Positions 1 through 64,000 of a stretch of DNA of 64,000 nucleotides are shown in pieces. Both the position numbers and the translations under genes were made by a program. Numbering within the stretch: the first letter of the stretch is position 1; each line of letters begins with the position of its first letter. The stretch is from assembly GCF_007993045.1 (NCBI RefSeq), contig NZ_VOOR01000012.1, positions 1-64,000 on the forward strand, given 5' to 3'. The notes beneath the pieces were generated by a model that did no database searches, was not told the DNA's origin, and saw nothing but the letters and a program-made list of their open reading frames with translations. Origin of the DNA: Phaeodactylibacter luteus (GTDB lineage: Bacteria; Bacteroidota; Bacteroidia; Chitinophagales; Saprospiraceae).

Positions 1-2
1 GG

Positions 3-1100
3 GATGAGGTAGCCGCTTTCGTGAAACAGCGGAGCCGCAAAATTCAGGAGCGGGTCAACCGGGCTTTCGATCAAGCGCAGCAGTGGTTCCTGCACAGTGG
101 CACTATCCGAGAAGATAGCAAGGAGCTGCTGCGTATGGCTGCTGTGCACCAACTCACTCAGGAGCAGCTCACCGTACGTGTGCCAGCTTGGTATATAGGC
201 AGGCAACGCTTGCAGTACAGTACAGAGCTGGTAGACCAGATCAGCGAGCAAACGGATTGCAAAGCCACCATTTTCCAGCGGATACCGCAAGGTTTTCTGC
301 GCATTTCAACCAATATCGAAACCCTTAGCGGGAAAAGGGCGGTTGGTACCTTCATCCCCAACGATTCCCCGATTGCTCAGGCTGCTTTGCAAGGGGAGGC
401 TTACCGTGGAAGCGCCTTTGTGCTGAGCAATTGGTATGCCTCTGTGTATGAGCCTTTTGAGGTCGGGGGCGAAATCAAGGGGATTTTATATGTGGGCGTA
501 AAAGAAGAGCTGCCGGACGGAGGGGAGGATATATTACAGCATGAGCACATCGAAGCCTTGGCCCGGCAGATGCTGCAGGGGCACAATGGGCAGAATGCAG
601 GTGGGGTGGTCCCCTTGCATCAGTTGATTGATTACTTTTCCAACCCCCGCCGGCAGCCCGCCCTACACAACCACCCCTTGCTGGAGCTGGGGCTTAAGGA
701 GCTTGCGGTCTTGCTGATGCAGGAACGGATGAGGCGGCAGTCTAGGGAGGAAGCTTGGGAAGAACAGCAGCTCCGCCTACTGCGCAACTATGTTCAGGCT
801 CATCTGGATGAAGAGATTTCAGTAGATGTGCTGGCCAAGCTGGCCTGTACGAGCAAAGCTTCCCTCTATCGTTACCTGCGCGAAAAGCTCAACCTGACCC
901 CGGTGGAGTTTATCAACGCAGAACGGCTCAAGGAAGCTGCACGCCTGCTCCGGGAAGAGCCGGAAGCCCACGTTCAGGATGTCTGCTTGCGCACAGGGTT
1001 CAAAAACTGTTCTTATTTCATTAAATTGTTCCGGCAGCGCTACGAGCTCACACCTCGGCAATACCGGGAATCTATCGTTGAACTGCAAGCTGCCGGGTAA
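3..1100 (+). CDS. AraC-family regulator with Cache-like sensor domain (5' end outside window)
   Basis: This is a transcription regulator with an N-terminal ligand-sensing region and a C-terminal AraC DNA-binding domain. The first half (about residues 40-170 of the visible part) resembles the soluble Cache_3-Cache_2 fold, with the stretches FQRIPQGFLRIST and GTFIPNDSP and a strand ending GGEIKGILYVGV. The last 100 residues carry two helix-turn-helix units (LAKLACTSKASLYRYLRE and VCLRTGFKNCSYFIKLFR). The frame is open to the first base. A GTG at 21 is possible, but it would begin inside what looks like a helix, so I read the gene as 5'-truncated by the window. No transmembrane segment is visible, so it probably senses a cytoplasmic small molecule. 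Its targets are unknown; the reductase next door is convergent and is only a candidate. Confidence 0.8.
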   Translation, partial: DEVAAFVKQRSRKIQERVNRAFDQAQQWFLHSGTIREDSKELLRMAAVHQLTQEQLTVRVPAWYIGRQRLQYSTELVDQISEQTDCKATIFQRIPQGFLRISTNIETLSGKRAVGTFIPNDSPIAQAALQGEAYRGSAFVLSNWYASVYEPFEVGGEIKGILYVGVKEELPDGGEDILQHEHIEALARQMLQGHNGQNAGGVVPLHQLIDYFSNPRRQPALHNHPLLELGLKELAVLLMQERMRRQSREEAWEEQQLRLLRNYVQAHLDEEISVDVLAKLACTSKASLYRYLREKLNLTPVEFINAERLKEAARLLREEPEAHVQDVCLRTGFKNCSYFIKLFRQRYELTPRQYRESIVELQAAG

Positions 1101-1198
1101 AAGAAAGCCGGCCCCCGTATGTCCCGAGAGCCGGCCTGCTAGGCCAAGCGCATATTTTGAGCTCGTTGCTGTTAAAAACAGTATTTCAGGAGCTTAGC

Positions 1199-1330
1199 TT
1201 ACTTGCAAAATTTGCATTTAGCGGCCTCGCCGGTCATGCTGTCACCGCAGGCGGGTATAAGCTCTTGATCATCATAACGGAAATGCTCCAAATAGGCGCT
1301 AACGCCCAGTCGTAGCGGTTCAGCCTTGCG
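1199..1330 (-). pseudogene. Possible relic of a zinc-ribbon protein C-terminus
   Basis: On the minus strand, directly after the reductase stop codon, an open frame encodes about 40 residues ending PACGDSMTGEAAKCKFCK and a TAA stop. The ending resembles bacterial zinc ribbons of the CxxC-x(9-12)-CxxC type, but the first cysteine of the first pair is replaced by Ile. No ATG is found, and upstream the frame runs into the reductase gene in another phase. I read it as a decayed gene end or a chance frame. Confidence is low. Confidence 0.3.
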
Positions 1331-2420
1331 AAGCCTCCGCCAAGGCCGGGTAATCTGTATACCCTTTTTCTCCCGGTGTATAGAAGGTGTCGAAGTCCGG
1401 GGTGTTTAGCTCAGCCTCGGCGCGGAAGCGCTCATCCAGGTCCGGATTGGCGAGCCACATACGGCCAAATGCAACAAGGTCGCCCCGGCCAGCTTCTAAA
1501 TCGCTTACTGCCCGCTCCTGATCATACCCTCCAGATAGCAGGAAGGTGCCGCTGAAGGCGTTCCGCATGCTCTCTTTCAGGGATTGGGGCACCTCGGGCG
1601 CCCCCATGCTAGAGTGGTCGGCAATGTGCAGGTATACCGCGCGGCCATTTAGCGCTTCAGCTAGGTATTGGTACATTTCAATCGTCTCTGCTTCGTCGTA
1701 CACCGGCATGCCGGCGTTCACGCCGAAGGGGGAAAGGCGTACGCCGACTTTGTCTGCTCCTATAGCTTCCCCAACCCGGTCTGCCATGTCAAGCAGAAAA
1801 CGCGCCCGGTTTTCTACACTGCCGCCGTACTCATCGGCCCGGACGTTGGACTTGGGGTTCAGGAATTGTTCAATGAGGTAGCCGTTGGCGCCATGCAGCT
1901 CAACGCCATCAAATCCGGCTGCTATGGCATACCGTGCGGCTTGCACGTGTTCGCCGATAGCCGCCTCCACTTCTGCCGCGGTCATAGCTTGTGGCGTGCC
2001 GATTTCTTTCATGCCTTCTTGGTCCGTGTACATTTGTTGGCCGTCAGGCTTTACGGCAGAAGGGGCAAGAATTTTAGCGCCTTCCGGCAAATTGAGCGCA
2101 TGCCCGATACGGCCAGTGTGCATCAGCTGAACGAAGATGTGGCTCCCGCCCTTGTGAACGCGGGCGGTGATGTTTTTCCAAGCTTCAGCCTGTTCGGCAT
2201 TGAAGAGCCCGGGGATGCGGGGGTAGCCCAGCCCATTGGGCGAGGGGCTCGTCCCTTCTGTAATGATGAGGCCAGCTCCGTTGCGCTGCTCATAATACCT
2301 GGCCATAAGGCCGTTGGGCATATTGCCTATCGCTCGGGAACGGGTCAGGGGCGCCATGACGAGCCGGTTTTTCAGCCGGGCCCTGCCCAATTGGTAGGGG
2401 GTGAATAGTGGGTTAGACAT
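1320..2420 (-). CDS. Alkene reductase, old yellow enzyme (NemA-like) family
   Basis: This is an FMN-dependent NAD(P)H:flavin oxidoreductase of the old yellow enzyme family, which reduces activated C=C bonds and electrophiles such as maleimides, enones and nitro compounds. The 366-residue protein has the family's usual length. It shows the N-terminal strand KNRLVMAPLTRSRA, the QLMHTGRIGH segment, the substrate-binding pair His176/Asn179 in ELHGANGY, and EYGGSVENR before the phosphate-binding end of the barrel (FGRMWLANPDL). The start at 2420 gives a normal N-terminus. A perfect 16-bp inverted repeat directly abuts the start codon, which suggests tight repression by a dimeric regulator of the kind (TetR, HxlR, MarR) that often controls these enzymes. 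No such regulator gene is adjacent. Confidence 0.93.
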   Translation of the reverse strand: MSNPLFTPYQLGRARLKNRLVMAPLTRSRAIGNMPNGLMARYYEQRNGAGLIITEGTSPSPNGLGYPRIPGLFNAEQAEAWKNITARVHKGGSHIFVQLMHTGRIGHALNLPEGAKILAPSAVKPDGQQMYTDQEGMKEIGTPQAMTAAEVEAAIGEHVQAARYAIAAGFDGVELHGANGYLIEQFLNPKSNVRADEYGGSVENRARFLLDMADRVGEAIGADKVGVRLSPFGVNAGMPVYDEAETIEMYQYLAEALNGRAVYLHIADHSSMGAPEVPQSLKESMRNAFSGTFLLSGGYDQERAVSDLEAGRGDLVAFGRMWLANPDLDERFRAEAELNTPDFDTFYTPGEKGYTDYPALAEASQG

Positions 2421-2460
2421 GTTGTTTAGACATTGAATGGTAAATCAATGTCTAAACAAC
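2421..2460 (-). promoter_or_regulatory. Perfect inverted repeat (16-8-16) at the reductase start codon
   Basis: The arms at 2421-2436 and 2445-2460 (gttgtttagacattga and its exact complement) flank an 8-base spacer. The repeat touches the ATG of the reductase, so no Shine-Dalgarno sequence fits between them. A bound repressor would block transcript initiation or elongation. In RNA the same sequence would form a 16-bp hairpin immediately before the start codon and could block translation. Confidence 0.7.
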
Positions 2461-2490
2461 GTTTTATCTGACCGTAAGTTGAGGCAAAAG

Positions 2491-2693
2491 GGGCACAAAC
2501 CAGATTATCGTTTTTTTCCTGTCCCCTCCGTAAGGATAGGGGCCTGCCCCTGCCCCAATGGGCAGGAGCCGCTATGCTCCGGGGCTCGCTGCCCGCTCGG
2601 CCCTATCGGGCTTATACCCCTTCGCAGCGCTAGGCCGATGCCAGGCTAGTGCCTGAAAAGCACAAACGGCAGCGGCATTTTGGCTTACGCCCA
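2491..2693 (+). repeat. Intergenic structured repeat, copy A
   Basis: This is copy A of the 11-copy family. In order it contains a cAACCAGATT-type left end, a T-run, a G+C hairpin (gcctgcccc / gggcagg), the block gccgctatgct-ccggggctcgct, cgctcggccctatcgggctt, cgcagcgctaggccgatgccaggcta, and an aagcacaaacggcagcggca right end. It fills most of the gap upstream of the reductase. It contains no plausible gene; the open frames through it recur in every copy and are shadows of the repeat. Confidence 0.85.
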
Positions 2694-2714
2694 GGTGAAA
2701 GAGCGGGGGGCAAA

Positions 2715-2753
2715 TGCAATCAGGGCTGGCCATGGCTGTACACCCTGATTGCA
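2715..2753 (-). terminator. Hairpin downstream of the coiled-coil gene
   Basis: An 11-bp perfect stem (tgcaatcaggg at 2715-2725 with its complement at 2743-2753) has a 17-base loop. It lies 18 bases after the stop codon of the minus-strand gene and is followed, in that direction, by a short T stretch. It is a probable but weak intrinsic terminator. Confidence 0.45.
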
Positions 2754-2770
2754 CCGAGAAGGCAAAGTGG

Positions 2771-3433
2771 CTAAAGATCGTTAAGGCGGCGTTTCACCTG
2801 TTCTACCACGCCTTCCTGAGCCTTGATCTGCTCTTGCATGGCTTCTTGGTCCTGTAGGTTCTGTTCGATATCTTTTTCTGCTTTGGCAATTGTTTCTTTG
2901 GCCCGCTGTATTTCGCGCTCATACCGTTCTTTGGCCGACTGCAGCCGCTCGAGGTCGCGCTGTAGGTTTTTCAGGGCATCCTGTTGCGTTTCGAGCTCAA
3001 TGCGCACCTTAGCCTTGGCTACTTCGAGGCCAAACCGCATGAGCAGTTTTTCGCCTTCAGTATAAGCTTCAGGGTGTTCGCTTTTGTTCAGGAAAGCCCC
3101 GCCAAGGTCTACCCACATAAAGAACCGGGTATTGGCGTCTTGCTGTTCCGCTTTCGCGTAAATATCAACAGAGTTGCCTTTGCCGATGGCTGCAATATCC
3201 GCATCATCGGATAGCCATTCCCGGTCTCTGCGCTGGTACTTGGGCTTGGCGTTATAAAAATCTTTCATGTACTCTTTCCATACGTCGTTGACGATGTCGT
3301 CGTTTACGCCTGGCAGATCGATAATGAGCGCATTTTGGGTGCCGGCGCTCATGCCAGCGGTGCCTTCATAAATTTGGCCGTGCAGCATTATGGCGCTGAG
3401 GGTGAGCAAGGCGGTGAAGATGAGCTGTTTCAT
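2771..3433 (-). CDS. Secreted coiled-coil protein of unknown function
   Basis: I do not recognise a named family. The 220-residue protein starts with a Lys-containing signal peptide (MKQLIFTALLTLSAIMLHGQ). A globular part of about 110 residues follows, including WKEYMKDFYNAKPKYQRRDREW and FMWVDLGGAFLNKSEH. The last 80 residues are strongly charged with heptad spacing (from about residue 140, LETQQDALKNLQRDLERLQ), a long coiled coil. The ATG at 3433 was preferred over the upstream ATG at 3508, because only the former puts the signal peptide at the N-terminus. It is probably periplasmic or bound to the inner face of the outer membrane. The 3' hairpin suggests a single-gene transcript. Confidence 0.75.
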   Translation of the reverse strand: MKQLIFTALLTLSAIMLHGQIYEGTAGMSAGTQNALIIDLPGVNDDIVNDVWKEYMKDFYNAKPKYQRRDREWLSDDADIAAIGKGNSVDIYAKAEQQDANTRFFMWVDLGGAFLNKSEHPEAYTEGEKLLMRFGLEVAKAKVRIELETQQDALKNLQRDLERLQSAKERYEREIQRAKETIAKAEKDIEQNLQDQEAMQEQIKAQEGVVEQVKRRLNDL

Positions 3434-3540
3434 AAGGGTTGCGGGTTTGGTTAAAAAGAGGGGTGACGGATACTGCAATTGAGACGCCGGGCCTGCCGCT
3501 GAAGTCACCTTGATGGTTAAGATAGCGAAACGCTGTGACT

Positions 3541-3620
3541 TAGAGCGCCTGTTTGGAGTTTGGCCTTAAAAGCAAAAAACTGCTGTTTACTGCCCGATTG
3601 CCAAAGCCCAAACAGGCTTT
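3541..3620. repeat. Small palindromic repeat, family 2, copy 1
   Basis: This block of about 80 bp has ends that are imperfect inverted repeats of each other (agcgcctgtttgg... and ...ccaaagcccaaacaggc). It matches 9302-9380 closely along its length with one indel. It sits directly after the stop codon of the lipid kinase gene. Confidence 0.6.
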
Positions 3621-4561
3621 TATGTTGTTTGAGGCTGGGGCGCAATGAACTGGAAGGCAGCAGGGCAAATGGAAGCCCGGACTGGGGTCTGCCCCAAAAA
3701 CTCCCCGTCGGCCTCGAGCAGAGTGGGCGCGGCCCCGGGCGCAGCGGACACCGTTATCTGCCGGGCATGTAGGGTTTTGACCAAGGGGTGCCTGCCAATA
3801 CTGCCGTTGTAAAACCGCCAGGTGTTGAGCAGTACCCCCGCTTTGCTGAGCGGGCCTGCCATGGTCAGGGCAAAGGTGCCGCCGTCTGGCACTGCATGCG
3901 GGACGAGCTGCATGCCCCCGCCCGAGTAGCGGCCAATGCCCAGGTTGATGGTATAAAAATAATCTTGCCAAGCCTGCCCTTCTGAGGTGACAATGGCTTC
4001 CTTTAGTTGGTATTCAAAAAGGCAGCGAGCAACTAAGCTCAGGTAGCGCAGGGGCCCGCCCTGGCCTGCAGGCTCCGCTATAGACCGTTGCACCACGAAA
4101 GCATCATAGGCAAGGCCAGCGACATTCACGAAGTAGCGGCTGGCTGCTTCCCCTGAGGTGCGGTGGTAGTGCAGCAGTCCGGCATCCTGAAGCCGGGTAG
4201 TTCCGCGGGCGATGAGCTGCAAGGCATCTGCCGGGCGCCTAGGCATGCCATATGTCCTAGACCAGTCGTTGCCTGTCCCCAATGGCAGCAGGGCATAGGT
4301 AATGCTTGTAGGTGGGGCAAAAGGCTGTTGCAGGATACCGTTGGCAACCTCGTGGTTGGTGCCATCGCCCCCCACAGCAAGGATGTACCGGTAGCCTTCT
4401 GCTATCGCGTCTTGTGCCAATGCCATGCCATGCCCGCTATATTGGGTGCAAGCCCATCCGCCAACGGGGAGGGCCGCAGCGATTTGCTGCTGTAGGGCTC
4501 CCCATTGCGCATGCAGGCGGCCTGCTTTTAGGTTGGCGATAACGAACCACTGTCTGAGCAT
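3620..4561 (-). CDS. Diacylglycerol/lipid kinase, DAGK catalytic family
   Basis: This protein is of the bacterial lipid kinase family (DgkB/YegS type), which phosphorylates diacylglycerol or a related lipid with ATP at the inner membrane. The 313-residue length fits the family. The nucleotide-binding motif GGDGT is at residues 64-68 and GTGND at 95-99, followed by a beta-rich C-terminal domain ending in a typical ADGEFLGQTPVR segment. The ATG at 4561 gives the standard short N-terminal strand (RQWFVIANLKAG). The gene is monocistronic, with its own divergent gap of 264 bp to the ABC genes. The substrate cannot be fixed from the sequence, and sphingoid-base kinases look similar. Confidence 0.88.
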   Translation of the reverse strand: MLRQWFVIANLKAGRLHAQWGALQQQIAAALPVGGWACTQYSGHGMALAQDAIAEGYRYILAVGGDGTNHEVANGILQQPFAPPTSITYALLPLGTGNDWSRTYGMPRRPADALQLIARGTTRLQDAGLLHYHRTSGEAASRYFVNVAGLAYDAFVVQRSIAEPAGQGGPLRYLSLVARCLFEYQLKEAIVTSEGQAWQDYFYTINLGIGRYSGGGMQLVPHAVPDGGTFALTMAGPLSKAGVLLNTWRFYNGSIGRHPLVKTLHARQITVSAAPGAAPTLLEADGEFLGQTPVRASICPAAFQFIAPQPQTT

Positions 4562-4742
4562 AGGCTTATGTTTTTCAGGCTGTTTTGCAAGGTATTGAAA
4601 AAAATGGCTCGGTGCGCCCTGGCCTGCAGCCTGAGAGCAGGCATAACCGAATATAGCGAGCGTGTTGGAAGTGCGGTTTGAGATTGTGCTTAAATATGCG
4701 CTAATTTGGTCTATGATTTGGGCCTTAGCATAGAAAAAGTTA

Positions 4743-4761
4743 CCCTGCCTGAGGGGCAGGG
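4743..4761 (+). other. Small hairpin in the leader of the ABC exporter operon
   Basis: A perfect 7-bp G+C stem (ccctgcc / ggcaggg) with a 5-base loop lies about 65 bases upstream of the exporter start codon. It could be a leader structure or a weak terminator for something upstream. Nothing else is recognisable in the gap 4562-4825. Confidence 0.3.
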
Positions 4762-4825
4762 CTTAGTTTGCCTCTTGGGCTTTGCTTGCATAAATGAATA
4801 CAGGCATCATCAAAAATAGCAGGAC

Positions 4826-5740
4826 GTGGCAGATCACATTTTAGTATTGGAAGACATCGTAAAAGCGTACGACCGCCACCTGGCTGTGGACAGGGTCAGC
4901 TTTGCTGTGCCCAGGGGGAGCATTTTCGGGCTGCTCGGCCCGAACGGGGCCGGCAAAACTTCGCTCATCCGGATCATCACCACCATCACGCAGGCCGACG
5001 AAGGGCAGGTATGGCTTGATGGGCAGCGCCTGCACAGCCGCCACCCGGAGCAGATTGGCTATATGCCGGAAGAGCGCGGGCTGTACAAAAAAATGAAAGT
5101 GGGCGATCATCTGCTCTATCTGGCCCGGCTCAAGGGGCTCTCTAAAACTGAGGCTAAAGCCCGGCTCACTTCCTGGATGGAAAAGTTTGGCATCGTAGAC
5201 TGGTGGGGCAAGAAAGTAGAGGAGCTGTCCAAAGGGATGCAGCAGAAGATACAGTTCATTGCAACGGTTGTGCACGAGCCCAAGCTGCTGATCTTGGATG
5301 AGCCGTTCTCTGGCCTTGACCCCGTCAATGCCAACCTGATCAAAGATGAGATATACCAGCTGCGGGAGCAGGGCATGAGCATCATCTTTTCGACCCACCG
5401 CATGGAGCAGGTCGAAGAAGTCTGCGAGCGTATCGTCTTGATCAATAAGGGGCGGAATATTTTAGAGGGCAAAGTGAGCGAGGTGAAAGACCGTTTTAAG
5501 GAAAACCGTTTCCGTATTGATTACAAAGGGGAGCTGCCGGAAGGCTTGCTCAGCCAGGTAAAGGTCGTGGGGCAGTCGGCCGGGCAGATCACAGTGGAGG
5601 TAAGCGAAGACGCCCAGGCTAATGCCCTGCTCCGCGAGCTATTGGACAAAGGGGTCTACGTACAAGCCTTTAACGAAATACTGCCCACGCTCAACCAAAT
5701 ATTCATTCAACAAGTAAACCCGGCTGAAACTTATGGATAA
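4826..5740 (+). CDS. ABC transporter ATP-binding protein (NatA-like)
   Basis: This is the ATPase subunit of a two-gene ABC-2 exporter. The Walker A motif GPNGAGKTS is at residues 38-46. The signature LSKGMQQKIQ, the Walker B LLILDEP and the switch histidine in IIFSTHRME follow in normal order. A C-terminal extension of about 80 residues is typical of the NatA/CcmA-like group. The frame begins at a GTG with aggac just before it; no ATG is available near the conserved first strand. The gene overlaps its permease partner by 8 bases, so the two are translationally coupled. Related systems export sodium, drugs or lipids, and the substrate here is unknown. Confidence 0.9.
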   Translation: MADHILVLEDIVKAYDRHLAVDRVSFAVPRGSIFGLLGPNGAGKTSLIRIITTITQADEGQVWLDGQRLHSRHPEQIGYMPEERGLYKKMKVGDHLLYLARLKGLSKTEAKARLTSWMEKFGIVDWWGKKVEELSKGMQQKIQFIATVVHEPKLLILDEPFSGLDPVNANLIKDEIYQLREQGMSIIFSTHRMEQVEEVCERIVLINKGRNILEGKVSEVKDRFKENRFRIDYKGELPEGLLSQVKVVGQSAGQITVEVSEDAQANALLRELLDKGVYVQAFNEILPTLNQIFIQQVNPAETYG

Positions 5741-7058
5741 ACTTTGGCTGATCATCAAGCGGGAATACCTGACCCGCGTCACTCGCCGGTCCTTCATCTT
5801 GGCTACCCTGCTTACGCCCCTGGCTTTTGCCTTGTTCTTTGTGGTCGTTGGGCTGATTTTCCAGTACGAAAGCGATGACTCCAAGCGCATTGCGGTCATT
5901 GATGAGAGCGGTATGCTGGGCGGTGTCCTTAAAGATGAGGAAAACCTGTTTTTTAAATTTACCACACAGCCCCTCGCTGAGCTTAGGGCGGGCTTTGAAG
6001 AGTCGGACTTTGACGGCATCCTCCTTGTGCCGCCCCTTGACGATATCCTCTCCCGCAGGCATACCGTTTTTTACTACGCGCCGAAGCAGCCTACCTTGGA
6101 TATAGAAAGCTTGATACGGGCTCGCTTGTCGGAACGGTTGAGGGATTATAAGATTGAAGCCCTGGCACTCGACCCTGCTCAGCTGGAAGCTTTGGACACC
6201 CGTATTGAGCTGGAGCCGGAGCCGATAGATGAGAACAGCCAGGATGCCTCCAAACTGACCGGTGCTATAGCGGCTGCTATAGGCGGCATTATGGGCATTG
6301 TTATGTACCTGGTGGTGTTTATATATGGCATGATGGTCATGCGCTCGGTCATGGAAGAAAAGACCAGCAGGATTGTGGAGGTCATGATCTCCAGTGTACG
6401 GCCTTTCCAGCTCATGTTGGGCAAAATAGTGGGGGTGGGGGCAGTAGGGCTCACCCAAGTTGCGATCTGGGTGGTGCTCATACCTGTACTGATATTAATA
6501 GCCAGCCTGGTGTTTGGCATTGACTCCAGCGCACAGCTGGAGATGGCGCAGCAGCAGCCTGGTGCTGCTGCTTTTGACCCCAATGATGCCGAAGCTATGG
6601 CCGCCCTCGCCCTACAGGAGTTCCAAAGCCTGAACTGGTGGGCGATATTGCCTTTGTTCATCTTTTTCTTCCTTGGGGGGTACTTTTTGTATTCGTCCCT
6701 TTTTGCGGCGGTGGGCTCTGCTATGGGCGACGATCTGGGCGAAGGGCAGTCGCTGACGATACCCATCACCATACCCGTTATCATTGCTTTTTACATCATG
6801 ATCGTAGCGGTGCAGGCGCCCAATTCGAGCCTTGCGGTCTGGGCCTCCATTTTCCCGTTGTTCGCCCCCATTGTTATGCCTGCCCGCCTGGCTTTCTCCC
6901 CTCCGGTTTGGGAGATAGCTTTGTCTATAGGGCTATTGGCAGCTACCTCCATTTTTTTCGTCTGGCTTTCTGGCCGTATTTATCGGGTCGGGATATTGAT
7001 GTACGGCAAGAAAATCACACTGCGCGAATTGGGCAAGTGGATGTTTTATAAAGATTGA
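5733..7058 (+). CDS. ABC-2 type permease (NatB-like)
   Basis: This is the membrane subunit of the exporter. It has one transmembrane helix near the N-terminus (residues 19-45) and a periplasmic domain of about 150 residues. Five to six helices follow from about residue 185, including the family motif MRSVMEEKTSRIVEVMISSVRPFQLMLGKIVG that precedes the second helix in NatB-type permeases. The 441-residue length is normal for the family. The start ATG lies inside the 3' end of the ATPase gene. There is no third gene for an accessory protein. The operon ends just before repeat copy B, and no separate terminator is evident. Confidence 0.9.
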   Translation: MDKLWLIIKREYLTRVTRRSFILATLLTPLAFALFFVVVGLIFQYESDDSKRIAVIDESGMLGGVLKDEENLFFKFTTQPLAELRAGFEESDFDGILLVPPLDDILSRRHTVFYYAPKQPTLDIESLIRARLSERLRDYKIEALALDPAQLEALDTRIELEPEPIDENSQDASKLTGAIAAAIGGIMGIVMYLVVFIYGMMVMRSVMEEKTSRIVEVMISSVRPFQLMLGKIVGVGAVGLTQVAIWVVLIPVLILIASLVFGIDSSAQLEMAQQQPGAAAFDPNDAEAMAALALQEFQSLNWWAILPLFIFFFLGGYFLYSSLFAAVGSAMGDDLGEGQSLTIPITIPVIIAFYIMIVAVQAPNSSLAVWASIFPLFAPIVMPARLAFSPPVWEIALSIGLLAATSIFFVWLSGRIYRVGILMYGKKITLRELGKWMFYKD

Positions 7059-7064
7059 CTTATT

Positions 7065-7410
7065 GGGCGCCAACCAGATTGTCGTTTTTTTTTTGGGGGG
7101 CCTGCCCCTGCCGTGAGGGCAGGTGCCGCTATGCTACGGGGCTCGCTCTTCGCTCGGCCTTATCAGGCCTGCCGCCCCTTCGCAGCGCTAGGCCAATGCC
7201 AGGCTAGTGGTCTGTCAAGTGTTAATTTATGGGTTGAGTGGGAGCGAATTTTGAGGCTAATCAAGGCGGATGTTCCCGCGCATAGCAGCGCTACGTAAGG
7301 GGTTGTCCAACGAAGAGTAGCCTCAAAAGCCGCCGCAGGCAACCCCTAGTTTTAGCCTTGACAGACCACTAGAGCCCCAAAAGCATAAACGCCTGCGGCA
7401 CTTTGGTTCT
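7065..7410 (+). repeat. Intergenic structured repeat, copy B, interrupted by a palindromic element
   Basis: Copy B has the complete left end (gggcgccaaccagattgtcg, T9, hairpin). After ccaggctag it is interrupted by a 161-bp element plus a duplicated ctag, and it resumes with agccccaaaagcataaacgcctgcggca. Without the insert it would be about 181 bp, like the other copies. It fills the whole gap between the convergent exporter permease and lipoprotein genes. Confidence 0.85.
7208..7368. mobile_element. 161-bp palindromic element (MITE-like), copy 1, in a CTAG target
   Basis: The element is bounded by 12-bp perfect terminal inverted repeats (tggtctgtcaag / cttgacagacca), with ctag directly on both sides (7204-7207 and 7369-7372). 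The empty site is visible in the uninterrupted repeat copy at 50558-50731, which reads ggctagagccc. Inner segments (gggttg, ttttgagg) also pair, giving an imperfect stem of about 45 bp. The central 66 bases carry the blocks ctaatcaaggcg and aacgaagagtag, shared with 55814-55974. It encodes no protein. CTAG targets with TA or CTAG duplication are typical of IS630/Tc1-mariner-type mobilisation, which is an inference here. Confidence 0.75.
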
Positions 7411-8389
7411 ATTGGCCGGCAGTGCCAGGGAAAGCGCTCAGCTTGAGCGAGGAGCGCCGGCTCATGTCTTCCAGGCGGTTGTACTTCCAATAAGGTTCAA
7501 GTATTGTGGTGTCGAGCTGGGCGACGGTAGTCCGTACCTTTTGGTCGAAGGCAGAAGGGTAGGCATCTGTCCAGCCCACAATTCGGTAAGGGGGCTCTTG
7601 CTCAAAGACAATTTCAAGGGTGCGCTGCAGCTTGGGGTATTCGAGGGTATAGCTGCGCAGCCCGGCCCCTTGAAAGCGGCTGCCGCTGTAATCGCTGAGG
7701 CTGCCTTTGGCCTGATAAGCTTGGAATGGCAAGTGTTTTAGCCGGATCACCACAGTAGAGGGGATGACTTTCACGGGCCCAGTCGGCAGGCCATCCGGGT
7801 TGATCCGGATGCGGTTGAACAGCTCGTCTTCCAGCACGGCATAAGGGATGCTGGCTTCTTGGTCGCCTTCGTTTTCAAAATAAGAGCGCAGCTGCATACG
7901 GTACTGTCCGCCCTCGTAGTTGAGCTGCATAAAAGCCTGCCCACACCAGTCTTGGGCAGCGGTAGCTACTTTGAGGGTTTGGGGGAAGGCTTGGGCATTG
8001 ACCGGGGTGAAGACGGAGGTCATGATGCTGTAGTCATAGAGCCCGGTAGGGAAGCGCCGCAGGAGGTTGGTTTTTAAGGCTCCAGTGCTGTTGGGGTTGG
8101 TATAGTTGTCGTTTTTGACGTGTTTGTCGGTCAGGAAATCCTCAGTGACGAAGATGGCGATGGCTTCGCCGGGGTGGATGTCCTGGTAGCGGTTTTGCGA
8201 AAGCGTATAGCGGTTGATCTCTGCTTTTCCCTGATACCAGTAATCGCTTAGCGCCGGTGCTTTCTCTTGGCTCTTGAAGGCCATTTCCATGGGCTCAGCT
8301 TGAGGGGCTGAATTGGATTGGGGCTCGCCCGGGGAGGTACAGGCTGCAGCAGACAGGGCAAGCAGCCCCGCAAGGATTTTGGTTTTCAT
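7409..8389 (-). CDS. Lipoprotein of unknown function
   Basis: I do not recognise a named family. The 326-residue protein has a lipoprotein signal peptide (MKTKILAGLLALSAAAC, lipid-modified Cys17). A short acidic linker and a beta-rich soluble domain follow, including LSDYWYQGKAEINRY, LLRRFPTGLYDYSIMTSVF and AAAQDWCGQAFMQLNY. The second half includes LKHLPFQAYQAKGSLSDYSGSRFQGAGLRSY and a C-terminal FEQEPPYRIVGWTDAYPS. The repeating strand pattern suggests a beta sandwich exposed to the periplasm. The stop codon overlaps the end of repeat copy B. The next gene downstream in transcription is convergent, so it is probably a single-gene unit, perhaps read together with 8480-9043 upstream. Confidence 0.75.
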   Translation of the reverse strand: MKTKILAGLLALSAAACTSPGEPQSNSAPQAEPMEMAFKSQEKAPALSDYWYQGKAEINRYTLSQNRYQDIHPGEAIAIFVTEDFLTDKHVKNDNYTNPNSTGALKTNLLRRFPTGLYDYSIMTSVFTPVNAQAFPQTLKVATAAQDWCGQAFMQLNYEGGQYRMQLRSYFENEGDQEASIPYAVLEDELFNRIRINPDGLPTGPVKVIPSTVVIRLKHLPFQAYQAKGSLSDYSGSRFQGAGLRSYTLEYPKLQRTLEIVFEQEPPYRIVGWTDAYPSAFDQKVRTTVAQLDTTILEPYWKYNRLEDMSRRSSLKLSAFPGTAGQ

Positions 8390-8479
8390 AGCTCGGTGTT
8401 TTATGGTTGAAGAAGCAGCCCCTTGCTGCGGGGCGCAGTTTCTCCTATAACACCAGAATGGGGGGGAGATGTTGCGGGC

Positions 8480-9043
8480 TTAAAGCTCCCGGCGGATGCC
8501 AAGGATGAGGAAGAGGTTGTCTATGCCCAAGTTAGGGTATTTGAAGCCTGCATTGGAAATGTGCCGGAAGCGGGCACGTAGGTTAAAGCCGTAGGTGCTG
8601 CCCGGGGGCAAGACAGATAAGCCCAGCTCGAAGTTGTCGCTAAAAATAAAGCCTTGCGCCTGGCTTTCTGTTTGGAGCGTAATGTAATGCGGCCCGGAGC
8701 CTACGGCTGCGGTGAGCAAGGCCATTGGGCCTATGGGCTGCTGATAGCGGAAGCCCATATTGAGGCCAAATTCGAAAGCCTCCCCTGTGCCCGTGGGGAT
8801 ATCTGCATAGACGATTTGCCCTTCTGCGTAAACGGAAAAGCGGCCCATAAGCCAGAGAGAGGTGGTGGGCAGCAAGGTGGCAGGCTGATAGGCATATCCT
8901 TCGCGCATCTGCTCTTGAATGATGCTGTACCCAAGATTGAGCTCGCTGTAATGGCTGCGGGCAAGTTCGCGGCTTTGGGCAGCCGTGGGGGCAGCAAGGG
9001 CGAGGAGGAGCAGGGCAGTGCAGGACAAGCGGAGTAGGTACAT
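8480..9043 (-). CDS. PagL-like lipid A 3-O-deacylase (acyloxyacyl hydrolase)
   Basis: This is an outer-membrane beta-barrel enzyme of the PagL family, which removes the 3-O acyl chain from lipid A. The 187-residue protein has a signal peptide (residues 1-22, ending PTAAQ) and alternating-hydrophobicity strands. Near the C-terminus it has the family motif FRHISNAGFKYPNLG with the catalytic His161 and Ser163. The acid 12 residues after the serine, Glu in characterised PagL proteins, is Asp175 here, a conservative change. The ATG at 9043 was chosen over the frame's first ATG at 9139, because it begins the signal peptide. The gene lies 90 bp upstream of the lipoprotein gene on the same strand, so co-transcription is possible. 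Confidence 0.75.
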   Translation of the reverse strand: MYLLRLSCTALLLLALAAPTAAQSRELARSHYSELNLGYSIIQEQMREGYAYQPATLLPTTSLWLMGRFSVYAEGQIVYADIPTGTGEAFEFGLNMGFRYQQPIGPMALLTAAVGSGPHYITLQTESQAQGFIFSDNFELGLSVLPPGSTYGFNLRARFRHISNAGFKYPNLGIDNLFLILGIRREL

Positions 9044-9154
9044 GAGGTGACAGTGCCTTAAGGTTGATGCGATAATAAAGGCAAAGGTACAACAATCGGC
9101 AGAAGGTGGTAACCGGGCCGGTATCCCTTTTGTGGGCACAGGCCTGAGTGTCGA

Positions 9155-9270
9155 GGGCTTTAGCTTGGCATTGGCCTAGCGCTGCGGAGGGGTGGCAAGC
9201 CCGTTAGGGCCGAGCGGATAGCGAGCCCCGCAGCATAGCGCCCCCTGCCCCAAAGGCAGGGGGAGGCCCC
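9155..9270 (-). repeat. Intergenic structured repeat, copy C (shortened)
   Basis: Reverse orientation. The central blocks are clear (ggcattggcctagcgctgcgg, gggccgagcggatagcgagccccg, tagcg, the G+C hairpin). Both outer ends are degraded or missing: the aacgacaatctgg end is not seen and the hairpin is altered to ccccctgcccc / ggcaggggg. Confidence 0.7.
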
Positions 9271-9301
9271 TCCTGTGAAGCAGGCTGGGCGCGCCATTTC
9301 T

Positions 9302-9380
9302 TAAAGCGCCTGTTTGGATTTTGGCCTTCTAGGCAAAAAGTGCTGCTTATGGCCTGATTGCCAAAGCCTAAAAAGGCGCT
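9302..9380. repeat. Small palindromic repeat, family 2, copy 2
   Basis: This matches 3541-3620. The ends aaagcgcctgtttggat and aaaaggcgct are inverted relative to each other, and the middle shares gcaaaaa-tgctg and gattgccaaagcc. It lies between repeat copy C and the small beta protein gene. Confidence 0.6.
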
Positions 9381-9409
9381 GAGTATGGGGTTGGTGTGCT
9401 CTCGGGGGG

Positions 9410-9682
9410 CTAAGCTTTGCAAGTGCCCCGGCTGAGCCCGAGGAGGATGGGGTTTTCATTGCGCCAGATATTGACTCCAATGCCGCTTAGGGTGAAGCCT
9501 ACTTCTACTTCATAATCAACAAGCTGGCCGTCTTCTTCAACGGTAAATTTGTGGACGGCCCCAAACCATGAAAACTGTGAAGCTACCTTTTCTCCGTTGT
9601 AGCGTACCGATTCCACTCCGGTCCACATATTGTTATGGACAGATATTTCATGACTGCCGTAAAAAACAGATACCAATCGCAT
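9410..9682 (-). CDS. Small hypothetical beta protein
   Basis: I do not recognise a family. The 90-residue product has no signal peptide or membrane segment. It alternates short hydrophobic strands and charged turns (MRLVSVFYGSHEISVHN, YEVEVGFTLSGIGVNIWRN), which fits a small all-beta cytoplasmic protein. The ATG at 9682 is preferred over the upstream codon at 9715, because the preceding 11 residues look unrelated to the fold. Codon use resembles the neighbours. It lies divergent from the ECF sigma gene, with 233 bp between their starts, so a shared regulatory region is possible. Confidence 0.5.
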   Translation of the reverse strand: MRLVSVFYGSHEISVHNNMWTGVESVRYNGEKVASQFSWFGAVHKFTVEEDGQLVDYEVEVGFTLSGIGVNIWRNENPILLGLSRGTCKA

Positions 9683-9915
9683 AGTTGAAGTGTTTTGGGT
9701 GAAGCGTAATACCACATCAAGATGCAGGTTAGGAGGGGCTGAGGGCTACTTGCATCGGCTAGCATGGGCGAAAAATCGACAAAAACTGTTGCGCTCAGTA
9801 TTGTTGACATGGTTTTGAACATTTCAACCCTAAGCCTGTTCCGCCTTAAGTAGATTGGACAGATAGGCTTTAAGCCAAATAAAGCTGTGCCCTTTTTCAC
9901 ACACCAACTGGCATC

Positions 9916-10494
9916 ATGAAGCATCTGGAGACCATAATAAAGCGCTTGCAGTCGGGAGACAGGGCTGTGATGTCAACTTTGTACGACGAGTTTGCGCCGG
10001 CGCTTTATGGCGTAGTGCTGCGTATTGTGCACGATGAGGCGATAGCTCAGGACATCGTTCAGGAGACGTTCATCAAGGCTTGGAAAAATGGCGGCAGTTA
10101 TGACCCCGGCAAAGGGACGCTGTTCACTTGGCTGCTCAATATTGCCCGCAATGGGGCCATTGACAAAACCCGTTCGGCAGCCTTCCGCAATCAGCGGCAG
10201 ACTGCCAGCATTTCGGATGGGGAACGGAACAGCAGCGCCTTGAGCACTGTAACGGCAACCGACCACATCGGGCTGCGGAAAATGGTCGGTGCGCTGGAAG
10301 ACAAATACCAGGATGTGATAGAGCTGGCTTATTTCCAGGGGTTCACGCAGCCAGAAATAGCGGAGCGCCTGGGGCTGCCCCTAGGCACCGTGAAAACCAG
10401 GGCCAGGATAGCATTGAGGGAGCTGCGGAAGTTTTTCTCGGAAGCCGGCGTGTCCAAAACCATAATTATTGCACTTGCATTGCCATTCGTTTAA
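9916..10494 (+). CDS. ECF sigma factor (RNA polymerase sigma-70, region 2 and 4)
   Basis: This is an extracytoplasmic-function sigma factor of 192 residues. Region 2 is visible as LYDEFAPALYGVVLRIVHDEAIAQDIVQETFIKAWKN with the conserved DIVQETF helix and FTWLLNIARNGAIDKTRS. Region 4 contains the recognition helix GFTQPEIAERLGLPLGTVKTRARIALRELRKF. It directs RNA polymerase to a stress regulon when its partner is released. The next gene, 9 bases downstream, is an anti-sigma factor of the RskA type, a typical arrangement. A C-terminal hydrophobic tail (IIIALALPFV) follows region 4. The target promoters are not known. Confidence 0.93.
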   Translation: MKHLETIIKRLQSGDRAVMSTLYDEFAPALYGVVLRIVHDEAIAQDIVQETFIKAWKNGGSYDPGKGTLFTWLLNIARNGAIDKTRSAAFRNQRQTASISDGERNSSALSTVTATDHIGLRKMVGALEDKYQDVIELAYFQGFTQPEIAERLGLPLGTVKTRARIALRELRKFFSEAGVSKTIIIALALPFV

Positions 10495-10503
10495 GAATAA
10501 GCC

Positions 10504-11304
10504 ATGAACAAAGATAAATTTTTACAAACTGGGTTATTGGAGCAGTATGTGCTCGGGCTTACTGACGAAGCCGAGGCGCGCGAGGTGGAAGCTTATGCGG
10601 AAGCCTATCCTGAGATTGCGCAGGAGATCAAAGAGATGCGCGGGGCCTTAGATGATTATGCCCGCCAATATGCCATTATGCCGCCGGAAGAGCTCAAGTC
10701 CAGGGTTATGAAGGAGATCGAGGGCTCAGGGCACCGTTCTGACCCTGCCCCATCTGCCGGGCAAGAAATTAATGGCAGCGGATCGTTCTCTGCCTTGAGC
10801 TCTTGGGTCAATCCGATCTTGGTCATCGGCCTTATGTGCCTGTCTTTTTTGTTTTACCGTGGGAAAGCCAATGCTGAGCTGCAGTTGTCTTCGTTGAGCA
10901 ATGAGTATAGCGTGTTCCGGCAAGATTGCGAGGAGGAGAAGGAAAGCCTGCGGCAGGCACAGCGGGTTTATGCATCCCTCAATCAGCCGGGCACCCGGCC
11001 TTACGAGCTCAAAGGCACTGCCCTCAACCCCAATGCCGTGGCTTGGGTCTATCTCAATCAAGAAGAACAGGTTGCTTACCTCAACGCTCAGCCCCTGCCT
11101 GCGCCCCCTCCTGGCAAAACCTATCAACTTTGGGCTGATGTAGAGGGGGAGATGATCAATATGGGGGTAGTCGATTATCTTCAGAAAGATCTGCAGCTTA
11201 TGAATTTCATCGCAGGGGCGGAAAGCCTTAACATCACGATCGAGCCCGAGGGCGGCAGCGATCATCCTACCGTTGAGCTTCTGCTGGCCAATGTAAAGGT
11301 CTGA
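10504..11304 (+). CDS. Anti-sigma factor, RskA-type (anti-sigma K C-terminal domain)
   Basis: This is the membrane-bound partner of the upstream ECF sigma factor. The N-terminal 75 residues form the sigma-binding domain (LLEQYVLGLTDEAEAREVEAYAEAYPEIAQEI and YARQYAIMPPEELKSRVM). A single transmembrane helix lies at about residues 100-117 (NPILVIGLMCLSFLFYRG). A short coiled coil and a periplasmic RskA domain follow, with AWVYLNQEEQVAYLNAQPLPAPPPGKTYQLWA and the end IEPEGGSDHPT. The 266-residue length fits the family. It normally holds the sigma factor at the membrane until regulated proteolysis releases it. A strong terminator follows 26 bases after the stop codon, so the pair forms a two-gene operon. 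Confidence 0.92.
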   Translation: MNKDKFLQTGLLEQYVLGLTDEAEAREVEAYAEAYPEIAQEIKEMRGALDDYARQYAIMPPEELKSRVMKEIEGSGHRSDPAPSAGQEINGSGSFSALSSWVNPILVIGLMCLSFLFYRGKANAELQLSSLSNEYSVFRQDCEEEKESLRQAQRVYASLNQPGTRPYELKGTALNPNAVAWVYLNQEEQVAYLNAQPLPAPPPGKTYQLWADVEGEMINMGVVDYLQKDLQLMNFIAGAESLNITIEPEGGSDHPTVELLLANVKV

Positions 11305-11330
11305 CCGCAGCAGACACAATGCCTCTTTTA

Positions 11331-11369
11331 GAAAGCCGCTTTGCAACCACCTGCAAAGCGGCTTTCTTG
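11331..11369 (+). terminator. Intrinsic terminator of the ECF sigma operon
   Basis: A perfect 15-bp stem (gaaagccgctttgca and its complement at 11352-11366) has a 6-base loop and ends ctttcttgg. It lies 26 bases after the anti-sigma stop codon. Confidence 0.85.
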
Positions 11370-11580
11370 GTCATGGGCCTGTGATTTGCAAGTTGGCATG
11401 GTTTTGGGAAAGTCCAAAACAGTGGAAATGAGCAAATTGGTGTTGCAATGTTGATGGGTTTCATTTTTGAATGGAAAAAAATTGGCAGATCGCATTTTTT
11501 TTCTCATTTTAGTCGTGCCCTCAGAACATATCCACCCTAGAGAGAAAATCACATTTTTGTTCACTTCAAATCAATGGCTT

Positions 11581-11682
11581 ATGTTGATCCTTTACATTGC
11601 CACTGGGGCATTCGTAGTAGGCGGAGGGTTGGTGTTCGTATCTAATCTGTTTGCACAGAAAACGGACAGCCGTTATTTCTAA
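11581..11682 (+). CDS. Possible 33-residue single-pass membrane peptide
   Basis: An ATG-initiated frame encodes a hydrophobic helix (LILYIATGAFVVGGGLVFVSNLF) followed by a polar tail AQKTDSRYF and a stop. The composition is typical of small bacterial membrane peptides. However, there is no clear ribosome-binding site and no operon partner, and the surrounding kilobase is otherwise non-coding. A longer frame from a TTG at 11467 adds no recognisable domain. The gene may be spurious. Confidence 0.3.
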   Translation: MLILYIATGAFVVGGGLVFVSNLFAQKTDSRYF

Positions 11683-12119
11683 CTCGATAACGGTCAAAAA
11701 TCCCCCTACGTACTTTTCCAAAGGCTTCTGGCCAGCCTATCTAAATTGGCCGCTTATCCCAAAACAATACAGTCACACAGAACTATCAACACCGGTTTAG
11801 GCCGGTCTCACTCTAAAAAGCCCGTTGCCCTGCTTGCAGCACCCAATGGCAGCCTTCGGCTTCATAAAGAGTGGCTGTTATCCTGCCCCATGAACAAAAC
11901 AGTGCTGATGCTCTGCAGCTCCGGCTTGCAAAGCTAAAAGTGGGCAGTTGCTGGCTTGAGCCGCAACTTGCCTCAGCCTGTCCCTACTTTTTTCTGGCGA
12001 AACGAAAAACCGACAAAAATGCAGTTTGCGGGGCTGTGTGCCTGCAATTGCCAATCTATTTGGGCTCTTCCTTGATAAGGAAGGGCTGTACTTTGCTGTG
12101 TTAATTATTATTCAAGTGC
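11683..12119. other. Gene-poor stretch after the sigma operon
   Basis: I see no gene, repeat copy or structured RNA that can be supported here. It ends at a 10-bp hairpin (12120-12143, ttggcggcac / gtgctgccaa) next to the lepA terminator. The open frames present are short and without recognisable composition. Confidence 0.5.
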
Positions 12120-12150
12120 TTGGCGGCACAGCAGTGCTGCCAAAAATTAA

Positions 12151-12180
12151 CAAAGGCATCTGTTCGTTCAGGTGCCTTTG
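12151..12180 (-). terminator. Intrinsic terminator of lepA
   Basis: A 12-bp stem with one G-T pair (caaaggcatctg / caggtgcctttg) has a 6-base loop. In the minus direction it is followed by ttaattttt. It lies 114 bases beyond the lepA stop codon. Confidence 0.7.
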
Positions 12181-12293
12181 CTTCTTTGAGCGGGTGGCTG
12201 GCCCCGGTACAGGGCGCCCCGGGCCGAAAGCGGTCAGGGAAAATGGTTTATGGCGAGGATGTGGCGGCCATGCCGGGCAATCTAAGCCCCCGG

Positions 12294-14087
12294 CTAGTCG
12301 AGCTTGAGGACATCGAGGAATGCTTTCTGTGGCACTTCCACCTTGCCAAACTGCCGCATACGGCGCTTGCCCTCCTTCTGCTTTTCGAGGAGTTTCCGCT
12401 TTCGCGAAATATCGCCGCCGTAACATTTAGCCGTAACATCTTTGCGCAGTGCAGAGATGGTCTCCCGGGCAATCACCTTGGCGCCCACAGCCGCCTGAAT
12501 GGCAATAACGAATTGCTGGCGCGGGAGCAGCTCCTTGAGCTTTTTGCAGATTTGCCGGCCAAAGGCTTCTGCTTTACTGCGGTGTACCAAAGCCGACAAG
12601 GCATCGACGGGCTCGCCGTTGAGCTTGATGTCGAGCTTGACGAGGTCGGTTTCCCGGTATTCGATCGGCTGATAGTCAAAGCTGGCGTAACCGCGGGAGA
12701 TAGACTTCAGGCGGTCATAGAAATCAAAAACGATTTCAGCGAGCGGGAGGTCAAAAGAAAGCTCCACACGGTCAGGGGTGAGGTAGTGCTGTTTGGTCAG
12801 CGTGCCCCGCTTGTCCATGCAAAGTGTCATAATGGTGCCGATATAGTCAGGCTTGGTTATGATTTGAGCCGTAATGTAGGGCTCTTCTACGTATTCGATA
12901 TAGTTGTGGTCGGGGAGTTCTGATGGCGTCCGTATGGTTGAGATCTCGCCTTTTTTAGTGCTGAGGTTATACGAAACGTTGGGGACTGTGGTAATGACAT
13001 CCATATTGAACTCCCGGAACAGCCGTTCTTGCACAATTTCCAGGTGCAGCATGCCCAAAAAGCCGCAGCGGAAGCCGAAACCAAGCGCGGCAGAAGTTTC
13101 CGGTTCAAAGACGAGGGAGGCATCGTTAAGCTGCAGCTTCTCAAGGCTGTCGCGCAGGTCTTCAAAGTCGTCGTTGTCGAGGGGGAAGATACCGGCGAAA
13201 ACCATCGGCTTCACATCTTCGAAGCCCTGAATGGCATTTTCGCAGGGGCGGTCCACGGTAGTGATGGTATCGCCCACTTTGATCTCTTTAGACTCCTTGA
13301 TGCCTGTGATGATATAGCCTACATTGCCAGCCTGCAGCTTTGGCTGTGGGTGCTGCGACATGCGCAAGACGCCAACTTCATCTGCTTCGTATTCCTTGCC
13401 GGTGTTCACAAAGCGGACCAAGTCGCCTTTGTTCAGCGTGCCGTTCAGGATGCGGAAGTAAGCGATCACACCGCGGTAAGGGTTGAAGACCGAGTCAAAG
13501 ATGAGCGCCTGCAAAGGAGCGTCCACGTCCCCTTCAGGAGCGGGGATCCGCTCTACAATGGCTTCCATAATATCAGGAACTCCACGGCCGGTTTTGCCGC
13601 TGGCCAGGATGATGTCCTCCTTTTCGCAGCCAATCAGATCGATGATCTGGTCTGAGACCTCATCAATCATGGCGCTGTCCATGTCTACCTTGTTGAGGAT
13701 AGGGATGATTTCAAGGTCGTGCTCAATAGCGAGGTAGAGGTTGGAAATCGTCTGTGCCTGTATGCCTTGTGACGCATCTACTAGGAGCAGCGCCCCCTCG
13801 CAGGCAGCGATAGAGCGAGATACTTCATAGCTGAAGTCTACATGGCCCGGGGTGTCGATCAGGTTGAAGGTATACTTTTGCCCGTCAGACCCCCGGTCAT
13901 AGTACATCTGAATAGCGTGGCTCTTGATGGTGATGCCACGCTCCCGTTCCAGGTCCATATTGTCCAATGCCTGGTTTTGCATTTCCCTTTCGGAAATGGT
14001 CTTGGTATACTCAAGCAGCCGGTCAGAGAGCGTACTCTTGCCGTGGTCGATATGGGCAATAACACAAAAGTTCCTAATATTCTTCAT
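12294..14087 (-). CDS. lepA: Elongation factor 4 (LepA)
   Basis: LepA is a ribosome-associated GTPase that back-translocates or remodels stalled ribosomes and affects initiation. The 597-residue length is standard. The G1 motif AHIDHGKST, the switch RERGITI, G3 DTPGHVDF and G4 NKVD are intact. The LepA-specific C-terminal domain contains [19 protein letters not shown] and ends [24 protein letters not shown]. The ATG at 14087 ([12 protein letters not shown]) is chosen over a second one three codons upstream, because it matches the usual N-terminus. Its start faces the start of the response regulator gene, so 14088-14369 holds two divergent promoters. Confidence 0.98.
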
Positions 14088-14248
14088 AGCTCGCAAATAT
14101 ACGTCATTTTACATCTTAGTGTGCACAAAAGCAAACAGGGCAAGATAATTATTACAGCCATTTTACGCCCTTGGCCCACCCTCACTCAGGCAAAAGGATT
14201 AATGTGCCGAAAAGTTGGCCAGAGGCCTGTAGATTTTGATATAAATGA

Positions 14249-14256
14249 TAGTTTTG
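14249..14256 (+). promoter_or_regulatory. Candidate -7 promoter element (TAnnTTTG) for the response regulator
   Basis: TAGTTTTG matches the Bacteroidota -7 consensus exactly, in an A+T-rich stretch about 115 bases before the response regulator start. A well-spaced upstream TTG was not found, so this rests on the core motif only. Confidence 0.3.
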
Positions 14257-14369
14257 TGAATATGTAGAGGGTTTCCTTTCCGCAACCTTTCTCGTGCATT
14301 TCCCGTAAACTTTTGTTAAAGGGCCTGGCTTTATGGGGCCCCTGCCAGTAAACAGAACCGACTAAAAGT

Positions 14370-15641
14370 ATGGCCAGAGTATTGATAGTAGACGACGAGC
14401 AGAGCATCCGACGGACCCTGCGCGACATCCTTGAGTTTGAAAAGTATGAGGTAGAAGAGGCCGTGGATGGCATGGACGCCTTGGTCAAGCTCAAGCGTGC
14501 GGCCTATGATGTCATCATCATGGATATCAAAATGCCCAAAATGGATGGCATGGAAGCCCTAGAACGGGTGCAAATTCTGGCGCCTGATACCCCCGTGGTC
14601 ATGATTTCAGGGCATGCGAACATTGATACTGCGGTGGAAGCCGTTAAGAAAGGTGCTTTTGATTTCATCTCTAAGCCGCCCGACCTCAACCGCTTGCTGA
14701 TCACCATCCGGAATGCTATGGACAAGTCTTCCTTGGTCACGGAGACAAAGCAGCTGAAGCGCAAGGTGTCTAAGGCCAAGGTGCAGGAGATCATAGGGGG
14801 ATCTGCGGGCATTGCGGCAGTCCGCAAAACGATCGAACAGGTGGGGCCTACGGATGCACGGGTGCTGGTCTTGGGCCCCAATGGCACAGGCAAGGAGCTC
14901 GTGGCCCGTTGGCTGCATGAGCACAGTGCGCGGGCCGAGCAGCCTATTGTGGAGGTCAACTGTGCGGCCATTCCCGCTGAGCTGATCGAGAGCGAGCTGT
15001 TCGGGCACGAAAAGGGGGCTTTTACTTCGGCCCACAAACAGCGCATCGGCAAGTTCGAGCAGGCCAACGGCGGCACCCTATTCTTGGACGAAATCGGGGA
15101 CATGAGCCTTTCTGCTCAGGCCAAGGTCTTGAGGGCCTTGCAGGAGAGCCGGATCACCCGTGTAGGAGGAGACAAGGAGATCAGTGTGGATGTGCGTGTT
15201 GTCGCTGCGACCAACAAAGACCTGCGCAAAGAAATTGAGGCGGGCCGGTTCCGGGAAGACCTCTATCACCGTTTGGCGGTCATCATCATACAGGTGCCCG
15301 CGCTCAACGACCGCAGGGAGGATATCCCGCTGCTGGCCAAGCACTTTGTGGAGCAGATTTGCAGCGAGTACGGAATTGCCAAAAAGCTCATTGCCCCCAA
15401 AGCCTTAGAATTGTTAAAGGAGGTCAACTGGACGGGCAATATCAGAGAGCTGCGCAATGTGATCGAGCGCTTGGTCATCTTGAGCAAAGACCGTATTTCT
15501 GCTGATGAAGTCGAGCAGTACGTACTGCCCACGAGTGCTGCGCCGAGTCAGCGGCTGAGGGATATTTTTGCCCGGTACGACAGCTTGGGCGAGGTGCTCG
15601 ATTTTGTTGAAAAAATATACAAAGAGCAAACGCCCTCCTGA
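14370..15641 (+). CDS. Sigma-54-type response regulator without DNA-binding domain
   Basis: This is an NtrC-family response regulator with a receiver domain (residues 1-120, phospho-acceptor Asp52 in IIMDIKMPKMDG, Lys in FISKPPD) and a AAA+ domain (about 140-375). The Walker A motif is GPNGTGKE and Walker B is GGTLFLDEIG; VNCAAIP and the ELFGHEKGAF loop are also present. The protein ends 40 residues after the AAA+ lid (LREIF-like RLRDIFARYDSLGEVLDFVEKIYKEQ), so the C-terminal Fis-type helix-turn-helix is absent. The sigma-54 contact loop reads GAFTSA rather than GAFTGA. Regulators of this build (FlgR, chlamydial CtcC) can act from solution. No kinase is adjacent; the NtrY-like kinase at 43437-46826 is a distant candidate partner. 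Confidence 0.9.
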   Translation: MARVLIVDDEQSIRRTLRDILEFEKYEVEEAVDGMDALVKLKRAAYDVIIMDIKMPKMDGMEALERVQILAPDTPVVMISGHANIDTAVEAVKKGAFDFISKPPDLNRLLITIRNAMDKSSLVTETKQLKRKVSKAKVQEIIGGSAGIAAVRKTIEQVGPTDARVLVLGPNGTGKELVARWLHEHSARAEQPIVEVNCAAIPAELIESELFGHEKGAFTSAHKQRIGKFEQANGGTLFLDEIGDMSLSAQAKVLRALQESRITRVGGDKEISVDVRVVAATNKDLRKEIEAGRFREDLYHRLAVIIIQVPALNDRREDIPLLAKHFVEQICSEYGIAKKLIAPKALELLKEVNWTGNIRELRNVIERLVILSKDRISADEVEQYVLPTSAAPSQRLRDIFARYDSLGEVLDFVEKIYKEQTPS

Positions 15642-16023
15642 TATCTGCCCCTAACGCCCGCTTTTTTTTGGCTGAGCTAAACTTTTTTCATTTTCGTATT
15701 GTCTTCAATAGCCCTTCTATGATTTAGGGGCAGTACGAGCAGGCCGCTATCAGGAGGGAGGGCAGGATTGCCCCCACAGCAGTATTTTCAGCCTGTCGGT
15801 GTTGCTGACTGCCGGCTGGCTCTTGTCCAATGCTCAACTCATGTGGTGAGCGCCTAAGCCCCGCGAAGCTGCGCTTGTTTCCTGTTCTTGCTTGGCAGTA
15901 TTAGCCCTTGTGCCCGGCAGCGCCATCTCTGAAAAAGTTTGGCCAGAGCATTTTGGGAGGCCGCCCGCCTCAGCAGCGCAAGGCTATGTTTTGCCTTGTG
16001 TCATCGCAGGGTGCATACCCGGG
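15642..16023. other. Non-coding stretch before repeat copy D
   Basis: A T8 run follows the response regulator gene, but without a stem in front of it. Weak hairpins occur (for example gggca / tgccc near 15765 and gcaaggc / gccttgt near 15980). I see no gene or clear regulatory site. An open frame that runs from 15892 into the LOG gene is an upstream extension through repeat D, not a real N-terminus. Confidence 0.5.
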
Positions 16024-16249
16024 GGGCGTGAACCAAAATGTCGCTGGTGGTTATGCTTTTTGGGCTTCATAGCCTGGCATTGGCCTAGCGCTGCGAAGGG
16101 GTGGCTGAAGGCCAGACCCGACGCCTGTAGGGCGAGGGGCCGAGCGGACAGCGAGCCCCGTAGCATAGCGGCACCTGCCCGCTGGCAGGGGCAGGCCCCC
16201 TCCCGTTGGGCAGGGGCAGGGAGGGAAAACGACAATCTGGTTTGCGCCC
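16024..16249 (-). repeat. Intergenic structured repeat, copy D (long variant)
   Basis: Reverse orientation with both ends intact (gggcgtgaaccaaaatg ... acgacaatctggtttgcgccc). Two differences make it longer. An alternative block replaces the usual cccgatagggccg segment (gaaggccagacccgacgcctgtagggcgag), and the G+C hairpin is partly duplicated. The same alternative block is found in copy K, so D and K form a subfamily. Confidence 0.85.
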
Positions 16250-16314
16250 TACCCGGGCGCTTAGCCCGCATCGTTAAGAACATGCACTTCAGCAGTGTAA
16301 TAAAACCAATACCT

Positions 16315-17031
16315 ATGACCAGTAATCAGGTTAAAAAACACGAAATGCGGCAGTGGAGCCGTGCGCTTAAAGGAGAAAACTCATGGACCATGTTCAAGGT
16401 CATCTCCGAGTTTGTAGATGGCTTTGAGACCCTCAACCAAATGGGCCCCTGCGTATCTATTTTTGGCTCTGCACGCACCAAGCCAGAGAACCCTTACTAC
16501 AAACTGGCAGTGGATATTTCCCGCCTGCTCACCGATTCTGGCTATGGCGTCATTACTGGCGGCGGGCCGGGCATTATGGAAGCCGGCAACAAAGGGGCTC
16601 AGCTTTACGGTGGCCGCTCTGTAGGCCTTAATATCGACCTGCCTTTCGAACAGGGCTCCAATCAGTATGTCGATTTTGACGCCAACCTCAATTTCCGTTA
16701 TTTCTTTGTCCGCAAGGTCATGTTTGTGAAGTACGCACAAGCTTTTGTTGCGCTGCCCGGCGGCTTTGGCACGATGGACGAGCTCTTTGAGGTGCTTACG
16801 CTGGTACAGACCCGCAAAATCTCCAAAGTGCCGATTATTTTGGTGGGCAGCCAATTTTGGAACGGCATGAAAGAATGGATCCGCAACGTCATGCTTGAGC
16901 AGAACCACAACATTAACCCCGACGACCTCGACCTCATGCCGATTGTGGATGAGGCAGAGGAAGTGGTGCAGATTATTGATGCTTTTTATGCGGAACGGGG
17001 CGAGGAGCTCAGCCCGAATTACGAGCTATAG
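16315..17031 (+). CDS. LOG-family nucleoside 5'-monophosphate phosphoribohydrolase (TIGR00730)
   Basis: This is a Rossmann-fold protein of the LOG (Lonely guy) family, which hydrolyses nucleoside monophosphates to base and ribose 5-phosphate. It was long mislabelled as lysine decarboxylase. The 238-residue product has the nucleotide-binding segment TGGGPGIMEA (residues 81-90) and the family signature PGGFGTMDE (147-155). The ATG at 16315 is chosen because it follows the repeat and gives the usual short helical N-terminus; the ATG at 16282 would add 11 residues. The open frame upstream crosses repeat copy D and is not coding. It is followed 117 bp later by the acyl-carrier-like gene. Confidence 0.88.
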   Translation: MTSNQVKKHEMRQWSRALKGENSWTMFKVISEFVDGFETLNQMGPCVSIFGSARTKPENPYYKLAVDISRLLTDSGYGVITGGGPGIMEAGNKGAQLYGGRSVGLNIDLPFEQGSNQYVDFDANLNFRYFFVRKVMFVKYAQAFVALPGGFGTMDELFEVLTLVQTRKISKVPIILVGSQFWNGMKEWIRNVMLEQNHNINPDDLDLMPIVDEAEEVVQIIDAFYAERGEELSPNYEL

Positions 17032-17148
17032 CGTTGTCAGCCAGCTGAAAACAGTAGGGGCTACGGCCAAAAGTGCATTTTTTTCGACAAAAGCGAATTT
17101 ACGCAGGCAACCTATCGGGCCAACCGTTCGTTCTTGTACCGAAAGTTA

Positions 17149-17436
17149 ATGCAACCACTCGCTATGACAGATCATACCACCCTTTCCGCAGTAACAGCGG
17201 AGCCTAAACTGCAGGACCGCGTCATTGATATCATCAGCTGGCGCCTCAACGTCCCTGTAGCTAATATTCACCCTTACAGCCGCCTTCAGGATGATTTGCA
17301 CCTCGATGCGATCGACCTGATGCTGCTGATCGCTGAACTGGAGAGCCGCTTCAACGTCTATCTTTCTGCAGAAGAGTACGAGTCGATAGAGACCGTGCAG
17401 GACGCAAGCCGCTACCTACAGCGCTACGCTGCCTAA
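17149..17436 (+). CDS. Acyl-carrier-protein-like protein lacking the phosphopantetheine serine
   Basis: The 95-residue protein has the four-helix pattern of acyl carrier proteins. Helix 1 is QDRVIDIISWRLNVPVANIHPYSRLQDDL, helix 2 follows the usual modification site (DAIDLMLLIAELESRF), and the end is VQDASRYLQ. The canonical Asp-Ser-Leu motif reads Asp53-Ala54-Ile55, so the serine that carries 4'-phosphopantetheine is missing and the protein cannot be a conventional carrier. It may be a structural or regulatory paralogue. The start is ambiguous: the ATG at 17149 or the one at 17164 are both possible, and a TTG at 17134 is less likely. A strong terminator follows 31 bases after the stop. Confidence 0.75.
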   Translation: MQPLAMTDHTTLSAVTAEPKLQDRVIDIISWRLNVPVANIHPYSRLQDDLHLDAIDLMLLIAELESRFNVYLSAEEYESIETVQDASRYLQRYAA

Positions 17437-17467
17437 GGCTGCTGTAATCGGCACACTGCTGGCAGGC

Positions 17468-17504
17468 ACAGCCCACTCTGCAATAGTACGGGGTGGGCTG
17501 TTTG
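17468..17504 (+). terminator. Intrinsic terminator after the ACP-like gene
   Basis: A perfect 9-bp stem (acagcccac / gtgggctgt) with a 16-base loop is followed by ttg. It lies 31 bases after the stop codon. Confidence 0.7.
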
Positions 17505-17900
17505 TATGTCAGCCCTTGTTTGGAGAGGTTTTGTTTTGAAAATCAAGGGTATATGCCCGCCTGCTTTGCAGCATGGGCGGCAGGCTCCTTTCGGAGCCGC
17601 TAGATTTGGGCTTAGCGGGGCTAAATGTAGGTTTATAGTTCCCTAGGGCAAAATTGATGCATTTTGACTTGCTCTTTTCCCGCTCGCTGCGCCTGCTTGC
17701 GCACCGCAGGCAAGTTGAAAAGCCTCGCCGGCTTCAGCGTGGGGCCTTTATTCCCCACGCTTCGTGTAGGCTATGCCTGTGCTTTTTTGCCTTGCAGGGC
17801 ATAAAAATAAAGCCCTCAATATTTCACCTCTTTTGACCGAGTGGGGAAATAGTGAGGGAGCCAGGTTTGTAAGGTGTTGGCTTACAATAGGAACGAGTTC
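17505..17900. other. Non-coding stretch before the EAD11 gene
   Basis: A short perfect hairpin (ggctcc / ggagcc, near 17582-17598) and several C-rich runs are present. I see no gene, repeat copy or known RNA motif here. The open frames are unsupported. Confidence 0.45.
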
Positions 17901-17939
17901 TGAGCGTGCGCTCAGGCTGCCCGTCGTAGCATATCTTTG
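17901..17939 (+). promoter_or_regulatory. Candidate promoter and operator of the EAD11 gene
   Basis: TATCTTTG at 17932-17939 matches TAnnTTTG exactly and lies 30 bases before the chosen ATG. A perfect 6-2-6 palindrome (tgagcg tg cgctca, 17901-17914) sits 17 bases upstream of it, where a regulator would overlap the -33 region. No TTG at the right spacing was found. Confidence 0.4.
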
Positions 17940-17969
17940 TATTCGCGTCCTTTCATCCTAAATTCAGGT

Positions 17970-19610
17970 ATGGTGCAACTCAAGGAAAATATTGGACAGC
18001 TGCGGAAGCTGGTAGAGGAGAACCGGGTAGGAGAAGCCTTGCAAAAGCTGAGCCGATGGGGCAAGTATTCGGAGTACCAAGTCACGATTTCTCTATTATT
18101 GAGCGATTACAACGACCTCAAACAGGATGCGATGGTCCGCGTCATCACACAGGAAGAAGAGCGCGTAAGGCTCATACAGATCAAAAAATCTATTTTGCAG
18201 CTGCTGGCCCACATCAGGGATACAGCACAGGGCGCGCTTTCGGATGAGCAGGAAGGGCAGTTGGTACAGATCACCCTGGCCAAAAACGAGGCAGAGTTTA
18301 AGCGGCTCTTGGAGCACAAGCTGGCCCTCCGCTACACCAATCTTGAGCATTTGTCTTCTGGGGACAACGCCATCATTTACCGTGCAGATCAGGTAGACCC
18401 CGTGACAGGGGTTGGGCGCAAGGTGGCCATCAAGGTCATCAAGCCCCTTTCGGTCATTGATGATGAGAACCTCGAGCACATCCGTGCAGATTTGGCGAAA
18501 GCCAAACAGCTTTCTGGCCTGGATGGCATCATTAGCGTATTAGACGAAGGGCTTGACGCCCCGCCCCGTTACATCGTCACAGAGTATGTGGACGGTATGC
18601 GGCTTTCCGACCGCCTGAAAGAAGGCTGGCCTTATCAGGTAGGCGAAGTCAGGGATATGCTCTATACTATGGCCCGGGCACTGGCTCAGGGGCATGCGAG
18701 CGGTCTAGTACACAACAACCTTTGGCCTAGCAATGTCTTGGTTGACCGGCAGCGGGGGCCGCGTTTGTCCCCTTTTCAGGTTGTCCGGGCTTCTTATGTC
18801 AAGCGTACCTTTGAGCGCTTGCGCTTGTTTGCCATGTATTGGAGCCCGGAGCAGATCAACCGGGATGAAGCTACCGAGCAATCCGACCAATATGCTTTCG
18901 GGCTGCTCGCATTTGAGCTGTTTGCCGGCAGGCCGTTTTTCCGTGGAGAGACGGTTTTGGACATTCTGCGGAAACGCCTGGCCTTTGATGAAAATCCCGG
19001 GCTGCTCCTAGAAGAGCTAAAAACGACACAGTGCCCACCCCATTTTGCCCAGGCCATAGCCCGTATGCTCAGGCCTGTCCCTGCAGACCGGCACTGGGAT
19101 ATGGAGGAAGTGCTTCGGGCCATTGAGGGCATTGCTCCTCTAGGCGAACTTACCCCTCAACACCCCGACTATGAGCTCATCCGAAAGCTCCGTGCCAGCT
19201 ACAACCGCTGCCGCAGGGCGCCGGGGTTTTATGAAGACTTCTACCGCCGGTTTTTGGATGCCGCCCCGCACGCTCGCGAGGTCTTCAACCGGGCATGGGA
19301 GCGGCGTATGGACAAGCACGGGTATACCGAAGAGCGGATATGGAAGTATCAGCACCGTATGCTCGACCTTGCCGTAGAACGGATGCTCCGTTTCCCTTCT
19401 GTATCTACAGCGATGAACCAACGCCTGCAACAACTTTGGGAACAGCATCAGCGGGCCGGCGTTCAGGCAGCAGATTATGCCATATTCCTCGGGCAGCTGA
19501 AGGAGGCCATGTGGGCTTGTGATCAAGGAAGCTGGCAGAGCATTGAAGAGCTATCGAGGGCTTGGGATGTGGTGCTAAAGGAAACCCTGCCTATCCTTTC
19601 TGGTGCTTAA
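17970..19610 (+). CDS. EAD11 - pseudokinase - globin-like fusion protein
   Basis: The 546-residue protein has three parts. Residues 1-85 match effector-associated domain 11 (LRKLVEENRVGEALQKL ... YNDL ... IKKSILQLL), an adaptor known from bacterial conflict systems. Residues 122-390 follow the Ser/Thr kinase fold: glycine-rich SSGDNAIIYRA, Lys155 in VAIKVIK, hinge TEYVDGMRL, SPEQ and DQYAFGLLAFELF. The catalytic Asp of HRD is Asn250 (HNN) and DFG is replaced by Pro-Phe-Gln, so it should be a pseudokinase. Residues 400-545 resemble a single-domain globin: FYEDFYRRFL, a helix with Gln461/His462, LWEQHQRAGVQAADY with His493 as candidate proximal ligand, and a final AWDVVLKETL helix. No membrane segment is present. 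The globin call comes from pattern matching and is the least secure. The ATG at 17970 is chosen. Confidence 0.75.
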   Translation: MVQLKENIGQLRKLVEENRVGEALQKLSRWGKYSEYQVTISLLLSDYNDLKQDAMVRVITQEEERVRLIQIKKSILQLLAHIRDTAQGALSDEQEGQLVQITLAKNEAEFKRLLEHKLALRYTNLEHLSSGDNAIIYRADQVDPVTGVGRKVAIKVIKPLSVIDDENLEHIRADLAKAKQLSGLDGIISVLDEGLDAPPRYIVTEYVDGMRLSDRLKEGWPYQVGEVRDMLYTMARALAQGHASGLVHNNLWPSNVLVDRQRGPRLSPFQVVRASYVKRTFERLRLFAMYWSPEQINRDEATEQSDQYAFGLLAFELFAGRPFFRGETVLDILRKRLAFDENPGLLLEELKTTQCPPHFAQAIARMLRPVPADRHWDMEEVLRAIEGIAPLGELTPQHPDYELIRKLRASYNRCRRAPGFYEDFYRRFLDAAPHAREVFNRAWERRMDKHGYTEERIWKYQHRMLDLAVERMLRFPSVSTAMNQRLQQLWEQHQRAGVQAADYAIFLGQLKEAMWACDQGSWQSIEELSRAWDVVLKETLPILSGA

Positions 19611-19788
19611 GAAAAAAACTTAACTTGCTGAGGAATTGCTGCCGCCTCTCGGCAGGCAAGCTCCTATCTAGAGAAGCCTCCTTACCCCTTCAACCCCTAT
19701 CCCGCCAAGCGGCTATCGGGGATAATGGTCGGCTCCATGCCGTTCCTGTAGCGTTGCCGTATAACCCGTTTGCTAACTCCAACCGCCC

Positions 19789-21813
19789 ATGATGCAGAAA
19801 ACGCTCATACTCCTTGCGCTCTTGGCTGCGGCCATAGGCTTGCAGGCGCAGGGGGCTGCAGATACCTTGCAGCTGGACAGCCCGTACCAGCAATACCTGC
19901 TGCCGCAGGACCTTGCTGCCTTTGTGGACAGCACAAGCACGATGGGCTTGGCAGAAGCCCAGAGGCAGCGCTTTGGGCCGGTAGAAGCCCCGGAGCCTTT
20001 GTCTATCGCGCATGCGTATTGGATGCGGTTCTACCTGCCACAGGATACGGGCACCGTGTATGAGCTTTTCAATGCGGCATTCGACTCCGTAACCTACTTT
20101 GTGCCCCGGCTGGGGAAAGGGTATTCTGTCCATCACTTTGGGGCTTTCACGGACACGCTCGCCGACCGGGTAGGCTTGCGCTATCAGTTTGAAGTAGGGG
20201 AGGGGGTAGACTTGGCAAAGCCGGTTTACGTCCGGGTCAGGAATTTTTCAAAATGGGGGGTCGACCGGAGCTTCAGGCAGTTCTATATCATGAAATACCC
20301 CATTGGCACGCCAGTGGTTTATGATCAGAGCGGGGCCGAAGAGCTCCTTGTTTTCGGGGGCTTCCTGGGGGCATTGTTTTTTGTGTTCATCTATTTCATG
20401 GCACAGTTTGGCATGACCCGGCGGCAAGTTTACCTCTTGTACAGCCTGTATGCCCTCATGTTATTCCTCTATTTTGCCAACCGGCTGGAGCACTTTCGAT
20501 CTTGGTTGATAGAGATCAACCCGCTCTGGTTTTTTTACATCAACGAGAATACCCAGATCCTCTCCGGAGTGTTCTATTTTGCTTTTGTGCGCAGCCTGCT
20601 CAATGGGCCAGAGCGCTACCCCCGGTTTGATAAAATCCTGAAAGCCTTTTTGGCAGGGTTCATCGCTTTCATGCTTTTCTACAACCTTGTATTTTTTATA
20701 GACCGCTTCAATCCGCTTCATCATTGGCTGATGACCGTGTTCAGGGCTGCGAATGTCCTGCTGTCCGTTCTGTTTATGGCCGCCATTCTCCGAAAAGGCC
20801 CGACCCGCCTGGAGTGGATTGTCCTTGCCGGGGGGCTTATGCTTTTGCTGGCCGCTGTGCTCCCGCCCTTGCTCGTCCGCATGCAGTTGTCCATCCCTTT
20901 CCTGCTGGTGGAGCTGGTCATCTTCTCCCTTGCTCTAGGGTATCAGGTAAGGCAGCGCGACTTGGAGCGCTTGCGCACAAGGGAGGAGCTGATCCGACAG
21001 CTGGAGATCAATGCAGGCATACAGCAACAGATGCAGCAGAAGCTGGAAGAAGAAGTGGAGCGGCAGACGAGCCTGGCAGTCGCCAAAACGCGGGAGGCGG
21101 AACAGGCCAAGGCACAAGAGCTGAAGACCTCCTTTCAGCGGGAGCTGGAAACGATAAAGATGAAAGCCCTTCAGGCACAAATGAACCCCCACTTCCTCTT
21201 CAACTGCCTGAACTCCATCCGGCTGTTTTACCTGAAGAATGAAACGCGGAAAGCAGACGCTTACATTACCAAGTTTTCCCGCTTGCTGCGCCTTATGCTG
21301 AGCCATTCCCGGGCCAACTTCATCAGCTTACAGGAAGAGCTTGATGCTTTACAACTGTACGTAGAGTTCGAACAGATGCGTTTCAAACAGCGCTTTGATT
21401 ACGAATTTGTTGTGGGGCAGGGGGTACAGCCCTCCAATTGCCAAGTACAGCCATTGACCATTCAGCCTTTTGTAGAAAATGCCATCTGGCATGGGCTGAT
21501 GCAAAACAGCCGGCCGGGCAGGCTTTCGGTACAGGTAGAAAAACAAGGCGGGCAGCTGCTTATCATTGTAGAAGACAACGGTATCGGGCGCGAAAAAGCC
21601 TCCGCCATGAAAGCCGGGCAGGAGCAGTTGAAAACACAATCCTTTGGGCTGCGCATCACGCAGGAGCGCATGGAGCTCATGCGGCAGTCGATGAACCAGA
21701 AAGCTGCCTTCAAGATTGTCGACTTAAAAGATGGATCGGAAAACCCCACGGGCACCCGTGTGGAAATTGTATACGACATTATTTCCCCAACACATGAAAG
21801 CAGTTATAATTGA
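19789..21813 (+). CDS. Sensor histidine kinase, 7TMR-DISM with LytS-type kinase domain
   Basis: This is a membrane sensor kinase of 674 residues. It has a signal peptide (to about residue 22) and an extracellular DISM-type beta domain (about 30-185). Seven transmembrane helices follow (about 185-390), then a coiled coil (400-465) and a LytS/YehU-type kinase domain. The phospho-acceptor histidine is in QMNPHFLFNCLNSI, and the ATP-binding region has QPFVENAIWHG and VEDNGIG. The following LytTR regulator overlaps it by 20 bases, so the two form a two-component pair. Kinases of this type usually sense carbohydrates or envelope state; the signal here is unknown. An ATG one codon downstream is an equally possible start. 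Confidence 0.92.
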   Translation: MMQKTLILLALLAAAIGLQAQGAADTLQLDSPYQQYLLPQDLAAFVDSTSTMGLAEAQRQRFGPVEAPEPLSIAHAYWMRFYLPQDTGTVYELFNAAFDSVTYFVPRLGKGYSVHHFGAFTDTLADRVGLRYQFEVGEGVDLAKPVYVRVRNFSKWGVDRSFRQFYIMKYPIGTPVVYDQSGAEELLVFGGFLGALFFVFIYFMAQFGMTRRQVYLLYSLYALMLFLYFANRLEHFRSWLIEINPLWFFYINENTQILSGVFYFAFVRSLLNGPERYPRFDKILKAFLAGFIAFMLFYNLVFFIDRFNPLHHWLMTVFRAANVLLSVLFMAAILRKGPTRLEWIVLAGGLMLLLAAVLPPLLVRMQLSIPFLLVELVIFSLALGYQVRQRDLERLRTREELIRQLEINAGIQQQMQQKLEEEVERQTSLAVAKTREAEQAKAQELKTSFQRELETIKMKALQAQMNPHFLFNCLNSIRLFYLKNETRKADAYITKFSRLLRLMLSHSRANFISLQEELDALQLYVEFEQMRFKQRFDYEFVVGQGVQPSNCQVQPLTIQPFVENAIWHGLMQNSRPGRLSVQVEKQGGQLLIIVEDNGIGREKASAMKAGQEQLKTQSFGLRITQERMELMRQSMNQKAAFKIVDLKDGSENPTGTRVEIVYDIISPTHESSYN

Positions 21814-22528
21814 TGATGAGCTGGACAGCTTGGAAACGACAGAGCTCCTCATTGAGGCTTGTTGCCCCGAAGTGGAAGTGGTCGGCGTTGCCAATGATGC
21901 AGAGCGGGGTATCCGCATGGTAGACAAGCTCCGCCCCGAGCTGGTCTTTCTTGACATCTCTATGCCCAAGATGAGCGGTTTTGAGCTGTTGGAACATTTA
22001 CAGCACCGTTCCTTTGAGCTCATCTTTACCACTGCCCACGATGAGCATGCCCTCAAGGCCTTTCAGGTCGGTGCGGTGCACTACCTGCTCAAGCCTATTG
22101 ATGCCGATGAGCTTCGTCAGGCGATTGAGCGGGTGCTGAAAAAACATCAACAAGCCCCTGAGCCTGATATTGCCCGTTTGGTGCAGCAGCTGGCTGCCAG
22201 CCGTCAGCCTAAGATTGCCATCCCCTCCACCAAAGGTTTGGAAATGCTGGAAGTGGACCGTATCATCCGCTGTGAGGCCGACTCCAATTACACCCTCATT
22301 ATTGCCCAAGGCGATAAAATAGTGGTGACCAAAACCCTGAAAGAGCTGGAACAGATGCTGGAGCCCCACAACTTCGTCCGCGTCCACCATTCCCACCTGA
22401 TCAACCTAGCCCACCTCAAGGCCTACCAAAAAGGGGAAGGGGGCGTGGTAGTCCTTTCCAATGGGGAGCACATCAACGTTTCCCGCAGCCGCAAGGCCAG
22501 CCTGCTCGAGCGTATCGGGCCTGCATAA
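21794..22528 (+). CDS. LytTR-family response regulator
   Basis: This is the partner of the upstream 7TMR-DISM kinase. The receiver domain (residues 1-120) has Asp54 in VFLDISMPKM, Thr in TTAHDEHA and Lys in LLKPID. The LytTR DNA-binding domain occupies about residues 145-244, with IPSTKGLEMLEVDRIIRCEADSNYT, FVRVHHSHLINLAHL and VVVLSNGEHINVSRSRK. The ATG at 21794 lies inside the end of the kinase gene. LytTR regulators bind paired direct repeats upstream of their targets. No such pair was recognised in this window, though I could not search systematically. Confidence 0.95.
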   Translation: MKAVIIDDELDSLETTELLIEACCPEVEVVGVANDAERGIRMVDKLRPELVFLDISMPKMSGFELLEHLQHRSFELIFTTAHDEHALKAFQVGAVHYLLKPIDADELRQAIERVLKKHQQAPEPDIARLVQQLAASRQPKIAIPSTKGLEMLEVDRIIRCEADSNYTLIIAQGDKIVVTKTLKELEQMLEPHNFVRVHHSHLINLAHLKAYQKGEGGVVVLSNGEHINVSRSRKASLLERIGPA

Positions 22529-22718
22529 GCCATACGGCTTCATCAGCCCCTCCGCCAACTACTCACTCTTATTTGCCAGTTACCCGGAAAAATGGCAGGT
22601 GGCTCAATCTTCATTGTGCCCACACCCTACAGAAGGCATCTTTGCATCATCCAAAAAGCCCCCCGGTTGACCATTTTCCTGTTAACGGGCCATCTGGCCT
22701 CAAATCCCACTTACGATT

Positions 22719-23909
22719 ATGAATCTGTTAAAGTATTTCCCCTTGGGCCTCTTCGTTGTAATGGCGTTCGCAGCCTGTGATTTAGACCCCCTTGGCAATG
22801 ACGGCCCTTCCGGAGGCCCTGAGCTGTTAGATTGTAGTGCTTTCCGAGAAAACCTCACCTTGGAAGACAGAGGGCTGGACGTAGACTATATCGTAGACTG
22901 CCGGGCTTTTGTTGATGCAGACCTTACCATCGAGCCTGGCGTGACCATCGCCTTCGAATCGGATTCAGGGCTGCAAGTAGGCGATAACGGCTCTATCACC
23001 GCCATCGGCACCATGAACAACCCTATCATCTTTACAGGCACGGACAAAATTGCTGGCGCTTGGTCGGGCATCCTAATCGAATCGGCAGACGTCAAAAACC
23101 GCTTGGAGCACGCAGTGATCGAATACGCAGGAGGCGCGCCCTTCAACTCCAACGACGACCGTGGAGGGCTCATCCTTTGGGCAGACGCTGGCATCTCTAT
23201 GAACAACTGCCGCATCAGCAACAGTGCCGCCTATGGGCTTAACCTAGCTTACTACGATTACGAAATCCGTGACATCAGCAGTTGTACCTTTACGGACAAC
23301 CGCGACCCGGTATTCGCATTTGCAGAGGCCATCCACTTCCTTGATAAGAGCAATACCTTTGCCAATAATGTCAACAATTATATTACTGTGGGCAGCAGCG
23401 CTACGCTCCCCGGTACGTTCACTTGGCAAAATTTGGGCATCCCTTACCGGTTCATCCCTACCAATTTTGGCATTACCACTTACACTCGCCTCGTTTCTGG
23501 CTGCACCGTGAATGTTGAGCCAGGCGTCGTTATGGAGTTCAGCACGGGCACAGGCCTCGAGGTAGATGACAACGCGGGCTTCACAGCGGTAGGGGCTCCT
23601 GCAATGCCTATCCTTTTCACAGGTGTAGACAAAGCGCCCGGCGGATGGGAAGGGCTATACTTTGGCTTTACGCAAAGTGTGAACAACCGCATAGAGCATG
23701 CCATCGTGGAGTATGCCGGTGCAGGAGATTCTGATGCGGCCATCTATATGTGGGCCAACCCCCGCCTGCAAGTATTGAACACAGCGTTCCGCAGCATCGA
23801 CGGCTGCGCTTACCGCGATAGCAACAGCGACCCTTTCGACAACCCCAACTTCTCTGAATCGGGCAACACCTACGATGGCGTAGCCGGCGATGTCTTCTGT
23901 GGATCTTAG
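22719..23909 (+). CDS. Beta-helix lipoprotein with internal duplication
   Basis: The 396-residue protein has a lipoprotein signal peptide (KYFPLGLFVVMAFAAC, Cys20) and a right-handed beta-helix body. Two halves are duplicated. IEPGVTIAFESDSGLQVGDN ... PIIFTGTDK ... RLEHAVIEYAGG (about residues 68-145) is repeated as VEPGVVMEFSTGTGLEVDDN ... PILFTGVDK ... RIEHAIVEYAGAG (about 266-340). This right-handed parallel beta-helix pattern is common in surface-exposed Bacteroidota lipoproteins that bind or cut polysaccharides, but no catalytic residues can be assigned. It is a single gene, 190 bp after the LytTR regulator and followed by repeat copy E. Whether the two-component pair controls it is unknown. 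Confidence 0.8.
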   Translation: MNLLKYFPLGLFVVMAFAACDLDPLGNDGPSGGPELLDCSAFRENLTLEDRGLDVDYIVDCRAFVDADLTIEPGVTIAFESDSGLQVGDNGSITAIGTMNNPIIFTGTDKIAGAWSGILIESADVKNRLEHAVIEYAGGAPFNSNDDRGGLILWADAGISMNNCRISNSAAYGLNLAYYDYEIRDISSCTFTDNRDPVFAFAEAIHFLDKSNTFANNVNNYITVGSSATLPGTFTWQNLGIPYRFIPTNFGITTYTRLVSGCTVNVEPGVVMEFSTGTGLEVDDNAGFTAVGAPAMPILFTGVDKAPGGWEGLYFGFTQSVNNRIEHAIVEYAGAGDSDAAIYMWANPRLQVLNTAFRSIDGCAYRDSNSDPFDNPNFSESGNTYDGVAGDVFCGS

Positions 23910-23938
23910 TCGTACAACAGAGGCACCTAAAGCCCACT

Positions 23939-24123
23939 GGGCGCAAACTAGCGTATCGTTTTCTTTTATGGGGGCCTGCCCCTGCCAGCGGGCAGGAGCC
24001 GCTATGCTACGGGGCTCGCTATCCGCTCGGCCCTGTCGGGCTTGCCACCCCTGCGCAGCGCTAGGCCAATGCCAGCCTAAAGCCCGGAAAACATAAACGC
24101 CTGCGGCATTTTGGCTCACGCCC
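23939..24123 (+). repeat. Intergenic structured repeat, copy E
   Basis: Forward copy with both ends (gggcgcaaactagcgtatcg ... ggcattttggctcacgccc). The T-run is broken (ttttctttt). It lies 29 bases after the beta-helix lipoprotein gene. Confidence 0.85.
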
Positions 24124-24178
24124 AGCCCACTTGATCATCCCATTGAACTAAAGTTGACTGTTTTTTCCAGTTTTGCAG

Positions 24179-24209
24179 AGCGGCTGTCCCTACGGAAGGG
24201 GCAGCCGCT
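24179..24209 (+). terminator. Hairpin between repeat E and dnaE
   Basis: A 12-bp stem with one G-T pair (agcggctgtccc / ggggcagccgct) has a 7-base loop and a poor T tail (tggcttt). It may terminate transcription coming through repeat E, or act as a leader structure of dnaE. Confidence 0.5.
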
Positions 24210-24343
24210 TGGCTTTGTGGCCTGTGGCAGTGTGGAAAAATGGAGCTGATATTTTTTCGGCCCCTGCACCGAAAAGGGTACTTTAGATGTTCTATTGAAT
24301 GGAGCCCCGCCCGGTGCGCTCTGCCAGACCAAAACCGACCGAC

Positions 24344-27300
24344 ATGCCAGATTTCGTTCACTTACATTGCCATACCCAGTATTCATTGCTCGACGGGGCC
24401 ACTGAGATCGGGGCCATGATGGATAAGGCCGCCCGAGATGGGCAGCAGGGCGTAGCTTTGACCGACCACGGGAATATGTTCGGGGCGTTCAAATTTGTGG
24501 CAGAGGCCGAAAAGCGCAACCTCAAGCCGATTGTAGGCTGTGAGTTTTACCTGGTGGAAGATCGCCACCGGAAGTCTTTCTCCCGGGCCAAAGGCGAAAA
24601 AGATGTACGCTATCATCAGCTGTTGTTGGCCAAAAACCAAAAAGGGTACGAGAACTTGTCGAAGCTCTGCTCCCTAGGCTTCATCGAAGGGCAGTACAGC
24701 AAATTCCCCAGGATTGACAAAGAGCTGTTGGTGCAGCATACAGAAGGGGTGATTGCTACAAGCTGCTGCATAGGTGCTGAAATCCCGCAGGCCATTATGC
24801 AGGGCGACCTGGAAAAAGCCGAGAAGATGGTCAAGTGGTGGCTGGAAGTGTTCGGGGAGGATTTTTATATAGAACTGCAACGCCACCGTGGGCTGGAAAA
24901 TATCGATGGCCTTGGCATCAGCCAAGAAGACATCAATCAGCAGCTGCTGGTTTATGCCCGAAAGTACAATATCAAGGCCATTTGTACCAATGACTCCCAT
25001 TACTTAGAGGAGGATGACTACATCCCCCACGACATCCTGCTGTGTATCAATACCAACAGCCAGGTCGATCAGGAAAAGCGCTTCCGGTTCCCAAGCTCTG
25101 ACTTCTTCTTCAAGACACAGGATCAGATGAACGGCCTGTTCCGGGATGTGCCCGAAGCAGTGGACAATACGATGGACATTTTCCACAAAATTGACCACCT
25201 CAAGTTGGCCCGGGACATCCTCCTGCCTGCTTTCCCTATGCCGGAGGGCTTCAAAACACAGGACGACTACCTTCGCCATCTGACGTACGAGGGGGCGAAA
25301 CGACGATATGGCACCATTACCCCAGAGATCAAGGAACGGTTGGACTTTGAGCTTTCCGTTATCGCAAATTCCGGCTACCCTGGCTACTTCCTTATTGTAC
25401 AAGACTTCACCACTACGGCCCGGCAGATGGGCGTGTCCGTAGGCCCTGGGCGGGGGTCCGCCGCCGGTTCTGCAGTCGCGTACTGTATTGGGATCACCAA
25501 CGTAGACCCCATCAAATATGACCTGCTGTTCGAAAGGTTCCTCAACCCCGAGCGGGTATCTATGCCAGATATCGATATCGACTTTGACGATGAGGGGCGG
25601 CAGAAAGTCATTGATTATGTGATTGACAAATACGGGCAGAACCAAGTCGCCCAAATTGTCACCTATGGCACTATGGCCGCGAAAATGTCCTTGCGGGATG
25701 TGGGGCGGGTGCTCAACGTGCCCCTGCCTGAAGTAGACCGGGTGGCCAAAATTTTCCCCGCTCACCTGAAGGCTACCCTCAAAAAGGTACTGGCAGACGG
25801 CGATGTGGACAGCAAACTGAAAGGGGCGCTTAATAGCGAAGAACTGGAAAAGGCTTATCAGTTTAGGCAATTGGCGGAAGCCCCGGATCAGATAGGGGAG
25901 ATGATACGTACAGCGCAAAAGCTAGAGGGCTCTGTCCGAAATACAGGCATACACGCCTGCGGTGTCGTTATCACCCCCGATGAGATCACCAAATACGTAC
26001 CGGTCAAAGCAGATACAGAAACCGGCATGCTCGTTTCCCAGTTTGACAACAGCGTAGCGGAAGACGCGGGCCTGTTGAAGATGGACTTCTTGGGGCTCAA
26101 AACGCTGACCATCATCAAAAAAGCGGTGGAAATGGTGGAGCGCAACCACGGTGTCAAGCTAGATATGGACGAGGTCCCGCTCGAAGACCCGCCTACTTAC
26201 GAGCTCTTTCAGCGGGGCGAGACAGTAGCCATTTTCCAGTATGAGTCGCCGGGCATGCAAAAGTACATGAAGGAGCTTGTCCCTTCCACTTTTGAGGACC
26301 TTATCGCCATGAACGCCCTGTACCGCCCTGGCCCGCTTGAGTATATCCCGGAGTTCATTGACCGTAAGCACGGCCGCAAGCCGGTCATTTACGATCTTGA
26401 TGCTATGCAGGAGTACCTGGAGGAGACCTACGGGATCACGGTTTACCAGGAGCAGGTGATGCTGCTTTCGCAAAAACTGGCAGGCTTTACCAAAGGCCAG
26501 GCAGATATGTTGCGCAAGGGCATGGGCAAGAAGAAAAAGAAAATCATTGACGAGCTCCACCCCAAGTTTATCGAGGGCGGCATGGAGCGCGGGCACGATA
26601 AAGAGAAGCTCGAAAAAATTTGGAAGGATTGGGAGGCCTTTGCCTCTTATGCCTTCAATAAGTCGCACTCCACCTGCTATGCTTTCGTCGCTTTTCAGAC
26701 GGCTTACCTCAAGGCGCACTATCCGCCAGAGTTTATGGCCAGCGTACTCACCAATAACCGGAGCGACATCAGCAAGGTCACCTTCTTCCTGCAGGAGTGC
26801 AAGCGGATGGGGCTTAGCGTGCTCGGCCCTAGTGTCAATGAGTCGGAAGCCGACTTTTCGGTGGATAAAGAGGGCAACATCCGTTTTGGCCTGACAGCCC
26901 TGAAAGGGGTAGGGGAAGGCCCTGTGGAGGCTATCCTGGAGGAGCGTCAGGCCAACGGGCCATACGAAAGCCTGTTCGATATGATGCGCCGGCTCAACTT
27001 GCGGGCAGTGAATAAGAAAGTGTTGGAGAGCCTCGCATTAGGTGGTGCGTTCGACTGCTTTGAAGGGGCCCACCGGGCGCAGTACTTCGCCCCTTCCGAA
27101 AAGTTCGATAGCCTGTTGGAGCATGCGCTGCGCTACGGGAACGCCTATCAGTCTCAAAAAGCACAAGCGGTCAATTCCCTTTTTGGCGATACGGATGAAG
27201 TGATGATCCCGGAGCCTGACGTGCCGGCTTGCGAGCCCTGGCCGCTGGTGGAGCAGCTCAACAACGAGAAAGGAGTAACGGGCATTTTCATCAGCGGGCA

Positions 27301-27877
27301 TCCACTGGACGACTACAAAATGGAGATTGATAATTTCATCAATTGCACGCTCGATGAGGTTGAAAAGCACCAAAACCGGCCTGCTCTCAATATCGCTGGC
27401 ATGGTAATACAGGCCCGGCACATGATCAGCAAGAACGGCAACGGATGGGGCATATTCGAGCTGCAAGATTATCGGAGCACCCTGGAGTTCAAGTTGTTTG
27501 GGGAAGATTACCAAAAGTTCAAACACCTGCTCGAACTGGGCAAAGCCCTGTTCCTTACCGTCGGCTGGCAAAAAAGCTGGCGGGGCGAAAGCATGGAGGT
27601 CAAAGTGAAGGAGGTGCGCCTGCTGGAAGGGGTGGCTGAGAATATGACGGACGCCATCACCTTGAAAATACCGGTGGAGCAGCTGTCTATGGAGTTGATA
27701 GAAGCGGTAGACGAAGCCTGTGCGGCTCACGCTGGCCCGCATAGCCTACGCATGGAGCTCATAGACCGCACCAAGCGGCTGAAGCTGCTCATGAAAGCCA
27801 AGGAGAGGAAAGTAAATGCCGCCAATGGCTTTATCTCTGCGGTGGAAAAGCTGGGGCTGGATTACACCCTCAATTAG
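24344..27877 (+). CDS. dnaE: DNA polymerase III alpha subunit
   Basis: This is the replicative polymerase catalytic subunit of 1177 residues. The N-terminal PHP domain keeps its metal ligands (HLHCH, TDHGN, GCEFY, NDSHY), so a proofreading-type activity is possible, unlike the inactivated E. coli domain. The C-family polymerase core shows VGPGRGSAAGSAVAYCIGI and the catalytic aspartates in MPDIDIDFDD. The fingers, the helix-hairpin-helix region (LKGVGEGPVEAIL) and a C-terminal OB-fold (NIAGMVIQARHMISKNG) follow. The ATG at 24344 (MPDFVHLHCHTQYSLLDG) is chosen over an ATG 15 codons upstream, because the family begins right at this strand. It is monocistronic and convergent with mscL, with a shared terminator between them. 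Confidence 0.98.
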   Translation: MPDFVHLHCHTQYSLLDGATEIGAMMDKAARDGQQGVALTDHGNMFGAFKFVAEAEKRNLKPIVGCEFYLVEDRHRKSFSRAKGEKDVRYHQLLLAKNQKGYENLSKLCSLGFIEGQYSKFPRIDKELLVQHTEGVIATSCCIGAEIPQAIMQGDLEKAEKMVKWWLEVFGEDFYIELQRHRGLENIDGLGISQEDINQQLLVYARKYNIKAICTNDSHYLEEDDYIPHDILLCINTNSQVDQEKRFRFPSSDFFFKTQDQMNGLFRDVPEAVDNTMDIFHKIDHLKLARDILLPAFPMPEGFKTQDDYLRHLTYEGAKRRYGTITPEIKERLDFELSVIANSGYPGYFLIVQDFTTTARQMGVSVGPGRGSAAGSAVAYCIGITNVDPIKYDLLFERFLNPERVSMPDIDIDFDDEGRQKVIDYVIDKYGQNQVAQIVTYGTMAAKMSLRDVGRVLNVPLPEVDRVAKIFPAHLKATLKKVLADGDVDSKLKGALNSEELEKAYQFRQLAEAPDQIGEMIRTAQKLEGSVRNTGIHACGVVITPDEITKYVPVKADTETGMLVSQFDNSVAEDAGLLKMDFLGLKTLTIIKKAVEMVERNHGVKLDMDEVPLEDPPTYELFQRGETVAIFQYESPGMQKYMKELVPSTFEDLIAMNALYRPGPLEYIPEFIDRKHGRKPVIYDLDAMQEYLEETYGITVYQEQVMLLSQKLAGFTKGQADMLRKGMGKKKKKIIDELHPKFIEGGMERGHDKEKLEKIWKDWEAFASYAFNKSHSTCYAFVAFQTAYLKAHYPPEFMASVLTNNRSDISKVTFFLQECKRMGLSVLGPSVNESEADFSVDKEGNIRFGLTALKGVGEGPVEAILEERQANGPYESLFDMMRRLNLRAVNKKVLESLALGGAFDCFEGAHRAQYFAPSEKFDSLLEHALRYGNAYQSQKAQAVNSLFGDTDEVMIPEPDVPACEPWPLVEQLNNEKGVTGIFISGHPLDDYKMEIDNFINCTLDEVEKHQNRPALNIAGMVIQARHMISKNGNGWGIFELQDYRSTLEFKLFGEDYQKFKHLLELGKALFLTVGWQKSWRGESMEVKVKEVRLLEGVAENMTDAITLKIPVEQLSMELIEAVDEACAAHAGPHSLRMELIDRTKRLKLLMKAKERKVNAANGFISAVEKLGLDYTLN

Positions 27878-27906
27878 CAACGTTTACAGGCTGCCCAAAG
27901 GCATTG

Positions 27907-27930
27907 GGCGGGCGCCGTTCAGCGCCCGCC
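27907..27930. terminator. Bidirectional terminator between dnaE and mscL
   Basis: A perfect 9-bp G+C stem (ggcgggcgc / gcgcccgcc) with a 6-base loop lies in the 62-bp gap between the two convergent genes. T-rich sequence follows only weakly on either side. Confidence 0.65.
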
Positions 27931-27939
27931 TATGTTGTC

Positions 27940-28365
27940 TTAGCCCTGCTGCTGCTTTAGCAGGTCACGGATTTCTGCCAAGAGCTCTTCCTGTGTAGGC
28001 CCTTTGGGCGGTGCAGGCTTGGCTTCCTCTTCCTTCTTTTTCTCGGTCAGTTTGTTGTACGAACGCACGACCATGAAAAGGACGAAGGCTATGATAAGGA
28101 AATCGATAACCCGCTGTATGAATATGCCATAGCGGATAGCAACCTCTTCCTGTACCACTTCCCCTGCGTCATTGACTATCCCTTCTTGTAAAACGAGGGC
28201 CAGTTGGCTGAACTCCACCTCGCCGAGCAGGAGCCCGATAGGGGGCATGAGGACATCCTTGTTGAAAGAAACAACAATAGCGCTGAACGCCCCGGCAACA
28301 ATGACAGCAACTGCAAGGTCCAGCACATTGCCTTTCATGATAAAAGCTTTGAACTCTTTCCACAT
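27940..28365 (-). CDS. mscL: Large-conductance mechanosensitive channel MscL
   Basis: MscL is a homopentameric inner-membrane channel that opens under membrane tension during hypo-osmotic shock. The 141-residue protein has the N-terminal amphipathic helix and TM1 with the pore constriction (KEFKAFIMKGNVLDLAVAVIVAGAFSAIVVSF). A periplasmic loop follows, then TM2 (YGIFIQRVIDFLIIAFVLFMVV), and a charged C-terminal helix bundle (KKKEEEAKPAPPKGPTQEELLAEIRDLL). The loop of about 30 residues between the helices is acidic. The length is typical. It is a single gene with its own promoter region in 28366-28549. Confidence 0.97.
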   Translation of the reverse strand: MWKEFKAFIMKGNVLDLAVAVIVAGAFSAIVVSFNKDVLMPPIGLLLGEVEFSQLALVLQEGIVNDAGEVVQEEVAIRYGIFIQRVIDFLIIAFVLFMVVRSYNKLTEKKKEEEAKPAPPKGPTQEELLAEIRDLLKQQQG

Positions 28366-28549
28366 AGTCTTATAGGTTTTTTGTTGTCTAAAAGTAAGGA
28401 ATTTTGGTGGGTCTCAGCTTAGAGACGCACACCCTGCCAATCGGTAACCGTGCCAATTGATATTTTATTGGAGGGGCATCGTTATATGGTGAACAAAACC
28501 GCCTGCTAACCACTTTAATAGTAAAGCTATTTCATTAAAATGCTTTGCT

Positions 28550-29347
28550 ATGAAAAATTACTTGTTTTTATATATTCCTGTTTGCTTATTAATAGGTTAT
28601 GTCTCCCTGAATGGACAGGTTAGCCCAGGGCAGTCAAGCCGGGTTTTTGTAAAAACCAGCAGCGTGACCTGGGCAGATGGGCTTGGGCGCCACCTTGCCG
28701 CAGGGGACGCCTACCTACAGCGCGGGCAGTCGGAGCTGGCTTTGGAAGCCTACGATTATGCCGTGGCCAATTGGCCCAATATGGCAGAGCCTCTTATCAA
28801 GCGGGCTTTAGCAAAATACCATCTCGGCAGGGTGGCAGCTGCACGGGCCGATTATCAGCAGGCACAGCGCATTAGCCCGGAAGTCAGCCGTTTGTATGGT
28901 TTTGGCAGTGCTGTCAACCGCTTGGAGGTCTTAGCCTTCGAGCCCGATGAGCTCCTTCAGCGGTTGATACAATCGCCTGGCCAGGCCCCACAGGAGGAGG
29001 TCGTGCGCCTACTGCAGGAAAGCATGGCCCTGAAGTCGAAGGGGGAAGTGCCAAGGGCTTTGTCTGATATAGACCGCGCGATCCGTCTGTCGGATAGCCC
29101 GGATGCAGCCCTCTATAAGATGAAAGGCAATTTAGAACTGCTGCTCGGGCGCCACCTAGAGGCCGAGTCGAGCTACTCCCGGGCCATCTCCCTAGCGCCC
29201 GCTTTCGCTCAGGCGTATTACAACCGGGGCCTCAACCGCCTATTGCTCTACGATCACAGCGGGGCTTGCGCAGACTTCGCGCAGAGCGTACAGCTCGGCT
29301 ATGTGCCGGAGTACCGCACGGAAAACCCTTGGTCCTGCCCTATGTAA
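28550..29347 (+). CDS. Secreted tetratricopeptide-repeat protein
   Basis: The 265-residue protein has an N-terminal signal peptide (MKNYLFLYIPVCLLIGYVSLNGQ) and TPR units. These are at about residues 47-115 (AGDAYLQRGQSELALEAYDYAVANWPNMAEPLIKRALAKYHLGRVAAARADYQQAQRI) and 155-250 (LKSKGEVPRALSDIDRAI, LLLGRHLEAESSYSRAISLAPAFAQAYYNRGLNRL). TPRs form scaffolds for protein partners, and no enzymatic domain is present. It is probably periplasmic. It is followed by 283 bp without a gene and then the prohibitin-family gene on the same strand. A functional link between the two cannot be shown from sequence. Confidence 0.8.
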   Translation: MKNYLFLYIPVCLLIGYVSLNGQVSPGQSSRVFVKTSSVTWADGLGRHLAAGDAYLQRGQSELALEAYDYAVANWPNMAEPLIKRALAKYHLGRVAAARADYQQAQRISPEVSRLYGFGSAVNRLEVLAFEPDELLQRLIQSPGQAPQEEVVRLLQESMALKSKGEVPRALSDIDRAIRLSDSPDAALYKMKGNLELLLGRHLEAESSYSRAISLAPAFAQAYYNRGLNRLLLYDHSGACADFAQSVQLGYVPEYRTENPWSCPM

Positions 29348-29559
29348 GGGCTTGATGCCCGCCAGGCACAGGCTGCCTGCTTTCGCGAACCAGATTGCGC
29401 CTTGTTTGTCTTTTGAATGATGTTAGCTGCCTGTTGCACAAGGGGGCTAGCGCCTGTAGCCAATGTTTTCCTGCAGGCCTCAAACCTTTGCCTCAATGGG
29501 AGCTTGCCAAATACTGATTATTGATGAAAACGGCTTCGTTCCTGGCCGTTCCCATGGCT

Positions 29560-29610
29560 CTTCCTGTGCGGGGAGGCACGGGAAGGGCATACGGCAAAAG
29601 CCGCATTTTT
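29560..29610 (+). other. Two consecutive hairpins upstream of the prohibitin-family gene
   Basis: The first is a 10-bp stem with one G-T pair (cttcctgtgc / gcacgggaag, 29560-29585). The second is a small cggc-aaaa-gccg hairpin (29592-29603) followed by cattttt. The pair ends 20 bases before the start codon and could be an attenuator or the 3' end of a short transcript. Confidence 0.35.
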
Positions 29611-29630
29611 AAGCCTTAAACTAAAATGCT

Positions 29631-30443
29631 ATGAAGAGTTTTCTGTATGCCCTCGTGGGCCTGATGTTATCTTCTCTGGCCATGAGCTGCACCGTTGTCA
29701 AGCAGGGCGAGGTGGGCGTAAAGCGCACTTTTGGCCGCTATGCCGACCGGCCTTACACCGAAGGGCTGCGTGCCTTCAACCCTTTTACTTCGGTGATTGT
29801 CAAGGTGCCTGTACAGACAGAGAATATGGAGGTTTCCCTGAATCTGCCTTCAAAAGAAGGGCTAAACATCCGGGCGGATATTTCCATACTGTACAACCTG
29901 CAGCCGAGCAAAGCGCCGGATATCCTGCGCGAGATCGGGCGGAGCTATGAAGCGAACGTCATCCTCCCTGTTTTCCGGTCCACTGTGGCAGATGTCACAG
30001 CCCGCTACTTTGCCAAAGATATGCACACTGGGCAGCGGGCGATCATAGAGGAGGCCATCAAAACCCAGATGGGCGGCTTGCTGAAAGATAGGGGGATCAT
30101 CATCGAAGCCGTGCTCATCAAGAGCATTCAGCTGCCGGCCAATTTGGCGCGTGCCATAGAGGAAAAACTGGAAGCAGAGCAGCGTGCGCTGAGGATGGAG
30201 TTTGTCCTGCAAGAAGCGCAACAGGAGGCGCAGCGCCGCCGGATCGAAGCCGAAGGCGTAAGGGACGCACAAAACATCATCTCTCAGGGGCTAGACCCCA
30301 ACCTCCTGCAGTTCAAGTCGATAGAGGCCTTCCTTGAGCTGGCCAAATCGCCCAACACCAAAGTCATTATCACAGATGGCGATATGCCCATGCTGATGGA
30401 TCTACAGGATACCAATGTCCGGCAGAGTGGTATCCGCGATTGA
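29631..30443 (+). CDS. Prohibitin-family (SPFH/Band 7) lipoprotein
   Basis: This SPFH-domain protein of 270 residues belongs to the prohibitin family (KQGEVGVKRTFGRYADRPYTEGLRAFNPF, VPVQTENMEVSLNLPSKEGLNIRADISILYN, and the coiled coil AIEEKLEAEQRALRMEFVLQEAQQEAQRRRIEAEG). Prohibitins form ring-shaped membrane scaffolds that control membrane proteases. Here the N-terminus is not a plain membrane anchor but a lipoprotein signal peptide with a lipobox (SSLAMSC, Cys20), which would tether the ring by lipid on the periplasmic side. The end NTKVIITDGDMPMLMDL is typical of the family. A strong terminator follows, so it is a single gene. Confidence 0.88.
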   Translation: MKSFLYALVGLMLSSLAMSCTVVKQGEVGVKRTFGRYADRPYTEGLRAFNPFTSVIVKVPVQTENMEVSLNLPSKEGLNIRADISILYNLQPSKAPDILREIGRSYEANVILPVFRSTVADVTARYFAKDMHTGQRAIIEEAIKTQMGGLLKDRGIIIEAVLIKSIQLPANLARAIEEKLEAEQRALRMEFVLQEAQQEAQRRRIEAEGVRDAQNIISQGLDPNLLQFKSIEAFLELAKSPNTKVIITDGDMPMLMDLQDTNVRQSGIRD

Positions 30444-30486
30444 TCCCCCTTTGCTAACAAGCTGCAACAATAGTAATCAGTCTGAG

Positions 30487-30524
30487 CCCGGGTGCTTGCC
30501 TGCTTTGCAGGGCGCCCGGGTTTT
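30487..30524 (+). terminator. Intrinsic terminator of the prohibitin-family gene
   Basis: A 9-bp stem with one wobble (cccgggtgc / gcgcccggg) encloses an inner cctg/cagg hairpin and is followed by tttt. It lies 44 bases after the stop codon. Confidence 0.75.
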
Positions 30525-30726
30525 GTGTGCTTGGCGCAAAATGCTACGCCTAAGCAAGGGTTTGCCTTTGTCTTGCCGGCTTTGTTGTGCTTGATTTTTA
30601 AATTGGGGTTTGCGTTTTTTTTGTTTTTTTATATCGAGGTTTAATTTTTTATAGAAATTATTTGCTTTTTGAAGGGGGGGGGTAAATTGCAGCATTGTTA
30701 ACCTTTAGACCCTTTATTTTATAAAA

Positions 30727-30921
30727 GTGTTATTTTCGTTATTATTGGCAATGTTTGCATGGGGCGCTCTGCCTGCTTTAGACGGAGGCGGGCAGCCCGA
30801 TTGGTTCATTTTTGTAGATGAATGCGGCAACGTCGAAGTGTACGATGATGGCTGCAATGGTGCGGTCCAAGTATACGATGAAGCTACGGGCAGCTCCATC
30901 ATCTACGGGCGCCAATGCTAA
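30727..30921 (+). CDS. Small secreted protein, unknown function
   Basis: I do not recognise a family. The 64-residue product has a hydrophobic signal-like N-terminus (LFSLLLAMFAWGALPA). An acidic, aromatic mature part follows (DGGGQPDWFIFVDECGNVEVYDDGCNGAVQVYDEATGSSIIYG) with three cysteines. The start is odd: the only in-frame conventional start is a GTG, which leaves no basic residue at the N-terminus. Two codons upstream an ATA followed by AAA-GTG would give the classic Met-Lys-Val start if it were ATG. The gene follows an unusually A+T-rich stretch (30590-30726) and lies 79 bp before the GLPGLI gene on the same strand. Confidence 0.55.
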   Translation: MLFSLLLAMFAWGALPALDGGGQPDWFIFVDECGNVEVYDDGCNGAVQVYDEATGSSIIYGRQC

Positions 30922-31000
30922 GAGATGCTATATTAGACCTACTACCTTAAGGTGGGGGAGGAAGCCTCCCTCATCCTGTCAGCACCTAAATCTAGACCTG

Positions 31001-31681
31001 ATGAACAAGCCCATTGTATTATTTTATTTGCTGTTCTGCAGCTTCCTGTCCCAAGGGCAGGCTTTAGAAGTTTCCTATCAGTACCAGAAATCCCTTCCGG
31101 CTGAGGCTTTAGCCAAGCTTTCGGCCTTAGGCCCCGGAGGCCTTATGGCAACGAAAGCCCCTACCGTTGCACTATTGTACTTAGAAGGGCAGCGGAGCGA
31201 TTGTTTCTTTCTTCCAATGGATACCCTTATCGGCAATGTGCCAGTCAGGAGCGGGCTCAATACCTCGTTGCATTACTTTAAGGACCGCGCTCAGCGCAGG
31301 CTGTACAGGAGCGATCAGAAGAACACGCCTCATATTGGCACAGACGAGCCGCTGCAGCCGCTGAATACCTGGCAGCTGCGCCCCGACCTGCCTGCTAAGC
31401 GCATATTGGGCTATTCTTGTCAGGCTGCAAGCATGGCCACCGGAGGAGGGGAGACCCTTGCCTGGTATGCCCCACAGTTGCCTTACCCCGACGGCCCACT
31501 GTGGTACGCGCTCTTGCCGGGCTTGATTTTAGCGGTAGAAACGCCAACAGCTAGCATTGAAGCCACCCGGATCAAGCGGCTGAAGGCCCTGCCGGCGGGC
31601 CATACGCTAGACTATTCGCCGGATGAGGTAGTCCCGCTTTCTGAGCATAAAGACATGATGCTCCGGGCAAGCACCTATTGA
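31001..31681 (+). CDS. GLPGLI-family protein
   Basis: This is a secreted Bacteroidota protein of the GLPGLI family (Porph_ging), 226 residues long. It has a signal peptide (MNKPIVLFYLLFCSFLSQGQ), a beta-rich body with SYQYQKSLPAE at the start and ILGYSCQAASMATGGGETLAWYAPQLP, and the family signature PLWYALLPGLILAVE (the canonical GLPGLI reads LLPGLI here). The ATG at 31001 was chosen; an open frame further upstream lacks a signal peptide. The next gene, 58 bp downstream, is an outer-membrane barrel of the kind normally encoded after GLPGLI proteins, so the pair likely forms one envelope system. Its biochemical role is unknown. Confidence 0.88.
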   Translation: MNKPIVLFYLLFCSFLSQGQALEVSYQYQKSLPAEALAKLSALGPGGLMATKAPTVALLYLEGQRSDCFFLPMDTLIGNVPVRSGLNTSLHYFKDRAQRRLYRSDQKNTPHIGTDEPLQPLNTWQLRPDLPAKRILGYSCQAASMATGGGETLAWYAPQLPYPDGPLWYALLPGLILAVETPTASIEATRIKRLKALPAGHTLDYSPDEVVPLSEHKDMMLRASTY

Positions 31682-31739
31682 TATGCTTTGCTTTGCATTG
31701 CGCACATCGTGGGGGGATGGCCGAAAGGCACAGGCTTGC

Positions 31740-34346
31740 ATGTACTGCTGCCATTTAGCCCGATTGCTCGTAAGCTTGTCAGCCATCATGCTGTTGGGCG
31801 TTGCTCGCCTTATTGCACAGGAGGGGGCTCTTGTTCAGCTTCAGGCCATAGACGGGCAAGGCCTTGCAATGGGTTCGGTTATTGTCACCTTGCAGGCAGA
31901 CAGTGCAGGCAGCGTACTGGCCTATGCACTTACGGACGAGGCTGGGCGTGCTGAGCTTTCGGCCCGCCCTGGGCGGTACAGGCTCACCGCCCGTTATCTG
32001 GGGTGCCAAGAGGTGGTACGCCCTGCTTTTGAAGTAGGGCCCGGCATGGAGCAGCCTGTACAACTGGTGTTCGATCAGTGTGGGCTAGACTTGCCCTCCC
32101 TGGAAGTTACTGCTGAGGCCCCTGCTATGCAGATCAAAGGAGATACGCTCATTTTCAAAGCAGACCGCTTCGCGACGGGGCAGGAGCGCAACCTGAGCGA
32201 TCTGTTGGGGGTGCTGCCCGGGCTCAGTGTAGATGAGCAGGGGCAATTCTCTTATCAGGGCCGTAGTATTGATGAGCTCCGGCTCGAAGGCAATGATGTG
32301 TTCAACAATCAGCATCAGCTGGCAGGCAGTGGGCTCCGGGCTGCCTACATTGACAGGATACTGGTGGTAGACAACTTCCGTGAGGCAGCCGATTTGCAGT
32401 CGGCCGACAGCCGGGTGCTGGCGCTCGATATCCGCCTGAAAGAAGCTTATAAAGGTGCCTGGCAGGGCGACTTGGAAATGGGGGCAGGCTGGCCTCTGCT
32501 TGCTTACAATGGGCAGGCCAATGGCCTTAAAGTGAACAGCCGGTCTGCGGGGCTGGCTTTTGGCAGAGCCAACAACAATGGCACTCCTGTGCTCAGGCCT
32601 GCCGATTTTCTCAGGCTACAGCCTGATCTGCCTGCCGCGCTAACAGCCGCTAATGGGGATTTGCGGCAGCTCATCCCTGAAGGCCTGCTGATAGAGGAGG
32701 GCCTATCAGCCAATGCCGATGCTTTATTGGCGGGCAATATGCAAGTCAATGGCGAGCGCCACCGGTGGCGGGCGGCTGGGTTGAGCGCCCTTATGCGAAG
32801 GGCGCGCTCCCAAGATTTCACCTGGGTATTCCCCGATGGCGGTGAGGTGCTGTCCGGGCAACAGGAACTTGGCCAGCCTGCTTGGGTACAGCAGGCGCAG
32901 GGCGCTTATGCCCGTTGGGAGCCGGAAGCATGGACGTTGGAGACAAGTGCCTCCGCCCTGTTTACACAAAACCGGGCCCGGCACCGGCAGCAGTTCGAAG
33001 GCAGCCCGGAGCTGCTGCAAGACCGCCTGCTCAATCAACAGCTTCGGCTGCAGGCACAGCTCGGGTTTCAGCGGCAGTGGTCTGCCAAATGGTTTTCAGA
33101 AGCTTTGGTAAAAGGGCGCTCCGCCCATCTGTCACAACAATTTTATAGCAACTTTGAGCACCCCTCCGGAGCCCTTGCACTCCTTGAAGGGGACAACCGC
33201 CGAGAGGGCATTGTAGATTTGCAGTTGCAGCACGCCTATCGGTCTGGCCAATGGGAATACTCGCTGGCGCTATCCGGGCAGCTTCAGCAGTGGGCGTACC
33301 GGCAGGACGGGCAGCAGCAGGTGTCCGTCATCAATCAACATGCAAAGATGAGCTGGCTGGCCCGCCGGTCGGGCGAAAGGGGCAGCCTGGAACTAGAGCC
33401 GGCTATAGCTTACCTTGAGGCTGCTCGTGATGGGCAAGCCCCACAGGGGCAATGGGCAATGCTGGGCGCTTTCCGCCTCCGGCAGCAGCTGGGCAAAGGG
33501 CAGCGGTTGACTGCTCAGCTGTCGAGGAACGTGCGGCAGGCCGCCCCTTTGCAGGTGTCTGGCATCAGGCGGTTTTCTTCTTATGACCGTGCCGAGGGGT
33601 ATACCGTGCCTGTAGGCGCCTTGTTCACCGGTTGGCAGCTCTCCGCCGGTTACTTTTCAGTCAATGCTGCTGCCCGGTCAAGGTGGGCCGCTCAGGCGAG
33701 CCTGCAGTACGCACCGCAGGCGCCGGGGGTGAGCAGTGAGCGGCTGGAGCGGTTTCTGCTTTTGCAAACGGTAGTAGTGCCAGGCGCATGGGGCAGCCAC
33801 TGCTCCATTCACTGGGGGAAAAGCCTGGCCAGTTACCCTCTCAAATGGAGCATTAGAGGCAGTCAGCAATGGCAGAAGGGGTACCTGCCACGGGCAGAGG
33901 GCGAAGCTGTTTTTCAGGCGCTTTCTTATCAGCTGCAGGCAGAGGGCAGGACGGTCAGGAAGGAGCGGCTTAATGGCACTTTGAGCTTGTCTTTTGCACA
34001 GTTTGACCGGAAGTCTGCCGAGCTTTCTTTCCGAAATCAAGTGCACCGCTATCAGGCAAGGGGGGAGGCCGTAGTACAGGCCGGAGGGTTTGCTTTTCGC
34101 CCTGGGCTGGAGATTGCCCACTTCCGCAATGGTGCTCAGCGGCTGACGGTGGAAAACGTACAGCTGTCTGTAGAGTGGAAGCCACAGGAAGGTGCAGATT
34201 GGGGGGTTACCCTGTCAGGCCATGACCTCACCCATCTCAGGGGCGCTACTGATGCCCGGGCCGTTTGGGACGGGCAGGTGCTTATCAACACTACTTTTCA
34301 GCGGTTGCCTGGTAGTCTCCTGCTCGGCCTAAGGTATGCCCTTTGA
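31740..34346 (+). CDS. Outer-membrane beta-barrel protein with CarboxypepD_reg-like domain
   Basis: The 868-residue protein is a TonB-receptor-like barrel of the group that follows GLPGLI genes. It has a signal peptide, with the start likely at the ATG at 31740 (MYCCHLARLLVSLSAIMLLGVARLIAQ). A carboxypeptidase regulatory-like domain (about residues 30-115) precedes a plug-like segment. That segment includes SLEVTAEAPAMQIKGDTLIFKADRFATGQERNLSDLLGVLPGLSVDEQG and DELRLEGNDVFNNQHQL. A long series of amphipathic strands runs to the C-terminus (LLLGLRYAL). The final residue of the barrel is Leu rather than the frequent Phe. It probably imports or exports a substrate together with the GLPGLI partner. 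The substrate is unknown. Confidence 0.83.
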   Translation: MYCCHLARLLVSLSAIMLLGVARLIAQEGALVQLQAIDGQGLAMGSVIVTLQADSAGSVLAYALTDEAGRAELSARPGRYRLTARYLGCQEVVRPAFEVGPGMEQPVQLVFDQCGLDLPSLEVTAEAPAMQIKGDTLIFKADRFATGQERNLSDLLGVLPGLSVDEQGQFSYQGRSIDELRLEGNDVFNNQHQLAGSGLRAAYIDRILVVDNFREAADLQSADSRVLALDIRLKEAYKGAWQGDLEMGAGWPLLAYNGQANGLKVNSRSAGLAFGRANNNGTPVLRPADFLRLQPDLPAALTAANGDLRQLIPEGLLIEEGLSANADALLAGNMQVNGERHRWRAAGLSALMRRARSQDFTWVFPDGGEVLSGQQELGQPAWVQQAQGAYARWEPEAWTLETSASALFTQNRARHRQQFEGSPELLQDRLLNQQLRLQAQLGFQRQWSAKWFSEALVKGRSAHLSQQFYSNFEHPSGALALLEGDNRREGIVDLQLQHAYRSGQWEYSLALSGQLQQWAYRQDGQQQVSVINQHAKMSWLARRSGERGSLELEPAIAYLEAARDGQAPQGQWAMLGAFRLRQQLGKGQRLTAQLSRNVRQAAPLQVSGIRRFSSYDRAEGYTVPVGALFTGWQLSAGYFSVNAAARSRWAAQASLQYAPQAPGVSSERLERFLLLQTVVVPGAWGSHCSIHWGKSLASYPLKWSIRGSQQWQKGYLPRAEGEAVFQALSYQLQAEGRTVRKERLNGTLSLSFAQFDRKSAELSFRNQVHRYQARGEAVVQAGGFAFRPGLEIAHFRNGAQRLTVENVQLSVEWKPQEGADWGVTLSGHDLTHLRGATDARAVWDGQVLINTTFQRLPGSLLLGLRYAL

Positions 34347-34411
34347 CCGCAGCCAAAAAGCAAGCCCACCAAACAATTGTCTGCCCTTATGGGTTTAAAG
34401 CAGGAACTGTA

Positions 34412-34595
34412 GGGCGTGAACCAAAATGTCACAGGTGTTTCTGCTTTTCGAGCGTTAGCTTGGCATTGGCCTAGCGCTGCGAAGGGGTTTAAGCCCGATA
34501 GGGCCGAGCGGATAGCGAGCCCCGTAGCATAGCGGCACCTGCCCTTGGGCAGGGGCAGGCCCCCAAAAAAAAAAACGACAATCTGGTTTGCGCCC
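34412..34595 (-). repeat. Intergenic structured repeat, copy F
   Basis: Reverse copy with both ends intact (gggcgtgaaccaaaatgtc ... acgacaatctggtttgcgccc) and an A11 run next to the hairpin. This is one of the most complete copies and a good reference for a consensus. It lies 66 bases after the barrel gene and 40 bases before the thioredoxin-like gene. Confidence 0.88.
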
Positions 34596-34634
34596 GAACT
34601 GTATTGCTGCCCCGCAGCAGCTTATACCCTCCAA

Positions 34635-35201
34635 ATGATGGAAAACCGATCCCTGTTTGCCGTTCTGAGTTTGTGCTTCGCCCTGTCAGCCTGTGGTGCA
34701 AAAAGCGGCGCCTCTGTAACTGCTTCCAAGGCTGAAGCTTCTTCTCCATGGCCGCCTACGGATTCTACCTTGTCCGGGATGCCCATCTACGAGTCCTTCA
34801 GCCAGCTAGCCCCTATTTTTCAATATGAGAACGACACCACCTACGTCATCAACTTTTGGGCTACCTGGTGCAAGCCTTGTGTGGAGGAACTGCCTTACTT
34901 CATTGAGCAGAGCAAAGCCCTGCAGGGCGAGCCCGTGCGCTTCATTTTGGTAAGCCTGGATTTCCCCAATCAAGTTTCCTCTCGCTTGTTGCCCTTCGTA
35001 GAGGAGCGAAGTATACAGCCACTCGTGGCGGTACTATTGGATGGCAAATACAACGATTGGATCGACCAGGTATCTCCAGAGTGGGGCGGCGCAATCCCCG
35101 CTACGCTTATTTATAAAGGAGGGCAGCGCCATTTCCTGGGGCAGGCGGTGCACAGCAGGGAAGAGCTGCAGGAAGCCATTGGAACGGTCTATCGGCCTTA
35201 G
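34635..35201 (+). CDS. TlpA-like thioredoxin-fold lipoprotein
   Basis: This 188-residue protein of the TlpA/ResA type has a lipoprotein signal peptide (LFAVLSLCFALSAC, Cys20) and a thioredoxin domain with the active-site motif WCKPC (Cys79/Cys82) in INFWATWCKPCVEELPYF. The cis-proline side is in EWGGAIPATLIY. Such proteins reduce disulfides in the periplasm, for example in cytochrome c maturation. The ATG at 34635 was chosen, or the adjacent one at 34638; an open frame through repeat F is not coding. It is followed after 60 bp by a second thioredoxin-fold lipoprotein, so the two probably form an operon. Confidence 0.9.
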   Translation: MMENRSLFAVLSLCFALSACGAKSGASVTASKAEASSPWPPTDSTLSGMPIYESFSQLAPIFQYENDTTYVINFWATWCKPCVEELPYFIEQSKALQGEPVRFILVSLDFPNQVSSRLLPFVEERSIQPLVAVLLDGKYNDWIDQVSPEWGGAIPATLIYKGGQRHFLGQAVHSREELQEAIGTVYRP

Positions 35202-35261
35202 GGGCATCAGCCTTCAATACCTTCGTATTTATCAACAACCAATACCATAATCCAACTGCTT

Positions 35262-35960
35262 ATGAAATTCCGACATCTCATTCCGGCCGCAGCCCTCGCT
35301 TTGGCCATGGCCGCCTGTGGCAGCCCTGCCTCTGAGGCTGAAGGCACCGCTGCAGCATCCGCCCCTGCAACCGAAGAAGCGAAGGCGCCGGCAAAAACCG
35401 TAGCCCAGCGCGCTGAAGGGGTAGCCATCGGTGAGCCTGCCCCCAACTTTAACCTTAAGGGGACAGATGGCAACAGCTATAGCCTCGATAACATCATGGA
35501 TGGCAATGGAGAAAAGCCCAAGGGCTATATCGTGATTTTCACCTGCAATACCTGCCCCTACGCTGTAGCGAGCGAGCAGCGCATCATCGACCTGCACAAC
35601 AAGTATGCTCCACAGGGCTATCCCGTGGTGGCTATTCAGCCCAATGACCCTGCTGCACAGCCTGGCGACAGCTTTGAGGCGATGCAAGAAAGGGCAAAGG
35701 AAATGGGCTACCCCTTCCTCTACCTCTTCGATGAAGGGCAGAAAGTCTACCCTGCTTACGGGGCTACCCGGACGCCTGAGGTGTTCCTGCTCGATGCGGA
35801 TAAGTACGTGAAGTACCACGGTGCTATCGATGACAGCGTGCGGGATGCAGAAGCCGTAGAAGAGAAATTCTTGGAAAATGCGATCGAAGCCCTGCAGAAC
35901 GGGCAAACCCCTGCGCCGGTAGAGACCAAAGCAGTCGGCTGTTCTATCAAGACGGTATAA
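35262..35960 (+). CDS. Redoxin (AhpC/TSA-like) lipoprotein
   Basis: The 232-residue lipoprotein (LALAMAAC, Cys19) has an Ala/Pro-rich linker (residues 22-50) and a peroxiredoxin/thioredoxin-fold domain. That domain has GEPAPNFNLKGTDG, the motif TCNTCPYA (Cys95/Cys98), FEAMQERAKEMGYPFLYLFDEGQKVYPAYGATRTPEVFLLD, and GAIDDS near the end. This subgroup keeps the cysteine pair with a CPYA context rather than WCxxC. It is likely a periplasmic redox enzyme acting alongside the preceding TlpA-like protein. A bidirectional terminator separates it from the convergent AraC gene. Confidence 0.88.
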   Translation: MKFRHLIPAAALALAMAACGSPASEAEGTAAASAPATEEAKAPAKTVAQRAEGVAIGEPAPNFNLKGTDGNSYSLDNIMDGNGEKPKGYIVIFTCNTCPYAVASEQRIIDLHNKYAPQGYPVVAIQPNDPAAQPGDSFEAMQERAKEMGYPFLYLFDEGQKVYPAYGATRTPEVFLLDADKYVKYHGAIDDSVRDAEAVEEKFLENAIEALQNGQTPAPVETKAVGCSIKTV

Positions 35961-35988
35961 TCTGGCTTTAAGGCGCAAGCCCTGCCAG

Positions 35989-36031
35989 GAAAGCCGGTTG
36001 TTGTGCCTTTTGTGCAGCAGCCGGCTTTCTT
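35989..36031. terminator. Bidirectional terminator between redoxin and AraC genes
   Basis: A 15-bp stem with two G-T pairs (gaaagccggttgttg / cagcagccggctttc) has an 11-base loop and ends ctttctta. It lies between two convergent genes and touches the AraC stop codon. Confidence 0.8.
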
Positions 36032-36971
36032 ATGCCCGCCCGTCAAATAGTGATTTGCGGAATTGTTCAGGGGTAGCCGATTCGTACTTTTTGAAAAAAC
36101 GGCAGAAGTAGGCGGTATCCTTGAAGTTGAGGTCGTGCCCGATCTCCCCCACCGTCTTGCTCTCGTGGGCGAGCATCCGCTTTGCTTCGAGCATAACGCG
36201 GTAGCGGATGAGCTGCCCGGCCGACTGCCCGGTCTTTTCCCGGCAAATGGCGTTGAGGTAGTTGGGGGTGACGTGCAAAAGCTGTGCATAATCTTTGACC
36301 ATCCGCTTTTCGTGGTAGTGGCGGTCTACCAATTGCTCAAACTGCTGAAGCAAGTTGCGCGGAGCCGCTTCCTGCTGCCCGGCGTATTTTTCCGGGTAGG
36401 CCTGTTGTGCACGGATGAGGAGGATGTTGAGGTAGGAGCGCAGCATGCTCAACATGCCTGGCCGGCTAGCTTCGTATACCCCGAGCATTTGCTCAAAAAG
36501 CGCTACCATAGGCGCGTGCTGATCTGGGCACAGGTCTACGTAGGGCTGCTCGTAACTGGAGCTGAAAAAGGGGAAGTCAAATAGCTTGTTGAGGTTGTAC
36601 CGTTGGGTGAAGAAGTCAGCGGTGAAAAAAAGCACGTACCCCTTTAGCCCCTGGTCCTCTTCCCATGCGTGTATCATGCCGGGGGACATCAGGAAAAAGC
36701 GCTGCGGCCTTACCTCGTACGACTCAAAGTCGATTAGCTGCCTACCTTGCCCCTTGGTGACAAGCAGCAGCATATAGTAATTGTGGCGGTGGGGAAAGGC
36801 AAAGCCGTGGGTCTGTGCCATAAAGTCTTCATGCCTGACCAGGTCGAAATGTTTGCCGGCGCGCGCGAAGGCATTACACCGCAACTCTTCTATATTGTAG
36901 CTTTTCGGTTCCAATCTGCTTATGGCTTTTACGATGACCGGGCGGATGCCCACAGGTTGGAAATGATACAA
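36030..36971 (-). CDS. AraC-family transcriptional regulator with cupin domain
   Basis: This 313-residue regulator has an N-terminal AraC-binding cupin (about 30-170; FAFPHRHNYYMLLLVTKGQGRQLIDF, RFFLMSPGMIHAWEED). Two helix-turn-helix units lie at the C-terminus (AQLLHVTPNYLNAICREKTGQ and EIGHDLNFKDTAYFCRFFKKYESATPEQFR). The cupin normally binds a sugar or aromatic compound. The ATG at 36971 is the first of the frame. Its target is not evident. It is convergent with the redoxin operon and precedes coxI on the same strand, with repeat copy G between them. Confidence 0.93.
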   Translation of the reverse strand: MYHFQPVGIRPVIVKAISRLEPKSYNIEELRCNAFARAGKHFDLVRHEDFMAQTHGFAFPHRHNYYMLLLVTKGQGRQLIDFESYEVRPQRFFLMSPGMIHAWEEDQGLKGYVLFFTADFFTQRYNLNKLFDFPFFSSSYEQPYVDLCPDQHAPMVALFEQMLGVYEASRPGMLSMLRSYLNILLIRAQQAYPEKYAGQQEAAPRNLLQQFEQLVDRHYHEKRMVKDYAQLLHVTPNYLNAICREKTGQSAGQLIRYRVMLEAKRMLAHESKTVGEIGHDLNFKDTAYFCRFFKKYESATPEQFRKSLFDGRA

Positions 36972-37098
36972 AAAAAGCTGCCAGTATGTTGACTGGCAGC
37001 CTGCAGTTATCAGGAAATTGCTGATGTTGAAATCGGTGATCGAACCTTATGCCTTGCCTGACACTGTCTATACGCAGATGGTTATGAAAAAAATAATC

Positions 37099-37280
37099 GG
37101 GCGCAAACCAGGTTGCCGTTTTTTTTGGGGCCTGCCCCTGCCCGAGGGCAGGTGCCGCTATGCTACGGGGCTCGCTATCCGCTCGGCCCTGTCGGGCTTG
37201 TCACCCCTTCGCAGCGCTAGGCCAATGCCAGGCTAAACCCCGAAGAGCATAGATGCCTGCGACATTTGGGTTCATGCCCA
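37099..37280 (+). repeat. Intergenic structured repeat, copy G
   Basis: Forward copy with both ends (gggcgcaaaccaggttgccg ... gacatttgggttcatgccc) and a T8 run. It ends 13 bases from the coxI stop codon. Confidence 0.87.
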
Positions 37281-37292
37281 AATGATCGCGCG

Positions 37293-39122
37293 TTAGTGAG
37301 CCCCCTGCCTTTCTACAGGGTGGTGTTGAGGCACGTAATCTTCTATAGCTCCCTTCGTACTGTAGTCATATGCCCAGCGGTGTACTTCCGGGATAGGGCC
37401 TTCCCAGTTGCCGTGGCCGGGAGTGATGGGCGTCGTCCATTCCAGCGTATTGGCTTTCCAGGGGTTGAGGCTTGTTACCTTCCGGCCTTTCCAGATGCTG
37501 AAGAAGAAGTTGAGGATGAATAGGACCTGCAGCCCAAAAGTGATGATGGTGGCTATCGTAATGAGCTGGTTGATGGAGTCAAATTGGCCAAATGCCTGGA
37601 AAGAGTCAAACCGGTAGTAGCGGCGGGGCACCCCGGCCATCCCCAGATAGTGCATGGGCCAAAAAATGATGTAAGCGCCGATCATGGTGCCCCAGAAGTG
37701 GATCTTGCCCAGCGTCTCGTTCATGAACCGGCCAAACATTTTTGGGAACCAGTGGTAGACGCCAGCGAAGGTGCCAAAGAATGCGGCTACCCCCATGATG
37801 ATGTGGAAGTGAGCGACCACAAAGTAGGTGTCGTGCAGCTGTATGTCTATGGCAGAGTTGCCCAGGAAAATGCCCGTCAGCCCGCCGGAGATGAACATGG
37901 ATACAAACCCGATGGAGAAAAGCATGGGCGTGGTGAAGCTGATTTTCCCCTGGAAGAGGGTCGCGATCCAGTTGAACACTTTCACGGCCGAGGGCACGGC
38001 GATGATAAGGGTGGCCACAACAAAAAAGTTGCCAATAAATGGGTTCATGCCTGACATGAACATGTGGTGGGCCCAAACGAGAAATGACAAAAAGCCAATA
38101 GACATTATGGAGTACACCATGGCTTTATACCCAAAAATGGGCTTACGGGAATGCACAGCCAGCACTTCAGAGACGATGCCCATGGCAGGAAGTATGACGA
38201 TGTAGACCTCTGGGTGCCCCAAAAACCAGAACAGGTGCTGATATAGAATGGCACTGCCCCCAATATGGTCTAGCGGCTGCCCGCCAATGAATATCTCGCT
38301 CAGGAAAAAGCTCGTGCCCATACTGCGGTCGAAGGTCAGTAAGGCCAACGCTGCCAGTAGGACCGGAAAAGATAGCAGCCCGATGATAGCGGTCACGAAA
38401 AAAGACCAGGTGGTCAGCGGCATACGCCACAGGCTCATGCCCTTAGTGCGCATGTTGAGGATAGTCGCTATATAATTGATACCGCCCAACAGCACGGAGG
38501 CGATGAAAAGCATAATGCTCACAATCCAGAGGGTCATGCCTGCGCCTGAGCCGCTCATGGCCTGCGGCAGTGCGCTCAGGGGAGGGTAGTGGGTCCAGCC
38601 GCCTCCAAAACCGCCAGTGCTCACAAAAAGGGAAGCGCCCATAACCAAAGTGGAGAGCAGGAAGAGCCAATAGGAGAGCATATTCATAAAAGGCGATGCC
38701 ATATCTCTTGCCCCTACCTGCAAAGGGATGAGCAGGTTGCTGAATGTACCGCTCAGGCTGCCCGTCAGAACGAAAAAAATCATAATGGTGCCGTGCAGCG
38801 TCACCATGGCATAGTAAAAGTCTGGTGCGATAGACCCTATACCGTCGCTGTTGACGATAATCCATTTCCCCAAGATGGGGCGCAGCCAAGCGTAATCCTC
38901 CTCGGGGAAGCCCAGCTGCAACCGGAAAATGACTGACATCAGTGCTCCGATGACTGCCCAGACAATGCCCGTGATGAGGTACTGCCTGGCGATCATCTTG
39001 TGGTCTTGGCTGAAAATATATTTGGTGATGAAGGTGCTTTGGTACTTATCACCGCTGTGTTCGTGTGCATCAGGTGCTGCCGCCAGCCCGGCAGCAGGCG
39101 GGTTGTGGGTTTGTGGATCCAT
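37293..39122 (-). CDS. ctaD: Cytochrome c oxidase subunit I (aa3 type)
   Basis: This is the catalytic heme-copper subunit of the terminal oxidase, with 609 residues and 12 or more transmembrane helices. The heme ligand and copper-site motifs are present: LHGTIMIFF, LFWFLGHPEVYIVILPAMG (CuB His and the Glu of the D channel), WAHHMF, and HDTYFVVAHFHIIMG. The D-channel entry Asp sits in GARDMASPFMNMLSYW. The ATG at 39122 begins a 50-residue soluble N-terminus rich in His and Pro; an upstream ATG at 39209 was not used. No subunit II or III gene is next to it in this window, which is unusual. An inverted repeat lies in its promoter region. Confidence 0.95.
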   Translation of the reverse strand: MDPQTHNPPAAGLAAAPDAHEHSGDKYQSTFITKYIFSQDHKMIARQYLITGIVWAVIGALMSVIFRLQLGFPEEDYAWLRPILGKWIIVNSDGIGSIAPDFYYAMVTLHGTIMIFFVLTGSLSGTFSNLLIPLQVGARDMASPFMNMLSYWLFLLSTLVMGASLFVSTGGFGGGWTHYPPLSALPQAMSGSGAGMTLWIVSIMLFIASVLLGGINYIATILNMRTKGMSLWRMPLTTWSFFVTAIIGLLSFPVLLAALALLTFDRSMGTSFFLSEIFIGGQPLDHIGGSAILYQHLFWFLGHPEVYIVILPAMGIVSEVLAVHSRKPIFGYKAMVYSIMSIGFLSFLVWAHHMFMSGMNPFIGNFFVVATLIIAVPSAVKVFNWIATLFQGKISFTTPMLFSIGFVSMFISGGLTGIFLGNSAIDIQLHDTYFVVAHFHIIMGVAAFFGTFAGVYHWFPKMFGRFMNETLGKIHFWGTMIGAYIIFWPMHYLGMAGVPRRYYRFDSFQAFGQFDSINQLITIATIITFGLQVLFILNFFFSIWKGRKVTSLNPWKANTLEWTTPITPGHGNWEGPIPEVHRWAYDYSTKGAIEDYVPQHHPVERQGAH

Positions 39123-39185
39123 GGCTTTTGCGATTGGTCTTGGTTGTTGCGATAGTAAAGCACTGTAAAGGAGTGCTTTCAATTG

Positions 39186-39211
39186 AATTGAAATACGAAC
39201 ATATTTCAATT
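39186..39211 (-). promoter_or_regulatory. Inverted repeat in the coxI promoter region
   Basis: Perfect 10-bp arms (aattgaaata / tatttcaatt) flank a 6-base spacer, 64 bases before the coxI start codon. On the minus strand a TTG followed after about 16 bases by TATGTTCG (one mismatch from TAnnTTTG) overlaps it. The geometry fits a dimeric regulator site over the promoter. Confidence 0.4.
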
Positions 39212-39313
39212 GTTTGATGCAAATTAAACCAATCTCAACAGGTTGTGCTTTGCCCTTTTCCGGTAAGGTATTGCACTTTTTAGAAGCAGGCCTGGAAAAC
39301 CGCCGGGCAAAAC

Positions 39314-42300
39314 TTACCGTTCATCTGCGCCCGGCAGCAGAATTGCAGGCAGCTGATGTGCTGCGTAGAGCTTGTTGAAAGCTTGGGCTTGCTGTTGTAG
39401 AATGACTTCCTTTTCCGTTGCGTAGGTAGACCAGGCTTCCTCCAGATCTAGCAGCCGCTGCTGAGCGCCAAGCGTAACGGAGGGGGCAGGGGTGTCGAAC
39501 CTTCCCTTTAGGTTCATCAGCTCAGCAGCCAAGCGGTTGGGGTAGTTGATGACGTCTTGAAAGGTCTCTTGCCTGGGCTGTACAATATTGGTCTCCCAGG
39601 TAGTGAGCTCAAGCAGGAGGGCTTCTCCCGTGGCGATCAGCTCCTCAGGCCCCTTCGCCGACTTCAGGTTTTCCAGTATGCGTTTGAGCTGCCCGGCTAC
39701 GCCGCGCACCTCCGCTACTGCTTCTTGGGTTTCTAGGGCCAGCGCAGTGGCCCTTTTCAGAAAAGCCTGCTGCTTTTCGTAATCCCCATAACTGGCGTTC
39801 AGACGGGGGTCGGTCACGATTTCTGCCCCGGCTGTCAGTACGCCATAGGGGGTAGTCAGGGTCAGCGTATAGCTGCCCGGGGCTGCAAGGTAGCCGGCAT
39901 AGTTGCCTAGGATGAAGGCATCAGGCACCCCAGGCAGGGGCTCGTGCCTCAGGTCCCAATAAAAAATATTCAGCCCCTTGTTGGCAGTCAGCGAAGCCTT
40001 TGGAGGAGGGCCGCCAGGGTAGGGTTTGGCAGCCGTTTTTTGATTGCTGTAAGACCGGACGAGCTGGCCTTTATCATCTCGGATTTCAAGGGTCAGTTTG
40101 GCACTGTCTAGGTTGTCGGGCAGGAAGTAGCCAATTTGCATACCATTGGCTGGGTTTTGCCCCAAGCCGGGTATAGCCTTGCCAGAGGAGGCAGCCAAGT
40201 ATCGTACCGTAGGCGCGGGATCAAACAGAAAAGCCTGCTGCTGGCTCTGGGTATCGAGCTGGCGCAGGGGCTCCAGCCCATCGAGTATCCAAATAGACCG
40301 GCCCGAGGTAGCCGCTATGAGGTCGCTGCCCTTCACGGCCAGGTCAGTAATTGGGCAGCGTGGGAGGTTGAGCTGAAAAGGCAGCCAACGTTGGCCACGG
40401 TCAAAAGAAAGATAGAGCCCTTGCTCCGTGCCTGCATACAACAGCCCTTCCCGCACAGGGTCCTCCCTTACGGTGCGTACAAAGTCCTCCCCCCTTATAC
40501 CGGTGGTAATCCGGGACCAAGTCTTCCCATAGTCCTCCGTGACATAAGCCAAGGGCTCGAAATCGTCGAATTTGTAGCGGGTCACGGCAAGGAAGGCGCT
40601 ACCTGGCCGGTGGGGCGAAGGCTCGATACAATTGATGAGGGCCTCCTGTTCTTTGAAAGCAGGAGGGGTGACTTCCTGCCAGGTCGCCCCGCCGTCTTGG
40701 CTGAGGTGCACGAGCCCGTCGTCGGCCCCAGCCCAGATGACCCCTTGCTCCCGGGGTGAGGCCGCTAAGTAGCTCAGGGTATGATAGGCTTCCCCTCCGG
40801 CCCCTTCGTTGGTATAAGGTATACCGCCCGGCCCTTGCTGTTTGGTGTTGTTGCGGGTAAGGTCGGGGCTGATTTCTTCCCAAGATACCCCGCCGTCCTC
40901 GCTGCGCAATACTTTGTTCGCCCCATGGTAAAGCACGCCGGGCTCCCATAAAGGCATAATCAAAGGGGCGTTCCAATTGAAGCGGTAGCGGGCTTCCCGG
41001 GGCGATTGGGCCAGCCCGAGCACAGGGTAGGCCATGATGTCCGTCTCCTGCCCAGTCTGATGGTCATAAACGGAGAGGTTGCCCAGGTAGCTGCCGCCGT
41101 ATACTAGGCCTGGCTTGTTGGGGTCAAGCGCAATAAACGCGCTTTCGCCTCCAGCTACAGGATACCAGTCTTTACTGCTGATGCCCGCCCCCTGTGTCCG
41201 GCTTGGTATCGAGAGGGTGCTGTTGTCCTGTTGCCCGGCATAGATGCGGTACGGGAACTGATTGTCTAAGGCCAGGCGGTACAGCTGAGCGGTGGGCTGA
41301 TTATCCTGAGCAGACCAGCTTATGCCCCCGTTGTAAGAGAGGGTGGCTCCGCCATCATTGGCCAAGGCGAGGATATGGGGCTGCTCCGGGTTGACCCAAA
41401 GGGCATGCTGATCGGTATGAGGGTTGGGGATGGGCGTCAGTGTTTTGCCCCCATCCGTCGATTTGAGCAAAGGCGCGTTGAGCACGTACACCGTCTCGGG
41501 GTCGGCAGGGTCGGCTACTATTTCTGTGTAGTACCAAGCCCGGGCGATGCCCACCCGGTCGCTATTGATTAGGGTCCAAGATTCGCCCTGATCGTCGGAG
41601 CGGTAGAGCCCGCCTTTCTCTGCCTCAATGATGGCATACACCCGTGCCGGATCAGCAGGAGAAACGGCAATACCGGTTTTGCCCATGGCTGTAGGCAGCC
41701 CATTGTCGAGGACTTCCCAGTTGAGGCCCCCATCGGTAGAGCGGTAAAGCCCGGAGCCCGGCCCTCCACTACGTATTTGCCAGGGGCTGCGCTGATGATC
41801 CCAAAGCCCAGCGTACAAGATACGTGGGTTGTGCCGGTCCAGGCTCAGGCTGGAAGCCCCGGTGGTCTCATTGACGAAGAGGGTCTGCTGCCAGGTAAGC
41901 CCCCCATTTGCAGAGTAGTAGATGCCCCGCATTTCCGAGGGCCCGTGCACTGCTCCTTGCACCGCTACCCACACCTGGTCTGGATTTTGGGGGTGGATTT
42001 GAATATCTGCAATATGCCGAGAGCCTTTTAGCCCCAGGTGCTGCCAGGTTTTGCCCCCATCGTCAGACCGGTACACACCGTCACCAGCGCTTGTCATTAC
42101 GCCCCGCACGGGGTGTTCGCCAGTGCCTGCATAAATGATGTTTGGGTCAGAAGGGGCGACAGCGATAGCCCCGATAGAGCCCCGGTTAAGGAACCCGTCG
42201 GATATATTGTTCCAGGTTATACCGCCATCTCTGGTTTCCCAGATCCCGCCCCCGGTTGTGCCCATATAAAAATGATAAGGAGCTCCCGGTATGCCGGCAA

Positions 42301-42448
42301 TTGCTACACAACGGCCGCCGCGGTGGGGGCCGATATTGCGCCAGGACAATCCCTCTAGCAGGCCATCCTCAACGAAAGTGCCTGGCTGTGCGGAAAGGCA
42401 AGGGGCCAGGAGCAAGAGTGCTGCCCATAACATAAGCTGTTTCTTCAT
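39314..42448 (-). CDS. BNR/sortilin-like beta-propeller protein (VPS10-like glycosidase fold)
   Basis: The 1044-residue secreted protein has a signal peptide (MKKQLMLWAALLLLAPCLSAQ) and two beta-propeller halves made of BNR/Asp-box repeats. These include GGIWETRDGGITWNN, GVYRSDDGGKTWQHLG, GLYRSTDGGLNWEVL, GLYRSDDQGESWTLI and VLRSEDGGVSWEEI. After about residue 720 come a beta-sandwich region and a C-terminal helical part (DYEKQQAFLKRATALALETQEAVAEV). Bacteroidota have many such proteins, labelled sialidase- or VPS10-domain-containing; most have no proven activity. No type IX sorting domain is visible, so it may stay periplasmic. The ATG at 42448 (signal peptide) is chosen over 42517. Confidence 0.85.
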   Translation of the reverse strand: MKKQLMLWAALLLLAPCLSAQPGTFVEDGLLEGLSWRNIGPHRGGRCVAIAGIPGAPYHFYMGTTGGGIWETRDGGITWNNISDGFLNRGSIGAIAVAPSDPNIIYAGTGEHPVRGVMTSAGDGVYRSDDGGKTWQHLGLKGSRHIADIQIHPQNPDQVWVAVQGAVHGPSEMRGIYYSANGGLTWQQTLFVNETTGASSLSLDRHNPRILYAGLWDHQRSPWQIRSGGPGSGLYRSTDGGLNWEVLDNGLPTAMGKTGIAVSPADPARVYAIIEAEKGGLYRSDDQGESWTLINSDRVGIARAWYYTEIVADPADPETVYVLNAPLLKSTDGGKTLTPIPNPHTDQHALWVNPEQPHILALANDGGATLSYNGGISWSAQDNQPTAQLYRLALDNQFPYRIYAGQQDNSTLSIPSRTQGAGISSKDWYPVAGGESAFIALDPNKPGLVYGGSYLGNLSVYDHQTGQETDIMAYPVLGLAQSPREARYRFNWNAPLIMPLWEPGVLYHGANKVLRSEDGGVSWEEISPDLTRNNTKQQGPGGIPYTNEGAGGEAYHTLSYLAASPREQGVIWAGADDGLVHLSQDGGATWQEVTPPAFKEQEALINCIEPSPHRPGSAFLAVTRYKFDDFEPLAYVTEDYGKTWSRITTGIRGEDFVRTVREDPVREGLLYAGTEQGLYLSFDRGQRWLPFQLNLPRCPITDLAVKGSDLIAATSGRSIWILDGLEPLRQLDTQSQQQAFLFDPAPTVRYLAASSGKAIPGLGQNPANGMQIGYFLPDNLDSAKLTLEIRDDKGQLVRSYSNQKTAAKPYPGGPPPKASLTANKGLNIFYWDLRHEPLPGVPDAFILGNYAGYLAAPGSYTLTLTTPYGVLTAGAEIVTDPRLNASYGDYEKQQAFLKRATALALETQEAVAEVRGVAGQLKRILENLKSAKGPEELIATGEALLLELTTWETNIVQPRQETFQDVINYPNRLAAELMNLKGRFDTPAPSVTLGAQQRLLDLEEAWSTYATEKEVILQQQAQAFNKLYAAHQLPAILLPGADER

Positions 42449-42828
42449 ACCTGTAGATTGGAGGTTGAACAATCCTTGGGGGGTATGGGCGAGCTGTTTT
42501 GCGTGTAGTCTTCTCACCGTATTTAGGTTTTCTGGCTGATGCAGAGCCTGCCCGCCCAGCCATCGTTGGGCTGAATGGGGCTGTCAGCAGAAGCATAGCC
42601 TGTGTTGTTCGGGGCATGGCGAGGAAGGAGAAGGCTCCGTTTGGCAGCCATGCCAGTATGTTTGTTTGAATAGGGCCCGGAGGGTCGGGGGCCATTAAGC
42701 GTCTTATTATGCTTACGGGGGGTTAGCGGTTTAAAGATACAATAATGGCCGGATTATTTCACTGCCGGAGCCCAAATTGTAAAACCAATTGGTTATCAGG
42801 GGTGTAGCATGGGTGATGGGTTGGCAGC
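42449..42828. other. Intergenic stretch between the BNR gene and the HAD gene
   Basis: This 380-base stretch lies upstream of the BNR gene and after the HAD gene, both on the minus strand. I see no repeat copy and no clear terminator. Short open frames exist (for example a 43-residue frame around 42536-42655 on the minus strand), but nothing supports them as genes. Confidence 0.45.
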
Positions 42829-43440
42829 CTACAGGACACCAAGTTGCTGTAGGTCTTCGGCCAATAGGCTGGGGGAATGGAAGTGGTGGCTCTTCAGCCC
42901 TAAGCGCCTGCCTGCCTCCACGTTCCGAAGGTTGTCATCGATGAAAAAAGCCCGAGCGGGGTCTATTTCGTAGCGCCGGAACAAGAGCTGGTAAAAAGCA
43001 GGGTCTGGCTTCCTGAGCTTCTCTTGGCCAGATACGAGGATGCCCTCAAAATAGCTGAGGAAGTCATAGCGGTCGAGGGCTACCGGCCAAGTCTCATGGC
43101 TCCAGTTTGTCAGCGCCAACAGCCGGAAAGTGTGCTGCCGTGCAAGTTGGTCTAGCAGGCGTACCGTGCCTTCTATTGGGCCGTTCAGCATTTCCTCCCA
43201 ACGCCCGTAAAATGCCTGAATGGCTTCTGCATATTCAGGGAATGCAGCAACTTTTTCTGCAGTAGCTCTGGCAGTCGGATAGCCAGCATCCTGCTGCTCG
43301 TTCCAGTCTGGCGTACAGATGTGTGCTAAGAAGTACTCCATTTCGGAGGCATCCGCAAACAACTTCCGATATAGGTAGCGGGGGTCCCAGTCTATCAGGA
43401 CGCCCCCGAGGTCAAATATAATGGTATTGATATCGCTCAT
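42829..43440 (-). CDS. HAD-superfamily phosphatase (YihX-like)
   Basis: This 203-residue HAD hydrolase of subfamily IA acts on a phosphorylated small molecule. Motif I is DLGGVLIDWD (nucleophile Asp10), motif II is LTNWSHETWP, motif III is GQEKLRKPDPAFYQLL and motif IV is FFIDDNLRNVEAG. The size and the WDPRYLYRKLF cap start resemble YihX/alpha-D-glucose-1-phosphate phosphatases. Its ATG overlaps the stop of the upstream kinase gene (atga), so it is translationally coupled to it. The substrate is not determined; a role linked to the kinase is only suggested by the overlap. Confidence 0.88.
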   Translation of the reverse strand: MSDINTIIFDLGGVLIDWDPRYLYRKLFADASEMEYFLAHICTPDWNEQQDAGYPTARATAEKVAAFPEYAEAIQAFYGRWEEMLNGPIEGTVRLLDQLARQHTFRLLALTNWSHETWPVALDRYDFLSYFEGILVSGQEKLRKPDPAFYQLLFRRYEIDPARAFFIDDNLRNVEAGRRLGLKSHHFHSPSLLAEDLQQLGVL

Positions 43441-46400
43441 GTCGTTGTCTGGTTTTCGAGAGGTATAGTGACCCGGAAGGTGGTCCCTTCTCCGGGAGAA
43501 GTGGTAAACGAAATGTCGCCCCCTGCAGCTTGTACCATGTTTTGGCACATGGCCAGCCCCAGCCCCATGCCAGAGGATTTGGTCGTGAAGTTGGGCTGGA
43601 ACACCTTGGCCTGAATTTCTTCAGGTATGCCGGCGCCGTTGTCTGATACTGCGATAACGGCTTGGCCTGCTGTTGTTTCCAAGCGTAGTACAATAAGGCC
43701 ATCCCTATCATCGGGGATAGCCTGCAGCGCATTCTTAATGAGGTTGTTCAAGACGCGCTGCAAGTGGCCACGGTCTGCGAAAACGGGCGTTGCGCGTTCG
43801 GGGATGATCAGCTCCATGCGGGCTTCTGGCGCTTCGTGCTCATGGTAAAGCTGAAAAGCCCGCGCTGCGAGCTCGTTGAGGTCAAAATGCTCGGGCTGGG
43901 CTTGCGGCATTTTAGCGAAATTGGAAAATTCTGTGGCAATCCGTGCCAGCCCGTCGATTTGCTCAATGAGGGTCTCAGCTACCCGGCCGATCAAGGCGGC
44001 TGCCCGTTCCGGGTCTGCTTTTTGCGCATGTTGAAGGTATTGGATGCTGAGTTTCATGGGGGTCAACGGGTTTTTGATTTCATGGGCAACCTGCTTGGCC
44101 ATTTCTCGCCAAGCCCCTTCCCGTTCTGATTTTTTGAGCCGTTCGGCACTTTCTTCCAATTGGCGGCTCATGGTGTTGTAGGCGGCTACCAACCGGCCGA
44201 TCTCATCATTTTTGTCCCATTCGAGTGGCTCGTGGGCGCCGAGCCTGAAGCTCCTCAGCTTTTCCCCAATTCGGTTGAGCGGGCTGGTAATAGAATTGGC
44301 GACCAGTATTGCTAGGGCACCGGCAATCAGCAGCAGGAAGACATACAGGTTCAGCAGATTGCTGAGGAAATCTAGTACACTGCGCTGCAAATTGCGTGTG
44401 GCAGCGGCAAAAGGCACCTGCAAAAAGTAGTCGAGCTGTGCCCCCTGTTGCCGTATGGGGACGTATGCTGCCAAAAAGGCAATTGGCCCCGCTTGTTCGC
44501 TCAGGACAGCCGGTTTGAAACCCTGCAGCCGGAACGCTTCGAGGGCTTGAGGGTTGAGCAGTGGGCTTTGCAGGCCTTCTTCCAAAAGGGAAGGGTTGGC
44601 TGTTGCCAGCATGTGGCCGCTTGGCGCAAAGGTGCTCAGGTCTGACTGATGCACATCGGCAAACTTTTGCAGCACCTGCCCATCGCGCAAGTCAGCACCT
44701 GATGCTTGGAGGTCCCGCAGCAAAACGTCTACCTTGTTGAGGAGCTGTTCCTGTTGGTATTCAAGGGAGGATTGTTGGAGAGAGGCGACGGTCACCGCTG
44801 CGATCAGCAGGAAGGCCAGTAAGATGAGCCCTATGACAGCCAGTTGTATCCGGTGCCGGAGGGAAGGGGCGCCCAGCAGCAGGCTGCTCGGGGTTGCGGG
44901 CAGCCATTCCACGATTTGCCCTGCTCCAAAAAGGAGAAGGGACAGCAGTGTGAGCAGCGCAAACAGATAAGAGAATAACGATAGCGGCTTGAGGTAACCG
45001 CCCAAGTTTTCTCCTACTACTACCCGGTAGCCTCGGGCGGCATGGAAATAAAGGTTGGCCCGCTGACTGCTTATGGTCTCCCGGGTTTGCCCGGGCTCTG
45101 CCCAAAGCTCTTGCTCCAGCCAGGGTTTCAGGAAGTATCCCCGTTGGGCAATCAGGGTAGGGCCCAGGTAGATGCTCAGCGGGTAGTCATTGGCCATGGC
45201 GGGGGCCGAGGGGATCAATGAGCGGAGCACCCGCCTTTCCTGCTGCAGCCGTGGCCGGAAGGCCAGTAGTGTATCGGTGCCGGCCAGCTTCAGCCCATAG
45301 GTGAAGTATTGGCTATTGGCGGGCAGTATGCCCTTTGGGCCAGGGTGGGGGGGCTCCCCCCAGATCAGGGCTTGCTCCTGTCCAGAAAGCAGGCGTGGGC
45401 TGTAGTTTTTGCTGAGGTAGGAAAAATGGCTTAGGGTGTTTTCTTCCCAAGTGTGATGCTCCAGGGTGTCCTGTAGCCGGGCGAGGCTTTGTTCGGCTAA
45501 GCTATCTATGGGGCTTGCAATGGCACGGGCAAAGGCTGCCCTTTCCTGGCTCCCTCTGTCCAGCCCTGCTTTGAACAGCAGCCCTGCTGCGTAAGCCGAC
45601 AGGAGGGCGAGCCACAGGATGAGCCAGGCGGGGCTTCCGGCATCAAGCTCTGCAAAAAGGTCGATGAGTGCAATGAAAGCAGTACAGATGAGCAGGCTGG
45701 TCAGTAGCCCCAGCCCTGGGAATAGCCAGGCAAAAGGCGCACTCAGTGCAATGGCACCGATGAGTGATGACAGCCGGGCGTTGCGCCCCAGCTGCATCCG
45801 GTGTACGCCCCTTACGGCCCAAAGGCTGTAGAGCAGTAGCGCGATCAGCAGCAAAGCCATACTGCCCAGGGCGGTGAGTTCGAGCGGGCTCAAGCTCATG
45901 ACGTTATTGAAATCGAAGGGCAGGGCGGTGCTGTGGAGGAGCAGCCGGAAAAGGCCGCCAAGGAATAGCAGGCCAATAGCAATGCTCAGGTAGAGCCCGG
46001 TGCTGCCCATGAGGCGTACGGTATGGCTTGTTGGGAGGTGCAGCCCATCCGGGGCCAGCCGCTGTGCCAGGCTGAGCCACCATAAAGCGAGTATAGCAAG
46101 CAACGGCAGGTGGGCCAGCCGGCCGGGCCCCAGGGGCGTATTGAGTAGGCCGTGCACAAAAGGCAGGCTAGGCAAGTTGTTGGCTACGGGCAGCAGATAG
46201 AAGGCTGCTGTCCCTGCAAGCACAGCGGGGGCAAAGCATGTGGCCCATTTTGACCGCTTCAGCCATAGGGCGGTTTGGTCTGCCCAGATGAACAACCACA
46301 ACCCGCTTAGCAGGCTGAGCGCCACTATCCAACGCTGCCAGTCTGGAGGAAGGGGGGAGGAAGGGGAGAGGTAGGCAAGGGGTTCTCCATTCGCGCCTTG

Positions 46401-46826
46401 TAGGGCAAATGGGGTGGGTACGGCTGAATAATGGGCGTAACCGGGCAAGGGGAAGGCCAGGGCGTGAACGTCCTGCCCTTCCGCTCGGGCGAGCCAATAT
46501 TGGGGCGGCGCGTGGGCAGGGGATATGATCTTTTCTGTAGCGCCCGGCGATAGCGGCCAAGGCACTGCTGCCGACCACTCAGCGAGGTGGCCATCTTGGA
46601 AAACAAAACGCAGGCTATTGGCCGGGGCTTGCCCTGCCGGCTGTGCCAGCCAGGGTGTTGCGGCCTGCTGATGATGGCGTATCAGCTGCTGTAGGTGCCG
46701 GGAGGCTATTTCCGGTGCATTGAGCTGCTGTGCCCATGCCAATAGCGCAAATAGTGCTACCCCCAAGAACAAGCCCAGCCCTCTGAGGGGCACTTCTCTT
46801 CCACGGTATGTCAGCTTGTGGTCCAA
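43437..46826 (-). CDS. NtrY-like sensor histidine kinase
   Basis: This membrane sensor kinase is unusually large at 1129 residues. The first part has a TM near residue 25, a periplasmic region (about 45-170) and about eight transmembrane helices up to residue 430. A second periplasmic segment and another helix pair follow (about 630-690), with a last helix before a HAMP domain (about 845-910; SITSPLNRIGEKLRSFRLG). The HisKA helix (EMAKQVAHEIKNPLTPMKLSIQYLQ) and the ATPase domain (LNNLIKNALQAIPD, VSDNGAGIPEEI, SSGMGLGLAMCQNMV) are intact. The HEIKNPLTPMKLSIQ sequence is typical of NtrY. No regulator is adjacent; the orphan sigma-54-type regulator at 14370 is one candidate. The HAD gene overlaps its end. 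Confidence 0.92.
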   Translation of the reverse strand: MDHKLTYRGREVPLRGLGLFLGVALFALLAWAQQLNAPEIASRHLQQLIRHHQQAATPWLAQPAGQAPANSLRFVFQDGHLAEWSAAVPWPLSPGATEKIISPAHAPPQYWLARAEGQDVHALAFPLPGYAHYSAVPTPFALQGANGEPLAYLSPSSPLPPDWQRWIVALSLLSGLWLFIWADQTALWLKRSKWATCFAPAVLAGTAAFYLLPVANNLPSLPFVHGLLNTPLGPGRLAHLPLLAILALWWLSLAQRLAPDGLHLPTSHTVRLMGSTGLYLSIAIGLLFLGGLFRLLLHSTALPFDFNNVMSLSPLELTALGSMALLLIALLLYSLWAVRGVHRMQLGRNARLSSLIGAIALSAPFAWLFPGLGLLTSLLICTAFIALIDLFAELDAGSPAWLILWLALLSAYAAGLLFKAGLDRGSQERAAFARAIASPIDSLAEQSLARLQDTLEHHTWEENTLSHFSYLSKNYSPRLLSGQEQALIWGEPPHPGPKGILPANSQYFTYGLKLAGTDTLLAFRPRLQQERRVLRSLIPSAPAMANDYPLSIYLGPTLIAQRGYFLKPWLEQELWAEPGQTRETISSQRANLYFHAARGYRVVVGENLGGYLKPLSLFSYLFALLTLLSLLLFGAGQIVEWLPATPSSLLLGAPSLRHRIQLAVIGLILLAFLLIAAVTVASLQQSSLEYQQEQLLNKVDVLLRDLQASGADLRDGQVLQKFADVHQSDLSTFAPSGHMLATANPSLLEEGLQSPLLNPQALEAFRLQGFKPAVLSEQAGPIAFLAAYVPIRQQGAQLDYFLQVPFAAATRNLQRSVLDFLSNLLNLYVFLLLIAGALAILVANSITSPLNRIGEKLRSFRLGAHEPLEWDKNDEIGRLVAAYNTMSRQLEESAERLKKSEREGAWREMAKQVAHEIKNPLTPMKLSIQYLQHAQKADPERAAALIGRVAETLIEQIDGLARIATEFSNFAKMPQAQPEHFDLNELAARAFQLYHEHEAPEARMELIIPERATPVFADRGHLQRVLNNLIKNALQAIPDDRDGLIVLRLETTAGQAVIAVSDNGAGIPEEIQAKVFQPNFTTKSSGMGLGLAMCQNMVQAAGGDISFTTSPGEGTTFRVTIPLENQTTT

Positions 46827-47143
46827 TGGTTTATTTAGCTTGCGTGTGGCGGGGGGCGCTTAATGGCCATGCAATCTAAACAAAGAAACACGCTTCACAA
46901 AGCCGTAGGGCTGGCAAGGCAGGGCAATCGGGAGATTGCTGCTGAGCAGAGGCGCTCTGTCAGGTGGTGGTGCTCAAGCCCCAACCGCTTTCGGTAAGAG
47001 GTGCGATGTGGCCACCTTTCCGCCCAGCGGGGGCTTTAGCAGCTGGTCTTTGGGCTTGCTCGGGGCTGTGCCTTCTCTTTTGGCACCATGCAACATAGTG
47101 TCAAGATGTGGGCTTGCCCCGACGCGCAAGCTGTGTTGGCCTA
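46827..47143. other. Non-coding stretch upstream of the NtrY-like gene
   Basis: No supported gene, repeat copy or terminator is seen. The stretch should contain the promoter of the kinase gene, but no clear TAnnTTTG core was found on the minus strand. Confidence 0.4.
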
Positions 47144-47229
47144 AGAGCGTGTTGGGACTTTAAGTTTGAGGCGAACGTAGCACAAAATTCGGCAAGTGCA
47201 GACCAAATTTTAAACTCCCAACACGCTCT
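47144..47229. repeat. 86-bp inverted-repeat element
   Basis: Terminal inverted repeats of 14 bp (agagcgtgttggga / tcccaacacgctct) are exact, and tttaa/ttaaa extends the pairing after one mismatch. The short core (gaggcgaacgtagcacaaaattcggcaag) has no coding content. No clean target duplication is seen (flanks ccta and ctga). It directly abuts repeat copy H. It may be a MITE remnant or a hairpin element. Confidence 0.55.
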
Positions 47230-47231
47230 CT

Positions 47232-47349
47232 GAGCCCTCAAGATGGCATTGGCCTAGCGATGTGGAGGGGTGTCAAGCCCGTGAGGGCCGAGCGATGAGC
47301 GAGCCCCGGAACGTAGCGCCCCGCGCCCTTAGGCGGGGGGAGGCCCCAA
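47232..47349 (-). repeat. Intergenic structured repeat, copy H (shortened, diverged)
   Basis: Reverse copy. It keeps ggcattggcctagcga, gtcaagcccgtgagggccgagcg, gagccccgga and the G+C hairpin (ccccgcgccc / ggcggggg), but both outer ends are lost. It is the most diverged of the 11 together with copy C. Confidence 0.65.
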
Positions 47350-47381
47350 AAGTGCCAAGCTGCCAAGCTGGCGGATGCGGT

Positions 47382-48233
47382 TTACTTGAGGTTGGCCTGC
47401 AAAAAAGCTAGCGCAGCCTGGTTGGCTTCCCGGGCAGCTTGTTGTACATAGCGTGGGCTGCTGGGGTTGGCAAAAGCATGGTCTGCATCGTACAACTGTA
47501 GTTGCATCGTTTTGCCGGTTTCGCGGGCGAGGCTTTCGAAAGAACGGGCGACTTCAGGGGTGATCCACTCATCCTGACGGGCAAAGATGCCCAAGATGGG
47601 GGCTTGTAACGGTTCGATCGCCTCTGCTTCTGTGACGGGCATGCCGTAGTACATGACGCAAGCTTCCCCGCGGGCTTCAGCCATGATAGCTGCTTTTAGG
47701 GACCAACCTCCGCCGAAGCACCATCCGATGGTGGCAATGCGGGCATCGGGGCCAGCCTGGTCGAGTGCCCCCTGTATGATAGCCCGGGCCCGCTCTTCGC
47801 TGACGCCCTGCATCAGTTCGCCGGCTTTTTCCCGGGTATCAGCTACCTGGCCATCGTAGAGATCGAGGGCAAGGACATTGACCCCTTCCAAGTCGTCGAA
47901 AAAGCGCTCTGCTTCCTGTTTGATGTGGCCGTTGAGCCCCCACCACTCGTGTATGACGAGGAGGTATTTGTTGGAGGCTTTCTCTGGCATGAGCGCATAG
48001 GCCCTGCCGTCTTGCCCGTCTGGAGCCGGGAAAGCTATCATTTGCCCTTCATGGGAAGGGGCTGCTTTGCCCGGCATTTCGTGCGCCTCCTGAAACTGCT
48101 TGTCGCCGGCAAACTGTTCTATCCCGGTGGTGTCGGCTGAGCTTTGGCTTTTATCGGCTGCCTGGCCGCCGCTTTGGCAGGCTACGAGGCTGAGCAGCCC
48201 CAAGAAGGCAAGGGGTAAGGTCCATTTAAGCAT
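47382..48233 (-). CDS. Dienelactone hydrolase family lipoprotein
   Basis: This alpha/beta hydrolase of the dienelactone hydrolase family has 283 residues and a lipoprotein signal peptide (LPLAFLGLLSLVAC, Cys19). The catalytic triad can be placed: nucleophile Cys172 in GWCFGGGW, Asp221 in ARQDEWI and His252 in DADHAF. The early HEWWGLNGHIK segment forms the oxyanion side. In the family these enzymes hydrolyse lactones or esters. Being a lipoprotein, this copy acts in the periplasm, where it may process polymer-derived esters. It is a single gene, with repeat copy H downstream and 185 bp separating it from the divergent E1 gene. Confidence 0.9.
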   Translation of the reverse strand: MLKWTLPLAFLGLLSLVACQSGGQAADKSQSSADTTGIEQFAGDKQFQEAHEMPGKAAPSHEGQMIAFPAPDGQDGRAYALMPEKASNKYLLVIHEWWGLNGHIKQEAERFFDDLEGVNVLALDLYDGQVADTREKAGELMQGVSEERARAIIQGALDQAGPDARIATIGWCFGGGWSLKAAIMAEARGEACVMYYGMPVTEAEAIEPLQAPILGIFARQDEWITPEVARSFESLARETGKTMQLQLYDADHAFANPSSPRYVQQAAREANQAALAFLQANLK

Positions 48234-48418
48234 ATGGCTAAGGGTTTTTATGATTTTCAGTTTAGTTGCACTTATGGAAGAGCGGGATCAGGGGTAATGT
48301 TCTGGCTATGAGCGGATTTTTCCTTGTGGCAAGTTATTTATGAGGGATTGGGGCCGAGGCGTGGCAGGCTTCCCAAACGTTGTTTACCTTTAAGCCCGGA
48401 AATAACCAGATAACAACC

Positions 48419-50419
48419 ATGACTAACGACGTAACGCAGCCCGTGCTACAATTTGACCGTCAGGGGCTGGACGATGAAACGCTCCTGCTGTTGTACGAAC
48501 GCCTTTTGCTGCCCCGCCTGATCGAGGAGAAAATGCTGATCCTGCTGCGGCAGGGCAAAATCAGCAAGTGGTTTTCCGGCATTGGGCAGGAGGCGATCTC
48601 TGTGGGGGCTGCATCTGCCCTGCATCCTGATGAGCTGTTGTTTACCATGCACCGCAACCTGGGCGTATTCACTACTCGGGAAATACCGCTTTACCGCCTG
48701 TTCGCCCAATGGCAGGGCAAGGCCGCCGGTTTTACGAAAGGGCGCGACCGCTCCTTCCATTTTGGCACTATGGATTACCATATCGTAGGCATGATTTCTC
48801 ACCTTGGGCCACAGCTCTCGCTGGCCGCCGGTGTAGGGCTGGCGCACAAACTGAGCGGTGAGGGCAAAGTCGCTCTGGCATTTACCGGAGAAGGGGGGAC
48901 GAGCCAAGGCGAGTTTCATGAAGCCCTGAATACGGCAGCTGTATGGCAGCTGCCCGTTATTTTCATCATCGAGAACAATGGCTATGGGCTGTCTACCCCT
49001 ACACAGGAGCAGTACCGTTGCGAAGACCTGGCCGACCGGGCTAAGGGCTACGGCATGCGCTCGGTCATCATCGATGGCAACAACATCCTGGAGGTATACC
49101 GTACCCTTTCAACTTTGGCCGAGGAGCTGCGCAGCAGCCCTGAGCCTGTTTTGGTAGAATGCAAGACGTTCCGGATGAGGGGCCACGAGGAGGCTTCCGG
49201 CACCAAGTATGTGCCAAAATCCCTGATGGAGGAGTGGGCACAACGCGACCCGCTAGAGAATTTCGAGCGCTACTTGCTGCGGGAGGGCCTCCTTTCAGAA
49301 GACAAGGTTTCTGCTTTGCGCAAAGCCATGAAGAAAGACATCAACCAAGGGCTGGAAGAAGCCTATGCCCTGCCGCCGCTTGACGTGAGCCTGGAGCAGG
49401 AGCTGAGCGATGTGTATGCCCCCTTCGAACAGGAAGCCAAGCCCCCTTCTGGCCCAACGGTAGAGCTGCGTTTTGTAGACGCGGTGTCCAAAGGGCTGGA
49501 AATGGCTATGGAGGCCCACCCCAATCTGGTACTGATGGGGCAGGATATCGCAGACTATGGAGGCGTATTTAAAATAACAGATGGGTTCACCGCCAAGTTT
49601 GGCAGCAGCCGCGTCCGCAACACGCCCCTTTGCGAAAGCGCCATCATTGGCATTGGCCTGGGCTTGAGCCTGAAGGGGTACAAAGCTATGGTGGAGATGC
49701 AGTTTGCGGACTTCGTGACCTGCGGCTTCAATCAGATTGTGAACAACCTGGCCAAGCTGCACTACCGTTGGGGGCAGCATGCTGATGTGGTCATCCGCAT
49801 GCCGGCTGGCGGTGGCGTAGGGGCCGGGCCCTACCACTCACAGAGCAATGAAGCTTGGTTTTTCCATACCCCCGGGCTGAAGGTGCTCTACCCTTCCACC
49901 CCGGAAGATGCCAAAGGGCTACTGCTGGCCGCGTTTGAAGACCCCAACCCTATTTTGTTCTTTGAGCACAAGGGGCTGTACCGTAAGCTTTCAGGGGCAG
50001 TACCTGAGGGGTACTACACGGCTCCGATCGGCAAAGCCCGCCTGGCCCGTGAGGGTTCGGAGCTGTCTGTGATCACTTATGGCATGGGCGTGCACTGGGC
50101 TGCGGAAGCTTGCGAAGAGCTGGGTATAGATGCGGATATCGTTGATCTTCGCACCTTGCTCCCATTGGATTATGAAGCTGTGCTGGCCTCTGTACAGAAG
50201 ACCAGCCGCGCCCTCATTCTGCATGAGGATACCCTGACCGGAGGCATTGGGGGCGAGCTGTCGGCCTATCTGGCGGAGCATGCCTTCCAATACCTGGACG
50301 CCCCTGTGGTCAGAGTGGGCGGGCTGGATACCCCTGTGCCTTTCTCGAGCGCGTTGGAAGCCCAGTTTATGCCTCAGCAGCGCCTGCGGGAGCAGCTGCA
50401 GCATTTAGCAGCTTATTAA
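48419..50419 (+). CDS. Fused E1 alpha/beta 2-oxo acid dehydrogenase
   Basis: This is the thiamine diphosphate-dependent E1 component of a 2-oxo acid dehydrogenase complex (pyruvate or branched-chain type), with alpha and beta subunits in one chain of 666 residues. The alpha half (to about residue 320) has the TPP motif GEGGTSQGEFHEALNTAAVWQLPVIFIIENN. The beta half begins near VELRFVDAVSKGLEMAMEAHPNLVLMGQDIADYGG and has VEMQFADFVTCGFNQIVNNLAKLHYRWG. The E2 and E3 genes are not in the window. The ATG at 48419 (MTNDVTQPVLQFD) is chosen over 48380. The branched-chain assignment is more likely than pyruvate, but this is not certain. Confidence 0.9.
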   Translation: MTNDVTQPVLQFDRQGLDDETLLLLYERLLLPRLIEEKMLILLRQGKISKWFSGIGQEAISVGAASALHPDELLFTMHRNLGVFTTREIPLYRLFAQWQGKAAGFTKGRDRSFHFGTMDYHIVGMISHLGPQLSLAAGVGLAHKLSGEGKVALAFTGEGGTSQGEFHEALNTAAVWQLPVIFIIENNGYGLSTPTQEQYRCEDLADRAKGYGMRSVIIDGNNILEVYRTLSTLAEELRSSPEPVLVECKTFRMRGHEEASGTKYVPKSLMEEWAQRDPLENFERYLLREGLLSEDKVSALRKAMKKDINQGLEEAYALPPLDVSLEQELSDVYAPFEQEAKPPSGPTVELRFVDAVSKGLEMAMEAHPNLVLMGQDIADYGGVFKITDGFTAKFGSSRVRNTPLCESAIIGIGLGLSLKGYKAMVEMQFADFVTCGFNQIVNNLAKLHYRWGQHADVVIRMPAGGGVGAGPYHSQSNEAWFFHTPGLKVLYPSTPEDAKGLLLAAFEDPNPILFFEHKGLYRKLSGAVPEGYYTAPIGKARLAREGSELSVITYGMGVHWAAEACEELGIDADIVDLRTLLPLDYEAVLASVQKTSRALILHEDTLTGGIGGELSAYLAEHAFQYLDAPVVRVGGLDTPVPFSSALEAQFMPQQRLREQLQHLAAY

Positions 50420-50479
50420 GACGGTCTTGGGCGGGTAGGTTTGGGCCGGCCCAACGAGTGCTGCAGAGCACGGGTAATG

Positions 50480-50527
50480 CGCCCGGAGCCTAGGTTCCCA
50501 TAAGGGGCAAAGGCTCCGGGCGTTTTT
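50480..50527 (+). terminator. Intrinsic terminator of the E1 gene
   Basis: A perfect 12-bp G+C-rich stem (cgcccggagcct / aggctccgggcg) has a 19-base loop and is followed by ttttt. It lies 60 bases after the stop codon and is the strongest terminator in the window. Confidence 0.92.
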
Positions 50528-50557
50528 GTGTTTGGGCGATCCCCCTGTAAATCTGCC

Positions 50558-50731
50558 GGGCGCCAACCGAATGTCGTTTTTTTGGGCCTGCCCCTGCCTG
50601 TGGGCAGGTGCCGCTATGCTCCGGGGCTCGCTATCCGCTCGGCCCTGTCGGGCTTACCCCCCTCCGCAGCGCTAGGCCGATGCCAGGCTAGAGCCCAAAA
50701 GCATCAACGCCTGCTGCATTTGGGTATACCC
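50558..50731 (+). repeat. Intergenic structured repeat, copy I (uninterrupted reference site)
   Basis: Forward copy with left end gggcgccaaccgaatgtcg. It includes the sequence ggctagagcccaaaagcatcaacgcctgc, which is the empty-site equivalent of the interrupted copy B. Confidence 0.87.
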
Positions 50732-51076
50732 TCAATCTGCTTTTGGGGGCAAAGCAAAGGGGCTGCGTCGGTAAAGGTTCTGTCAGCGGCCCGCCAAGGC
50801 TGCCAACTCTTTTCCCAAAGGTTACACTTTTTCCTTTGGGCGTTTCGTTCTTTGCACTTTAAGGGGCAGTAGCATGCGATTAAAGGCCACTGCAAATTAC
50901 AATAGTCGGTATTGGATGCCTATTTTTGCCCCTTTCGTGCGAGCTCCATCTGTGCTTTTCCATGTTGCAAAGCAGCAGTTTAAGTTAGAAGGGGGTCTGC
51001 GTATTGAGAGGCCGCCGGGGCTTTTGCGCAGCCGGCAGAACAAATCCCATAAACGACATACCATCAACTCAGAACA
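50732..51076. other. Leader region of the adhesin gene
   Basis: The stretch holds a terminator-like hairpin (cccaaagg / cctttggg, 50814-50840, with a T-rich tail) and then about 230 bases before the adhesin start. No gene is supported. The hairpin may be an attenuator of the adhesin or the end of an unannotated short transcript. Confidence 0.4.
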
Positions 51077-54000
51077 ATGATAAGAGCTGTATTTCCCACC
51101 GCCTTCCTTCTATTGGCCGCTGTTTCCTGGCTAAGTGCCCAAACTCCTGTCAATATTAAAATCACGGATGCCCCTGCGGGATGGAACCGCGTGCCCTGCT
51201 CCAATGCTGATGCAGGGACAATTGCCGGCTTTGGCCCTTTTGTGGGCGAATCGAACGACACCGACCCTGACCTCATCTATTTGTGTATGGGCGATACCCT
51301 CCGGGTTGATCATGCTGGGGATTTTGTTTTAAATGGAGACCCCAACAACGCCACTGCTCCAGGTATTGCATACGTTTTTTATGACGATATGCCCAACGTG
51401 GACGGCCCCGACCTCGATGCGGTACTGGCAGACCCTTCTCTCAATACCACTTCCCCTATTGTGGTGAACGGCATGAATTTTTCTCAGATTAACGGCATAT
51501 GGGTGTCTCCCTCTATCAATGGGCAGGGAGACCTCGACCTGATCAACAACGGCAGCCTGCAATCTGCTTACAACGGCGGCATACCCGAGCCGATACAGTT
51601 CTGGTTTGCCCCAATAACGGTAGACAACGGTGCAGGTACAGGGAATATGTACTTTGAGAACGGCGGCCCCTGCGTAAGTGTCGCTATAGATGAAGCCTTC
51701 TCCGTCGTTTATCTGGAAGCCATTACGGTGGCGGAAGAGCTGCCCAATGCTGGCCCTGGCCTGCAGGGCGCGCTCATCGTGGAAGGGGGGCTGCCCGAGT
51801 TTGACCCTGCTGCCACTTATACTGTGAGTATTCAGAATGCAGCTGGCACACTGGCCGGCACGGTGCTTACCCCCAATGCAGGGCATGGGGATACCCTCCG
51901 CTACGAGGTGCCCGCCCACGGGGAGTACGAGGTCGTTATTGAGGATGGCAAAAGCTGTTCCTTTTCTACGGTCATCAATATGCCTGTGCTTTTCGACGTA
52001 GGCGATGTGAACGGCCCTCCGGGCGATACGGTGTGCGTGCCGATTGTGGTACAGAACTTTGTGGACCTCACCAATGTGCAGTTTTCTATGGCCTGGGACC
52101 CGGCCTTGCTTGATTTTGTGCGGGTCGACAACCTCACGGGCAACTTGCCTTCCTTTGATACCGGGAGCTTCAACACTTCTCCATCGGTCACGGATACAGG
52201 CCGGTTGACAATGGGCTGGCTCAACTTCTTGGGCGACCCCATTTCTCTGGCTGACGGTGAGGTGATGTTTGAAGTCTGCTTTGAAATCTTGGGCGACATT
52301 GGGGATCAGGCTGGGGTGAGCATTGTCGATGACCCTTCCATCATACAGGTGGGCAATGCGAGCACAGGGCAATCGGACTTGCCGGTAGATACAGAGCCCG
52401 GCAGCGTTATTGTGACGCCCAACGCGCTGCTTGTACAGTCTTTTGCAGAAGATGAGACTTGCGACGGGGACAATGATGGTTCTTTTACGGTAGCGATAAG
52501 CGGAGGTGCTGCTCCTTATTTGTATAGCTGGAACGAGCTCAACGATACCGATCCCCCCACTACGGGCACAGTGGCTGCTGGCGACAGCCTTATCGTCAAT
52601 GGGCTGAGCCCCAATGATTATGTAGTGACCATTACCGACAACGAAGTGCCAGCCAATACCGTCATTGATACGATCACGATAGGCGCGGGGCTCAACCTTG
52701 GGGTGAACATAGAGGTGTTCACGCCACCTACCTGTGCAGGGGATGCCGATGGCGCTCTGATTGCTGTGGTCATTGAAAATGGGGTGACCAACAACAACGC
52801 TGATGGGCTGTACAACTTTACTTGGAGTATTGCTGATTCTACCCGTCAGGTCCTTTCCGGTATCGCCCCGGGCTCTTATGCTGTTACGGTGACTACTTTG
52901 GATGGGGAATGCATGAATTCAGATAATGGTTTCCTCGGCGGGCCAGCGGTATTAGAGTTGCCCGGGCAGAACGAAACGCCGCCCGATCCCAACCTGACGG
53001 TCAATAGCCCAACCTGCCTAGGGGCAGAAGATGGGGATATCTCCGCAATGGCTACCGGTGGCTCTACTTTTGCTGGGGGCGAGTACATCTATACTTGGGT
53101 AGGGCTCGGGCTGCCTCCGGATACGGCTGCTACGGCTCAGCTGGCCGATATCAACCCTGGCACTTATCAGCTGGCCGTATTGGATGCGAATGGCTGTACA
53201 GACACCGCAACGTATAATATCACACCAGATAAAACCTTGCTCATCAACTTGGTAGATTCGAGCCACGTCTCCTGCAACAGCCTCTCTGATGCCTTCATTC
53301 AGGTCAACGGGTCGAGCCAGGGGCAGGCGCCTTTTGGAGCGTTTACCTACAGCTGGGAGGAGGTAGACGGCGCACAGACATTCAATACCCCGCTCATCCA
53401 AAACCTCGGGGCCGGCCAATATGCGCTCACCATCACGGATATGGACCCCCTTGGCTGCTTTGCAGTCGATACTTTCGACATCGGGCAGCCGGACTCCCTG
53501 CTGGTCGGTCTGACGAACCTCCAAAATGAGAGCTGCCAGGTGGGCAACGACGGGGCGATAGCGGTAGCGGCCAACGGCGGCACAGCCCCTTATCAGTACA
53601 ACTGGTCCAATATGTCGACAGATTCTTCCCTTACTATGCTGAGCGAAGGGGTGTTCTTCCTGACCGTGACGGATGGCAACAACTGCGAATTGATCGATAC
53701 TTTTGCAGTGACAGCGCCTACACCCCCGACCATTGTCTCTTTCGAGAATGACACCCTGGCATGCAATGGGGATGCCAACGGGAGCCTTACCATCAATGCA
53801 GTGCCTGCACCCGGCGGCGCGCCGATCAGTGGTTATGCCTGGAGCAATAACGCAACGGGCCCGACGATTAATGGGCTCGCAGCGGGCCAATATATCGTTA
53901 CCATCACTTCTGCCGATGGCTGCGTTTTTTCTGACACCGCTTTTGTCCTTGAGCCTGCGCCCCTTGCTATCGACAGTGTCAACAGCAACTTGCCGCTTTG

Positions 54001-55777
54001 CGTAGGACAATCCAATGGCAGCCTCGCCGTCTTTGCCAGCGGTGGCACTGCGCCTTATCAGTACATTTGGGGCAATACCCCCGAAAACGATACCCTGGCT
54101 ACCGTGCTCTATCCTGGCTTGGCAGCTGGCACATACAACCTGACCGTCACCGATGCGAACGGCTGTGCGCCGGCTGTCGCCTCAGTCGTGTTGGAAGACC
54201 CGGCAGATATAGACATTGCCTTCAGTGATGTTCAGCAGGTAAGCTGCTTCGAAGGGGTGTGCGATGGGCAGGCTACTGCAGCTGCAATCTACGAAGACGG
54301 GACAACTGGCCTGTTCAACTTCAGTTGGGAAAGCGGCGAGGTAACGCTCGATGTCATGTCCGCTACCGCTGTACAGCTGTGCCGCGACTCACAAACCGTT
54401 GTAGTGACCGACCAAAACGGCTGTGTGGCTACAGCCGAGGTCTTTATCCCAAGCCCCGATCCTATTGAAATTAATGTAGATGTAAGCAATGTTAGTTGTG
54501 CAGGCGAAGAGGACGGTACGGCACTGGCTATGCCATCCGGCGGCACCGGGCTGTTCACTTTCTCTTGGCCTGATTTGGGCGAAGATACGGCAGCGGTGAG
54601 CGGGCTGGCTTCCGGGCTTTACACCATCGTTGTGACCGACGCCAATGGCTGCGAGCAAGATCAGCTGGTAGAGATCACCGAGCCGGACCCACTGGTGCTG
54701 AGCATTGACCCCAACAACACACAAGACGTATCTTGCTTTGGGCTCGAAGATGGGCAGGTGGCGGTCACTTACAATTTTAACGACAACATCAACCCGGTAG
54801 GGGCCAATCCCTTTACCTTCTCCGCCAATGTGCCGCCCGGTGCAGGCTCCCCAAGCACCGGCTTTGCCAATGGCTTGGCAGCGGGGACGTACGGCATCAC
54901 GATCACAGATGTGCGCGGCTGTCGGGATTCGGTATCTGTCACACTGACCTCTCCACCCGAGATCATGGCTGTTATCCCAGACCCGGAAGACCCCCTTTGC
55001 TTTGACGCGACCACCTTGGTCTTCATTGATACGGTCTTCGGTGGGGTAGGTACTGTCCTTGATGATTATCGGTATATGGTGGACGGCAACGGCGTACTGC
55101 TGCCGCCCGACATCCCGGCAGACATCTTCGGTGATGGCGAGCATACCGTGGAGATTTTTGACCCTAATGGCTGTTCTGCGGTCTACTTTGTAGATATCGA
55201 TCAGCCGGAAGAAATACTGGTGACCTTCCCAGAGTCTTTCATTGAGGTGGAGCTGGGCGACAGCACCACCCGGCTACAGCCTATCATCACACCGGTAGGC
55301 ATTGTTATTGACTCTTTCATTTGGACACCAGCTGATTATCTATCCTCGGATACAGTGGAGGCACCTATAGTCTTCCCGCTGGAATCTTTGGAGTATACCC
55401 TTCAGGTGGTAGATGAGAATGGCTGTACCGCTTTCGGCAGCATCTTCGTCGAGCTGGATGCCAATAGGAATATCTACATCCCTAATGCGTTCTCTCCGAA
55501 TGGGGATGGTATCAACGATGAGTTCCGCGTGTACCCTTGCACAGGCGTGACAGCCATCAACAACGTGAGCATTTATGACCGTTGGGGCAATCAGGTGTTT
55601 CAGCGCAGCGGGATAGATGTGCGCAGCGGGCAGTTCTGCTCTGGCGGTTTGCCCCTATGGGAGGGGGATGCCCGGGGCGAAGACATGAACAAGGGCGTGT
55701 TCGTCTACGTCATTCAGGTCGAATTCCTGGACGGTGTGCGCTTGACGTACCGTGGGGACGTCTCGATTTTGAAATAG
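51077..55777 (+). CDS. SprB-repeat adhesin with cohesin-like domain and type IX secretion tail
   Basis: This is a giant secreted surface protein of 1566 residues. A signal peptide (AVFPTAFLLLAAVSWLSAQ) is followed by a beta-rich region. Residues about 300-445 resemble a cohesin domain (VGDVNGPPGDTVCVPIVVQNFVDLTNVQFSMAWDP ... GEVMFEVCFEILG). About ten SprB-type repeats run to about residue 1440, each with a variant of the pattern C-x-G-x-x-DG-x(8)-GG-x-x-P-Y-x-Y-x-W. A CHU_C/gliding-motility C-terminal domain closes it (YIPNAFSPNGDGINDEFRVYPC ... GVFVYVIQVEFLDG), the type B sorting signal for the type IX system. It probably mediates adhesion or gliding. The next downstream feature is a 161-bp element, then a repeat copy. 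Confidence 0.93.
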   Translation: MIRAVFPTAFLLLAAVSWLSAQTPVNIKITDAPAGWNRVPCSNADAGTIAGFGPFVGESNDTDPDLIYLCMGDTLRVDHAGDFVLNGDPNNATAPGIAYVFYDDMPNVDGPDLDAVLADPSLNTTSPIVVNGMNFSQINGIWVSPSINGQGDLDLINNGSLQSAYNGGIPEPIQFWFAPITVDNGAGTGNMYFENGGPCVSVAIDEAFSVVYLEAITVAEELPNAGPGLQGALIVEGGLPEFDPAATYTVSIQNAAGTLAGTVLTPNAGHGDTLRYEVPAHGEYEVVIEDGKSCSFSTVINMPVLFDVGDVNGPPGDTVCVPIVVQNFVDLTNVQFSMAWDPALLDFVRVDNLTGNLPSFDTGSFNTSPSVTDTGRLTMGWLNFLGDPISLADGEVMFEVCFEILGDIGDQAGVSIVDDPSIIQVGNASTGQSDLPVDTEPGSVIVTPNALLVQSFAEDETCDGDNDGSFTVAISGGAAPYLYSWNELNDTDPPTTGTVAAGDSLIVNGLSPNDYVVTITDNEVPANTVIDTITIGAGLNLGVNIEVFTPPTCAGDADGALIAVVIENGVTNNNADGLYNFTWSIADSTRQVLSGIAPGSYAVTVTTLDGECMNSDNGFLGGPAVLELPGQNETPPDPNLTVNSPTCLGAEDGDISAMATGGSTFAGGEYIYTWVGLGLPPDTAATAQLADINPGTYQLAVLDANGCTDTATYNITPDKTLLINLVDSSHVSCNSLSDAFIQVNGSSQGQAPFGAFTYSWEEVDGAQTFNTPLIQNLGAGQYALTITDMDPLGCFAVDTFDIGQPDSLLVGLTNLQNESCQVGNDGAIAVAANGGTAPYQYNWSNMSTDSSLTMLSEGVFFLTVTDGNNCELIDTFAVTAPTPPTIVSFENDTLACNGDANGSLTINAVPAPGGAPISGYAWSNNATGPTINGLAAGQYIVTITSADGCVFSDTAFVLEPAPLAIDSVNSNLPLCVGQSNGSLAVFASGGTAPYQYIWGNTPENDTLATVLYPGLAAGTYNLTVTDANGCAPAVASVVLEDPADIDIAFSDVQQVSCFEGVCDGQATAAAIYEDGTTGLFNFSWESGEVTLDVMSATAVQLCRDSQTVVVTDQNGCVATAEVFIPSPDPIEINVDVSNVSCAGEEDGTALAMPSGGTGLFTFSWPDLGEDTAAVSGLASGLYTIVVTDANGCEQDQLVEITEPDPLVLSIDPNNTQDVSCFGLEDGQVAVTYNFNDNINPVGANPFTFSANVPPGAGSPSTGFANGLAAGTYGITITDVRGCRDSVSVTLTSPPEIMAVIPDPEDPLCFDATTLVFIDTVFGGVGTVLDDYRYMVDGNGVLLPPDIPADIFGDGEHTVEIFDPNGCSAVYFVDIDQPEEILVTFPESFIEVELGDSTTRLQPIITPVGIVIDSFIWTPADYLSSDTVEAPIVFPLESLEYTLQVVDENGCTAFGSIFVELDANRNIYIPNAFSPNGDGINDEFRVYPCTGVTAINNVSIYDRWGNQVFQRSGIDVRSGQFCSGGLPLWEGDARGEDMNKGVFVYVIQVEFLDGVRLTYRGDVSILK

Positions 55778-55813
55778 ACACATGATGCGCCGGGCCTTCA
55801 GGAGCTTAGCTAG

Positions 55814-55974
55814 TGCCTCAAGCCATAAATCCTTGACACCCCAAGTTTCGTTATTTTCCGTCTACTCTTCGTTAAAGAACCGCTCCTTTAGCTCGGGCTA
55901 AAGTCGCGAACCTTCGCCTTGATTAGCCGGCAAATAACTTCAACTTAAGTATCAGAGATTTATGACTTAAGGCA
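55814..55974. mobile_element. 161-bp palindromic element (MITE-like), copy 2, in a CTAG target
   Basis: Same length as the element at 7208-7368 and likewise flanked by ctag on both sides (55810-55813, 55975-55978). Its reverse complement shares ggctaatcaaggcg and aacgaagagtag with copy 1 at nearly the same internal positions (47 against 48, and 102 in both). The arms are different in sequence from copy 1. They still pair with each other over about 40 bp (tgcctcaagccataaatcc against gatttatgacttaaggca), and most mismatches are of the G-U type. No coding capacity is seen. Confidence 0.78.
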
Positions 55975-55990
55975 CTAGGTGACTGAAAAA

Positions 55991-56172
55991 GAGCGTGAAC
56001 GAAAATACCGCAGGTGTTGATGCTTTTGGGCTCTAGCCTGGCATTGGCCTAGCGCTGCGCAGGGGTGTAAGCCCGATAGGGCCGAGCGGGCAGCGAGCCC
56101 CGGAGCATAGCGGCACCTGCCCTTGCGGCAGGGGCAGGCCCCCGAAAAAAAACGGCAATCGGGTTGGCGCCC
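55991..56172 (-). repeat. Intergenic structured repeat, copy J
   Basis: Reverse copy with gagcgtgaacgaaaatacc at one end and acggcaatcgggttggcgccc at the other, and an A8 run next to the hairpin. It begins 12 bases after the end of the second palindromic element. Confidence 0.87.
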
Positions 56173-56283
56173 CTGGAAAAGCCATAGGGTGGGCAGGAAA
56201 GTGCCTTTTTTGCCCCCGCAATGACCATAAATAGCGCATTCCGCCCTCTTGATAGAAAGAGGGCACAGATCGCTTAGAGCGGG
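56173..56283 (+). other. Possible small RNA region ahead of an orphan terminator
   Basis: A perfect 8-bp hairpin (gccctctt / aagagggc, 56243-56264) precedes a strong terminator at 56284-56322. No gene ends nearby on either strand except the adhesin, 500 bases away and separated by two repeats. A short transcript ending at this terminator would be a small RNA of perhaps 100-150 bases. No promoter could be fixed. Confidence 0.35.
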
Positions 56284-56322
56284 CAGCCGCTGTTTGCAAA
56301 TTGTGCAGGCAGCGGCTGTTTT
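56284..56322 (+). terminator. Orphan intrinsic terminator
   Basis: A perfect 9-bp stem (cagccgctg / cagcggctg) encloses an inner tgcaaa/ttgtgca pairing and is followed by ttttgctttt. It lies 500 bases after the adhesin stop codon and 377 bases before the PBP1A start. Confidence 0.75.
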
Positions 56323-56698
56323 GCTTTTGTTTGAAACAAATTGATTAACTTTGACTGGGCGGGTGAGGTTGTCAAAATAAAAACGGCATAGAAGGCGTTG
56401 TATGGCACATCGAAAACCAAGCTTATGCCCCCCTAGTGCCCCAGGGTGTTGAAAAGGCGGATGAAGCCGTTTGTGCTTCCGTGCAAAGAGGTAGGGCTTC
56501 AAGAACATAGGGCGCCCTGCTTAGCGGTCGTGATACACCTCTGTTGGCTAGCGGCTATTGAGCTATCGCAAAAATGGTGGGCCAGAGGAAGTGGCCGCAG
56601 ATGCCGGGCGCTGTCAAATGGTAATTTTAGCCGGGCCAAGAACAGGTGCTTAACCCCTCCGCTTAAGCGCTCAGGCTGTAGCAGTAAAAAAACTCCGA
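56323..56698. other. Leader region of the PBP1A gene
   Basis: No gene, repeat copy or clear hairpin is seen. The stretch presumably contains the PBP1A promoter. A frame from 56446 is open but has no recognisable content. Confidence 0.4.
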
Positions 56699-59302
56699 AT
56701 GAGAGCGATGATAGAAGAATGGAGCAAGGCCGTAAGGAAATGGGGCAGCGCCCAAGCTGGCCGCTTCCGGGCTAAGGCCCTCAGCTTTTACCGCAGCCAC
56801 CCCAAGTGGAAGCTCGCCCTAATGGGCGCAGGCAGTGTCTTTGCCTTAGGCGCAACGGCCGTTCTGGGCATCGCCCTGCTGGTGTACACCCAGGTGTTAG
56901 GCCCCTTGCCAGGCTACCCTGAGCTCCGGGCTATCCGCAATCACAATGCTTCTGAAGTTTACGCGGCAGATGGGGTTCTGCTCGGCCGTTACTACATAGA
57001 AAACCGTGTCAACGCCGACTTTGAGGAAATATCCCCTGAGCTGATCAATGCACTGGTTGCTACAGAGGATGCCCGTTTCTTTGAGCACAGCGGTATCGAC
57101 CTCCGGGCTGCAGGGCGGGTGTTGGTGAAGTCGGTTTTGCTCATGGACGAGTCTTCTGGAGGGGGCAGTACGCTAAGTCAGCAGCTGGCGAAAAACCTCT
57201 ATCCGCGGCAGTCTTACCGTATGCTCTCTATGGTGGTCAACAAGATGCGGGAGATGATCATCGCCCGCCGGCTGGAGAAAACCTACGCCAAGGAAGAACT
57301 GCTCCGGCTCTATCTCAACACCGTATCCTTTGGCGAAAGCATCTTTGGGGTAAAGGTTGCCGCGCAGCGTTTTTTCAATAAATCGCCCAAAGACCTGACG
57401 ATAGAGGAAGGGGCGGTACTGGTAGGCATGCTCAAAGCCACGACCTACTACAACCCGGTGCGCCACCCTGAGCGGGCGGTGAAGCGCCGCAATATTGTGT
57501 TGGGGCAAATGGTGCGCTATGGTTATCTGGAGGCAGCTGTCAAGGATTCCCTGGCCGGGCTGCCCTTGGAGACCCGCTATGTGAGGGAAGGGCACAATCA
57601 GGGGCTGGCCACGTATTTCCGGGAGCACCTCCGGCACGAAGTGGAGCGCCTGCTAGAGGGGAAAACCAAGCCGGATGGGACCGCTTACAACCTGTATACA
57701 GACGGGCTCAAGATCTATACGACGCTTGACGCTAAGCTCCAGCAGTATGCAGAGGAGGCGGTGAGCGAGGAGATGGCCAAAGTACAGGCCCGGTTTTATG
57801 AAGACTGGAAAAAAGGCGTGCCATGGGGGCGGAACGAAGTATTGCAGCGCGCCGTGGAAGCCTCGGAGCGCTATCAGCGGCTGGCAGCGGCTGGCAAGTC
57901 ACAAGAGGAGATAGCAGCAGTGTTCAGCAAGCCAGTGCCGATGACGGTGTTCAGCTGGGAGGGAGGGGAAGAAGAACGGGAAATGAGCCCGCTGGACTCC
58001 ATCAAGTACTACCTGACCATCCTCAATGCAGGCTTCCTCGCTGCCGACCCTTCCACGGGCTTGGTGAAAGCCTGGGTGGGCGGCGTGAGCCACAAGTATT
58101 TCCAATATGACCACATTTTTGCCCGCCGTCAGGTCGGGTCTACCTTCAAGCCGATTGTATTTGCAACAGCCTTGCAGAGCGGGATGTTGCCCTGCGAATA
58201 CACCCCCAACCGGCAGGTTTCCTACGCAAGTTATGACAACTGGTCGCCCCGTAATGCGGATGGAGCGTACGAAGGGGTCTACTCCATGGCCGGTGCGCTG
58301 AGCAATTCGGTCAATACGGTTACCGTAGAGATCATGATGCGCACGGGCATCGACTCTGTCCGGCAGATGGCCCGGGCAATGGGCGTCAGCTCTGCTATCC
58401 CGGCCGTGCCCTCTATTTCATTAGGTGCGGTAGAAGCTTCCCTGTTTGACATGGTAAAGGTGTATGGCACCTTTGCGAACCGGGGGCGGCGGCCAGAGCT
58501 GCATTACCTAGACCGGATTGCCACGGCAGATGGGGAAGTGCTACTGGAGATGGGCCGCCCGGAGCCCCGGCGTTTCCCAGTTGTGCTGCCTGAGGGCCAG
58601 GCTGACATGATGATCAAAATGCTGGAGCAGGTGGTCGATAGCGGCACAGCCAGGAAGCTCCGGTACGAGTATGGGCTGTACAATGAAGTAGCAGGGAAAA
58701 CAGGCACCACCCAGCAACAGTCAGATGGCTGGTTCATGGGCTTCAACCCCAAGCTGGTAGCAGGGGCATGGGTAGGTGCAGAGCTGCCACAGGTCCACTT
58801 CCGTACCCTATATCGTGGGCAGGGCTCATCCACTGCCTTGCCGATATTCGGCAACTTCATGCGGCGGGTATACCGGGACAAAAGCTTCAAAGAGATCCGG
58901 TATGCCCGTTTCTCTGAGCCGGCCGACAGCATTGCGGCATTGATGCAGTGCCCGCCTTACCTGGATGAGATGCCGGTTTTGGCAGCGTACGAGGATGGCT
59001 ACTATTATTTTGAAGACAACCGGAGCCTGTTGGGGCGTCTGCTGGAACAGCCTTACCGCGATGCGCAGGGGCGGATCGTGCAGGTGCCGCCCCGCAGAGC
59101 TGGAGAGAGCGATGAAGATTACCTGGGCCGGGTAAGGGCTTATCAGGAGCAGCTCGAAGCGCGGGAAGGGCGGAAGGAAAAACGCAAAGCTTTCTGGAGC
59201 AAGCTGCTGTTTAACAAAGACAAAGCAGAGGAGGGCACGGAGCAGGAAGAGCCCCCCACCACCGGTTACCGTTACTTCGACCGCAAAGAAGGGGGCAACT
59301 AA
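56699..59302 (+). CDS. Penicillin-binding protein 1A, bifunctional glycosyltransferase/transpeptidase
   Basis: This is a class A PBP of 867 residues that polymerises and cross-links peptidoglycan. A cytoplasmic N-terminus and one membrane anchor (about residues 38-67) precede the GT51 domain (VATEDARFFEHSGIDLRAAGRVL, GGSTLSQQLAKNL, RLYLNTVSFGESIFGVKVAAQRFF). The transpeptidase domain carries the active-site motif STFKPIVF (Ser of SxxK), SNSVNT (SxN) and KTGTT (KTG). A charged C-terminal tail ends RYFDRKEGG. Start ATGs at 56699 and 56708 are both possible. It is a single gene. Two strand-coupled domains of this type are the usual arrangement. Confidence 0.95.
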   Translation: MRAMIEEWSKAVRKWGSAQAGRFRAKALSFYRSHPKWKLALMGAGSVFALGATAVLGIALLVYTQVLGPLPGYPELRAIRNHNASEVYAADGVLLGRYYIENRVNADFEEISPELINALVATEDARFFEHSGIDLRAAGRVLVKSVLLMDESSGGGSTLSQQLAKNLYPRQSYRMLSMVVNKMREMIIARRLEKTYAKEELLRLYLNTVSFGESIFGVKVAAQRFFNKSPKDLTIEEGAVLVGMLKATTYYNPVRHPERAVKRRNIVLGQMVRYGYLEAAVKDSLAGLPLETRYVREGHNQGLATYFREHLRHEVERLLEGKTKPDGTAYNLYTDGLKIYTTLDAKLQQYAEEAVSEEMAKVQARFYEDWKKGVPWGRNEVLQRAVEASERYQRLAAAGKSQEEIAAVFSKPVPMTVFSWEGGEEEREMSPLDSIKYYLTILNAGFLAADPSTGLVKAWVGGVSHKYFQYDHIFARRQVGSTFKPIVFATALQSGMLPCEYTPNRQVSYASYDNWSPRNADGAYEGVYSMAGALSNSVNTVTVEIMMRTGIDSVRQMARAMGVSSAIPAVPSISLGAVEASLFDMVKVYGTFANRGRRPELHYLDRIATADGEVLLEMGRPEPRRFPVVLPEGQADMMIKMLEQVVDSGTARKLRYEYGLYNEVAGKTGTTQQQSDGWFMGFNPKLVAGAWVGAELPQVHFRTLYRGQGSSTALPIFGNFMRRVYRDKSFKEIRYARFSEPADSIAALMQCPPYLDEMPVLAAYEDGYYYFEDNRSLLGRLLEQPYRDAQGRIVQVPPRRAGESDEDYLGRVRAYQEQLEAREGRKEKRKAFWSKLLFNKDKAEEGTEQEEPPTTGYRYFDRKEGGN

Positions 59303-59350
59303 TGACAGGCTGGTGCACCTAAGGTTTGCAGCCCTGCCCACTTTGGAGCC

Positions 59351-59520
59351 GATTGAGGGGCCTGCCCCTGCCCAATGGCAGGTGCCGCTATGCTGCGGGG
59401 CTCGCTGTCCGCTCGGCCCCTCGCCCTACAGGCGTCGGGTCTGGCCTTCGGCCACCCCTCCGCAGCGCTAGGCCTGTGCCATCCTGGAGCAAAAGCCTCC
59501 TGCAGTTTGGTTGACGCCCC
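59351..59520 (+). repeat. Intergenic structured repeat, copy K (long-variant subfamily)
   Basis: Forward copy lacking the left AACCAGATT end and T-run but with the hairpin and right end (caaaagcctcctgcagtttggttgacgcccc). It shares the alternative block cctcgccctacaggcgtcgggtctggcc with copy D, which defines a subfamily. Confidence 0.83.
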
Positions 59521-59851
59521 CAATCATTAGCAGCAGCCCTTTTTGAAAGCCTCCTCTCCGCCCAGAAAAACAACAATAGCAATCTGGCAATCAGATGTTT
59601 TTTAAAGCCTTAGGCCACAGCAGTGTTTTATTTTTGCCAGGTAGTACAAGTCAACGAAAAAAAGGTGGAATAAAAATTCCGGATTTCACCAATTATAGCG
59701 AACAAAAAACGCTTTGAAGCTGGAACTATGCAATTCTGCCCTACGAAATTTGCCTGCCCCAAAGCGTAACTGCCTGTTTTTCAATCCTTGCCTACTTCAG
59801 TCAATCTTAAAAAAAGGGAGAGTATCTTCTTATTATTTGGGCAAAGTACCT
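59521..59851. other. A+T-rich region upstream of the ATP synthase operon
   Basis: The region is A+T-richer than the window average and leads into the operon promoter. I see no gene or repeat copy in it. Confidence 0.45.
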
Positions 59852-59859
59852 TACTTTTG
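59852..59859 (+). promoter_or_regulatory. Candidate -7 promoter element of the ATP synthase operon
   Basis: TACTTTTG matches TAnnTTTG exactly, 69 bases upstream of the first gene. A TTG at 59837-59839 lies 12 bases upstream, closer than the usual -33 spacing, so only the -7 part is convincing. Confidence 0.45.
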
Positions 59860-59920
59860 TGCCGATTTATCAAAGACCCGGACTGGCGGGGTTTTCGCCT
59901 TCCGAAACTAAAGCACAGAA

Positions 59921-61204
59921 GTGGTGAAAGTGGATATCCGACAACTTTTCGTTCTTGTCTTAGCGCTGGCCCTTACAATGGCTGCTGCCCCGGCTGTAGC
60001 GCAACACGATGATCACAGTACCGAAGTGGCTTCCGGAGCGGAAAGCCATGATGATCACAACTCGCATGAAGCGCATGGGGACGAAGGCGAGTACGATCCC
60101 GTAGGGACTGTGATGCACCACATTGCTGACGCCAACGAGTTCCACGTTTGGAAAGGCGTGCACATCCCACTGCCGGTCATCCTCTATGCACCGGAGCACG
60201 GCTGGACGACAGGCCTCTCTTCTATGTTTGAGCACGGCCATACTGCAGTTGACGGGTATGTACTGAACCACGGCCGCATCAACCGGGTAGCCGATGCAAG
60301 TTTCCCGAAAGGGGAAGTACACATCAGCCACATCGCCCACAAAATGGTGGTGACAGCAGAAGGGGATACTACAGATGCCTACTTCGCCACTTACGAAGGG
60401 AAAGATTATGCATTGGATGCGCCTAGCACCCTCGACGGCGGAATGATGGGAGGCGGCATCACTTCCTTCTACGACTTTTCCATTACCAAGAATGTCTTCA
60501 CGATGATCCTGGCAGCGCTGCTGCTCATTTTTATCTTCAATGCAGTAGCGCGTGGCTACAAGAAGAACGAAGGCAAGGCACCCTCTGGCATACAGTCTTT
60601 CTTCGAGGTCTTCTTTGTATTCATCCGCGATGAAGTCTCCCGCCCCATGATAGGCGAAAAGCACTACGAGCGTTTCCAGCCATTCATCATGACGCTGTTC
60701 TTCTTCATCATGTTCTGCAACCTTATGGGCCTTATCCCATTCTTTCCCGGCAGCGCTAACGTGACGGGCAATATTGCAGTGACCCTTACCCTTGCGGTGT
60801 TCACCTTCTTTGTAGTGAACTTTAATGGCAAGAAGGATTACTGGCAGCACATTTTTTGGATGCCAGGCATTCCGGGCTGGGTGAAGATCATCCTTACACC
60901 GGTTGAGATCCTCGGCCTCTTTATCCGTCCCTTTTCATTGATGGTACGTTTGTTCGCCAATATCTCTGCGGGCCACATCATCATCCTCTCGCTCATCGGC
61001 TTGATTTTCCTCTTTGGAGAGAACGGTACGAATACAGGGGGCGCTGCAGCCGGTGCAGTAGTAGGCGGGCTGTTCACCGCCTTTATGAACTTGATCGAAT
61101 TGTTGGTTGCGCTGCTTCAGGCGTTTGTGTTTGCTATTTTGTCGGCCTCCTACATCGGGGCAGCAGTAGAAGAGCATCACCACGATGAAGCGCACGCGCA
61201 CTAA
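59921..61204 (+). CDS. atpB: ATP synthase F0 subunit a
   Basis: This is the membrane stator subunit of the proton channel, with 427 residues. It has a signal-peptide-like start (QLFVLVLALALTMAAAPAVAQ) and a His-rich extracytoplasmic domain of about 180 residues (HDDHSTEVASGAESHDDHNSHEAHGDEG), an extension common in Bacteroidota. The helices follow, with the essential Arg in FSLMVRLFANISAGHIIILS, and the C-terminus is HHHDEAHAH. Start codons are GTG at 59921 and GTG at 59924, and the second gives a Met-Lys-Val beginning. First gene of the operon, with the candidate promoter in front and atpE 46 bp downstream. Confidence 0.95.
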   Translation: MVKVDIRQLFVLVLALALTMAAAPAVAQHDDHSTEVASGAESHDDHNSHEAHGDEGEYDPVGTVMHHIADANEFHVWKGVHIPLPVILYAPEHGWTTGLSSMFEHGHTAVDGYVLNHGRINRVADASFPKGEVHISHIAHKMVVTAEGDTTDAYFATYEGKDYALDAPSTLDGGMMGGGITSFYDFSITKNVFTMILAALLLIFIFNAVARGYKKNEGKAPSGIQSFFEVFFVFIRDEVSRPMIGEKHYERFQPFIMTLFFFIMFCNLMGLIPFFPGSANVTGNIAVTLTLAVFTFFVVNFNGKKDYWQHIFWMPGIPGWVKIILTPVEILGLFIRPFSLMVRLFANISAGHIIILSLIGLIFLFGENGTNTGGAAAGAVVGGLFTAFMNLIELLVALLQAFVFAILSASYIGAAVEEHHHDEAHAH

Positions 61205-61247
61205 GCATAAGTTAGATTTTTAATTACTCACTCCTATAAATTTTTAG

Positions 61248-61442
<195 letters not shown>

Positions 61443-61467
61443 TTGCTGCGCCAAACCAAGAAGAGTA

Positions 61468-61507
61468 AAGAGCGGTAGCAGCAGCGGTTGGCTGTCTGCC
61501 CGCTCTT
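61468..61507 (+). other. Hairpin between atpE and atpF
   Basis: An 8-bp stem (aagagcgg / ccgctctt) has a 24-base loop rich in gcagcag. It could stabilise atpE mRNA, whose product is needed in excess, or partly terminate. Only the structure is seen; the role is inferred. Confidence 0.35.
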
Positions 61508-61563
61508 ACCTCAGCAAGTGAGTTTTCAAACAACGATTTACCATCTAAATAATTTGCGATACC

Positions 61564-62085
61564 ATGTCTAACGTATTGTTCCTGGCCGACTTCTCCGTCA
61601 TCAAGCCCGATCCGGGCCTGATATTCTGGACTACGCTGATTTTCCTCCTGGTCTGGGTTTTGCTGGGCCGTATGGCTTTCGGGCCTATCCAAAGTGCACT
61701 GAAGAAACGTGAAAACGACATTCAGAGCGCATTGGATGAAGCCAAGAAAGCACGCGATGAGATGGCAGCCCTGCACACCAAGAACGAAGAGCTGATGCGT
61801 CAGACTCAGGAAGAGCGGGCCAAAATCCTGAAGGAAGCTAAGGAGACTAAAGATGCTATCGTTAAGGAAGCTAAAGAAAAAGCAGAGAACGAAGCACGCA
61901 AAATTGTGACCAACGCCAAGCAGGATATCGAGAATCAGCGCCTGGCAGCTATGACTGACCTGAAAAATCAGGTGGGCGTGCTGGCCATCGAAATTGCTGA
62001 GAAGGTGCTCCGCAATCAGCTGGACAACAAAGGTGCTCAGGAGAAACTTGTCGACGACCTCGTGAAAGAGATCGAAATGAACTAG
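61564..62085 (+). CDS. atpF: ATP synthase F0 subunit b
   Basis: This is the peripheral stalk subunit, with 173 residues. One N-terminal membrane helix (PGLIFWTTLIFLLVWVLLGRMAFGPI) is followed by a long charged coiled coil (KKRENDIQSALDEAKKARDEMAALHTKNEELMRQT). It continues to the C-terminal part that binds delta and ends VDDLVKEIEMN. It links F0 to F1 and resists rotor torque. The length is typical. The gap of 91 bases to atpH contains three small hairpins. Confidence 0.96.
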   Translation: MSNVLFLADFSVIKPDPGLIFWTTLIFLLVWVLLGRMAFGPIQSALKKRENDIQSALDEAKKARDEMAALHTKNEELMRQTQEERAKILKEAKETKDAIVKEAKEKAENEARKIVTNAKQDIENQRLAAMTDLKNQVGVLAIEIAEKVLRNQLDNKGAQEKLVDDLVKEIEMN

Positions 62086-62155
62086 CCCTCCGGTAGGGCT
62101 CCTGCTGCCTTTACCGGGCAGCTTCCATCTTTTAGCACATGCCCGCTCAGCGGGC
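62084..62155 (+). other. Three successive hairpins between atpF and atpH
   Basis: Perfect 6-bp stems occur at 62084-62100 (agccct / agggct), 62104-62122 (gctgcc / ggcagc) and 62141-62155 (gcccgc / gcgggc). The first begins within the last codons of atpF, and the last ends 21 bases before the atpH start. They may adjust mRNA stability or translation of the downstream genes. Confidence 0.35.
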
Positions 62156-62176
62156 AGCCAACATTAGAACTAAGTT

Positions 62177-62743
62177 ATGTCTGTACAAAGAGTAGCTTCC
62201 CGATATGCCAAGTCTCTGCTGGATTTGGCCAAAGAGCAAGGCAGGATTGATGCGGTCACGGAAGATATGCGCAGCTTCAAAACGCTGTTAGCGAACCGCG
62301 ACCTCTACCTGCTGCTGAAGAGCCCGGTCATCAGCACAGATAAGAAGAAGCAAATCTTCAAAGTGCTGTTTGAGGGCAAGTTCAACGAGCTCACCTTGGC
62401 GTTCCTCAACATCCTCGCTACCAAGGCCCGGGAAAGCTATATGCCGGAAATCGTAGGCGAATACCTGGCACAGTACAAAAAGTTGAACAATATCGCCACC
62501 GTTCGGGTGACAACCGCAGCACCGATGAGCAGCGCGGCCCTAAAAGCTATCGAGGAGAAACTCCAAAATAGCGGTATCGCAACAGGGGCTGTCGAAATCT
62601 CAGCCGAGGTCAATCAAGACCTGATCGGAGGCTTCGTACTTGAGGTGGAAGATAAAATATACGACGCGAGCATTCAGTCCAAGCTGGAAGGCCTCAAGCG
62701 TCAATTCAAGGGGAACCTTTATATTTCTAAGGTCTCCCAATAG
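62177..62743 (+). CDS. atpH: ATP synthase F1 delta subunit
   Basis: This is the delta (OSCP-like) stator protein, with 188 residues. The N-terminal helical domain begins VASRYAKSLLDLAKEQGRID and the middle shows LLLKSPVISTDKKKQIFKVLFEGKFNELTLAFLNIL. The C-terminal part has VTTAAPMSSAALKAIEEKL and DLIGGFVLEVEDKIYDASIQSKLEGLKRQF, a conserved family segment. It connects the b-subunit stalk to the top of the alpha/beta hexamer. Sixty-one bases separate it from atpA. Confidence 0.96.
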   Translation: MSVQRVASRYAKSLLDLAKEQGRIDAVTEDMRSFKTLLANRDLYLLLKSPVISTDKKKQIFKVLFEGKFNELTLAFLNILATKARESYMPEIVGEYLAQYKKLNNIATVRVTTAAPMSSAALKAIEEKLQNSGIATGAVEISAEVNQDLIGGFVLEVEDKIYDASIQSKLEGLKRQFKGNLYISKVSQ

Positions 62744-62804
62744 TCTTTTTGAAACGTAAAACTAGAGAACCCGCTGCACCGCGCAGTGATAAAATTTGTC
62801 AGAT

Positions 62805-64000
62805 ATGGTTGATGTAAAACCTGATGAAATCTCCGCAATACTCAAGCAACAGCTTTCCGGCTTCAGTTCTGCTACGGAGCTGGAAGAGTACGGAACGGTA
62901 CTTCAAGTCGGTGACGGTATTGCGCGTGTGTATGGTTTGACACAGGCACAGGCCGGTGAGCTTGTCGAGTTTGAAAATGGTACGCAAGCTATCGTCCTTA
63001 ACCTGGAAGAAGACAACGTAGGTGTTGTACTCATGGGCTCCGGCGACGGCATCCGCGAAGGCAGCCGTGTACACCGGACAAGCCGTATCGCCTCCATTAA
63101 AGTAGGCGAAGGCTTTGTAGGCCGTGTAGTAAACGCCCTGGGCGAGCCTATCGATGGCAAGGGCGAGATTGTAGGTACTACCTATGAAATGCCACTTGAG
63201 CGCAAAGCGCCTGGCGTTATCTACCGTCAGCCGGTAAACGAGCCGCTACAGACGGGCATCAAGTCTATCGACGCAATGATCCCCATCGGCCGTGGACAGC
63301 GGGAGCTGATCATCGGCGACCGTCAGACCGGTAAGACGGCTATCGCAATTGATACCATCATCAATCAGCGCGAATTTTACGACCGCGGCGAGCCTGTTTT
63401 CTGTATCTACGTCGCTTCTGGCCAGAAAGCCTCTACGGTGGCTAATGTAGCCAAGACGCTCGAGGAGAACGGAGCAATGGATTACACCGTAATCGTATCC
63501 GCTTCTGCTGCTGACCCGGCCCCGCTGCAGTTTTACGCGCCATTCGCAGGTGCTGCTATTGGGGAGTATTTCCGCGACACAGGCCGCCCAGCCCTCATTA
63601 TTTATGATGACCTCTCTAAGCAGGCAGTAGCCTACCGCGAGGTTTCCCTCCTGCTGCGCCGCCCTCCAGGCCGCGAGGCTTACCCTGGCGATGTATTCTA
63701 CCTGCACTCACGTTTGCTGGAGCGCGCTGCGAAAATCATCAGCAATGACGATATCGCACGCAATATGAACGACCTGCCCGAGTCTTTGGCGAATGCCAAA
63801 GGCAAAGATGGCAAGCCGCTCGTAAAAGGTGGTGGTTCGCTCACAGCGCTCCCTATCATCGAGACTCAGGCAGGCGACGTTTCCGCTTATATCCCAACCA
63901 ACGTAATTTCTATTACGGACGGGCAGATTTTCCTGGAGTCCAACCTCTTCAATGCTGGCGTGCGCCCCGCGATCAACGTAGGTATCTCCGTATCACGGGT
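62805..64000 (+). CDS. atpA: ATP synthase F1 alpha subunit (3' end outside window)
   Basis: This is the non-catalytic nucleotide-binding subunit of F1. The visible 398 codons from the ATG at 62805 include the N-terminal crown domain ([34 protein letters not shown]) and the P-loop [58 protein letters not shown] and [33 protein letters not shown] follow. The frame stays open to the last base, so about 120 residues are missing. Gene order a-c-b-delta-alpha is the standard one; gamma should follow outside the window. Confidence 0.98.

Follow-up and report, generated by a model that had tools for sequence, protein, structure and literature searches.

RUP, a repeat of Streptococcus pneumoniae and its close relatives, is a non-autonomous transposon (MITE) of the insertion sequence IS630-Spn1 (PMC2229807, PMC3049150). 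The transcripts of other small intergenic repeats, namely BOX (which is modular), NEMIS/Correia, ERIC and YPAL, fold and can affect neighbouring mRNAs (PMC2229807, PMC3049150). Bacterial MITEs are usually regarded as transposons that have become defective and depend on nothing but their ends. We analysed a window of 64,000 nucleotides of Phaeodactylibacter luteus (NZ_VOOR01000012.1, positions 1 to 64,000) that holds two 161-bp elements, A and B (Table 1). Both resemble RUP in their size range (about 100-200 bp), high copy number, IS630-type ends, TA target and single long hairpin paired through its ends.

Element B is an imperfect hairpin between two CTAGs. The initial annotation had reported it at 55810-55978 with a length of 161 bp, CTAG flanks and the same core blocks as the element at 7208-7368, all of which were present. 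It had also set the blocks at almost the same internal positions in the two elements; the spacing agrees with this (41 nt in B vs 40 in A), and the orientation, which it did not mention, is inverted in B, where the blocks are on the minus strand. Self-pairing involves 58-nt arms of 72% complementarity in B, and 33 + 19 nt in A. When folded as RNA, the core strands of B and A reached the energies in Table 1 with z scores of -11.9 and -9.7, respectively, and in both cases 0/200 shuffles were as low.

Table 1. Coordinates of elements A and B, their parts and an empty target site in the window.
Feature	Position	Strand	Remark
CTAG, left edge of element A	7204..7207		Read in sequence
Terminal inverted repeat of A, left, TAGTGGTCTGTCAA...	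7205..7236	+	78% over 32 bp vs 1264-bp IS630 (G000:C279, L369)
Element A, 161-bp MITE	7208..7368	+	Core strand is plus; fold -88.3 kcal/mol
Conserved hairpin module of A	7249..7328	+	Covariance model R1, 91.3 bits
Terminal inverted repeat of A, right	7340..7371	-	90.6% over 32 bp vs 1264-bp IS630 ends
CTAG, right edge of element A	7369..7372		Read in sequence
CTAG, one edge of element B	55810..55813		IS630-type TA duplication within CTAG target
Terminal inverted repeat of B, plus-strand left edge, TAGTGCCTCAAGCCATAAATCCTTGACACCC	55811..55841	+	Resembles 1369-bp IS630 ends
Element B, 161-bp MITE	55814..55974	-	Core strand is minus; fold -85.1 kcal/mol
Conserved hairpin module of B: helix 1, internal loop, stem 2, terminal hairpin	55854..55934	-	Covariance model R1, 85.0 bits
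Core block 2 of B, AACGAAGAGTAG, 3' side of internal loop	55862..55873	-	Block-pair search
Core block 1 of B, GGCTAATCAAGGCG, 5' side of internal loop	55915..55928	-	Block-pair search
Terminal inverted repeat of B, other edge, TAGTGCCTTAAGTCATAAATCTCTGATACTT	55947..55977	-	17-18/20 nt vs IS630 ends
CTAG, other edge of element B	55975..55978		Read in sequence
Empty CTAG target, ccaggCTAGagccc on minus strand	56033..56036		Insertion-free copy of host repeat holding element A

The exact pair of core blocks was found at least 112 times in the P. luteus genome, and a reversed control pattern 0 times; the pairing of the blocks is not due to chance. Elements A and B represent two near-identical, high-copy families in this genome, where most of the 75 distinct copies have CTAG on both sides. 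Insertions of the IS630 type duplicate TA. Within the window, one host repeat is present both with an insertion (7204-7372) and without one (56033-56036), and such empty sites place the insertion point at C-TA-G. All of the insertions were intergenic (0/63 and 0/44 inside genes).

Some copies had unusual arrangements. A hybrid that adjoins the IS630 partner (L269:2015-2183, on G000:C279) combines the left arm of a B element with the core and the right arm of an A element, and its junction is inside the shared core block. Two B copies (G000:C57:7992-8047 and G000:C68:2456-2506) are shortened by loss of the module's terminal hairpin and retain both core blocks. Tandem A+B (or B+B) elements, 165 bp apart and with one common CTAG, were observed at G000:C90:101138-101368, G000:C280:92074-92305 and G000:C234:3871-4102. 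One A element of P. xiamenensis is joined directly to a sibling (L204:1322-1490) that is equally long and has ends of the same style (TAGTGGCTCAAG); the interior of this sibling differs (CTGATAAAGCCT ... AGGTTACATCAG), and it may represent a second class of core. The window also contains a second, unrelated GC-rich repeat of high copy number and ~150-200 bp (7080-7204 + 7373-7420, and 55990-56160). At its site GCCAGG-CTAG-AGCCC there were 21 A and B insertions in one orientation and 0 in the other, and at another CTAG of the same repeat there were insertions in both orientations. Either insertion is oriented or this repeat spreads together with its insert.

Partners for both families were found by their ends. 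The P. luteus genome has a 1264-bp IS630 element, encoding proteins with HTH_32 and DDE_3 (PF13358), whose ends match those of A over 32 bp (78-91%); it is this PF13358 element that is the partner, and no PF01609 partner was found in the genome. P. xiamenensis KD52 (L195, genome G734) belongs to the same genus, its match coordinates being equal to those of the same-genus genome G001. P. xiamenensis has three copies of the 1264-bp element with the ends of A, and also a 1369-bp IS630 element (L354, L361, L363) with B-like ends (81% over 26-31 nt), a relative of the insertion sequence of B. On the plus strand, the left terminal repeat of B has 16-17 of its first 20 nt as in the 1369-bp ends. The outer 20 bp were identical to the insertion-sequence ends of the other family at only 7-9/20 positions, and the A and B families each match a different IS630 element in the sequence of their ends. 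With no internal transposase gene, a length of 161 bp, at least 112 copies, IS630-matching ends and a TA duplication, element B is identified as a MITE of the IS630/Tc1-mariner type. We infer that an IS630 transposase would cut and insert the MITE in trans, as was likewise inferred from sequence for RUP and its resident IS630 (PMC2229807).

These matches changed the interpretation of the arms. The initial annotation had called the arms of A and B unrelated in sequence and had attributed this to compensatory change. The outer 20 bp are indeed as dissimilar as the 7-9/20 identities imply, and the inner 11-bp helices covary in one common architecture. Compensatory change therefore applies to the inner module of ~80 nt; for the outer ~32 bp we rejected it, because these are terminal repeats that A and B share with different IS630 elements. 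Significant sharing between MITE and insertion sequence in blastn was confined to the ~32-bp ends. At 45 loci that surround transposases of PF13358 or PF01609, the module was found inside no insertion sequence, and the two strong hits were neighbouring MITEs. That the MITE is a simple internal deletion derivative of its partner was rejected, since only the ~32-bp ends are common and the module is absent from these loci.

We located the module in other genomes by core-block search and then with covariance models. It comprises ~80 nt between the terminal repeats, and conservation is highest in an asymmetric internal loop with C(A/G)AGGC opposite AACG(A/C)AG. The covariance searches give lower bounds, among the candidates scored: at least 134/298 genomes of the same family (E 1e-4) and at least 56/369 gammaproteobacterial genomes (E 1e-6) carried the module. 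Copy numbers, each a minimum, were about 103 in Flammeovirga aprica, 57 in a Piscirickettsiaceae genome, 18 in Methylophaga, 7-12 in Paraglaciecola and 4 in Lentisphaeria. A phylum-wide Bacteroidota sample yielded P. luteus and just one other genome, which indicates a patchy distribution and bounds the false-positive rate. No Rfam family matched the window at gathering threshold or the A/B/C/D loci to E 1, and seven wider loci gave unrelated sub-threshold matches only; a known Rfam RNA family was rejected, as no curated covariance model matched. Our search of the open-access literature, which included the core letters, found no description of the module, and a plasmid search returned unannotated intergenic relatives only.

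The terminal repeats around the module vary. They include TAGACTTTATTC with a TA duplication and AGAGCGTGTTTAAA with a TNA duplication, the latter also terminating an IS5-like element (L142; PF13340 + PF01609), as well as GAAGCTGTTTGAA, TAAGTACTAGGACA, TAGGGCCTGTTAACA and others. Among the matches listed, no autonomous insertion sequence had the gammaproteobacterial TAGGGCCTGTTAACA ends. The initial annotation had suggested that the core is what is recognised, and this variety bears on a reading of the core as the recognition site of the transposase, with the arms as spacers. The core is the main sequence block common to families A and B, as such a site would be, but what the MITEs have in common with their IS630 partners is the outer ~32 bp; the partners have no core, and the same core stands under both IS630-like and IS5-like terminal repeats. 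We consider this role highly improbable.

Three gammaproteobacterial copies were observed in rRNA operon spacers, directly next to tRNA-Ile (L218:3083-3162 and L202:1785-1864) or between tRNA-Ile and tRNA-Ala (L322:1501-1580), with the tRNAs recognised by eye. Their terminal repeats were not recognisable, and in all three the anti-core strand is on the rRNA sense side. There are also 22-bp palindromes (TAGGGCCTGTTAACAGGCCCTA; G1088:C2:55625-55646 and similar), several per genome, in which two terminal repeats are joined without an interior and which are possibly excision relics.

Covariation was strong in the elements retrieved with the models (0.785 vs 0.214 shuffled), with 92.2% of cells paired and double changes in 25/25 pairs, and in the gammaproteobacterial set (0.940 vs 0.229 shuffled). 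Because model searches lean toward structure, we repeated the test on a structure-blind set of 35 distinct elements, which were chosen by core letters alone among the matches listed in a public-genome scan. Watson-Crick pairs occupied 408/490 flanking positions in this set, compared with a shuffled mean of 207 and maximum of 241. The initial annotation had proposed that selection maintains the structure of the hairpin, and had considered that further copies might lack an excess of compensatory pairs. The many further copies covary with a large excess of such pairs, and the internal loop formed by the core is indeed the conserved part.

The same 35 elements had G-T at 45 positions and A-C at 11, and position 1 of helix 1 was G-T in 14/35. 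In neutral alignments, the excess was in helix 1 (34 vs 5), and there was none in the inner stem alone (36 vs 30). The core strand outfolded its complement in 32/35 elements (P 7e-7), and in element B by 28 kcal/mol. The G-T excess over A-C and the better folding of the core strand together indicate that selection sees one strand folded on itself.

Palindromic MITEs can persist by their terminal repeats alone, and the correction of palindromes can mimic covariation. The core could on these grounds be functionless filler, inherited within an old palindromic MITE lineage and kept paired by template-switch correction, and the near-constant length of whole elements in Bacteroidota (about 160-170 bp) would suit such filler. 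However, correction would erase a mismatched internal loop, and the loop is the part most conserved across phyla. Correction is also strand-symmetric, yet there is more G-T than A-C and the two strands fold unequally well, and persistence behind unrelated terminal repeats would not be expected. We therefore regard filler as improbable.

The frequent G-U pairs fit RNA best, and single-stranded DNA would also fit a tolerance of G-T. The module may instead be folded single-stranded DNA with no RNA role, recognised by a protein as attC or REP sites are, within the same MITE anatomy and exposed, for example, at replication forks or during conjugation. One strand is favoured although gene strand shows no bias, and there are longer elements in which a single pair of terminal repeats encloses two modules inverted relative to each other, like REP pairs (L255:1501-1685, L239:255-438, L211:669-847, L341:2444-2628), both of which would suit DNA. 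The frequency of G-T at helix 1 position 1 is, however, above the tolerance expected of a DNA hairpin, and orientation relative to replication was inconsistent, with numbers that are small throughout (the leading strand was favoured by ~8 to 2 in G107 and by 4 to 2 in G987, and most copies were lagging in G860). We see folded DNA as a possible explanation and a rather unlikely one. By eye, the conserved loop contained no recognisable attC-type pair of GTTRRRY / RYYYAAC boxes, and the elements stand alone in intergenic DNA, in contrast to an integron cassette array.

Other candidate roles were rejected. A replication-strand bias was inconsistent across the three complete genomes, which have few copies. 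Insertions showed no gene-strand preference, either in P. luteus (31 vs 34) or elsewhere (26 vs 22), and a 3'-UTR or terminator role was rejected on this absence of bias. The inner arms run T-tract/stem/A-tract, which is the opposite order to a bidirectional terminator. A hammerhead-like ribozyme, to which CUAAUCAAGG...CGAA is superficially alike, was dropped as the module has a two-way internal loop and its key guanosines differ (judged by eye).

We hypothesize that the functional form of the module is a folded single strand, probably RNA, whose loop is recognised by a host factor and which serves the MITE; we give this reading a probability of about 60%. An IS630 transposase would move the MITE in trans via its terminal repeats, and the module would fold as a single strand, most likely as RNA upon transcription of an insertion. 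The internal loop would be recognised by a host factor that many bacteria have in common, and the module would serve the element itself, through survival or spread of its copies, whichever transposase moves the MITE. The indifference to gene strand counts against this hypothesis, as one might expect a bias if the RNA acts in cis. Also against it are the anti-core strand on the sense side in the rRNA spacers, the arms, in which we noticed no conserved promoter, and the inner stem, which by itself has no G-T excess. We see an even chance that the motif C(A/G)AGGC / AACG(A/C)AG, in its hairpin of ~80 nt, is a previously unrecognised structured RNA or single-stranded DNA and a transposase-independent passenger, coupled repeatedly to MITEs of different IS families across Bacteroidota, Gammaproteobacteria and Lentisphaerota because its interaction with a widely conserved host component raises the success of the element.

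Whichever strand type is involved, the module is indicative of a functional motif, in RNA or single-stranded DNA, that is as yet undescribed. A strand-specific interior structure that is common across phyla and transposase families would imply selection beyond the transposase. The motif provides a defined bait in a search for the host factor, and the covariance model could annotate many intergenic repeats that are currently unannotated.

Comparison with known systems places the elements closest to RUP in anatomy, with the difference that the RUP papers cited above report no internal module common to MITEs of other IS families or to other phyla. REP/BIME sequences with RAYT are likewise short, high-copy hairpins, and the longer gammaproteobacterial elements with two inverted modules recall them (PMC2817692). 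The IS630- and IS5-like terminal repeats and the target duplications of the present elements are, however, not known for REPs; such ends, with TA/TNA duplications, argue for transposases other than RAYT as the probable movers. The Caulobacter CIR repeat also has a conserved structure and motif within an interspersed repeat, but its two arms are separate and carry a GANTC methylation motif, and it is confined to alphaproteobacteria in the review (PMC2229807). BOX, NEMIS/Correia, ERIC and YPAL each have their own sequences at the level of a genus or family, whereas in the elements described here one loop sequence and its covarying helices recur across phyla and between terminal repeats that are unrelated.
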